In this document: one piece after another, positions 1-38,700 of the stretch | How the letters are laid out: each line of letters starts with the position of its first letter | Position numbering within the stretch: position 1 is the stretch's first letter | NCBI GenBank assembly: GCA_021106765.1 | Contig: JAIOTO010000046.1 | Coordinates: 1-38,700, forward strand | Length of the DNA: 38,700 bases | DNA from: Methanosarcinaceae archaeon | GTDB lineage: Archaea; Halobacteriota; Methanosarcinia; Methanosarcinales; Methanosarcinaceae | Direction of reading: 5' to 3' | Notes under the pieces: generated by a model | Seen by the model: the letters and a program-made list of their open reading frames with translations, nothing else | The model's database searches: none | Told to the model about the DNA's origin: nothing | Program-made: the position numbers and the translations under genes

Positions 1-2
1 TA

Positions 3-1271
3 AATAACATTCGGGATTCAGCAGACCCAACAACTGGAACACTTGGATTGTCTTTTACAGAAGGCGGACATAATTATTTCCATGACATTCAGATAAATAA
101 TACTGGGTGGAGTGGATTTGGTTTATCTGGTAATGAGAATTTTGACCGTGTTGAGAATGTGACCATTAGACATCATGGGCACAATGGTGTTGATTTACAT
201 CCTGCCAGCAATTTATTAATGTCAAATATACATATTTACGATCATGTTATAGGGAACGATGTTTTGATAACTGGCGGTACGTATGGTAATCCCACGGGCG
301 GTGCACGGAATGTTACACTTGATCATATTTATTCAACCGGTGGTGGGATTGTTGCTGCTATAAATGTGAGTGGGTTGACGATTACAAATAGTAATATTGT
401 TGATGCGGGTGTTGGATTAGGGGATACAATAAATACAACATTAATCAATGTAACTGTTACAAATACAACTGTATTAGACGACCTGAATAAAAATACTATA
501 TCAATTTATAATTTATTTGGTTTGCCTAATGTGAATACTAAAATAATAGATTCTTCCTGTTATAGGTTAAATTCACAAGGTGCAGTTATAGATCCAGTTT
601 GGTTGAATGTGGATTATGATATAAATCTATATTATAATAACAATCTGTCATTGTATTATTACTCAGATATTATTGTCCAAAACAATTTGAGAACGCCGAT
701 TTCAAATGCAGAAGTAATATTTGATAATGACGAAGAAGTTTCGAGTGTAAATGCTCATACAGATAATGTAGCAAGTTTTTATACAAATGGTATGGGTCGG
801 GTCCCATTACCAGATAGTGAACGTACAGGTTCAGCAGCAATTTGTGGATACCATGTGGACGTAGATGGTACAAAACATAATTTAGATCACACAGCCACCA
901 TCACAACCCCCGACAACCAGATCATCACCCTCCCCAACATCACCCCAGACTCCACCCGGTATCGCGCTGATCCCAACACACCGACCTACACCATTACAGC
1001 AATAATCCCGGACAGTTCAACAGGGCCACACATCACCGGATTCGCACCGAGTGAGAACAACCCGTTCAACATGGCTGATTCCAAAAAGTTCCAGGTGTGG
1101 ACCGATGAGGATCTGACAACCATGGAATGGTATGTTGATAATGAACTTGTATCCACCGGGGCTCTGGAGTACACCTGGGTCGTGCCGGATGAGGACGGGC
1201 ACACTATCCAGTTCGAAGGTTCCAATGCAAACGGTGCAGTGAGTCAGAACTGGGCCATCAATGGTGGCTGA
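3..1271 (+). CDS. Secreted beta-helix protein, 5' partial, upstream half of a gene split by TGA
   Basis: The frame is open from the left edge, so the gene begins outside the window. The TTG at 48 is only an internal codon. The first ~220 residues are rich in Asn, Gly, Ile and Thr with short periodic strands and the motif HHGHNGVDLHPASN, which resembles right-handed parallel beta-helix proteins of the NosD/pectate-lyase type. A segment with carboxypeptidase-like Ig character follows, then a ~90-residue Ig/PKD-like module (about 1015-1260). The frame stops at TGA 1269-1271 and continues in the same frame as the next entry. That entry begins with a second copy of the same module (GSNANGAVSQNW here, GSNDNGSVSQAW there). 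The role is probably extracellular or cell-surface polysaccharide or protein binding. The enzyme activity, if any, cannot be read. Bases 1-890 are AT-rich and the rest is GC-rich. Confidence 0.75.
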   Translation, partial: NNIRDSADPTTGTLGLSFTEGGHNYFHDIQINNTGWSGFGLSGNENFDRVENVTIRHHGHNGVDLHPASNLLMSNIHIYDHVIGNDVLITGGTYGNPTGGARNVTLDHIYSTGGGIVAAINVSGLTITNSNIVDAGVGLGDTINTTLINVTVTNTTVLDDLNKNTISIYNLFGLPNVNTKIIDSSCYRLNSQGAVIDPVWLNVDYDINLYYNNNLSLYYYSDIIVQNNLRTPISNAEVIFDNDEEVSSVNAHTDNVASFYTNGMGRVPLPDSERTGSAAICGYHVDVDGTKHNLDHTATITTPDNQIITLPNITPDSTRYRADPNTPTYTITAIIPDSSTGPHITGFAPSENNPFNMADSKKFQVWTDEDLTTMEWYVDNELVSTGALEYTWVVPDEDGHTIQFEGSNANGAVSQNWAINGG

Positions 1272-1277
1272 GGAAGT

Positions 1278-3269
1278 GTGATGCCTCATATCAATGCCTT
1301 TCTTCCGGCAGGTAGCTCGCTGGCTCCAAACGTTGGCGATTCTACCTCTTTCAGTGTGACCACTGATCAGGAACTGACTTCAATGACCTGGACACAGGAT
1401 GGGACTGAGATCGCAAGTGGCACCATGGAAACAATGGTCAACTGGGACACGGCCGGTTCATATAATATCGGATTTGCAGGTTCCAATGATAATGGTTCGG
1501 TCTCACAGGCATGGACTGTCACCGTAACAGAAGCAGAGGAAGCCGCTCCAGGAGCACCGGGTGCACCCGGAGCAACCCCACAGGATGCGGGCGATGCTTC
1601 AGTAATTACCATCACCCCGTCTACCCTGACGGTCGTACCAGGTGAGACCTTTACCGCTGATGTGTCCATTGATCCGGAGGTGCCGATGACAGGTGCACAG
1701 TTCGATCTGATCTTTGGAAGTTCATCCATGAATGTTAACGGTATTGTCGAAGGTTCCCTGTTCAGTCAGACTGGTACAACGATGTTCAGTGCGGGTACTA
1801 TTGATAATGATGCAGGCGAGGTCTCAAACACCTACGTCACACTCCTGGGCGAAGGCTACGTATTCGGGGAAGGTGTGATGGCAACTGTTGATCTGACAGC
1901 TGGCAGTACCACAGGGTATGCACAGCTTAATCTGGTTGATGTGGTCATCAGTGATCCTGATTCAAATGCGGTAAGTGTGAGCACATCCAATGCCACGATA
2001 CTCGTGGACACAGCACCCACAATGGGTTCGATCGGTTCACAGGCCGTTGTAGAGACGAGTGCCCTGAGCTTTACGGTCAGCGGTTCTGATGTCGACGGTG
2101 ACAGTCTCATCTACTCGGCAACCGGTCTGCCAGAGGGTGCCAGTCTTGACACCGCAACCGGCGTGTTCAGCTGGACCCCATCAGTGGGTCAGGCTGGAAC
2201 CTACACTATGTCCTTCACAGTAACAGACGGTTACCTCAATGATTCCGAAACCGCGACCATTACTGTGGCTTCACTCAACAATGCTCCGGTCATGGGTTCG
2301 ATAGGTTCACAGGCCGTTGAAGAAGTGAGCACCCTGAGCTTTACGGTCAGTGGTTCTGATGCCGATGGTGACAGTCTCACATACTCGGCTGCCGATATGC
2401 CGGGAGGTGCCAGTCTTGACACTACCACCGGCGTGTTCAGCTGGACGCCCGCCGAGGGTCAGGCTGGAACCTACACTGTGTCCTTCACGGTGACAGATGG
2501 TGCCCTAAGTGACACTGAGAGCGCGACCATCGTCGTGAGCGAGCTCAACCATGCACCGGTCATGGGTTCGATCAGTTCACAATCCGTAGTAGAGGCGAGC
2601 GCCCTGAGCTTCACGGTCAGTGGTTCTGATGTTGATGGTGACAATCTTGTATACTCGGCTACCGATATGCCGGAGGGTGCAAACTTTGACACCGCAACCG
2701 GTGTGTTTGGCTGGATCCCATCCGTGGGTCAGGCCGGAACATACACTGTGTACTTCACGGTGACAGATGGTGAGTTCAGTGACACTGAGAGTGCGACCAT
2801 CGTTGTGAGCGAACTCAACCATGCACCTGTGATCAATACACTGGTGCCTTCTGACGGTAGCACGTACAATGAAGCAGAATCCATCAATATCGAAGCATCC
2901 GCTTCCGATGAAGACGGCGATGCATTGAGCTACATCATCAAGATCGATGGTGTGACCATCAGCACCCTGTCCAGCTATGTATGGAATACGGATTACTCCA
3001 GTGCAGGCACTCATACTATTGAAGTGACTGTAAGTGATGGTACTGAGACCACCTCAATGCAGCACAGTATCACCATCAATGATGTCCATCCCCGCTGGGA
3101 TGTGAATGAGGATGGTGAAGTGAACATTCTGGATATCACCCTGATCGGTCAGCAGTATGGCAACACTGTCAGTACACCATACCCACGCTGGGATGTGAAT
3201 CAGGATGGTGTTATCAACATCCAGGATCTGACAGTAACATCATATCACTTTGGGGAGACCGTTGATTAA
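1278..3269 (+). CDS. Cohesin-Ig repeat-dockerin protein, downstream half of the split gene
   Basis: This 663-residue frame lies in phase with the preceding gene after one TGA, so it is most simply the C-terminal half of one surface protein. Domain order: an Ig/PKD-like module (residues 1-85); a Pro/Gly linker (PGAPGAPGA); a cohesin domain (about 105-245, GLY-rich beta sandwich ending in a VVISDP strand); three near-identical ~90-residue cadherin/He_PIG Ig repeats (FTVSGSDxDGD, GVFSWTP); a further Ig-like module; and a C-terminal dockerin with two calcium loops, DVNEDGEVNILD and DVNQDGVINIQD. There is no signal peptide. A GAGGA sequence (1270-1274) precedes ATG 1281, so re-initiation is conceivable, but the product would then lack an export signal. 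The dockerin should bind a cohesin, perhaps the one encoded next door. Confidence 0.8.
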   Translation: MMPHINAFLPAGSSLAPNVGDSTSFSVTTDQELTSMTWTQDGTEIASGTMETMVNWDTAGSYNIGFAGSNDNGSVSQAWTVTVTEAEEAAPGAPGAPGATPQDAGDASVITITPSTLTVVPGETFTADVSIDPEVPMTGAQFDLIFGSSSMNVNGIVEGSLFSQTGTTMFSAGTIDNDAGEVSNTYVTLLGEGYVFGEGVMATVDLTAGSTTGYAQLNLVDVVISDPDSNAVSVSTSNATILVDTAPTMGSIGSQAVVETSALSFTVSGSDVDGDSLIYSATGLPEGASLDTATGVFSWTPSVGQAGTYTMSFTVTDGYLNDSETATITVASLNNAPVMGSIGSQAVEEVSTLSFTVSGSDADGDSLTYSAADMPGGASLDTTTGVFSWTPAEGQAGTYTVSFTVTDGALSDTESATIVVSELNHAPVMGSISSQSVVEASALSFTVSGSDVDGDNLVYSATDMPEGANFDTATGVFGWIPSVGQAGTYTVYFTVTDGEFSDTESATIVVSELNHAPVINTLVPSDGSTYNEAESINIEASASDEDGDALSYIIKIDGVTISTLSSYVWNTDYSSAGTHTIEVTVSDGTETTSMQHSITINDVHPRWDVNEDGEVNILDITLIGQQYGNTVSTPYPRWDVNQDGVINIQDLTVTSYHFGETVD

Positions 3270-3292
3270 AACAGGGACTTTCCCTGTTTTAA
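3266..3292 (+). terminator. 12-bp perfect hairpin over the stop codon
   Basis: TTAAAACAGGGA, a 3-nt loop (CTT), then TCCCTGTTTTAA, followed by an AT-rich run. The TAA stop of the dockerin gene lies inside the left arm. It could end transcription or trim the message before the cohesin gene, whose ribosome site begins about 12 nt further on. Confidence 0.55.
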
Positions 3293-3315
3293 TTAATATT
3301 TTATGAGGTGATCCT

Positions 3316-3846
3316 ATGTCTCTCAAACGATCGATCATTGTATGTGTGTTGCTACTGACATTGTTTGGTATTGGTATCCCCGTTGCATCTGCAACAGATG
3401 TGATCCTAAAACCGTCATCTCCCACTGTATGTGCCGGAGATGCATTCACTGTAGAGGTTTTCGTGTATCCGAACGCCGAAATATCAGGAATGTATTTTGA
3501 ACCCCGTTTTGACGATTCAAAAATGCATATTGAGGACGTGAGTGAAGGTACTTTGTTCCAGCAATGGGAAGAACGATCATTCTTCACGGTTGGGCTCACA
3601 GAGACCGGATCTATCAAGAACGTATACGGATGCATTCTTGGAGAAGGTGACGTGACAACACCTGCCGTCTTTGCGACCATTACCCTGGTAGCAGGACCGA
3701 AGACCAATGGAATATCACATATCTATCTGGAGGATGTTATTATCAGTGATCCGAAGGGACATGCTATAGATGTGACCGTTACGCAGGCAAGTGTCAAGAT
3801 CTACAAGCCGTCCATATGGGAACGCATGTCAAGGCTGCTTAAATGA
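3316..3846 (+). CDS. Secreted stand-alone cohesin-domain protein
   Basis: A 176-residue protein with a clear Sec signal peptide (MSLKRS, hydrophobic core, cleavage after VASA about residue 26), then a single cohesin domain of ~135 residues. The domain aligns with the cohesin in the preceding gene, including the EGTLF/EGSLF strand, the LGEG turn and the final DVIISDP strand. There is no C-terminal membrane anchor: it ends in a short basic tail (SIWERMSRLLK). The ATG has a GAGGTGAT ribosome site 6-8 bases upstream. It is probably an exported binding partner for the adjacent dockerin. A neighbouring pair of one dockerin-plus-cohesin gene and one cohesin gene is also known from Archaeoglobus fulgidus. 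Cargo and binding specificity are unknown. Confidence 0.85.
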   Translation: MSLKRSIIVCVLLLTLFGIGIPVASATDVILKPSSPTVCAGDAFTVEVFVYPNAEISGMYFEPRFDDSKMHIEDVSEGTLFQQWEERSFFTVGLTETGSIKNVYGCILGEGDVTTPAVFATITLVAGPKTNGISHIYLEDVIISDPKGHAIDVTVTQASVKIYKPSIWERMSRLLK

Positions 3847-3941
3847 TCAGATCAAATACAAATTGCTTGACCTCACAAGTGACCCTATATGCATCGTTGG
3901 CCTCCCGATAATTGGCTCATACCACACATCGGGATATCCCG

Positions 3942-4808
3942 TCAGCGAAGATCTGACCGGATTCCCTCAAGCCGTTTCCCATAAAAGAGATACTGCTGTG
4001 CATAACCACAATAATTTCCAAAATATGACCTGCCCCATTCCCCGATCTTCTTTTTTGTAACCGTACCCCCGAAGAACTCATCGTCACCATAGTATGAACG
4101 TACTACCTGTTCAACATGAGTATCTACCGGGAATGCTCCCATTTTATCGAAAGAGAACAACAGCACGCAATCCGCAACTTTCTCACCTATGCCTTTGACC
4201 AGCATGAGTTGTTGTTTTGCCTCAGGATAATCGAGACGGGCTGTCGCATCCAGATCCAGTTCTCCCTCTGCCACCAGGCCTGCGGCCTTTATGATCCTTG
4301 ATGCACGAAATCCAAGTTTACAATCAGAGATATCATCTTCACAGGCATTGGCCAGGGTGCCTGCATCAGGGAAACTGTAATAGTCCGGCTCGATCTCATC
4401 ACCAACGATCTGGCACAACCTGGAGATACCGTTCTTGATCCGGGGAATATTGGATGCCGTGGCGAGCATATACGAGATCAGACATTCCCAGGGGTCCTGC
4501 CGTATGAGACGTAGTCCGCGATATCCCGCTATGGCAGCATTGATATATTGGTCCCTGTTGATCAGTGAGAGGATCTGTGAAAGATCATCATCCAGTCTGA
4601 AATACCATCTGATGACACCCTCGGGCAGATCGCTGTTGACCCAAAGGACATCCGCCCCAGTGTCCTGACGGACACTGACAACACTACCCCGTACCACACC
4701 TGTCCACCAGTCATCCTTCTTCTCCCATCTGAACACCTGTCCACAATCAAGAGTGTGGTCAAGATCGAAATCAATTATCGGTATCTGGTACATGGAACTC
4801 TGGTGCAT
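3942..4808 (-). CDS. ogg: 8-oxoguanine DNA glycosylase/AP lyase, OGG1-type
   Basis: Excises 8-oxoguanine opposite cytosine and nicks the abasic site in base-excision repair. The 288-residue protein has the OGG N-terminal beta domain (DCGQVFRW, residues 21-28) and a helix-hairpin-helix GPD domain. The Schiff-base lysine is K210 in GIGEKVADC and the catalytic aspartate is D229 in PVDTHV. Both match the human OGG1 pattern, and the length is usual for the OGG1-like class. Two possible starts are ATG 4808 and ATG 4793. Neither has a strong ribosome site. It lies convergent to the cohesin gene and 48 bases after iorB on the same strand. OGG1-type enzymes are scattered among archaea, so the family call is firm but exact base specificity is inferred. 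Confidence 0.9.
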   Translation of the reverse strand: MHQSSMYQIPIIDFDLDHTLDCGQVFRWEKKDDWWTGVVRGSVVSVRQDTGADVLWVNSDLPEGVIRWYFRLDDDLSQILSLINRDQYINAAIAGYRGLRLIRQDPWECLISYMLATASNIPRIKNGISRLCQIVGDEIEPDYYSFPDAGTLANACEDDISDCKLGFRASRIIKAAGLVAEGELDLDATARLDYPEAKQQLMLVKGIGEKVADCVLLFSFDKMGAFPVDTHVEQVVRSYYGDDEFFGGTVTKKKIGEWGRSYFGNYCGYAQQYLFYGKRLEGIRSDLR

Positions 4809-4856
4809 GGGACCGTTGGGATTTTCATAAATGGGTATAGAATGAGAGGAGCGCGA

Positions 4857-5453
4857 TCAGAGATCGACCGCACTTCTTCCCATCTCAAAGGCCTTTATGT
4901 TCACGTCGATCGTCCTGGGTGGAACCATCTCTTTAATGCATGCCAGCAGGACAGACTTGTCGAGAGGAAGGAAATTGGATATCGCACCGACCATCACGAC
5001 ATTCATCGCCTGCACAGCACCTGCCTTCGTTGCTATTTCCGATGCATTGAACGCGATCACACGATGGTCCTTCTTAAGAGACTCGACGATCTTCGTTACC
5101 TCCGGATATTCGGAATTCCCCGAGGTCACGGTCACAGGATAGACCGGTTCAGTGTTCATCACAAGTACACCGTTGTCGGATAGCTGATCGATATATCGCA
5201 TTGCTTCTATTGGTTCCATTGCCATCATACCATCGGTGCCCTTAAGAGGGATCATCGTACCCAGGTCACAACCGATCCGGATATGGTTGACAACGGATCC
5301 TCCACGTTGTGCCATGCCATGAGTCTCAGCCGCCCTGATGGAGAAACCTTCGAGCACCGAAGCCCTGCCAATGATATCTGATGCGAGTATCGCGCCCTGT
5401 CCTCCTATGCCTGATATAAGAAGATCAAAACTATCGGACTCCTCCATACTCAT
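4857..5453 (-). CDS. iorB: Indolepyruvate ferredoxin oxidoreductase, beta subunit
   Basis: Gamma-domain subunit of the ferredoxin-dependent 2-oxoacid oxidoreductase that decarboxylates aryl-pyruvates to aryl-acetyl-CoA, or runs in reverse for aromatic amino-acid assimilation. Motifs: GIGGQGAILASDIIG at the N-terminus and ETHGMAQRGGSV, typical of the POR gamma family. A longer frame reaches 5516. I choose the ATG at 5453 because it overlaps the iorA stop as ATGA and sits behind a strong GGAGGTG 5 bases upstream, giving 198 residues starting MSMEESD. The gene is translationally coupled to iorA. Oxygen-sensitive activity in the cytoplasm is expected from the family. Confidence 0.93.
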   Translation of the reverse strand: MSMEESDSFDLLISGIGGQGAILASDIIGRASVLEGFSIRAAETHGMAQRGGSVVNHIRIGCDLGTMIPLKGTDGMMAMEPIEAMRYIDQLSDNGVLVMNTEPVYPVTVTSGNSEYPEVTKIVESLKKDHRVIAFNASEIATKAGAVQAMNVVMVGAISNFLPLDKSVLLACIKEMVPPRTIDVNIKAFEMGRSAVDL

Positions 5454-7255
5454 TTTTTCACCTCCACCATCGCATCGAACTTGCATATCTGGGCACATAC
5501 CCCGCAACCTGTACATGTGGACATGATCTTAGCGAGTGACGTTGTTTTGTCGAATTCTATACTAGGGCAGCCCAGGGATACACACTGTCGGCATCCGGTA
5601 CATTTGTCAGCGTCAACTGTGTAGGGTATCATACGAATACCTGAACGGCGTGCTGAAATTACGCACGGCTTGTTCGTAATGACGACCGCTGTGCCCTCAT
5701 AATCCTTTGCACGCCGGAATACATCCTCTGTTGTGGACAGATCATAGGGATCGACCACCTCCACAAACCCTGCTCCAAGCTCTCTGCAGAGATTTTCAAT
5801 GGAAACTTCCGTAGTCGGTTCACCTGTTGCAGTCTTTCCCATTCCGGGATTTGGCTGGTGGCCGGTCATGGCAGTGATACGATTGTCCAGAATCGCAACG
5901 GTGATGTTCGCCTTGTTGTAGATGGAATTTAGCAGACCGTTCATTCCGGTATGGAAGAAGGTGGAATCGCCTATGGAACAGCATATCGGCCGGGTCTCTC
6001 CTGCATGGTATATGCCAGCGGCGACCGTGATACTTGCACCCATGCACAGGGTCGTGTCCACCGTGCCGCTCTGTATGCCAAGGGTGTAACAACCGATATC
6101 ACTGGGGAAAATCGCGTCCGGTCCGAACGCCTTTTTCATGGCATAGAACGCTCCACGGTGAGAGCATCCCGGACACATTGCCGGTGGACGGGCTGGAAGT
6201 TCCATAGCAGATCTGGATTCGGGCATATCCTCAATGTCCAGGCCAGCGACATCCGCTATTGCCCTCTCACACAGGTCGATGTTGAGCTCACCCTCACGCG
6301 GAACAGTACCATCGCTCTTTCCTATGATCCTGACATCCGCACCTGTCTCATGTGCAATGATCTTGCAGCGGTCCTCAACAATAGGTTCCAGCTCCTCGAT
6401 CACAAGGACCGTGTCCACGTCATCGTAGAGCTGCCGGATCATCCCCTCCGGGATTGGAAATGTGCCGATCTTAAGGAACGACACCGACACATCGAGCTTC
6501 TCTATGATCTCCCTGACATAGACGGATGCGATCCCTGATGCAATGATACCTATCGTTGCATCCTCGTTGATCAGCAGTTCATTCCAGGGGGAACTTTCCA
6601 GTTCCTTAGCTATACCTTCCTGAATGCCAAGCAGGTGCGGATGGCGCTGCCGTGCATTGGACGGGATCATGACCCAGCGGGAAGGATCCTTTTCAAAATT
6701 CGCATCCCTGTTGGAATCGTGGATCTCTCCCGGTTCAATGTCGGATTTGCCATGACATATACGTGTGGTGGGTCTGAACAGTACAGGGATCTCGAACTTC
6801 TCGGATAGTTCAAAAGCATAGGGGATCATGTCCTTTGCTTCCTGTGATGTGGAAGGGTCCAGACACGGTAATAGTGAGAACTGTGCATATCGCCGGCTGT
6901 CCTGTTCGTTCTGGGAGGAATGACATGACGGATCATCGGCGACGAGCACTATCATGCCACCCTTCACGCCCATGTATGCAAGCGTCATCAGGGGGTCAGC
7001 CGCAACATTGAGGCCGACATGTTTCATCGTCACAACGGAACGGATACCGGACATCGCCGATCCGGCTGCAACTTCCATGGCCACTTTTTCATTGACAGAC
7101 CATTCTATATAGAAATCGCGATCGTCCATTGCGGACAGATTATCCACGATCTCTGATGAAGGAGTACCCGGATATCCCGAGATGACCCGCGCTCCTCCTT
7201 CAATAATGCCGCGTGCAATGGCAGCATTCCCAAGCATATATTTGCGTGTGCTCAT
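5450..7255 (-). CDS. iorA: Indolepyruvate ferredoxin oxidoreductase, alpha subunit
   Basis: The 601-residue catalytic subunit. The N-terminal pyrimidine-binding domain begins with AIARGIIEGGARVISGYPGTPSSEI. The thiamine-diphosphate core domain contains CPGCSHRGAF, PSDIGCYTLG and GDSTFFHTGMNG. The C-terminus carries two ferredoxin-type 4Fe-4S motifs (CTGCRQCVSLGCP and CTGCGVCAQIC). This architecture is specific to IorA. AGGAG lies 8 bases before the ATG. The TATA-like stretches at 7273-7282 and about 7296-7308 are promoter candidates. In methanogens the enzyme links tryptophan, phenylalanine and tyrosine keto-acids to aryl-CoA with ferredoxin. Confidence 0.96.
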   Translation of the reverse strand: MSTRKYMLGNAAIARGIIEGGARVISGYPGTPSSEIVDNLSAMDDRDFYIEWSVNEKVAMEVAAGSAMSGIRSVVTMKHVGLNVAADPLMTLAYMGVKGGMIVLVADDPSCHSSQNEQDSRRYAQFSLLPCLDPSTSQEAKDMIPYAFELSEKFEIPVLFRPTTRICHGKSDIEPGEIHDSNRDANFEKDPSRWVMIPSNARQRHPHLLGIQEGIAKELESSPWNELLINEDATIGIIASGIASVYVREIIEKLDVSVSFLKIGTFPIPEGMIRQLYDDVDTVLVIEELEPIVEDRCKIIAHETGADVRIIGKSDGTVPREGELNIDLCERAIADVAGLDIEDMPESRSAMELPARPPAMCPGCSHRGAFYAMKKAFGPDAIFPSDIGCYTLGIQSGTVDTTLCMGASITVAAGIYHAGETRPICCSIGDSTFFHTGMNGLLNSIYNKANITVAILDNRITAMTGHQPNPGMGKTATGEPTTEVSIENLCRELGAGFVEVVDPYDLSTTEDVFRRAKDYEGTAVVITNKPCVISARRSGIRMIPYTVDADKCTGCRQCVSLGCPSIEFDKTTSLAKIMSTCTGCGVCAQICKFDAMVEVKK

Positions 7256-7434
7256 AAATATCTCCTGTGATCCATATATGGTGTAATAGATGATCTTGAT
7301 TTATATTAATATTCTAGAATTGAATACTTCACATCTCCAACATTACTCCCAAGGCACAAAAACTCTTCTATTCGGAAAAGTTGATCCATATTTTTCGTCA
7401 AACAGTCATAATTTAACGATAGCTGCCGTTCGCT

Positions 7435-7680
7435 TCATCTCACTCCATGCCCCTTCAATGTTCTTAATAGACACAACCCGAATTTGGCAGATCCACACTT
7501 TCCTGAAGAATATCTACGCTCTTCCACAGATATCCGGTAACTGTTAAACTCAGCAGGTACCATGTGTACAGCCTCGCTGACAATACTGCCAAAGGGTGAT
7601 GCATCAGAAACCCGGCCAAGAATATCTCTCAGAACAAAGGGAGAATATCCCATTCTCACCAGTACTGCTATGAGGGAGTT
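7435..7680 (-). pseudogene. Possible decayed gene, unrecognised
   Basis: Within the 663-base gap between iorA and the next gene, the minus strand has a protein-like frame containing MGYSPFVLRDILGRVSD and SIVSEAVHMVPAEFNSYR. It loses its protein-like look near 7490. In the +1-shifted frame a second protein-like stretch follows (VVSIKNIEGAWSEMKR) and ends at about 7405. This looks like one small gene with a frameshift, but I do not recognise the family and no clear start is visible. The rest of the gap is AT-rich non-coding sequence with the promoter of the following gene. Confidence 0.25.
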
Positions 7681-7825
7681 GGTCGGGTATGATTGTACAG
7701 CACTTTATTGGTTCTATCTATCCATAGCATGTTTATTCGTATATCTGACAAAAAAAATGGAGATGGTGTGGATAAGCGAACACGATTTAATGATGTTACG
7801 ATCAACAGTTATAAGTAACAATACA

Positions 7826-7858
7826 TATATATGTATAATGTGTTGAAAATACACATTA
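7826..7858 (+). promoter_or_regulatory. TATA element and inverted repeat before the secreted protein
   Basis: A TATATAT box (7826-7832) is followed by the perfect inverted repeat TAATGTGT-7 nt-ACACATTA (7836-7858). The predicted transcript start, about 25 bases after the TATA centre, falls at the right arm. That is a common position for an archaeal repressor site, but the repeat could equally be a 5'-leader hairpin. Confidence 0.4.
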
Positions 7859-7918
7859 GTGAAACGAAACATCAAAAATGATCCAAATTGGTGTATCGCT
7901 GATTATAGGAGGTAGAAT

Positions 7919-8329
7919 ATGAGGAATATCAAGAATATAACCACTGTTTTTGTAATAGTATTTATCTCTTTAGCGTACATTGGCATTGCTTTCGCAGACA
8001 CCAGTCCCGAGCCGGATACCATTGATATCCAGATTGCACCCGCAACTCTTAATCTCAATTTAGAGGGACCTATGGTGACAGTACATGCAGATATTGCGTA
8101 CAGTAAAGTAGATACCAATACTCTGGAACTGAACGGTGTACCTGCCAGTGACACTTATTCAGATGACAGGGGAAACCTGGTCGCAAGATTCGATCCGACA
8201 CTTATCAGGGAGACCGTTGATCAGCCTGAAGGAACCTTGACGTTCACTGGAAAAATGCTTGTAGGGACCAGTTTCACAGGAGAAGAGACCGTTCGGGTGA
8301 TTGAACCTCCCGCCAAAAATCGCAAATAA
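7919..8329 (+). CDS. Small secreted protein of unknown function
   Basis: 136 residues. A typical Sec signal peptide (MRNIKN, hydrophobic core ending AYIGIAFA, cleavage about residue 26) precedes a ~110-residue acidic beta-rich domain with short alternating strands (IDIQIAPATLNLNLEG, LTFTGKMLVG). It resembles small immunoglobulin-like or bacterial surface domains, but no family is recognised. There is no transmembrane anchor after the signal and no cysteine in the mature part. The ribosome site AGGAGGT (7907-7913) fixes the start. It is monocistronic, with more than 500 bases of non-coding DNA downstream. Confidence 0.8.
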   Translation: MRNIKNITTVFVIVFISLAYIGIAFADTSPEPDTIDIQIAPATLNLNLEGPMVTVHADIAYSKVDTNTLELNGVPASDTYSDDRGNLVARFDPTLIRETVDQPEGTLTFTGKMLVGTSFTGEETVRVIEPPAKNRK

Positions 8330-8808
8330 TTGTTCTTAACGATGGACAATAAAAGTATGAAATCCAAAGAGTGATGACGGAAAAAGTACATACATCACAT
8401 TGCAGACACCTGTGAGATCCAGGAGATACAGGTGCTGACGATCATGCAAACGAAGTAACATAGGAATTATTCGAGGAAAAGGTGTACCATCGCACGCATG
8501 GTCACATTTGGTTCTTTTACCCTTTTTTTACCTTTTTAATTTAAGCAACACAACATGATACACGTAGTAGCACTTATCATACGTCACTGAGTGATATTGA
8601 TCCTGAATTTGATAGTTCTGACCGAAGATCATGTCCACTCTTTGCCAGAAATATCCGTGTAGATCTGTTTTAATCCGTATATGAAAAATAGAGATCATAT
8701 TCAGTCAACGTAGCATAAGCTGTCAAACTTGAGCAACAGCATGCAACTGATCGAATAACCCCTCCAGTACTGTTGTTATCATGGCAATGATATCTGCACT
8801 TAAGAACG
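8330..8808. other. Non-coding stretch
   Basis: No supported gene. It holds a hairpin with arms CACCTGT (8407-8413) and ACAGGTG (8428-8434), and T-rich runs at about 8518-8540 that could end the preceding transcript. From about 8660 the sequence resembles the region upstream of the second regulator copy (from about 9870), marking the left edge of a duplication. Confidence 0.5.
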
Positions 8809-8845
8809 TATATATAGTTATGCTGCTATGAAGTAGCAGTACTGC
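8765..8845 (+). promoter_or_regulatory. Promoter and palindromic operators of regulator copy 1
   Basis: TATATATA at 8809-8816. The palindrome GCAGTACTGC (8836-8845) lies on the predicted transcript start. The inverted repeat CTGCTA-5 nt-TAGCAG (8823-8839) overlaps it. A further palindrome CAGTACTG (8765-8772) lies upstream. The same half-site recurs in front of copy 2, suggesting autoregulation by the encoded winged-helix protein. Confidence 0.5.
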
Positions 8846-8874
8846 CTATATATCCAATGCCAGAGGCTAACACA

Positions 8875-9222
8875 ATGATAGACTTTGCCTGCAAGGAATT
8901 CAAAATGAGTGATGTGATCAAATGCGCTCTGAACCTTACCAGAGCTGATCTGCAAGTCACAGAATATTTTCTGACCCAATGCAATGAATGGTGCAATACG
9001 GATTGCATCGCAAAGAGAACTGGACTGGAACTCTCAACGATACAACGATCGGTCAAGAAACTTACCGATAAGGACATACTGATCAAATCACAGAAGAACC
9101 TTGACGGTGGAGGGTATTCATATCTCTACATGATCAAAGACAAGGAAGAACTCAAGAAAATGATCATGGATATTGTTTGCGGATGGATGAACAAGGTCGA
9201 ACGGGAACTTGAGGCATGGTAA
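8875..9222 (+). CDS. Cysteine-rich winged-helix regulator, copy 1
   Basis: A small cytoplasmic DNA-binding protein of 115 residues with a MarR/TrmB-like winged helix. The recognition region is TGLELSTIQRSVKKLTDKDIL and the wing is LDGGGYSYLYMI. The start is taken at the ATG equivalent to that of copy 2; the upstream ATG 8857 lies outside the conserved coding region. It carries cysteines at 6, 17, 36, 40 and 44, the last three as CX3CX3C, with one more near the C-terminus. That is unusual in this family and suggests metal, Fe-S or thiol sensing (inference). The ATG of a vestigial frame overlaps the TAA stop. It is nearly identical to the gene at 10073 over residues 13-92. Confidence 0.85.
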   Translation: MIDFACKEFKMSDVIKCALNLTRADLQVTEYFLTQCNEWCNTDCIAKRTGLELSTIQRSVKKLTDKDILIKSQKNLDGGGYSYLYMIKDKEELKKMIMDIVCGWMNKVERELEAW

Positions 9223-9254
9223 TGCTCAAGATTATATCATACATTTGTCACTAA
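8875..9254 (+). repeat. Left copy of the regulator duplication
   Basis: Direct repeat of 10073-10450 and of the upstream promoter DNA (about 8690-8874 against 9895-10072). The coding parts are almost identical at base level and the flanks more diverged. Homology runs past the stop codon into the beginning of the next gene: MLKIISYICH then a stop here (9222-9254), against MLKITPYIWL continuing in copy 2. The vestige shows that copy 1 once carried the same downstream gene start. Confidence 0.75.
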
Positions 9255-9260
9255 TCGGAG

Positions 9261-9740
9261 ATGGATGACATGCTAAAACGAAGAACAATTCAGTTATTAA
9301 TAGGATTGAGCATTTATGTAATGGTAGCTTATTATAGCATTTCTCTTGTATATTTACTACTATTTGGTGGACTTTTAGGAATCATTTTTGGAAACGTTTT
9401 CTGTCGTTGGATGTGTCCAATAGGATATATTATTGAATCAATGATGAAACTAAGTAAGAATAATGAAATGGCTGCAAGTTACCAATATCGTAAGATCGGA
9501 TGTCCCATTTCGTGGATCAATGGGTATTTTAACCGAATGAGCTTATTCAAAATTAAAATTGATCACGGTAAATGTATTGATTGTGGTAAATGTGATGATG
9601 TCTGTTACATTACAAATCTAAATAAGGAATATAGTCTTTATAATGAAGGAAAATCTGATCCTGCTGTACATCCTAAATGTTCTAAATGCATGGATTGTAT
9701 TACAGTTTGTCCGACTGATAGTTTAACTTTTTCAAAATGA
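9261..9740 (+). CDS. Small NapH-like membrane ferredoxin, AT-rich
   Basis: 159 residues. One or two N-terminal membrane helices (LLIGLSIYVMVAYYSISLVYLLLFGG) lead to the CX3CP motif FCRWMCPIG typical of NapH/NosR/MauN-type proteins. Two ferredoxin motifs follow: CIDCGKCDDVCY and CSKCMDCITVCPT. The first has Tyr where Pro is usual. It probably passes electrons at the cytoplasmic face of the membrane; the partner is unknown. It is shorter than the copy-2 neighbour and lacks the second CXXCP loop. Its base composition is much more AT-rich than the regulators around it, suggesting separate origin. The ATG at 9270 is an alternative start. GGAGATG lies just before 9261. Confidence 0.75.
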   Translation: MDDMLKRRTIQLLIGLSIYVMVAYYSISLVYLLLFGGLLGIIFGNVFCRWMCPIGYIIESMMKLSKNNEMAASYQYRKIGCPISWINGYFNRMSLFKIKIDHGKCIDCGKCDDVCYITNLNKEYSLYNEGKSDPAVHPKCSKCMDCITVCPTDSLTFSK

Positions 9741-10003
9741 TGAAAAAGTAATATAGACAAATGAATGGAATGAATATAGCATAAACAATATTTTCACTAT
9801 TTATTTTTTTTAGTTGAGCCTTAGATATAGCAGGCATTCAACTCCGTAGAAGGTGAGTGTATCTATATAGATCCGGGTCTGTAATGGAAATAAGAATTCA
9901 GTCAACGTTAGCATAGGTTGTCAAACTTAAGCACCAACATACAGCCGATCGGATGACACATACATTACTGCAGTAATAATAGCAAAGTATCAGTACTTAA
10001 TAA
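9741..10003. other. Non-coding stretch with a dispersed repeat
   Basis: No gene seen. Bases 9816-9886 resemble 15208-15270 upstream of the helicase (core TAGCAGGCA.TCAACTCC). From about 9870 the sequence is the promoter duplication shared with copy 1. A T-rich run (9799-9811) may end the preceding transcript. Confidence 0.5.
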
Positions 10004-10038
10004 CATATATATACGCATACTGCCGTGAAGTAGCAGTA
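9964..10038 (+). promoter_or_regulatory. Promoter and palindromic operators of regulator copy 2
   Basis: A perfect 14-bp palindrome ATTACTGCAGTAAT (9964-9977), a CAGTACT site (9991-9997), TATATATA (10006-10013) and the inverted repeat TACTGC-9 nt-GCAGTA (10018-10038) near the predicted transcript start. The half-sites match those at copy 1, so both copies are likely controlled by the same protein. Confidence 0.5.
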
Positions 10039-10072
10039 CTGTTAATATATTCAATACCAGGGGTTAAACACA

Positions 10073-10420
10073 ATGATAGACTTTGCCTGCAAGGAATTCA
10101 AGATCACTGATGTGATCAAATGCGCCCTGAACCTTACCAGAGCTGATCTGCAGGTCACAGAATACTTCCTGACCCAATGCAATGAATGGTGCAATACAGA
10201 TTGCATCGCAAAGAGAACTGGACTGGAACTCTCAACGATACAACGATCGGTCAAGAAACTTACTGATAAGGACATACTGATCAAATCACAGAAGAACCTT
10301 GACGGTGGAGGATATTCATACCTCTACATGATCAAAGACAAGGAAGAAATCAAGAAAATGATCATGGATATTGTTCACAGTTGGGTGGAAAATATAGAAC
10401 AGGAAATGGAGGGCTGGTGA
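10073..10420 (+). CDS. Cysteine-rich winged-helix regulator, copy 2
   Basis: 115 residues and the same architecture as the gene at 8875. Residues 13-92 are identical or almost so, while both ends have diverged (KITDV against KMSDV; HSWVENIEQEMEGW against CGWMNKVERELEAW). It keeps C6, C17, C36, C40 and C44. Its stop overlaps the ATG of the membrane ferredoxin as TGATG, so the two are translationally coupled. This pairing suggests that the regulator controls an electron-transfer protein. The sharply conserved middle suggests recent duplication or gene conversion. Confidence 0.87.
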   Translation: MIDFACKEFKITDVIKCALNLTRADLQVTEYFLTQCNEWCNTDCIAKRTGLELSTIQRSVKKLTDKDILIKSQKNLDGGGYSYLYMIKDKEEIKKMIMDIVHSWVENIEQEMEGW

Positions 10421-11037
10421 TGCTCAAGATCACACCATATATCTGGTTGATCGTGTTCATTGTATCCATCGGAGGACTGTGGTTCCCCATACTTGGTTAT
10501 GTGATGGCAGTTGTAATGCTCACCCTCATGACCACCGCAGTATTCCGGGGACGCTGGTTCTGCGGGAACCTGTGCCCACGCGGGAGTCTGTATGACTTCA
10601 CCGTCAGCAAAATGTCACAGAACAGGAATGTCCCGTCGATCCTGTCAAGCTACCGTGTCAGGATCCCCGTATTCGTCGTGACGATGGGGTTCATGATATA
10701 CAGATTGACGACCGCCCTGGGCACCCAGAACACCTTTGACAACATCGGCACGGTCCTTGCTTCCATGTGTGTGACAATGACCATCATCTCCGTATCCATG
10801 GGTACATACCTCAAACCCCGTGCCTGGTGTGCTATTTGTCCAATGGGTACGTTGCAGCGGGTACTGGGAGGTAGTAAATATCAGCTGAAGATGGCTCATG
10901 ATAAATGCATAGACTGCAAAATCTGCGAGAAGAAATGCCCGATGGACCTGGAGGTAAGGGATATCGGGAATAACCCGGATTGCATTAAATGCGGACGGTG
11001 TGTTGTGGCCTGTCCGAAGGATGCGCTGGAGTTCTAA
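10420..11037 (+). CDS. NapH/MauN-type membrane polyferredoxin
   Basis: 205 residues. About four membrane helices are interrupted by two cytoplasmic cysteine loops, CGNLCPRG and CAICPMG, characteristic of the NapH/NosR family. Two 4Fe-4S motifs follow at the C-terminus (CIDCKICEKKCPM and CIKCGRCVVACPK). It probably moves electrons between a membrane carrier and soluble ferredoxin-type partners. No partner oxidoreductase is in the window. The ATG at 10420 is chosen because it overlaps the regulator stop, although the frame is open further upstream. It is GC-richer than the equivalent gene at 9261 and complete compared with it. Confidence 0.85.
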   Translation: MLKITPYIWLIVFIVSIGGLWFPILGYVMAVVMLTLMTTAVFRGRWFCGNLCPRGSLYDFTVSKMSQNRNVPSILSSYRVRIPVFVVTMGFMIYRLTTALGTQNTFDNIGTVLASMCVTMTIISVSMGTYLKPRAWCAICPMGTLQRVLGGSKYQLKMAHDKCIDCKICEKKCPMDLEVRDIGNNPDCIKCGRCVVACPKDALEF

Positions 11038-11040
11038 AAG

Positions 11041-11090
11041 CCCGAGTCGCGCCTCGGGAGGGCGCGTCCACTTTCGCTAGCGCTCAAGTG
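11041..11090 (+). repeat. Structured repeat element, copy A
   Basis: Three stems. CCCGAG (11041-11046) pairs with CTCGGG (11053-11058). CGCGCC (11048-11053) pairs with GGCGCG (11061-11066), which excludes the first. CACTT (11069-11073) pairs with AAGTG (11086-11090) around a CGCTAGCGCTC loop. The same arrangement recurs at 38296-38353 with different but still paired arm sequences. Confidence 0.6.
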
Positions 11091-11145
11091 AACTAATAAG
11101 TCTCATGGCCAAGTTGTGTTCCGGGAAAGTGCGATCGAGGTGGAT

Positions 11146-11439
11146 TCAATTCCCAAAGTACAAAGCCTTGTGTACAGCGTCTATGGGCTCATCATAGAAC
11201 GATAGCTGGAACTTGCTCAGCAGGTCCGGTGGCACTGTTCCAAGTTTTGCGGTGGCGGATGCGGGGATGAGCACTTTCTTGGCACCTGCATCGAGACTTA
11301 TCTGGAGCATGTCTGCAAGATTGTCCACATTTTGTATTGATCCGCCTATGGTCATGGTTCCCAGGATGGCTGTCTGCTTCTGAACTGGTTTTTCCAGCGC
11401 TCCCGAGCATAAACTGATAAAGACGGCCAAAGGTCCGCA
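11146..11439 (-). pseudogene. brxL: C-terminal remnant of BrxL (BREX Lon-like protein)
   Basis: About 94 residues match the end of BREX BrxL/Lon-like proteins: LAVFISLCSGALEKPVQ, ILGTMTIGGSI, DAGAKKVLIPASA and the terminal KFQLSFYDEPIDAVHKAL. BrxL normally has several hundred residues with an AAA ATPase domain, and none of that is present. Upstream of about 11435 the frame no longer resembles the family, and no credible start precedes it. It is therefore the tail of a deleted defence gene, retained between the structured repeat and the Fic gene. Identification is by recalled family sequence. Confidence 0.8.
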
Positions 11440-11494
11440 TACCCGGATTGACCGATTGATCTCCTCTCATTCGTATGGATCGTTCCATACTTGG

Positions 11495-11577
11495 TATCGG
11501 ATATGCCTAAATTCAACCGATACCGATATATGAGTCCGAAACATATCGGATAATTGAAAATATGCAAGATACCGATA
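11495..11577 (+). promoter_or_regulatory. Cluster of TATCGG/CCGATA motifs before fic
   Basis: Five copies of the hexamer in 83 bases: TATCGG at 11495 and 11544, CCGATA at 11517, 11523 and 11572 (the last inside the coding region). GGTATCGG (11493-11500) and CCGATACC (11517-11524) form an inverted repeat. This is a candidate operator region for the fic gene. Confidence 0.35.
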
Positions 11578-12494
11578 CATCACTGATCAACAGACAACTT
11601 ATTGAGCGTATAGGCCTGAAGCTGGACAGGCTCAATTCCATGCGGCCCCTACCGGCAGACGTTGTCAGGAAACTGCATGAGGAAATGAAGCTTATGCATA
11701 CCTATCATTCCAACGCCATAGAGGGAAATACTCTCACCTTTCAGGAAACAAAGGTCATATTGGAAGATGGGGTTACGATCGGCGGGAGATCTCTACGGGA
11801 ACATCTTGAAGCCAGCAACACCGCAAGGGCTTTTGATCTGGTGGAAAAGCTGGCAACCGAGAGGACAACCATCGATCACGTTAACATCCAGCAACTGCAT
11901 GAGATGGTAACTGCCGGATTGCTTGAGGATGCAGGGAAATATCGCACTAACAACGTGCGAATAACAGGAGCAGTAAAAACGCCTCCCGACTGGCCGAAGA
12001 TCGTGGCACTGATGGATGACCTGCTCGGGAAAATCGGGGAAAGGGATGCCCATCCCATAGAAACTGCTTCCGTAATGCACCACAGGTTTGTTGAGATCCA
12101 TCCTTTTATTGACGGTAATGGGAGGATGGCACGCCTCCTTACGAATTTGTATCTTATTTCAAAGGACTATCCTCCGGTGGTGCTGAGAAAAGAAGACCGG
12201 AAGAAATACTATTCTGCACTCCGATCGGCGGATTCGGGAAATCTGAAGCCGATTGCAAACTTTATTGCAAAAGCGGTGGATGAAAGCCTTACCATTTATC
12301 TCTCTGCATCGGGTGGACCCGACGAGTTGGTACCTCTAAAGGAACTCGCAAAACAAACCCCATACTCGCAGGAATATCTCAGCCTGAGAGCAAGGCAGGG
12401 GATACTGGATGCGGTGAAAATGGGACAAACGTGGTATGCCTCTTGGAATGCCATTGGAAAATACATATCCGAACACGGCAAAAAAGACCTCTGA
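11562..12494 (+). CDS. Fic-domain protein AMPylase with N-terminal inhibitory motif
   Basis: 310 residues. The Fic active site is H180-P-F-I-D184-G-N186-G-R188-x-x-R191, which transfers AMP (sometimes another nucleotide moiety) from ATP to a target hydroxyl. An N-terminal inhibitory helix, S50-N-A-I-E54-G55-N, fits the class II (S/T)xxxE(G/N) rule, so E54 should block ATP binding until relieved. A C-terminal helix-turn-helix-like region (PLKELAKQTPYSQEYLSLRARQG) may bind DNA and allow autoregulation. No separate antitoxin gene is present, consistent with built-in inhibition. The target is unknown; such genes are typical of accessory DNA. The start is the ATG at 11562; no clear ribosome site. 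Confidence 0.93.
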   Translation: MQDTDTSLINRQLIERIGLKLDRLNSMRPLPADVVRKLHEEMKLMHTYHSNAIEGNTLTFQETKVILEDGVTIGGRSLREHLEASNTARAFDLVEKLATERTTIDHVNIQQLHEMVTAGLLEDAGKYRTNNVRITGAVKTPPDWPKIVALMDDLLGKIGERDAHPIETASVMHHRFVEIHPFIDGNGRMARLLTNLYLISKDYPPVVLRKEDRKKYYSALRSADSGNLKPIANFIAKAVDESLTIYLSASGGPDELVPLKELAKQTPYSQEYLSLRARQGILDAVKMGQTWYASWNAIGKYISEHGKKDL

Positions 12495-12605
12495 CCCCAC
12501 GTGTAAGAACCAGATCCCTTATGCAGGAGAGGTTCGATCGGTTTTTTGATCCATAAATAGTCTTAACATTATAGGTGAACAACAGAAAATCCTGAAAGGG
12601 TCAAG

Positions 12606-12617
12606 TATTTATTTAAA
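12606..12617 (+). promoter_or_regulatory. TATA box of the membrane-protein gene
   Basis: TATTTATTTAAA centred about 25 bases before the ATG at 12636. With usual archaeal spacing the transcript would begin at or next to the start codon, and no ribosome site is visible, so this message is probably leaderless. Confidence 0.5.
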
Positions 12618-12635
12618 TGCACAGTAATTCGATTT

Positions 12636-13700
12636 ATGATCTATCATGTTGCGGATACGCTTAACAAAGCCTATGAAAGAACAAAAAAAGCCCTGATCGA
12701 ACCGTTCGATCTCTGGAAATGGCTAAAACTCGCGATCATTGTATTTCTGATAAGTGGGGGTCTAGGTTTTGGGAATTCCGGATACAATACCTCACATCCA
12801 GCAGGGGATATTGATTCAATGGGAGAGATCGACTCGATCGGGCAGGTATTCGATCAGTTAGTTCCGATTTCATACCCAGGTCTGATCATTATGGGGATTG
12901 TTCTTCTGATCGTACTTGCGGCAGTATTCGGGTATATCTCCTGTGTTATGGAGTTTGTCTTTGTGGATTCCCTGACAAAGAACGAGGTGAAGTTCTGGGA
13001 TTATTCAAGGAAATATATGGGACCCGGCTTAGATCTATTCATCATACGATTCATTTTGTTTTTGATCTTCTTTTCACTAATCATCATAGCTGCACTGCCC
13101 CTGATCCTGCAGCTGATCGATCAAACATCCGGCCCGTTCTTGCCGGGACTGATAGCTGGTATTGGCTTGCTTGGATTTATCCTCCTTGGAATCACGATAA
13201 CAGGCGCAGTGATAAATTCATTTATCAATTTATCGATACCACTTGCAATGTATCATGAGATCGGTATAATTGCTGCTTTTAAGAAAGTGTTCAACAATTC
13301 CATGGAAGATAAAGAACAAATATTAGCCTACTGGATCGGCAGGATCTTTCTCTGGATCGGAGCAGGTATTGTTGTGGGTATTGTGGTGATACTATGCATG
13401 CTGATACTTGGCATTTTCATGATACTGATCGATGTGATACTTTATTTAATCCTTTCATCGGTTCTTTTCGGATCTCAAACCCTGCTATGGGTGGTCTTGG
13501 CACCTGTGATCTTTGTCCAGTTGATCATGCTTACACTGATCGTGATGATGACAGGTATGCCTCTGAACGTATTCATGAAATACCACATGCTCACGTTCCT
13601 CGAACGATGGTATCCGGATGCGGAAATACCATTCTTTGATGTTGGAGGACAGGATACAGTGGAAAGTGCCGGGGTTCAAGAAAATCCGGGCGTCAGGTGA
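12636..13700 (+). CDS. Polytopic membrane protein, DUF7544-like
   Basis: 354 residues with a short cytoplasmic amphipathic start (LNKAYERTKKALIEPFDLWKWLKLA) and about six long hydrophobic segments (for example 33-45, 80-105, 135-160, 168-200, 240-290, 298-325). The acidic tail follows EIPFFDVGG. The pattern, including FxxWLKLAIIVFL near the start and a loop WDYSRKYMGPGLDLFIIRF, resembles the DUF7544/glycerophosphodiester-phosphodiesterase membrane-domain type proteins of euryarchaea. The transport or enzymatic role is unknown. It stands alone between fic and a convergent glycosyltransferase. Confidence 0.75.
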   Translation: MIYHVADTLNKAYERTKKALIEPFDLWKWLKLAIIVFLISGGLGFGNSGYNTSHPAGDIDSMGEIDSIGQVFDQLVPISYPGLIIMGIVLLIVLAAVFGYISCVMEFVFVDSLTKNEVKFWDYSRKYMGPGLDLFIIRFILFLIFFSLIIIAALPLILQLIDQTSGPFLPGLIAGIGLLGFILLGITITGAVINSFINLSIPLAMYHEIGIIAAFKKVFNNSMEDKEQILAYWIGRIFLWIGAGIVVGIVVILCMLILGIFMILIDVILYLILSSVLFGSQTLLWVVLAPVIFVQLIMLTLIVMMTGMPLNVFMKYHMLTFLERWYPDAEIPFFDVGGQDTVESAGVQENPGVR

Positions 13701-13777
13701 GGATCCATCTGGAGATGATACTGTATCGGTATGACGATATATCTGCGTATATCTGAAAAGCTAGACCCAATTTCATT

Positions 13778-14989
13778 TCATCCAAAAAAGACTGAATCCC
13801 ATCCATTCTTGTCAGCTGAATATAGCATCAATTCGTTCCATCTCTTTTGCAGCTCACATAGATGTTCAAATGGATCAAAATCGGGAATGGCATCGCTACT
13901 TGCAAGTTCAATATTAATGAGAGCTTCCTTACTTCCCACGATATCTCCGCCTTCCAGATATTCTTCAGACAGCAGTCTGCAGGCGTTTGTTATCTTTTCT
14001 TCAAGATCGTCTCTCAGGAAATTTCCGGGATAACAACCCATATCTTCTGCAGACAACGATCGCATCCCATCGGTGTCTTTCTGGCTCATGAGCTTTGCTC
14101 GCTCATAGACAAAACGATAAATGTCTTCCCTTACCCGTTTCCATGTCGGGTAGGATTTAGCAGGTGGAAGGTGTTTGATAGCAAGTTCGTTGTCAAGTAG
14201 GAAGGAATGACCGAACATCTTAGCATTCATCAGATAATCAATGTCCTCCCCTCGTGGGACCATAGGGTCGAATGGGACTTTCGTGAACAGGTCTCTGTGA
14301 ATGACCATGTTTCCCCCAAATACAAAAGGGGTTTCCTTAAGCCGTGGGGATGTGCCGATCACCTGCTCAAAAGCTTCATTCATACAGACATTCTTATTCC
14401 AGTATCTGGTCCAGGGGCTATCAGGAACACCAACAAGATAGTCCCCGTCTGGCTGGAGATAGTAGCCGGCAATTGCATTGATGAACCTACCTTCATGCTC
14501 ATTTCCTATGAATTCTTTTGCTTTGGATATGAATTGCGGGTCTTCGAAAACCTCATCATCATCGATCAGAAGTGCAACATCTGAGCCCATAATATGTGGA
14601 ATAAAAAGACACATGTTCCTTATGTTGGAATAACCTGTAAGTGAAAGCAGGTCACAGTATTCACCCATGTTGTCGTTCTTCAGGTCCTCATGCATCTTTT
14701 CCAGATGTGAGAGTCCAAACATATGGACCTTGACATCATCCGTTGAAGATGACCTGATGATATCTCTTACTTTCTGTTCGACCTGCTCTGTGATATCAGC
14801 ATTATTTGGAGCGACCAATATCACCAGCTCAAAATCAGTGTCATTAAGTATTGCTGTACTTTCTATAACCCGTCCAAGTGTACCCTCGGAATCCAGCGGA
14901 GTTGCATGATCATATACTGCATCACCATCAAGCCATCCTACACTGCCATCTCTTCCCCAGTAACTTGGAATAACCATTGTCAGTTTCAA
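13778..14989 (-). CDS. Glycosyltransferase family 2-like protein
   Basis: 403 residues from the preferred TTG at 14989, which gives an MKLTMVIPSYWGR start typical of family 2 enzymes and lies about 10 bases after GGGGAG. The frame also allows TTG 15007 and ATG 14977. The GT-A-like fold has an LLIDDDEVFED segment (the DXD-type metal site) and a later PRGEDIDYLMNAKMFG region that fits the ED acceptor/base motif. No membrane helix is seen. A C-terminal ~90-residue helical extension is present. It probably transfers a sugar in surface glycan or compatible-solute synthesis; the substrate cannot be read. There are no neighbouring sugar genes. Confidence 0.75.
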   Translation of the reverse strand: MKLTMVIPSYWGRDGSVGWLDGDAVYDHATPLDSEGTLGRVIESTAILNDTDFELVILVAPNNADITEQVEQKVRDIIRSSSTDDVKVHMFGLSHLEKMHEDLKNDNMGEYCDLLSLTGYSNIRNMCLFIPHIMGSDVALLIDDDEVFEDPQFISKAKEFIGNEHEGRFINAIAGYYLQPDGDYLVGVPDSPWTRYWNKNVCMNEAFEQVIGTSPRLKETPFVFGGNMVIHRDLFTKVPFDPMVPRGEDIDYLMNAKMFGHSFLLDNELAIKHLPPAKSYPTWKRVREDIYRFVYERAKLMSQKDTDGMRSLSAEDMGCYPGNFLRDDLEEKITNACRLLSEEYLEGGDIVGSKEALINIELASSDAIPDFDPFEHLCELQKRWNELMLYSADKNGWDSVFFG

Positions 14990-15021
14990 ATCGATCCATC
15001 TCCCCAATGTCCGCTGTATGT

Positions 15022-15051
15022 GAACATGATCTCATGTTCCGATAATTATAA
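15022..15051 (-). promoter_or_regulatory. TATA element and palindrome before the glycosyltransferase
   Basis: On the minus strand a TATAATTA box (15043-15050) is followed by the palindrome GAACATGA-TC-TCATGTTC (15022-15039), which reaches the expected transcript start. This is a good position for a repressor operator. Confidence 0.45.
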
Positions 15052-15207
15052 CCCAACTTTGACAGTTAAGATCAATACAAGTTCCGTAGCTATGTTTGAT
15101 CTTATAGAAAATACAAACCAAACTCAGGACAAATGAGGTTATGTCGAATGATAATATATGCTTTTCGATTGGAACCAGCATGACAATAGATCCGTAATAA
15201 CCTGCAC

Positions 15208-15270
15208 GCCTTTGGACGTAGCAGGCACTCAACTCCACAGGAGATGAGAGTATCCGTGTCTGAAATAGAA
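15208..15270 (+). repeat. Dispersed hairpin repeat, copy B
   Basis: Resembles 9816-9886 over about 50 bases (core GTAGCAGGCACTCAACTCC). It can form CTCAACTCC-ACA-GGAGATGAG (15228-15248) with a single A-A mismatch. The other copy keeps most of the pairing. It lies about 60 bases before the helicase TATA box. Confidence 0.45.
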
Positions 15271-15307
15271 CATGGATGGTGAGGGAATTGCGTTCTCACC
15301 GACAACC

Positions 15308-15492
15308 TTTATATACTTGCCGTTGTTATGCAGCACTGCTCTTTTTGTTTAACGAAACATTTGGAACAAATATACTTAATTGATCATAATTGTCCAAAAC
15401 GATGCCTATACAAGCACATATTCTGTGATCGGCAATGTTAAAGGATACTGTGATAGGCGAATTACAATAGGAATTATAGAAGGAATTTTAAC
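15308..15492 (+). promoter_or_regulatory. Helicase promoter and long 5' leader
   Basis: TATA-like TTTATATACTT at 15308-15318 predicts a start near 15338, leaving a leader of about 150 bases before the ATG, with GAAGGAAT as a weak ribosome site. A long leader is known for the cold-induced DEAD-box gene of Methanococcoides burtonii. The leader here has no recognised riboswitch. Confidence 0.4.
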
Positions 15493-16788
15493 ATGGAATC
15501 ATTAACTTTTAAAGATTTAGGTTTATCGAAGAGCATTGAACGTGCAGTTGAAGACATGGGTTTTGAGGAAGCCACTCCTATTCAGGCTCAAGCCATCCCT
15601 TATGTATTAGAAGGCAGGGATGTGATCGGGCAGGCACAAACCGGTACTGGTAAAACCGCTGCGTTTGGAATCCCTGCCCTTGAATTACTGGATAGCAGCA
15701 GCAAGAAAGTTCAGGTAATTGTACTATGTCCTACGAGAGAACTCGCAAATCAGGTTGCTGAGGAACTGAGCAAACTTGCCAGATACCAGAAGTCCAAAAT
15801 ACTCCCAATTTATGGTGGCCAGCCAATAGACCGACAGATCAAAGCACTGAGAAAGGGTGTACACATTGTTATCGGTACTCCTGGAAGAGTTATGGACCAC
15901 ATCCAGAGAAGGACACTGAAACTCGATAGTGTGAAAATGCTTGTGCTGGATGAAGCTGACGAAATGCTTGACATGGGATTCAGGGAAGATATAGAATTCA
16001 TTCTTGAACACGTGCCCGAGGAGAAGCAGACAATCCTGTTCTCAGCCACGATGCCCAAACCAATACTGAAACTTACAAAGAAATACCAGACGAATCCCCA
16101 GATGATAAAAACGATCCATAAGAAACTCACAGTTCCTCAGGTTGAACAATTCTACTTTGAAGTGAGAAACCACGCAAAGACCGAAGTTTTGTGCAGGTTG
16201 ATAGATATTTACAACTTTAAGTCTTCCCTTGTTTTCTGTAATACCAAGAAAAGCGTTGACAAACAGGTTGAAACTCTAAAAGCAAGAGGATATCTTGCGG
16301 ATGGAATGCACGGGGATATGCGGCAAACACAGAGGGAACGTGTAATGGCCAGTTTCAAGAAAGGGGATATTGAAACACTTATTGCAACCGACGTGGCTGC
16401 CCGTGGCATCGATATAGAGAACATCGAAGCCGTGTTCAATTATGATATCCCTCAGGATGAGGAATCATATATCCACAGGATAGGCAGGACCGGCAGGGCA
16501 GGTAAGGGTGGAATAGCCCTGACTTTTGCATCCGGCAAAGAGATCCATAAGATCAAAAGTATACAGAAACACACAAAGGCAAAGATCATACGCAAAAATG
16601 TTCCTTCGCAAAGTGATGTTGAAGATATTCGCGCAGAGTTGCTTTCACAGAAAGTCAGGGATATAATCGATGCAGGACACATAGGTAAATATGAACACTG
16701 GGTTGAAAAACTCCTGGATGAAGATTATGCATCTGTTGATGTTGCTTCAGCCCTTGTGAAAATTCAGTTATCTGACGATAAAAAATGA
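15493..16788 (+). CDS. DEAD-box ATP-dependent RNA helicase
   Basis: 431 residues with the complete helicase core: Q motif (ATPIQAQAIP, about 27-36), motif I AQTGTGKT (48-55), Ia PTRELANQ, GG, TPGR, motif II DEAD (153-156), SAT (184-186), and in the second RecA domain ARGID and HRIGRTGRAG. It unwinds or remodels structured RNA in the cytoplasm, probably in ribosome assembly and mRNA handling, and in cold adaptation in related methanogens (family knowledge). It lacks the long Arg-Gly tail of some cold-shock homologues and ends soon after the core with a ~55-residue helical tail. It is monocistronic, with a hairpin terminator after the TGA. Confidence 0.95.
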   Translation: MESLTFKDLGLSKSIERAVEDMGFEEATPIQAQAIPYVLEGRDVIGQAQTGTGKTAAFGIPALELLDSSSKKVQVIVLCPTRELANQVAEELSKLARYQKSKILPIYGGQPIDRQIKALRKGVHIVIGTPGRVMDHIQRRTLKLDSVKMLVLDEADEMLDMGFREDIEFILEHVPEEKQTILFSATMPKPILKLTKKYQTNPQMIKTIHKKLTVPQVEQFYFEVRNHAKTEVLCRLIDIYNFKSSLVFCNTKKSVDKQVETLKARGYLADGMHGDMRQTQRERVMASFKKGDIETLIATDVAARGIDIENIEAVFNYDIPQDEESYIHRIGRTGRAGKGGIALTFASGKEIHKIKSIQKHTKAKIIRKNVPSQSDVEDIRAELLSQKVRDIIDAGHIGKYEHWVEKLLDEDYASVDVASALVKIQLSDDKK

Positions 16789-16823
16789 ATCTCCTGAAAA
16801 GGAGATCTTCTTTTTCTTTTTTT
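16789..16823 (+). terminator. Terminator after the helicase gene
   Basis: ATCTCC, a 6-nt loop, GGAGAT (16789-16806), then a pyrimidine run ending in TTTTTTT. It begins one base after the helicase stop codon. Confidence 0.75.
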
Positions 16824-16892
16824 GAACTGGTATTTCACTAGATTCAAAATATCCTATAATTCAACAGTCCTACCTTTCAATTAAAAAACATA

Positions 16893-16964
16893 CGGACCTG
16901 CTGGGACTTGAACCCAGGATACAAGCTCCGGAGGCTTATGTGCTATCCGCTACACTACAGGCCC
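16893..16964 (-). tRNA. tRNA-Arg(CCG)
   Basis: The minus strand folds as a cloverleaf of 72 nt. The acceptor is GGGCCTG with CAGGTCC (one G-U pair), the anticodon stem is TAAGC/GCTTG around the loop CTCCGGA giving anticodon CCG, and the T arm is CTGGG/CCCAG around TTCAAGT. No CCA is encoded. It reads the arginine codon CGG. It is convergent with the helicase gene. Confidence 0.95.
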
Positions 16965-17106
16965 AATAGGATATGATCTTGAGTGATGTGAGATTGCAGA
17001 CCAAACGATCACATTTCGATGGTCATAAGATGCTAACGCTCATATATTATATTTCTGGACAACGACATTCATAACCAGGATCAGTTCCAGAAAAGAAGAT
17101 GGCAGG

Positions 17107-17132
17107 TTGTTACAGGAATGAGTCTGTAACAA
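17107..17132 (-). terminator. Hairpin downstream of the ribosomal operon
   Basis: A perfect 9-bp inverted repeat TTGTTACAG-8 nt-CTGTAACAA, about 75 bases beyond the rps10 stop on the minus strand. A pyrimidine-rich stretch (CATCTTCTTTT) follows about 10 bases later. It is a candidate end for the long rpo/str transcript. Confidence 0.45.
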
Positions 17133-17205
17133 TTTGTCCAAATATCAAGATCATTATAATAAAAATAGATGGTGTATAGTTACTGAAGGATCAATAACTA
17201 CATCA

Positions 17206-17526
<321 letters not shown>

Positions 17527-17552
17527 CTAAAAAGAAATGTGGGGAAAGAGAA

Positions 17553-18821
17553 TTACTTCTTCTCTTTCACACTCATGCACATACCGGCAGCGATCGTCAT
17601 ACCCATATCACGGACAGCGAACCTACCAAGCTGTGGAATCTCTTTCACAGGCTCAATGACCATTGGCCTTGTTGGTTTCACAGTAATGATTGCTGCATCA
17701 CCGGCTTTGATGTACGTTGGATTCTCTTCCTTGACCTGACCGGACTTTGGATCCAGCTTCTTGTCAAGGGACATGAACGTACATGCGGTCTGGGTGGTGT
17801 GGCAGTGGAACACCGGAGTGTATCCGACAGTGATCGCGGATGGGTGCTGCAGCACAACGACCTGACCCGTGAACTCTTCGGCCACCGTTGGTGGCTTGGA
17901 TGCAGGACCACATACATCCCCTCTTCGGACATCGCCCTTACCGATACCCCTTACATTCCATCCGATGTTGTCACCAGGTACTGCTTCAGGGATCTCCTCA
18001 TGATGCATCTCGATGGATTTTACTTCACCGACTGCGCCACTTGGCATGAAAATGATCTTTTCGCCCTTTTTCATCACACCGGTCTCTACCCTGCCAACAG
18101 GCACGGTACCGATCCCGGATATGGTATATGCATCCTGCACAGGTATACGGAGTGGAAGGGTATCTGGCTTATCGGGCACCGTAAGTGCATTCAGGGAATC
18201 AAGGATCGATGGACCCTTATACCATGGAGTGTTGCTGCTTGCTTCCTTGATATTGTCACCCTCGAATGCAGATGTTGGGATGAATGGTATCTCAGATGCC
18301 TTGAAACCAACCATACCGAGGAGCTGGGACACTTCTTCCTTTACCTCATTGTACCGTTCTTCGCTGTAGTTAGCTGCATCCATCTTGTTCACAGCAATGA
18401 CCAACTGGTTGATACCCAGAGTTCTGGAAAGGAACACGTGTTCCTTGGTCTGTGCCATCACACCATCGGGTGCTGCAACGACCAGAATAGCCGCATCTGC
18501 CTGGGATGCACCGGTGATCATGTTCTTGACGAAGTCACGGTGACCAGGACAGTCCACGATAGTAAAGTAATACTTATTTGTGTCAAACCTCTTGTGAGCG
18601 ATATCGATAGTAATACCTCTCTCACGCTCTTCCTTGAGTGTATCCATGACCCAAGCGAATGCAAAGGATTCTTTACCTTTCTCCTTTGCCTCTTCCCTGT
18701 ACTTCTCAATTACGTGCTCTGCGATCGCACCAGTTTCGTACATCAATCTTCCAACAAGTGTGGACTTGCCGTGGTCAATATGACCAATTACTGCTAAATT
18801 CAGATGTGGTTTTTCTGCCAT
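17553..18821 (-). CDS. tuf: Translation elongation factor 1-alpha
   Basis: 422 residues. GTPase motifs GHIDHGKST (G1), a GITID segment (G2), DCPGHRDF (G3) and NKMD (G4), then the two beta-barrel domains. It delivers aminoacyl-tRNA to the ribosome. GGGAG lies 9 bases before the ATG. It is separated from fusA by 127 bases, which include a TATA-like GTTTATATTA (18851-18860) that could give it extra transcription. Confidence 0.98.
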
Positions 18822-18948
18822 ATTTCGATTCTCCCTTTGAATTGGATTGTTAATATAAACCTTGGGTTTTTTCCATAATAGTTGTTAACACGTTTAAACC
18901 TTTCCGACAAACAGAGTAGATTATAGAATGAAGATGGGGATTCCCATC

Positions 18949-21141
18949 TTACAGACTCATAAAATCAGATGCCTGTGGTAAGTCTGCCTTCAAGCCCTTG
19001 CGTTCCCTGATATTGGATACTACCTCTTTTATCAGGTTAGCAGGTAGTGGTTCAAACCCTGCAAATTCCGTACTCCACATCGCACGTCCTTCCGTTGCAG
19101 AACGGACGTCACCTGCAAATCCGAATAATTCAGATACTGGTGCCTTGGACTCGATGATGGTTGTATCACCTTCAGATGTCATGTCCAGGATGACACCACG
19201 ACGACCCTGTATCTCTTTAGCTGCGCCTCCCATATGATCCTGCGGAACCTGTATGAACACTTTCTGATATGGTTCCATCAACGTATCATCGGCCATAAGC
19301 ATTGCAGCCTGTATGGACTGGCGGGAAGCCGGTATCACCTGTGCTGGACCTCTGTGGACAGCATCCTCATGCAACTTTGCATCCATTAATTTGACCTTGA
19401 CGCCCATGCATGGTTCCTTGGACAGAGGACCACCTTTCATGACCTCTGTAAAGCCTTCCAGGATCAACTCCATGGTCTCGTTCAGGTACTGTATACCTTT
19501 GGTCATATCGAAGTATGCATTCGTTTCATTGATGTTAACGATCTTCTTGGCCTCATCCTTGTGCAAACCTGCAGCGATCAGCTTTTCTCGCCTCTCAAGC
19601 TCAGGCATCCTCATGGAGATATCACCATTACGGATCAACTCGATTATCGATTCCTCCAGAGGTTCCACAACTACATAGAAACGGTTATGCCTATTCGGGG
19701 ATTTCCCCTCAACAGGTCCAGCCGTACCACGGATCGTTTCACGGTAAACAACGATTGGAGGAGTTGTTGAGATCTCAACACCTTTGTCACGCTCGATCCT
19801 GTGAGCGATGACCTCAAGGTGTAATTCACCCATACCTGCCATCAGGTGTTCTCCGGTCTCCTCATCAAGTGTGATCTTCAGAGTGGGATCTTCCTTTGCG
19901 ACCTGCCTTAATACTTCAACAAGTTTAGGCAGATCCTTCATGTGCTTTGCTTCAACTGCAACAGTGACAACAGGTTCACTGGCGTGTTTGATACTCTCAA
20001 ATGGCAGCATATCTTCCAGAGTGGTAACGGTGGATCCAACGATCGCATCCCTGAGTCCTGTGACCGCTGCAATGTTACCTGCAGGGATACCATTGACCTC
20101 CAATCGCTCGGGTCCCATGAAAACGCCGACCTGCTGGACCCTGTTCGTATTGGAGACTCCTGAGACATATACCTCCATACCACGTGACAGAGAACCACTG
20201 AATAACCTGCCGGTTGCAACCTCTCCGGCATGAGGATCCATTGATATGTCCGTGACCATGAAAGCAAGATCACCATTAGGGTCTGCGCTCACCATGGACT
20301 TGCCAATATCTGAGCTCTTGTCACCATGCCAGATAGCACTCACACGACCTTCCTGAGCATCTATAGGGCTTGGGAGATAACGTATGACCATATCGTTGAC
20401 TGCTTCGTGAAGTGGGCATTTTTCCCCAAGTATCTTCATATCCTCATCACGGCAGTAGTTGAAAACATCGCCAAAACTGATACCGGTCTTCTGCATCATA
20501 GGGACACTGATCGCCCAGTTATACAGTGCTGAACCGAATGCAACAGTACCATTTGCTGCATCGACCCTCCAGCCTGCATTATAGCGCTCTTCATTCATTC
20601 CCTTGATGAGCTTGTTCACATGATCGATAAGTTTGCCGAGCCTGATCTGCATCTCCTGTGCATCGACCTGAAGCTCGTTGATCAAACGATCTACTTTGTT
20701 GATGAAAAGAACAGGTCTTACGTGTTCCTTCAACGCCTGCCTTAACACGGTCTCCGTCTGTGGCATCGTACCTTCTACAGCATCGATCACCACAACAGCA
20801 CCGTCCACCGCACGCATCGCACGAGTAACGTCACCGCCAAAGTCAACGTGACCAGGAGTATCGATCAGATTGATCAAATAGCTCTTGCCATCATATTCGT
20901 GCACCATTGACACATTTGCTGAATCGATGGTAATTCCTCGTTCCTGTTCCTCCTCATCAGAGTCCATGAACAATTGCCGACCAGCGAGTTCTGTCGAGAT
21001 CATTCCTGCACCAGCAAGAAGATTGTCTGACAGTGTGGTTTTCCCATGATCAATATGTGCAACAATACCAATATTCCTGATCATTTCAGGATTGCCCATG
21101 AGCGCCTCGACGCGCTCAACCATCTTTTTCCTTCGTCCCAT
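18949..21141 (-). CDS. fusA: Translation elongation factor 2
   Basis: 730 residues, the usual archaeal EF-2 length. GTPase motifs [17 protein letters not shown] and NKVDRL in domain I; domain IV holds [15 protein letters not shown], whose histidine is the expected diphthamide residue. It drives translocation on the ribosome. It starts at ATG 21141, 51 bases after rps7. Confidence 0.98.
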
Positions 21142-21192
21142 ATTACAAACCTACGTCTCAATTGAATCAGTATCAGAATATAAATAACCTTA

Positions 21193-21753
21193 TTAACGTG
21201 CTGCCTTTGCTACTCTTTCCTTTGCATCCCTTTTGTTTATAGAGAAACATTTAGCATCGCGCTTAGATGCTGCAACCAGTTCAGTAGCCAGACAATCTGC
21301 GACTGAACGTTTTGATTTGAAAGCAGCCTGTTTCGCACCCATAGAGATATTCCTCAATGCAGAATCAACACGTCTCTGTGGAGCAGTATCCACTGCTTTT
21401 GGTACGGATATACCACCATATTTGAGACGCACGACCTCTTCACGTGGACCAGCATTCGAAATAGCATCTACCAGAACCTGAACAGGGTTCATCTTGGTTT
21501 TCTTAGCCACAATATCAAATGCCTCATTGACAGTACGTATTGTAACCTGCTTCTTGCCGGAATTTGACCCGCCACGCATCAGGTTATTGATCAGACGCTC
21601 TACGATCGAGAGATCTGATTTATTGAACTGCTGCCTTGCATGCCTACCGCCTGTGTGTGGCACTATCATTGAATCAAGATTAACATATCTTCTGATACCC
21701 TGATCGGTGATTTCCACCTCAGACATATCCCATTTTCCAAATAACTTATACAT
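21193..21753 (-). CDS. rps7: 30S ribosomal protein S7 (uS7)
   Basis: 186 residues starting [13 protein letters not shown]. The frame extends upstream to 21810, but that part overlaps rps12 and is not family sequence. The ATG at 21753 follows AAGGAGAT by 6 bases, four bases after the rps12 stop, so the two are coupled. It nucleates the 30S head and contains the conserved GGSNSGKKQ and GGARHARQQ-like segment ([11 protein letters not shown]). Confidence 0.97.
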
Positions 21754-21757
21754 ATGA

Positions 21758-22186
21758 TTATCTCCTTGGCTTCTCTTTTCGGCCAATGACCATTTCTCGC
21801 AAGCACACATTGTTCACCGCAGTGACCTTGAAACGAACACCAGGGATATCACCCTTTGCACCGCCCATTCGACCACCAATACGTTCCACGGTTACTTCAT
21901 CGTGCTCATCGATGAAATTGATCGCACCATCACCAGGACAGAATGCCGTAGCTTGCCTACCATTCTTGATCAACTGTATCCTGACACATTTCCTGATAGC
22001 TGAGTTTGGCTGCTTTGCTTCAACTCCTACTTTCTCAAGAACAATTCCACGACCCTGTGGTGCTCCACCGAGCGGATCGGACTTAACGTTCAAACCAAGA
22101 GTACGTCGGTTATAGCGACTATCCTTCCATCTAGAATTCTGACGACCCCTTTTGAGTGTATTAGCTGCATATTTTCCATTTGGCAT
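21758..22186 (-). CDS. rps12: 30S ribosomal protein S12 (uS12)
   Basis: 142 residues, normal for archaea. Contains the decoding-centre segments [13 protein letters not shown] and [23 protein letters not shown]. It monitors codon-anticodon pairing. The ribosome site GGAGGAT is 7 bases before the ATG, and nusA ends 68 bases upstream. Confidence 0.98.
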
Positions 22187-22254
22187 GTATTATATCCTCC
22201 AACAATGTTCCATTATAGATGTATAGTTAATTCAATTATGTACCATTTTTAAAT

Positions 22255-22680
22255 TCACAATAAGACCACATCATCGATATTATGATGCCGCCCTACAACC
22301 ATATTTACCTTTTCGATGTTTTGACCATTGCGTCCTATTGCAAGTTCTTTGTCAGACCCCAATATCTCTACAAATGCGGTCTTTCTGCCACTTTTGTTCC
22401 TAACATCGATAGATTTTATGGATACTGTACCGAATGCATTCGTTATAAAGGTAACTGGATCGTCCTAATATTCGATCAATTCTATATGTTTGTCGATAGT
22501 CTTTTTTAAACTGTTGATGTGATCACCATGTCTGCCAATAGCAGCACCCATCTCGCCTGCTTTTACAATATAGATGATCTGTCCCTTATCGACTATACAA
22601 TCCTTGATCACAGCTCCGGTCATACTCTCAAACAGTGCTATATAACTTATAGCTTCTGCTGAAAGTTTGATCTCACTCAA
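22255..22680 (-). CDS. nusA: Archaeal NusA with an in-frame TAG
   Basis: The complete frame is 141 codons, the normal size of archaeal NusA, with TAG as codon 72 (22465-22467). KH1 lies before the TAG (GEMGAAIGRHGDHI) and KH2 after it (SDKELAIGRNGQNIEK), ending DDVVLL at TGA 22255-22257. The reading frame is unbroken apart from the TAG, and the KH2 part looks under normal constraint. The TAG follows ELIEY and precedes DDPVTFI, where relatives usually have Ser or a similar small residue. The start is taken as TTG 22680 (MSEIKLSAEA, the family N-terminus) behind GGGAG, 16 bases after the rpl30e stop. It binds RNA and influences transcript elongation or termination. UAG may be read as pyrrolysine; otherwise a 71-residue KH1 peptide is made. 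Confidence 0.88.
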
Positions 22681-22696
22681 AAAACGCAACTCCCTT

Positions 22697-22984
22697 TTAA
22701 ACAATATTCAACAAATTGGATTCGCCTACATCAATGATCGCCATCGTCGCAATGGTGAATGGCTTACCACATGCAGGTCCCAGTTCCACACTCGTACCCG
22801 GGTAATTAAAGATAGGTACATCTGTAGATCCGATCTGTTCTTTCACACTTTCGAGACAATTCGAAGCAATGACAACCATCTTTGCATCACCTTTTACCGC
22901 TGCATCAATAGAACGGTTAGCTCCGATTATTACTTCTCCCGTCCTGATAACTTTCAATAACGCTTTATCGACATTGATATCCAT
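22697..22984 (-). CDS. rpl30e: 50S ribosomal protein L30e
   Basis: 95 residues from the chosen ATG ([11 protein letters not shown]); TTG 22993 and ATG 22990 are possible earlier starts. Motifs: [18 protein letters not shown] and the RNA-contact segment [11 protein letters not shown] member of the L7Ae-like fold in the large subunit. It occupies the conserved place between rpoA2 and nusA. Confidence 0.95.
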
Positions 22985-23061
22985 TTGCATCAACCCATAT
23001 TATTTAAGATTTATATTCTAATAACTGATTCATTATATCTACTTTCTGGTCGTATCCAGGA

Positions 23062-24219
23062 TTAATTATCCAATGGGTTTCTGGCAATCAGATGAACATC
23101 ACCCGTACCAAGTTTGATCGGCTGACCCACAATAATATTCTCGGTCACACCATTGAGTTCATCGATCTCACCACGCATTCCCGCATCAAGCAGGTGGTTA
23201 ACGGTCACCTCGAATGCTGCTCTGGCAAAGACACTTGCTTTTTCACCAGATATACCATGACGTCCTATTTGCTTCACTTCACCGTCGCATGTCATAATAT
23301 CCGAAACAAGCATAATGTGGCGAACATCCACAGTCAGACCCTGTTCATTCAACGTATCCATTGCTTCTTTTATTATGGAATTACGGGCTGCTTCGATCCC
23401 AAATACCTCATAGATCTCTCCGATATTATTGGTATATATCCGCGTTGGATCAATTCCATCTACATCGAGAACTGCTTTTAATTCGGATCCTTCTGTATAA
23501 AGAGTATATTCGTCCTCCTCCTTACGGACAACGACCCTCTTAATTCCATCGATCCCTTTCAACGTAATAGTATGGATCTTCTTTGCGATCTGTAACAGCT
23601 CACGATACGAGGATTTGTTCGGCACTACAATAATCTGATCTGGAACAGAATCTGATATGGATGCAGATACACCCAATCCGTCGCCCAATTTATCAGCAAC
23701 GCTCATCACATCAATGCCCCTCTGATGTAGCATCTTTTCGTTAAGATCGATGATCAATTGCATATTTGCCGTATCGGTAGTAAGATCTGCCAGATGCTCA
23801 ATATGAGTTGCTTCGATCTCCCATGCAACTTTACGTGCCTGGTCCCTATCATCTGCATATTCTTTTGCAAGGGCCACGGTCATCATAGGAGTACTAGGGG
23901 TCTTCCTCGCATCCACGATCTCTATCAACCTTGGCAGACCCAATGTAACGTTGATCTCGGCCACACCTGCATAGTGGAAGGTACGCATGGTCATCTGAGT
24001 ACCGGGTTCTCCGATAGATTGTGCTGAGATCACACCCACCGCCTCACATGGTTCCACACATGAAACATTATAACCATCCATCACACGTTCGATGATCTCC
24101 TCCATTTCCTTTTTAGTGACACCCACCTTCATGACATCTTCCTTGAGAGTCTCTTTGATGATTATCGGAAGGGGAAGAACATCTATCATAGAATCAATGG
24201 TCGCCTCACCTATAGCCAT
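23062..24219 (-). CDS. rpoA2: RNA polymerase subunit A'' (C-terminal half of the largest subunit)
   Basis: 385 residues containing [18 protein letters not shown], part of the trigger loop region, and TPSTPMMTV. With A' it builds the clamp and active-site cleft. Its ATG overlaps the rpoA1 TAA (TAATG), so the two halves are translationally coupled and made in equal amounts. Confidence 0.98.
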
Positions 24220-26867
24220 TATACCACCTCTTTTCCGGTAACTGAACTGACGATCTTATGCATTGTCTCGGGTTTATTGAAGTCACTCTTTGTGGAATTT
24301 ATACCATCTTCCCCATACTTGAACTGGACCACAACACCACGGGTTTCACGTACAGATCTGTCATACTGGACCTCCAAATCCTGAAGAGCATTTACAAGGC
24401 GTCTTTGCAGATATCCTGACTGTGAAGTACGCACAGCCGTATCCACAAGACCTTCACGCCCACCAATAGCATGGAAGAAATATTCAGTAGGGTTTAAACC
24501 ACTCTTGTAGCTCGATTTGACAAAACCATGAGCATCCGCACCAAGATCGCCTTTATCGAAATGTGGGAGAGTTCTGCCTGCATATCCTCGTCGTATACGC
24601 TCACCTCGAACCGCCTGCTGACCAACACATGCAGCCATCTGGGTAAGATTCAACATTGAACCTCTTGCACCAGATTTTGCCATTATGACCGCAGAGTTTT
24701 CCAGACCAAGCTTATTACCGGCAGTATTACCCGCCTCATCTCTGGCCTTACCAAGTCTCTGCATGATCCTCATCTCGATGGTCTCAGCCAGGGTCCTGCC
24801 TGGAAGAGCTTCAAGTTCCTTTGCATCATATGCAGCGATAAGTTTTGAGACATCGGCCTCAGCCTTCTCCAGATTAACTGTAATGTTAAGTTTTGCATCC
24901 TCCGGGATATCCTCATCACTGATACCAAAACTAAGACCCGTGTACATAACACCTCGAATAGCAAGACGGGTAAAATCATCCACGAAATTGGCACCCGCAG
25001 TAGAACCATATTTCTTGACGATCTTATCAAGGACCTTGCCCTTAAAAGCACCAATGGCCTTCTCATCAATGGTACCCATGATCAGTTCACCATCCCTGAT
25101 CACAACATAGGAATCTTCCTCACATTTCTCCTTTTTGCACACATCGCATTTTGAGCAAACCTCCGCCGGGAATTCAAGATCAAGACCACTTGGAAGGATC
25201 TGACTGAATATCTGCTTTCCATCCCAGTATGGTTCACCTGCATCATCGTATCCCACAGGTTCAGGCAACTTTCTGATCTCTGATTTCTTGAGAAGTTCAA
25301 GAGCATCATTTTTGCTGATCATCTTTTCGTTCCGGGTCAGAAGGAACAGACCTGAAATGTGATCATGTATACCGCCTATGATAGGTCCGCCAAAACGAGG
25401 CGAAAGGATATTCTCCTGCACCTGCATCAGAATACTCGCCTCAGCTCTTGATTCCTCTGTCTGAAGCACATGCATGTTCATTTCATCGCCGTCAAAATCA
25501 GCATTATACGGAGGACATACAGCTGGATTGAGCTTGAATGTCTTGGATGGAAGAACCTTTACACGATGTGCCATGATGCTCATCTTGTGCAGAGATGGTT
25601 GCCTGTTGAAAAGCACGACATCCCCATTCTGCATCTGTCGTTCCACTGTCCATCCGGACTCAATGGTCTCAACCAGTTCATCCCGGTTCAGGTCCGTGAT
25701 CTTTAGACGCTTTCCATCATTACGGATTATGTAATTCGCCCCGGGATGCACAGAGCTTCCACGGGAGACATATGTCCTCATGAGTTCAAGATTCCTGGAT
25801 ATTACCCGTACAGGAATGGTCATATGCTTTGCAATAGATAGCGGAACACCGACTTCATTGATACTCAGGTTTGGATCTGGAGATACGACAGTACGTGCTG
25901 AGAAATTAACACGTTTACCAGAGAGACTACCTCTGAACCGCCCCTCTTTACCCTTCAAACGCTGTGTCAATGTCTTAAGGGGCCTGCCAGACCTGTGCCT
26001 TGCAGGCGGTACGCCTGAGACCTCATTATCAAAGAACGTGGTCACATGATACTGCAGCAATTCCCACAGATCCTCAATGATCAACTGTGGTGCACCTGCG
26101 TCCCGATTCTCTTGAAAACGCTGGTTGATACGTATGATATCCACCAATTTATGCGTCAGGTCATCCTCACTACGCTGACCGGACTCAAGGGTGATCGAAG
26201 GTCGTACTGTGACAGGTGGCACCGGAAGGACCGTCAGTATCATCCACTCCGGCCGTGCTGATCCAGGATCCATACCCATCACACGCACGTCGTCATCAGA
26301 AATATTCTCAAACCGATCACGTATCTCTGTAGGAGAGAGTTTGCGCCCATCCTCTACATAATCGGATGGTTTTTCGAACTTGATCTCACGTTGGGATTCA
26401 CCGCAATACGGGCATTTTTTCGATTTTCGTGCCTCTTTGAAGATATTATTGATGAGTGTATCCGGAAGATGACCCATTTCCTTTAGTTTCTTGAACTGTA
26501 CAAGAAACTCGTTCTTTTTCTTTTCTTCAAGTAAGAGACTGCTACAATTCCAGCATATAGAACGCAATGCTTTTCGGATGGTCTTGTTGAAACCTACATG
26601 GATCACCGGTGCAACAAGTTCGATGTGTCCAAAATGACCTGGACATTCCCCTGCCCGACTACCACAGGACTTACATTTCAATCCAGGATCGATCACACCA
26701 AGACGCAGATCCATAAGACCCATATCGATCGGATAACCATCATCGTCATACGTATCTGCAGCAATGACCGATGTAACACTCATCTTCCGGACCTCTCTTG
26801 GTGATATGAGGCCAAATTTAATCGCACCGATCCTTTTGGGGATCGAAGGTATTGTATTATCATCCAT
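24219..26867 (-). CDS. rpoA1: RNA polymerase subunit A' (N-terminal half of the largest subunit)
   Basis: 882 residues. The catalytic magnesium motif is [11 protein letters not shown]. The zinc sites are [17 protein letters not shown] near residue 60 and CWNC with CPYCG further on. The bridge-helix region is near [13 protein letters not shown] and [11 protein letters not shown] four-cysteine insertion, [12 protein letters not shown], lies at about residue 563. It starts 12 bases after rpoB1. Confidence 0.98.
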
Positions 26868-26879
26868 TATGAATCACCA

Positions 26880-28694
26880 TCATACAGCGTCGTCTAATCT
26901 AAGTCGAGGTGCCACTCCGAGTGATTTTATCTCGTCAAGCAGCAACTTGAATGCATAGCTCATTTCCACCGGGTGAATATCTGTATCAGCACCACAGTTC
27001 GAACAGTATCGCATATTCCTTCGCCTATCGAATGTAGCCACCATGCCACAATGAGCACAAACGAGTTCAACGACCCTGTCAGACTCATCAAGCAGTCTTT
27101 CCTTCAGCGTCATTGCAGCTCCATGTCCAATAAGCACATCTCTCTCCATTTCACCGAACCTCAAACCACCTTCACGTGCTCGGCCTTCAGTAGGTTGTCT
27201 GGTTAGGACCTGCACAGGTCCGCGTGACCTGGCATGTATCTTTGATGCAACCATATGATGCAGTTTCTGGTAAAGGATAACACCCACAAATATATCGGCG
27301 GGAATCATTTTTCCGGTAACTCCATCAGTGAATACTTCTTTCCCGGTGTGTGAGAAACCATGCTTCTTCAAACCTTTACGCAGATCATCTTCCATTTCAC
27401 CAGAGAAGGCAGTCGCGTCAATACGTCGACCTTCGGACGATCCAACCTTACCCCCGATCATCTCCAGAACATGTGCGACCGTCATACGGGAAGGGATCGC
27501 ATGTGGATTAATCACCAGATCCGGAACCATTCCGGATTCTGTGAACGGCATGTCCTGATATGGCACCATTAATCCAATAACACCTTTCTGACCGTGTCGG
27601 GATGCAAACTTGTCACCGATCTCAGGAATTCTCTGGTCCCTTACCTTTACCTTTGCCAGCCTTGTACCATTTATGGATTCAGTCAGTATTACAGTATCCA
27701 CAACACCTTTCTCATTCGACCGCATTGTGATAGCACTTTCTCGCCTCTGCTCCACAGTAATACCGAGATCGGTCTGCTCTTCGAGGAAACGTGGCGGACT
27801 GGTCTTTCCGATCAATACAGCATTGGGCCCTACATTTGTCTCTGGATTTACAAGACCATCCACATCGAGATTCGCATATGCATCTGAACTTCGTGCTCCC
27901 CTGTATTCAGAATCAGGGATCTCGAACTTGTCCTCCTGACCACCAGGATAGCGACGTTCCTCACCTTCGAATGTCCTCAGGAAGTGACTTCTTCCAAGAC
28001 CACGTTCTATGGAACCTTTATTAAAGACAAGTGCATCCTCAATATTATGACCTTCATATGACATTACAGCAACAACAAAATTCTGCCCGGCAGGACGTTC
28101 ATCAAAATGTATGGATTCACAGGTCTGTGTTTTGGTGAGTGCCCTCTGCGGGTAATGTAACACATGTGCCCGCGTGTCCGGCCTTAGTTTCAGGTTTGAT
28201 GTAGAAACACCGATACACTGTTTGATCATCGCAGCACCCATAGTATTCCTTGGTGATGCATTGTGTTCCGGGTATGGCACCATACCCGTACATATCCCAA
28301 GCATCATGGAAGGATCAAACTCCAAATGAGTGTGTTTGGGTGTCAGATCCGAGTTGTAGAGTGCAACAAATGCATTCTCCTCTTCTTCGGCATCCAGATA
28401 TTCGACATATCCTTGCGTAACAAAATCATTATAGACCATCTCGCCCTTACGGAGCTGTTCCAAATGCTCCTCAGTAACAAGAGGTTTCCCATCTTCAACG
28501 ATGACCAGTGGCCTTCTTGCTCGCCCCATATCAGAGCTAAGTATCACTTCATGCAAGTCCTCATACAACGTCACATTGATCTGATGGGACAGAACACCCA
28601 GTCTACGTTGTTCCCTGATCTTTTCGACCAACTCAGCGGGGTTGTTATGTGTTCCAATCAGTGCCCCATTTAAGAACACTTTTGCCTCAGTCAC
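26880..28694 (-). CDS. rpoB1: RNA polymerase subunit B' (C-terminal half of the second subunit)
   Basis: 604 residues from the GTG at 28694 ([10 protein letters not shown]), which overlaps the end of rpoB2 and follows GAGGTGG by 6 bases; ATGs at 28721, 28712 and 28709 are less well placed. Motifs: [12 protein letters not shown] (active-site lysines), [16 protein letters not shown], and a C-terminal zinc site CAHCGM..YCSNCG. With B'' it forms the second-largest subunit. Confidence 0.97.
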
Positions 28695-30342
28695 TGAGAA
28701 CCACCTCATCATTACTGTCAATTACAGTATCCATGTTTTTTTCCGAAGTATCGTTATGCTCAATTGCAGGTTTTTCATCATCTGGATCTGACATCATTTC
28801 CAGCTCTTCATTATCGGTATCGACCTCATCCTGATCTGTAACTACCCTCACTGGTACATGTAACTGTGCAGGAGTGACACCTATATTGAAGAGAACATTC
28901 TGTACCTGCTCCAAATCATCTACACCGGTGGATAACTCCACCATCTGTGCAAAGTTCTTCACCAGACCACAGTTAGGACCTTCCGGCGTTTCTGATGGAC
29001 ACAAACGACCCCATTGCGTAGGATGGAGATCACGTGCTGCAAAGTGCGGCTGTGCTCTTGATAATGGAGATATGACACGCCGTAGATGGGACAGGGTAGA
29101 GATGTAATCAGTACGATCAAGAAGCTGAGAAACACCACTTCGTCCACCAACCCAGTTTCCGGTTGCAAGAGGATGCTGGAGACGATCTGTCAGAACATCT
29201 GCACGCACAACTGTAGATACGTTCAACTCCCTATTCCTCATATTTGCCCTCTCTAGTTGGTACTTTACATCACGGGACAGTCGATTGAATGCAACCCTGA
29301 ACAGGTCCTCCATAAGATCGCCTGTGAGTTTTAAGCGTTTATTGGAATAGTGATCCTTATCATCTGCTGAACGACGACTAAGAGCAAGTTCGAAACACGA
29401 CTCTGCCATCCTTCCAAGGAAATGGGCCTTAGCCAAACGATCTTCCGGATCATTGCCAAGATGTGGAAGCAAGTACCTGTCGATCACATAGTTCGCGCGT
29501 TTCATTTGATAGTCCCGAGCCTGTCCGGATGCTACACGTGTACCGATCTTTTCAAGCGCATCATCGATCGTGTCTACCTCGGCCTCTTCGAGGTTCTCGA
29601 ACATGAACTTCATGATCTCGGGATCTGTTGACACAACTTTTACGACATCTTCATCAGTCTCGATACCAAGGGCACGTATCAGTGTAATGAAATTAATACG
29701 TCCGGATATTGAAGGGAATGATACCTCCAAAATCGATTTACGGCCCCTTTCAACAACGACCAGAGCCCTGTATCCTCTCCTTTGCGAGAACACTTTGGCA
29801 ACCTCGATAGAATCACCGTAACGCACACCTATCTCTGCCAGGATCTTGTTCGGAGCAAGATCTTCAAGGGTCATAACAACTCGTTCGGTACCATTGACAA
29901 TAAAATATCCCCCGGGATCAAGAGGATCCTCACCATGCCGGATCATCTCATCATCACTGATATTTACAAGATTACATATCTCTGACTTGATCATTACGGG
30001 TAGCTGACCGATCTTTGCCTCAGTCGGTTCACTCTCATATTCTCCATTCACAACTGACATTTCCATGAACAATGGAGCTGAATAGGAAAGATTGCGAAGC
30101 CTTGCTTCATTGGGATAGAGATTTTCTATCGCACCATCGGCCTCTTTGACAACGGGGTGCCCGGTCCTTATTTTTCCAAGCTTAACATAGATATCCTCAA
30201 GATCGGTCTCAATAACTCCCTGCTCGTCAACGATCTTCTGGAGACCGTGTGACAGGAATTTGTTATATGAATCTGTGTGATGTTGCACAATCTTATCTTT
30301 TGTAAAATATGCTTCCGATAATCCCCTGACGTCTAACGCGAT
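28687..30342 (-). CDS. rpoB2: RNA polymerase subunit B'' (N-terminal half of the second subunit)
   Basis: The body is unmistakable: [27 protein letters not shown]-type segment ([22 protein letters not shown]) and [35 protein letters not shown]. The first canonical start, GTG 30288, would remove the conserved segment [15 protein letters not shown]. The frame is open upstream to about 30370 without ATG, GTG or TTG. The best-placed codon is ATC 30342, 5 bases after GGAAGGTG, giving 551 residues. The C-terminus has an unusual ~50-residue acidic tail (from [12 protein letters not shown] on). The end overlaps rpoB1. Confidence 0.9.
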
Positions 30343-30465
30343 GATAGCACCTTCCTTACGAATTTATAATACTAGATATCTAATAATCGAACATACTGCC
30401 CTAAAGAGCAACTGCAATAAAAGTAATCAGACATAGTCAAATTTAAAGGTCCCGACCTATTACGA

Positions 30466-30702
30466 TTACTCTATTACATACCTATAATATAGTGATTCTC
30501 CAGCAGTATAACTGTTCCTGGTGATCTTTACGACATCACCAACGATCGCACCTATTTCCTTTGCGATTGGATCTGAAACCTTGAGCTTGGGTAATTGCTC
30601 TTTGCCTATGTTGTATTGTTTTAGAACAGATCGCATCTCATCCTCACCCAGAATTTCATGGTTTGGAATTAATTCGTTGTCAAGCAAGCTAAAATTACTC
30701 AA
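30466..30702 (-). CDS. rpoH: RNA polymerase subunit H
   Basis: 78 residues, the archaeal counterpart of the C-terminal part of eukaryotic RPB5: SLLDNELIPNHEILGEDE, then SDPIAKEIGAIVGDVVKITRNS and the end YYRYVIE. It lies in the lower jaw of the polymerase. The TTG at 30702 is chosen over GTG 30711 because AAGGAG lies 8 bases upstream of it and only one base before the GTG. It is the first gene of the polymerase operon, 123 bases before rpoB2. Confidence 0.96.
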   Translation of the reverse strand: MSNFSLLDNELIPNHEILGEDEMRSVLKQYNIGKEQLPKLKVSDPIAKEIGAIVGDVVKITRNSYTAGESLYYRYVIE

Positions 30703-30738
30703 ATTGCACACTCCTTAAAATATGTAGGTGATTTTTGA

Positions 30739-30812
<74 letters not shown>

Positions 30813-30888
30813 ACTTATGAGGTCGTCGAACTGTACATAGGATATTCTACAACTGGTTCGAGACAGGGCCGATACATGGACGGGATGG

Positions 30889-30896
30889 TATATAAA
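30889..30896 (-). promoter_or_regulatory. TATA box of the tRNA-Lys/rpo region
   Basis: TTTATATA on the minus strand, about 77 bases before the mature tRNA-Lys start. The transcript may carry a 5' leader trimmed by RNase P and may run on into rpoH. Confidence 0.5.
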
Positions 30897-31072
30897 TGTA
30901 CCTGAGAACATAGAATATACGATCGCCGATCAAATGTATTAAAAGCAATTTATACAATACCAGCTAGTAACAACAGAAGAATACACCGGTTGTACCCAAC
31001 ATGTATAAATAATATTATTTTTGACCTTTACGAAGTTTCCCGCAGATGATCACAAAAAGGTATGCAGGACAT

Positions 31073-32308
31073 TCATGTCCCGCATTCCCAACCTCCCATA
31101 TATTCGGTCTGCTCGGAAGATAGCTCATCGATCTCAACATCAAGTGACCTGAGTTTGAGCTTTGCCACATGAATATCCAGATCATACGGCACTGGATGCA
31201 CCCCATTTGAAAGCTTGTTCTCTGCAATATATTTAACACACTGTGCCTGGTTTGCAAAACTCATATCCATGACCTCAGCAGGATGACCATCGCCAGCAGC
31301 AAGGTTCACCAACCGTCCATCGGCCAACACGTTGATACGTTTTCCATTTACCAGGTACTCCTTAATGTTCTTCCTGACCGTTCGGACCGAACTGGAAAGT
31401 GCAATGAGTTCTTCCATATTGATCTCCACATTAAAATGACCCGAATTAGCCAATATGGCACCATCTTTCATCACTGAAAAATGGTCTCGTGTGAGAACAT
31501 TCATATTACCAGTAGTTGTCACAAACATATCACCAAATTCTGCGGCCATTTTCATTGACATCACACGGTAACCATCCATGTGTGCTTCCAATGCACGTAT
31601 CGGATCCACCTCAGTGACTACCACATTCGCCCCAAGACCGGATGCACGCATTGCAACACCCCTCCCACACCAGCCATAACCACCGATGACCACCGTCTTA
31701 CCAGCTACCAGCAAATTTGTGGTCCTCATGATACCATCCCATGATGATTGGCCAGTACCATAACGGTTGTCGAAGAGGAACTTTGTCATCGCATCATTGA
31801 CAGCGACCACAGGCATCTTCAGGGCACCATCCCTTTCCATTGCTTTGAGCCGATGGATACCGGTAGTGGTCTCTTCACATCCTCCCAGTATAGAAGGTAG
31901 CAGATCGGTGCGTTCGGTGTGGAGCTTGAAGATCAGGTCCGCGCCATCATCGATAGTGATATCCGGTTCAATGTCAAGTACTGTATCAATGGCCTCATAG
32001 TATTCCTCATTGGAGCAATCATATTTTGCAACACACCTGATGTTGTCCTTCTTATCAAGGGCAAGAGACACATCGTCCTGCGTACTCAAGGGGTTGCACC
32101 CTGCAATTACAACCTCTGCGCCACCAAGAGCAAGGGTTTCCACAAGAGCAGCAGTCTTTGCCTCAACATGCAGTGCCATTCCTACCTTATACCCTTTTAG
32201 TGGCATCTCACGCTCGAACTCATCCCGAATGATAGAAAGCACAGGCATGTGATTCTTCACCCATTCGATCTTCTGGTCACCAGATCTTATCAATTCCTTA
32301 TTATGCAT
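31073..32308 (-). CDS. ahcY: S-adenosylhomocysteine / S-inosylhomocysteine hydrolase
   Basis: 411 residues from ATG 32308, which follows GGAGA by 8 bases; the ATG at 32323 has no ribosome site. It cleaves S-adenosyl- or S-inosyl-homocysteine to homocysteine and the nucleoside using bound NAD. Motifs: MALHVEAKTAALVETL, DDGADLIFKLH, the Rossmann loop GGYGWCGRGVAM, and HPAEVMDMSFANQ. It ends EYMGGWECGT in the archaeal/bacterial manner. In Methanocaldococcus the homologue prefers S-inosylhomocysteine and works with a deaminase. The matching deaminase is next door here, so the inosyl route is plausible. Confidence 0.93.
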   Translation of the reverse strand: MHNKELIRSGDQKIEWVKNHMPVLSIIRDEFEREMPLKGYKVGMALHVEAKTAALVETLALGGAEVVIAGCNPLSTQDDVSLALDKKDNIRCVAKYDCSNEEYYEAIDTVLDIEPDITIDDGADLIFKLHTERTDLLPSILGGCEETTTGIHRLKAMERDGALKMPVVAVNDAMTKFLFDNRYGTGQSSWDGIMRTTNLLVAGKTVVIGGYGWCGRGVAMRASGLGANVVVTEVDPIRALEAHMDGYRVMSMKMAAEFGDMFVTTTGNMNVLTRDHFSVMKDGAILANSGHFNVEINMEELIALSSSVRTVRKNIKEYLVNGKRINVLADGRLVNLAAGDGHPAEVMDMSFANQAQCVKYIAENKLSNGVHPVPYDLDIHVAKLKLRSLDVEIDELSSEQTEYMGGWECGT

Positions 32309-32410
32309 ATCCCAAATCTCCATTTATATGATCAAAGTGTTATTATTACAGTAAATTATGATCGTAGTGAATTATTGTTACGATCTCTTTGTATATTGCA
32401 TGACATATGA

Positions 32411-33715
32411 TCAACTATTTGAATGTAATCGATCAATGAGATTTTCTGAGGCCTCTGACGCATCATCCAACACCTGCCCCTCATTCATGCACAGCACCTC
32501 ATAATTATCCATCAACACATTCCCATCAACGATGGTAGTCCTGACATCCCCACCATGTGCAGAATAGACAAGATGAGAAGCAACATCATATCTTGGCGTC
32601 AGGTGTGCTTTGTCCATGTCGACTACGACCACATCTGCTTTGTACCCTTTCTTTAATGTACCAGCCATGATCCCAAGTGCCTCTGCACCATTGATTGTTG
32701 CCATTTCCAATACCGAGCGTGCAGGAAGGACGGTCGGATCCAGGCTGTTGACCTTATGAAGTAAAGCAGCCACTTTCATCTCCTCGAACATATCCAGATC
32801 ATTATTGGAAGCACATCCATCGGTCCCGATGGACACGTTCACACCACGCTCGAGAAGTGCTGGAACCGGTGCGATCCCTGATGCCAGTTTCATATTGCTC
32901 ACCGGATTGTGGGATACATATACACCCTTATCACGAAGGATATCCATGTCCCCGTCAGAGAGCCAGATACAATGAGCAGCGAGCACGTCCGGACCAAGGA
33001 AATCGATCTCATCAAGCATGTTCACAGAACACATACCATAGGTCTCTTTCATCTGGTTTAACTCACTTTCCGTCTCAAGCACATGAATATGTATCTTTGC
33101 GTTGTCCTTCTTCGCCTGCTCCTTCACCTTGAGCAGGAACTCACGGGAACAGGTATTCGGAGCATGAGGACCATACATCGTCGTGATCCTGCCATCAGCC
33201 TTGCCGTTCCACTCACCCACAAACCGTTTCCCGACCTTGAGCTCAGAATCGCCCTTTGCCGCATCCCCGAGTTCGATCATACCATAGGAAAGTGCAGCAC
33301 GCATCCTGGAATCCTCAACAGCCCGAGCCACGTGACCCATGTGAAGATACATATCTGCAAAAGTGGTCGTACCACTTTGGATCATCTCGAGACACGCCAG
33401 CTGCGTGCCGGTGTAAATATCATCATCTGTCAATCGGGCTTCCGCCGGCCATATATTATCCTCAAGCCATTCTCCCAGAGGCAGATCATCTGCGAACCCT
33501 CTGAAGAGACTCATGGCAGCATGAGAATGAGTATTGATCAAACCAGGCATCACCACAGAACCCCTGGCATCGATCACGATATCAGCCGTCTGTTCTGTTG
33601 AGCCTGCCACCTGTGTGATCACACCATCTTCGACCACGACCACACCTTTCGAAATATCGCCCACATCAGAGTCCATTGTCAGGACATAACCATTCTCAAT
33701 AATAATATCAGCCAT
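32411..33715 (-). CDS. dadD: 5'-deoxyadenosine/S-adenosylhomocysteine deaminase (DadD/MtaD family)
   Basis: 434 residues of the amidohydrolase superfamily. Metal ligands: NTHSHAA near residue 60, HIHVLETE, AAHCIWL and GTDGCASNND. It deaminates 5'-deoxyadenosine, methylthioadenosine and S-adenosylhomocysteine to the inosine forms. GGAG lies 9 bases before the ATG, 6 bases after the HD gene, so it is in the same transcript. Together with the hydrolase downstream it forms a by-product removal route for SAM-using enzymes. Substrate choice among the family is inferred. Confidence 0.9.
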   Translation of the reverse strand: MADIIIENGYVLTMDSDVGDISKGVVVVEDGVITQVAGSTEQTADIVIDARGSVVMPGLINTHSHAAMSLFRGFADDLPLGEWLEDNIWPAEARLTDDDIYTGTQLACLEMIQSGTTTFADMYLHMGHVARAVEDSRMRAALSYGMIELGDAAKGDSELKVGKRFVGEWNGKADGRITTMYGPHAPNTCSREFLLKVKEQAKKDNAKIHIHVLETESELNQMKETYGMCSVNMLDEIDFLGPDVLAAHCIWLSDGDMDILRDKGVYVSHNPVSNMKLASGIAPVPALLERGVNVSIGTDGCASNNDLDMFEEMKVAALLHKVNSLDPTVLPARSVLEMATINGAEALGIMAGTLKKGYKADVVVVDMDKAHLTPRYDVASHLVYSAHGGDVRTTIVDGNVLMDNYEVLCMNEGQVLDDASEASENLIDRLHSNS

Positions 33716-33721
33716 AGTATC

Positions 33722-34360
33722 TTACTCCAAAGATGTTTCTTCTGCCAGTGCATCCAGATACAGATGCATAATCCTGAGCCTGTCTTCCGCTATTATCTTT
33801 GCGGTATCAGTGTTTAGCTTCTCGGGTATCTTAAAAGGTTTTTTATCCATATAATCGGCAAATCCTTCAAAGGGATCCGAAGTATACGCATTCATCGAAC
33901 TTTCCTTGACAGTACCGATAGCATGTTTAAGACCACGCAGAGAGCCCATGGAAACCAGCGATCGGAATATACCGACCGCACCCAATGCATCGATCCGATC
34001 TGCGTCCTGTAGTATCCGGGCCTCAAGAGAGCCGGCCCTGAGCCCACGACTGAAACGGTGAGTTAAGATGCATGCCACCACATGATCGATCAATGGTTCA
34101 TCTACGCCGTTTCCAGACAGGAACTCACGTGCGATCCGGGCACTGTACTCAGCATGATCACCGCCCTCCTGATGCTCTTTGACAACACCCACATCATGGA
34201 GCAGAGCAGCAAGACGCAGAACTTCGATATCGCCACCTTCAGACCTCTGGATCTTCATGCATGTGGATCCCACCCGTTCTATATGGGATATATCATGAGT
34301 ACTTGGCTCATCATACAATATATCATAAACAAATTTTCGGGTATCTTCGATGAGATCCAT
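33722..34360 (-). CDS. HD-domain phosphohydrolase
   Basis: 212 residues. Metal-binding HD motifs: H22DISH, LLHDVG (about 53-58), DHAEYSARIA and the later DADRIDALGA. It resembles the YedJ/YpgQ-type HD hydrolases acting on small phosphorylated nucleotides; the substrate is unknown. GGAGGG lies 9 bases before the ATG, which directly follows the stop of the pantothenate gene. The operon with dadD suggests nucleotide clean-up (inference). Confidence 0.88.
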   Translation of the reverse strand: MDLIEDTRKFVYDILYDEPSTHDISHIERVGSTCMKIQRSEGGDIEVLRLAALLHDVGVVKEHQEGGDHAEYSARIAREFLSGNGVDEPLIDHVVACILTHRFSRGLRAGSLEARILQDADRIDALGAVGIFRSLVSMGSLRGLKHAIGTVKESSMNAYTSDPFEGFADYMDKKPFKIPEKLNTDTAKIIAEDRLRIMHLYLDALAEETSLE

Positions 34361-35119
34361 TTAAACAATCCCTCCAGAGATATATAGGAGTCTCTCCCTG
34401 ATCAATTCCAGAGCAGATGAAAGCACATCCTCATTATCGAAAGAGACGATCGACTCCCTGAGTACATCCTTATCAGTGCAATCCATGTCAAGTGCCAGCT
34501 CCACCATATTGTCGATGGCCCGGGTCACATTATCCACAATAGTAACACTGGCAGTACGGGAGGTTCGTGACAATGGGTTCAGGTCGATCGCTATCACGGA
34601 CTTACCCATGTGGACAAGGGCCTGGCAACGATCACCATCTTCCAGAGGTACCAGCACCACGTCCGCAGCATATATTCCAGCACCATCCACCACGGCGCGG
34701 TCATGATTCACATCAATACGTGCATCCCCTTTCCCACCGAGCACATCTGTGGCCCCATGGGATCGAAGATGATCGATGATCTTCCCCACACGCGTCTCGC
34801 TGCGATGGAACAGGTTCACCTCAAGGGAGGCTCCTGTTACTTCGGACAGTGCAACAAGTCCGTCGGGTACAAGAGCGGCAGTATTGCCATTGACCGATAT
34901 CACAGGCCTTCTTGCAAGCAGGAGCATCGCCACTGCCACCTTCTCTGCACAGGATGCCGACTCGCTAGTACATTCCCCAAGGAGATAGTCGAAACTCTCA
35001 CCCCTGCCCTGGGCTACTAATCCCTGTGGACTTGTTATACCGATCCTGACACCCTCAACGATCCTCTCACGGGTTATGAGAGAATCGTATCTCGGGTGAT
35101 CCTCAGGTATCTCGCTCAT
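34361..35119 (-). CDS. 4-phosphopantoate--beta-alanine ligase (phosphopantothenate synthetase)
   Basis: 252 residues of the archaeal COG1701/DUF137 family. It joins 4-phosphopantoate and beta-alanine with ATP to give 4'-phosphopantothenate in the archaeal CoA route. Motifs: HPRYDSLITRERIVEGV, GLVAQGRGESFDYLLGE, RPVISVNGNTAALVP, LEVNLFHRSETRV, VPLEDGDRCQALV and the ATP-site AIDLNPLSRTSRTA. The full-length family is about this size. It lies 17 bases after the SPFH gene and touches the HD gene. Confidence 0.95.
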   Translation of the reverse strand: MSEIPEDHPRYDSLITRERIVEGVRIGITSPQGLVAQGRGESFDYLLGECTSESASCAEKVAVAMLLLARRPVISVNGNTAALVPDGLVALSEVTGASLEVNLFHRSETRVGKIIDHLRSHGATDVLGGKGDARIDVNHDRAVVDGAGIYAADVVLVPLEDGDRCQALVHMGKSVIAIDLNPLSRTSRTASVTIVDNVTRAIDNMVELALDMDCTDKDVLRESIVSFDNEDVLSSALELIRERLLYISGGIV

Positions 35120-35136
35120 ATCTTACTTACACACGA

Positions 35137-36090
35137 TCAACTGGATGCATCCAGTATCAGACCCTGATCCGTTGGAACGATCATCGTCTGGATATCCTTG
35201 CCCTGAAGCATCTGGACATACTTGTAGTCGATCAGATTTGAGTTCTTTGAAAGTTCCTGATTGATTATGCGCAGAGCTTCGGATTCACCGGTAGCCTGGA
35301 TGATCGTTGAATTGGCGATACCATTTGCTTCGATGATCTTACGTTCCGCTTCCAGCTGTTCCTTCTGTTTTACAAATACCATTCTCTGAGCGTCCTGGTC
35401 TGCCTGCAGTTTCAGCTCGATGGCATCTGCCAAACGTTCCGGCAACTGGACATTCCTCATGAGAACCTCTTCCACGATAATACCATCGTCGATCAATGCA
35501 GACTCCATATCCGATTGCATTTTAACCGAGATAACTTGTCTCTGTTCACCATAGACCTGCATGGCAGTATTACCGGAGACCACATCTCTGATGACTGATT
35601 TTATGGTTGGTCGAATGACCTTCTCCGCATAGTTAGTTCCAAGCGTCTGATGAATGCCACTAACAGCATCCGGGATAACTCTATAACGGACCGTCATATC
35701 CAGACCAAGTGTCAGACCTTCACTGGTCAATGCATTGATCTGATCATCGCCCACGATCTCACCTTCTGAACTCTTGGAACTCATAGTATATGTCTGAGTC
35801 CTCACAGAATACTTCGTCACAGAGACCCAGGGTGGGACTATATGTAACCCCTCACCCAGTTCGTCGTCCTGAACTCCTCCGAACTGACTGAACTTCACTC
35901 CAACCTCACCAGCACCTACGGACACAAATATTGAACCGAACATAACAGAGAACAAGACAAGTATCGCCATTACGACGGCCAGAGAACGTAGTATGCGACC
36001 TACCACAGGCGGGATGCCTTTATTTATAAGATCACCAAAAGGGTCATCTTTTGCGGGACCGGGATCCTTATCGTCCCAATTATCTTCCAT
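35137..36090 (-). CDS. SPFH/prohibitin-type membrane protein
   Basis: About 317 residues. A charged start (EDNWDDKDPGPAKDD), one membrane helix (roughly 34-58, VVMAILVLFSVMFGSIF), then the band-7/SPFH domain (GEVGVKFSQFGGVQ, GLHIVPPWVSVTKYSVRTQTY) and a coiled coil (LKLQADQDAQRMVFVKQKEQLEAERKI). Such proteins make large membrane rings that control proteases or membrane domains. The first in-frame ATG (36111) is unlikely because the GGAGG ribosome site sits inside its first codons. The real start is TTG 36096 or ATG 36090. Confidence 0.88.
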   Translation of the reverse strand: MEDNWDDKDPGPAKDDPFGDLINKGIPPVVGRILRSLAVVMAILVLFSVMFGSIFVSVGAGEVGVKFSQFGGVQDDELGEGLHIVPPWVSVTKYSVRTQTYTMSSKSSEGEIVGDDQINALTSEGLTLGLDMTVRYRVIPDAVSGIHQTLGTNYAEKVIRPTIKSVIRDVVSGNTAMQVYGEQRQVISVKMQSDMESALIDDGIIVEEVLMRNVQLPERLADAIELKLQADQDAQRMVFVKQKEQLEAERKIIEANGIANSTIIQATGESEALRIINQELSKNSNLIDYKYVQMLQGKDIQTMIVPTDQGLILDASS

Positions 36091-36308
36091 TACCAAATAT
36101 AAAACCTCCATTTATAACTTGTATGCAACTGGAGGTCTCCTTTATCAGTTATGTATAAATAGCTATCCTTGATCCATTGTCTCCAAAATATCTTTCAATA
36201 TTTATTTGGACACCTATTTAGGCACAACATACTAAAAAACAGATAATGTACCCGCAATAGCAGCGATACCTTTATTTTAGATGATGATGTCTAGGGTCTA
36301 ACATCTGT

Positions 36309-36383
36309 GGGCCGGTAGATCAGGGGAAGATCGCTACCTTGGCATGGTAGAGGCCTCGGGTTCAATTCCCGATCGGTCCACCA
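36309..36383 (+). tRNA. tRNA-Ala(GGC)
   Basis: 75 nt including an encoded CCA. The acceptor GGGCCGG pairs with TCGGTCC and has the G3-U70 pair that identifies alanine tRNAs. The anticodon stem CTACC/GGTAG surrounds TTGGCAT, anticodon GGC. The T arm is TCGGG/CCCGA. A TATA-like TTTATTTTA lies about 30 bases before it. It marks the border between the core operon and the accessory region to the right. Confidence 0.97.
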
Positions 36384-36751
36384 AAAAACTTTAGATAGAC
36401 CTAAGCAAGCATCGATATTTCACAAGAATTAGGTATCTGTTTGTTTGTCTTTTTTGTACTTAACCTCAATGGCGAGTGTAATGATAATCTTGTAAGATTT
36501 GACAAGGACAGAGGTTATTACGCAAGCATCTCGTACTACCGCCTGTGTGATAACGATGAGTGCAAATAATCTTTTTTCAAATAACTCGGCGAGAGTAAAA
36601 CGTATTGAGGATTTCGATAAAAACCAGAATTTGAACATCGGTTTATAAGCTCTATATAAATAATCGGTTGAAATCGAAGGTTTATCGAAATTCTCATTTA
36701 CTTGCCAGAAAAGGATAAATGGATTGACGATAGAATAAGGAGGGAGTAAAA
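36384..36751. other. Non-coding stretch with the YgiT-gene promoter
   Basis: No supported gene. A 69-codon minus-strand frame (36429-36638) has no recognisable family and no ribosome site. TATATAAA (36653-36660) is the likely promoter for the next gene, leaving a leader of about 70 bases. Confidence 0.5.
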
Positions 36752-37006
36752 ATGGAACCCGATAGATGCAGTTTTTGCAAAGGAAAACTTGTTAAGGGCA
36801 AGACCGAGTTCGTGGTGAAAGTAGATGAAAAAGTGCTTACTATAAAAGATGTTTCTGCATACGTCTGTGAGGAATGTGGCGAAGCCTACTACACTCCCGA
36901 GATCTCAGAAAAGATCGATCAGCTCATGAAGAAATTCCATGATTCCACTCTGCTGGTACACCCTCTTGCCGCAGGAGAGTTGAGTCTAAGCGAAGTCATA
37001 GCATAA
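36752..37006 (+). CDS. YgiT-type zinc-finger protein (MqsA-like antitoxin half)
   Basis: 84 residues. Two CXXC pairs (C6/C9 and C39/C42) form the YgiT/MqsA N-terminal zinc finger, with VCEECGEAYYTPEISEKIDQL typical of the family. A strong AAGGAGGGAG lies 5 bases before the ATG. Such genes usually follow a small toxin (MqsR- or DUF4258-like). None is seen upstream on this strand, and the C-terminal helix-turn-helix of full MqsA is absent. It is therefore an orphan antitoxin or part of an unrecognised pair. Confidence 0.85.
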   Translation: MEPDRCSFCKGKLVKGKTEFVVKVDEKVLTIKDVSAYVCEECGEAYYTPEISEKIDQLMKKFHDSTLLVHPLAAGELSLSEVIA

Positions 37007-37385
37007 GCAATTTGCACCATTTTAGACAAATATTCATATTCAAAACGTATTGACAAGCATTGGGAGAACGCGATCGTTTCGAGTTATACCTTTATCGGAC
37101 CACGTTCGATGAGCCGGGTCGTGCTTCGATGCGTCCCTTATGCGATCATGCCTTTTGCACCCGTTTCGGTGTTGCAAAAGTGATCGAGCTGCGGAGGACC
37201 GTAAGTGTGAATTAGAAACACCCTTCATGCAGACCAGGGGTTTTACGCTTCGATCACATGTTTGTTTGTGTGTCGCTTGGAACTGGCACGGTGTTGGGGG
37301 TTGATGCAGGTGCGGTTGTCCGGTTGTGGGTTTTGGTATTCTTCATAGGGGTGGAGGAACATGCCGCGCTTCGCGCGTGTGGTAA
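37007..37385. repeat. Gene-free stretch with strong hairpins
   Basis: GC-richer than its surroundings and without a credible gene. A long imperfect hairpin spans 37143-37186: CGATCA pairs with TGATCG, then a 3-nt bulge, then CTTTTGCA with TGCAAAAG around a 13-nt loop. A GC-rich hairpin CGCG-CTTCG-CGCG lies near 37365-37377. Just upstream, GGGTCGTGCTTCG weakly resembles the structured repeats at 11041 and 38296. Confidence 0.5.
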
Positions 37386-38213
37386 CTATGTTTTTAACGA
37401 TATTTTGGTGAACTCTACCGGAACGTAGAGATTCCAATCCTTATTCAAAGTACTGGGGACTGATCTTTCAATGTACTTTGGGGCTTTTGGTTTATGTGCT
37501 TTGATCTTGTTCAATGATCCATCGCTTAGATGTTCATAGAACACAGAATGCTCACGTAATAATTCGAGTACAAAACCAACTTTGGCATAAAGATTTTTTT
37601 TGTTATACATGCCGAGAATGTCAATAATTTTATTAAAATCAAGTCCACTTAAAACACTGAGACTTTTGAGACATTCTTCCCATCCACCAGCATAATCTGG
37701 TCTGTCCACGCAATCGATAAAAGTGCGTTCTTTGCTGCTCACTTTCAGATCAGTATTACGGTATTTTTTTGATTCGATGCAAAATGAAATGTCGTTCGTA
37801 AAGACAGGCTTAAAATTGAGGTGCTGGTACTTAAAAGGATAAAAACGATCTGCGGGGAGGATCGTAATGTACACTTCGTTATAATGACTGTATGCTGATC
37901 CATAATATTCAAGAGCAGAGTGAAATCCAAGATAATAGCGATCCCTGATCTTACCTGCGATAATGAACTTATCTGAAATGTGTTTTGTTGGTTCTTCCAA
38001 TGGAGACAGGACCCCATATAGCCCCTTTCTGATCTTCTGAAGTTTTCCTTCTTCGAGCAGTTTGGCTGTATATTCGCCATAAATGTATTTTGGAATGAGT
38101 GCAGGACTGAGCGTCAGTTCAACGATCTCAAGAGCTGTTTTTTTAATTTCCCCGGATGTTACAACTTCCTTTTTAAGCAGATCTTTGTAAAGTCTGTCTC
38201 TTTTCCTGATCAT
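37386..38213 (-). CDS. AbiEi-like antitoxin/transcription regulator
   Basis: 275 residues. An N-terminal winged-helix region (LLKKEVVTSGEIKKTA... LLEEGKLQKIRKGLYGV) and the body with FHSALEYYGSAYS and the family signature SSKERTFIDCVDRPDYAGG. This fits AbiEi-family proteins, which repress and counter an AbiEii nucleotidyltransferase toxin. No AbiEii gene follows, so it is an orphan here. It ends in TAG, the only such stop seen in a full gene of the window; read-through would add 43 codons to the next TGA. TATA-like CTTTAAAAT lies about 30 bases before the ATG, with no ribosome site. Confidence 0.8.
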   Translation of the reverse strand: MIRKRDRLYKDLLKKEVVTSGEIKKTALEIVELTLSPALIPKYIYGEYTAKLLEEGKLQKIRKGLYGVLSPLEEPTKHISDKFIIAGKIRDRYYLGFHSALEYYGSAYSHYNEVYITILPADRFYPFKYQHLNFKPVFTNDISFCIESKKYRNTDLKVSSKERTFIDCVDRPDYAGGWEECLKSLSVLSGLDFNKIIDILGMYNKKNLYAKVGFVLELLREHSVFYEHLSDGSLNKIKAHKPKAPKYIERSVPSTLNKDWNLYVPVEFTKISLKT

Positions 38214-38295
38214 TAATAGTCAGTTCAGTTTTCACGTATTTTAAAGTTATCTATGTTTTTAGGATAGAGATCAGTAAAAAAGTGTAATATCGACA

Positions 38296-38353
38296 TTCCG
38301 AGTTGCGCCTCGGAAGGGCGCACCGAAGTATCTCCGCTACGCTCCGATACTTC
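38296..38353 (+). repeat. Structured repeat element, copy B
   Basis: TTCCGAG (38296-38302) pairs with CTCGGAA (38309-38315). TGCGCC (38304-38309) pairs with GGCGCA (38317-38322), which excludes the first. GAAGTATC (38325-38332) pairs with GATACTTC (38346-38353) around a CCGCTACGCTC loop. Same plan as 11041-11090. Confidence 0.6.
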
Positions 38354-38418
38354 CCTCAGCCAATGTTACGGCTGCTGTTTGAAAACGTAATTCAAAAAAC
38401 AAATCCCGGACCCAATCC

Positions 38419-38484
38419 ATGAAACTAGCAATAATCCTGGGCACCCGCCCCGTGATCAGGGCATGCCAGCAACGTGAAGGTTGA
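38419..38484 (+). pseudogene. wecB: Remnant of wecB (UDP-GlcNAc 2-epimerase) N-terminus
   Basis: 21 codons beginning MKLAIILGTRP, the typical start of UDP-N-acetylglucosamine 2-epimerases, then VIRACQQREG and a stop. In intact genes about seven residues (EIIKMSP-like) stand between TRP and VIRAC, so a short in-frame deletion appears to have removed them. The rest of the ~360-residue gene is missing. Confidence 0.6.
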
Positions 38485-38700
38485 ATTCAAAGACCTTAAA
38501 ACGGGATTTTTAGTAGTATTTTACAGATTGAGAGGAACTACCCCCAAAACTACCCCCAAAACTACCCCCAAAACACGGGATGAGATATTACGCCTCATCA
38601 GGCAAGATCCTGGCATTACAAAGGATGAAATTGCAGGATATCTGGATATCACAGTAGATGGTGTCAGATATCATATCAGGAAACTGACAGAAGAAGGCAT
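38477..38700 (+). pseudogene. C-terminal part of an AlbA_2/COG2865-type regulator, 3' partial
   Basis: A frame overlapping the wecB remnant reads KVEFKDLKTGFLVVFYRL, then three TTPK repeats (12-bp units 38537-38572), then a winged helix (RDEILRLIRQDPGITKDEIA, VDGVRYHIRKLTEEG). This is the characteristic tail of AlbA_2/ATP-binding putative DNA-binding proteins. The N-terminal ~400 residues are absent and the frame begins without a start, so it is a remnant. It runs off the right edge. Confidence 0.7.
38537..38572 (+). repeat. Three tandem 12-bp units
   Basis: ACTACCCCCAAA three times, coding for TTPK in the linker of the regulator remnant. Such linker repeats are common in this family and vary in number. 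Confidence 0.8.

Follow-up and report, generated by a model that had tools for sequence, protein, structure and literature searches.

An in-frame TAG between the two KH domains of nusA in a Methanosarcinaceae metagenome assembly: pyrrolysine codon or base-level defect?

Structure of the nusA locus

The window (the whole 38,700-nucleotide stretch analysed) carries, on its minus strand, an archaeal nusA gene with a TAG codon inside its reading frame. The features of the locus are as follows.

22255-22680, minus strand: nusA (archaeal NusA, two KH domains), 141 codons plus stop, TTG start, TGA stop
22465-22467, minus strand: in-frame TAG, codon 72, at the KH1/KH2 junction of nusA
22468-22680, minus strand: KH1 part of nusA, 71 codons 5' of the TAG
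22258-22464, minus strand: KH2 part of nusA, 69 codons 3' of the TAG, GXXG motif intact (AIGRNGQNI)
22697-22993, minus strand: rpl30e, intact, upstream neighbour of nusA
21758-22186, minus strand: rps12, intact, downstream neighbour of nusA

Read from 22680 to 22255, the gene is a single frame broken once, by the TAG at 22467-22465. The read-through product matches the NCBIfam family nusA_arch (TIGR01952) over its full length (residues 3-140; 154.7 bits, cut-off 74.35) and aligns end to end (4-140) with the NusA homologue 2cxc; in this alignment the TAG falls at the KH1/KH2 junction and pairs with a Ser of 'EYSSD'. The 69 coding codons 3' of the TAG contain no further stop and no frameshift. 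A chance adjacency of two ORFs is ruled out, because the family and structure matches are continuous through the TAG; this reading is also countered by the lack of an in-frame ATG in the first 54 codons past it. The frames of rpl30e, rps12 and rps7, which lies downstream with rps12, are all open. The description of the locus in the original prediction is thus borne out: an archaeal nusA frame of 141 codons whose sole interruption is TAG 22465-22467, with KH1 before the TAG, an intact KH2 (LAIGRNGQNI) after it in the same frame, and a conserved place between rpl30e and rps12.

A second intact nusA, a possibility raised beforehand, was sought across the whole genome (1.74 Mb in 134 contigs, completeness about 95%) and not found. 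The contig is 38.7 kb long, with its other long genes open, and the TAG is 16 kb away from the closer end; nusA is among only five stringent in-frame-TAG candidates in the 1.55 Mb scanned. The earlier observation that the other core genes of the window end in TAA or TGA does not extend to every gene: a non-core ORF of 275 aa (37386-38213, minus strand) ends in TAG; this ORF has no NCBIfam family match, and its next in-frame TAA or TGA lies 43 codons past the TAG. Also within the window, a segment of about 550 bases is directly repeated (8699-9247 and 9896-10445; 87% identical).

Codon 72 in relatives and the evolution of KH2

A comparison of codon 72 with close relatives, proposed with the original prediction, returned a sense codon in every relative read. 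The codon is TCN (Ser) in 28 of 29 relatives and GCA (Ala) in the remaining one; across 80 named genomes, a set that overlaps the 29, the residue is Ser, Thr, Asn or Ala. Of the 105 other family genomes that yielded a nusA, not one carries an internal stop in it. Sharing of the TAG between species, the mark of conserved pyrrolysine (Pyl) sites of the mtmB/mtbB/mttB kind, was thus not found at this codon. Several near relatives use TCG here, so that a single C-to-A change accounts for the TAG. The nusA TAG is private to this genome and occupies a tolerant position.

The mean identity of KH2 to the relatives is 0.55, compared with 0.71 among the relatives themselves; for KH1 the corresponding values are 0.65 and 0.71. 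Five of 23 conserved KH2 columns carry private changes. These identity counts suggested neutral decay of KH2, a reading that was ruled out when branch lengths were re-estimated on a fixed tree for six segments and the rate of each segment in this lineage was expressed relative to the overall rate. On this branch, KH2 has a relative rate of 1.49 (branch length 0.42 aa/site), compared with 1.33, 1.38, 1.19 and 1.27 on other long branches, and KH1 a relative rate of 1.04, about equal to that of neighbouring genes. Since the KH2 rate is near those of the other long branches, KH2 evolves mildly faster than expected, yet is clearly constrained and far below neutrality. The question whether KH2 evolves neutrally, also raised beforehand, is thus answered in favour of purifying selection. 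It follows that the TAG is recent, or is read through, or is not real, and that a long-standing KH1-only form is unlikely.

Pyrrolysine decoding capacity of the genome

The premise that UAG can be read as pyrrolysine in this organism holds. A search for pylT/S/B/C/D found a complete, intact cluster, which rules out an absence of pyl genes: a tRNA-Pyl with anticodon CUA is followed on contig C81 by intact pylS, pylB, pylC and pylD, all of which score over their curated cut-offs. The expected in-frame TAG is present in mttB (C90:1143) and, once, in mtbB (C119). Only 21 of 812 long ORFs use TAG as terminator, and these are typically followed within a short distance by a TAA or TGA (median 10 codons). 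One aRF1 was found over the cut-off. Given the scarcity of TAG as terminator and the intact pyl operon, a real UAG in nusA would be decodable.

Two further observations concern the same gene set. The pylB gene (L035:4604-5665) itself ends in TAG, with the pylC start directly after it, and read-through would add about 42 residues. An mtmB homologue (C131:824-2173; PF05369, 529.6 bits) lacks any in-frame TAG and may therefore be a non-Pyl relative of MtmB.

Intragenic stops of all three types and other signs of assembly defects

As a genome-wide control, we searched 1.55 of the 1.74 Mb for stops of all three types that have coding signal on both sides in the same frame, using a coding model trained on the 812 long ORFs. 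Six non-canonical intragenic TAGs were found: in nusA, gyrA, rad50, a rimI-like acetyltransferase (C121:5838), a PAS histidine kinase (C14:2935) and a surface protein (C15:13652), surface-protein assignments being based on coding signal only. If TAG is a sense codon here, the last three would be further Pyl candidates.

The other two stops were found in comparable settings. TAA interrupts the E subunit of the A-type ATP synthase (C49:204; spanned by PF01991, intact in 13 relatives), a membrane H+-pyrophosphatase (C57:9779; spanned by PF03030) and a DUF7286 protein, and rad50 is broken twice in one frame, by a TAA and by a TAG (C65:2859 and 3387). In purF (C83:5852, mid-contig), TGA replaces the conserved Arg of 'EYIYFA(R)PDS', and the gene is intact in 15 of 15 relatives. 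These TAA and TGA interruptions are beyond explanation by pyrrolysine. The resulting ratio of TAG, TAA and TGA is 6:4:1, counts that are small, compared with 0.44:0.33:0.24 expected from random single substitutions at this codon usage; the probability of at least 6 TAG among 11, for so few cases, is 0.34. No excess of intragenic TAG is seen in these few cases, and the ratio fits random substitution. The argument that TAG enrichment proves a Pyl code was consequently rejected, as six TAGs are unimpressive once TAA and TGA are counted alike.

The assembly shows signs of base-level defects of other kinds as well. Frameshifts that split Pfam domains between two frames are present in ftsY (C110:1851), ilvB (C30:12049) and gdhA (C73:5778); automatic calling returned 116 frameshifts, many of them operon junctions, and the split-domain check was applied to these three genes. 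The gyrA TAG (C10:17198, near a contig end) reads AGG in the overlapping end of contig C129 (C129:12452-12904). Over 453 bases the two gyrA copies show 11 mismatches, which alter 7 residues, and it is the C10 copy that departs from conserved GyrA residues. Further contig-end overlaps have 93-98% identity; those that differ mainly at third codon positions point to mixed strains, and those that differ evenly over codon positions point to error. Exact 127-base ends are common to many contigs, a mark of de Bruijn assembly, and most of the proven defects are no more than a few kb away from a contig end. Thus, conserved genes are broken in this metagenome assembly irrespective of stop type.

Origin of the nusA TAG

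We regard it as probable, by a narrow measure, that the nusA TAG is a base-level defect of this metagenome-assembled genome, either a consensus error or a minor-strain allele. Under this explanation, an error, or the entry of a minor-strain allele into the consensus, would have put TAG at codon 72; the main nusA of the organism would have an ordinary sense codon there, probably TCG (Ser), and full-length NusA would be made in the usual way. The arguments for a defect are the TAA and TGA nonsense codons and frameshifts in conserved, partly essential genes of the same assembly, the gyrA TAG that a second contig contradicts, the lack of a TAG excess, and a nusA TAG that is private and a single change away from TCG. 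Because stray stops of all three kinds occur alongside frame breaks in core genes, we rate a defect no less likely than a NusA with pyrrolysine, and we infer that the nusA TAG belongs to this noisy background. From the five non-TAG cases, noise would be expected to yield about four TAG cases, compared with the six seen, which on that basis alone puts the chance that any one TAG is noise near two thirds. Four points weigh against a defect. The nusA TAG is mid-contig, somewhat unlike most of the proven defects; the five private changes at the 23 conserved KH2 columns would not be caused by a lone recent error; the genome, with TAG depleted as terminator and its pyl operon intact, could decode a real UAG; and the nonsense cases counted are few.

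The main competing explanation, to which we give appreciable credence while doubting it on balance, is that the UAG is real and recent and that tRNA-Pyl (CUA) inserts pyrrolysine at residue 72 to give full-length NusA, as a neutral rather than a selected change. TCG would have mutated to TAG at a tolerant linker, and competition from aRF1 would yield some KH1-only product. This would be consistent with the intact pylT-S-B-C-D cluster, the in-frame TAGs of mttB and mtbB, the rarity of TAG as terminator, the constraint on KH2, the single copy of nusA, the tolerance of the junction and the intragenic TAGs of the rimI-like, histidine kinase and surface protein genes. Moreover, Pyl insertion does not require a cis element, its outcome being set by competition with termination (PMC8211752, PMC9499178), and some transposases and Thg1 are known to contain Pyl besides the methylamine methyltransferases (PMC8211752; see also PMC9499178). 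Against it stand the lack of any TAG excess over TAA and TGA in this assembly, the gyrA and rad50 TAGs, which make two of the six look like noise, and the absence of the nusA TAG from every relative. The stronger statement, that the only NusA of this organism carries pyrrolysine at the KH1/KH2 junction and depends on read-through, with a KH1-only by-product when Pyl-tRNA is short, we likewise consider possible but doubtful. The original prediction of a pyrrolysine-containing or read-through-dependent NusA therefore retains its premises, namely the pyl operon, a single nusA and a constrained KH2; the reading itself is not established, and error is better supported.

It is very unlikely that the TAG is a true terminator, with the lineage making a KH1-only NusA and KH2 decaying. 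The lowered identities of KH2 and, less so, KH1 to the relatives and the five changed KH2 columns are what such decay might leave, but the KH2 rate of 1.49 is not far from those of the other long branches (1.19-1.38) and falls far short of neutrality, and KH2 retains 69 codons without a second stop or frameshift and an intact GXXG motif. Least credible of all, to the point of near-dismissal, is a selected switch at UAG 72 that links transcription elongation to the supply of pyrrolysine or methylamine, or that programmes NusA to be made in two forms: what speaks for it is the presence of pyl genes and methylamine methyltransferases in the genome, while the nusA TAG is kept in no other family genome, selection for TAG has left no sign and a genome-wide TAG excess is absent. 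The earlier suggestion of a tie between transcription elongation and Pyl supply gained nothing in support from the analysis, and that of two forms, one of them KH1-only, gained little, given the constraint on KH2.

If real, the TAG would make a universal transcription factor need the 22nd amino acid for its full length, and would be strong evidence that a pyl-bearing archaeon can use TAG as an ordinary sense codon. Under the preferred reading, a base-level defect, it illustrates that an in-frame TAG can be misleading when it is seen in only one metagenome assembly; before any TAG is called pyrrolysine, the TAA and TGA interruptions of that genome need to be counted as a control.

Comparison with known systems

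The gene resembles other archaeal NusA (TIGR01952; 2cxc, 2cy1) in its full-length match with two KH domains and its conserved operon place, and differs from them in the in-frame TAG at the domain junction. No report of a TAG in nusA came up in the literature searches made. An archaeal genetic code in which all TAG codons are pyrrolysine was reportedly described by Kivenson and colleagues in 2025. The low use of TAG as terminator and the TAGs inside ordinary genes are what such a code would predict; without an enrichment of intragenic TAG relative to the other two stops, the pattern does not single that code out.

As in mttB, mtbB and mtmB, where UAG is read as Pyl, the nusA TAG is flanked by coding sequence on both sides. 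In contrast to those genes, in which Pyl is catalytic and conserved across species, nusA has Ser at codon 72 in most relatives. A neutral origin has been argued for single TAGs (PMC3639795). The closest parallel is the Pyl-containing Thg1 (tRNA-His guanylyltransferase) of some Methanosarcinales (Heinemann et al. 2009, as cited in PMC8211752, PMC2933860). The two cases have in common one in-frame TAG in a gene unrelated to methylamine metabolism, a pyl-bearing methanogen and an explanation by neutral change; unlike the published Thg1, the nusA TAG comes from one metagenome assembly only, in which other nonsense errors occur. If the nusA UAG is real, it would add another case to this known kind, and a notable one given that nusA is a universal gene.
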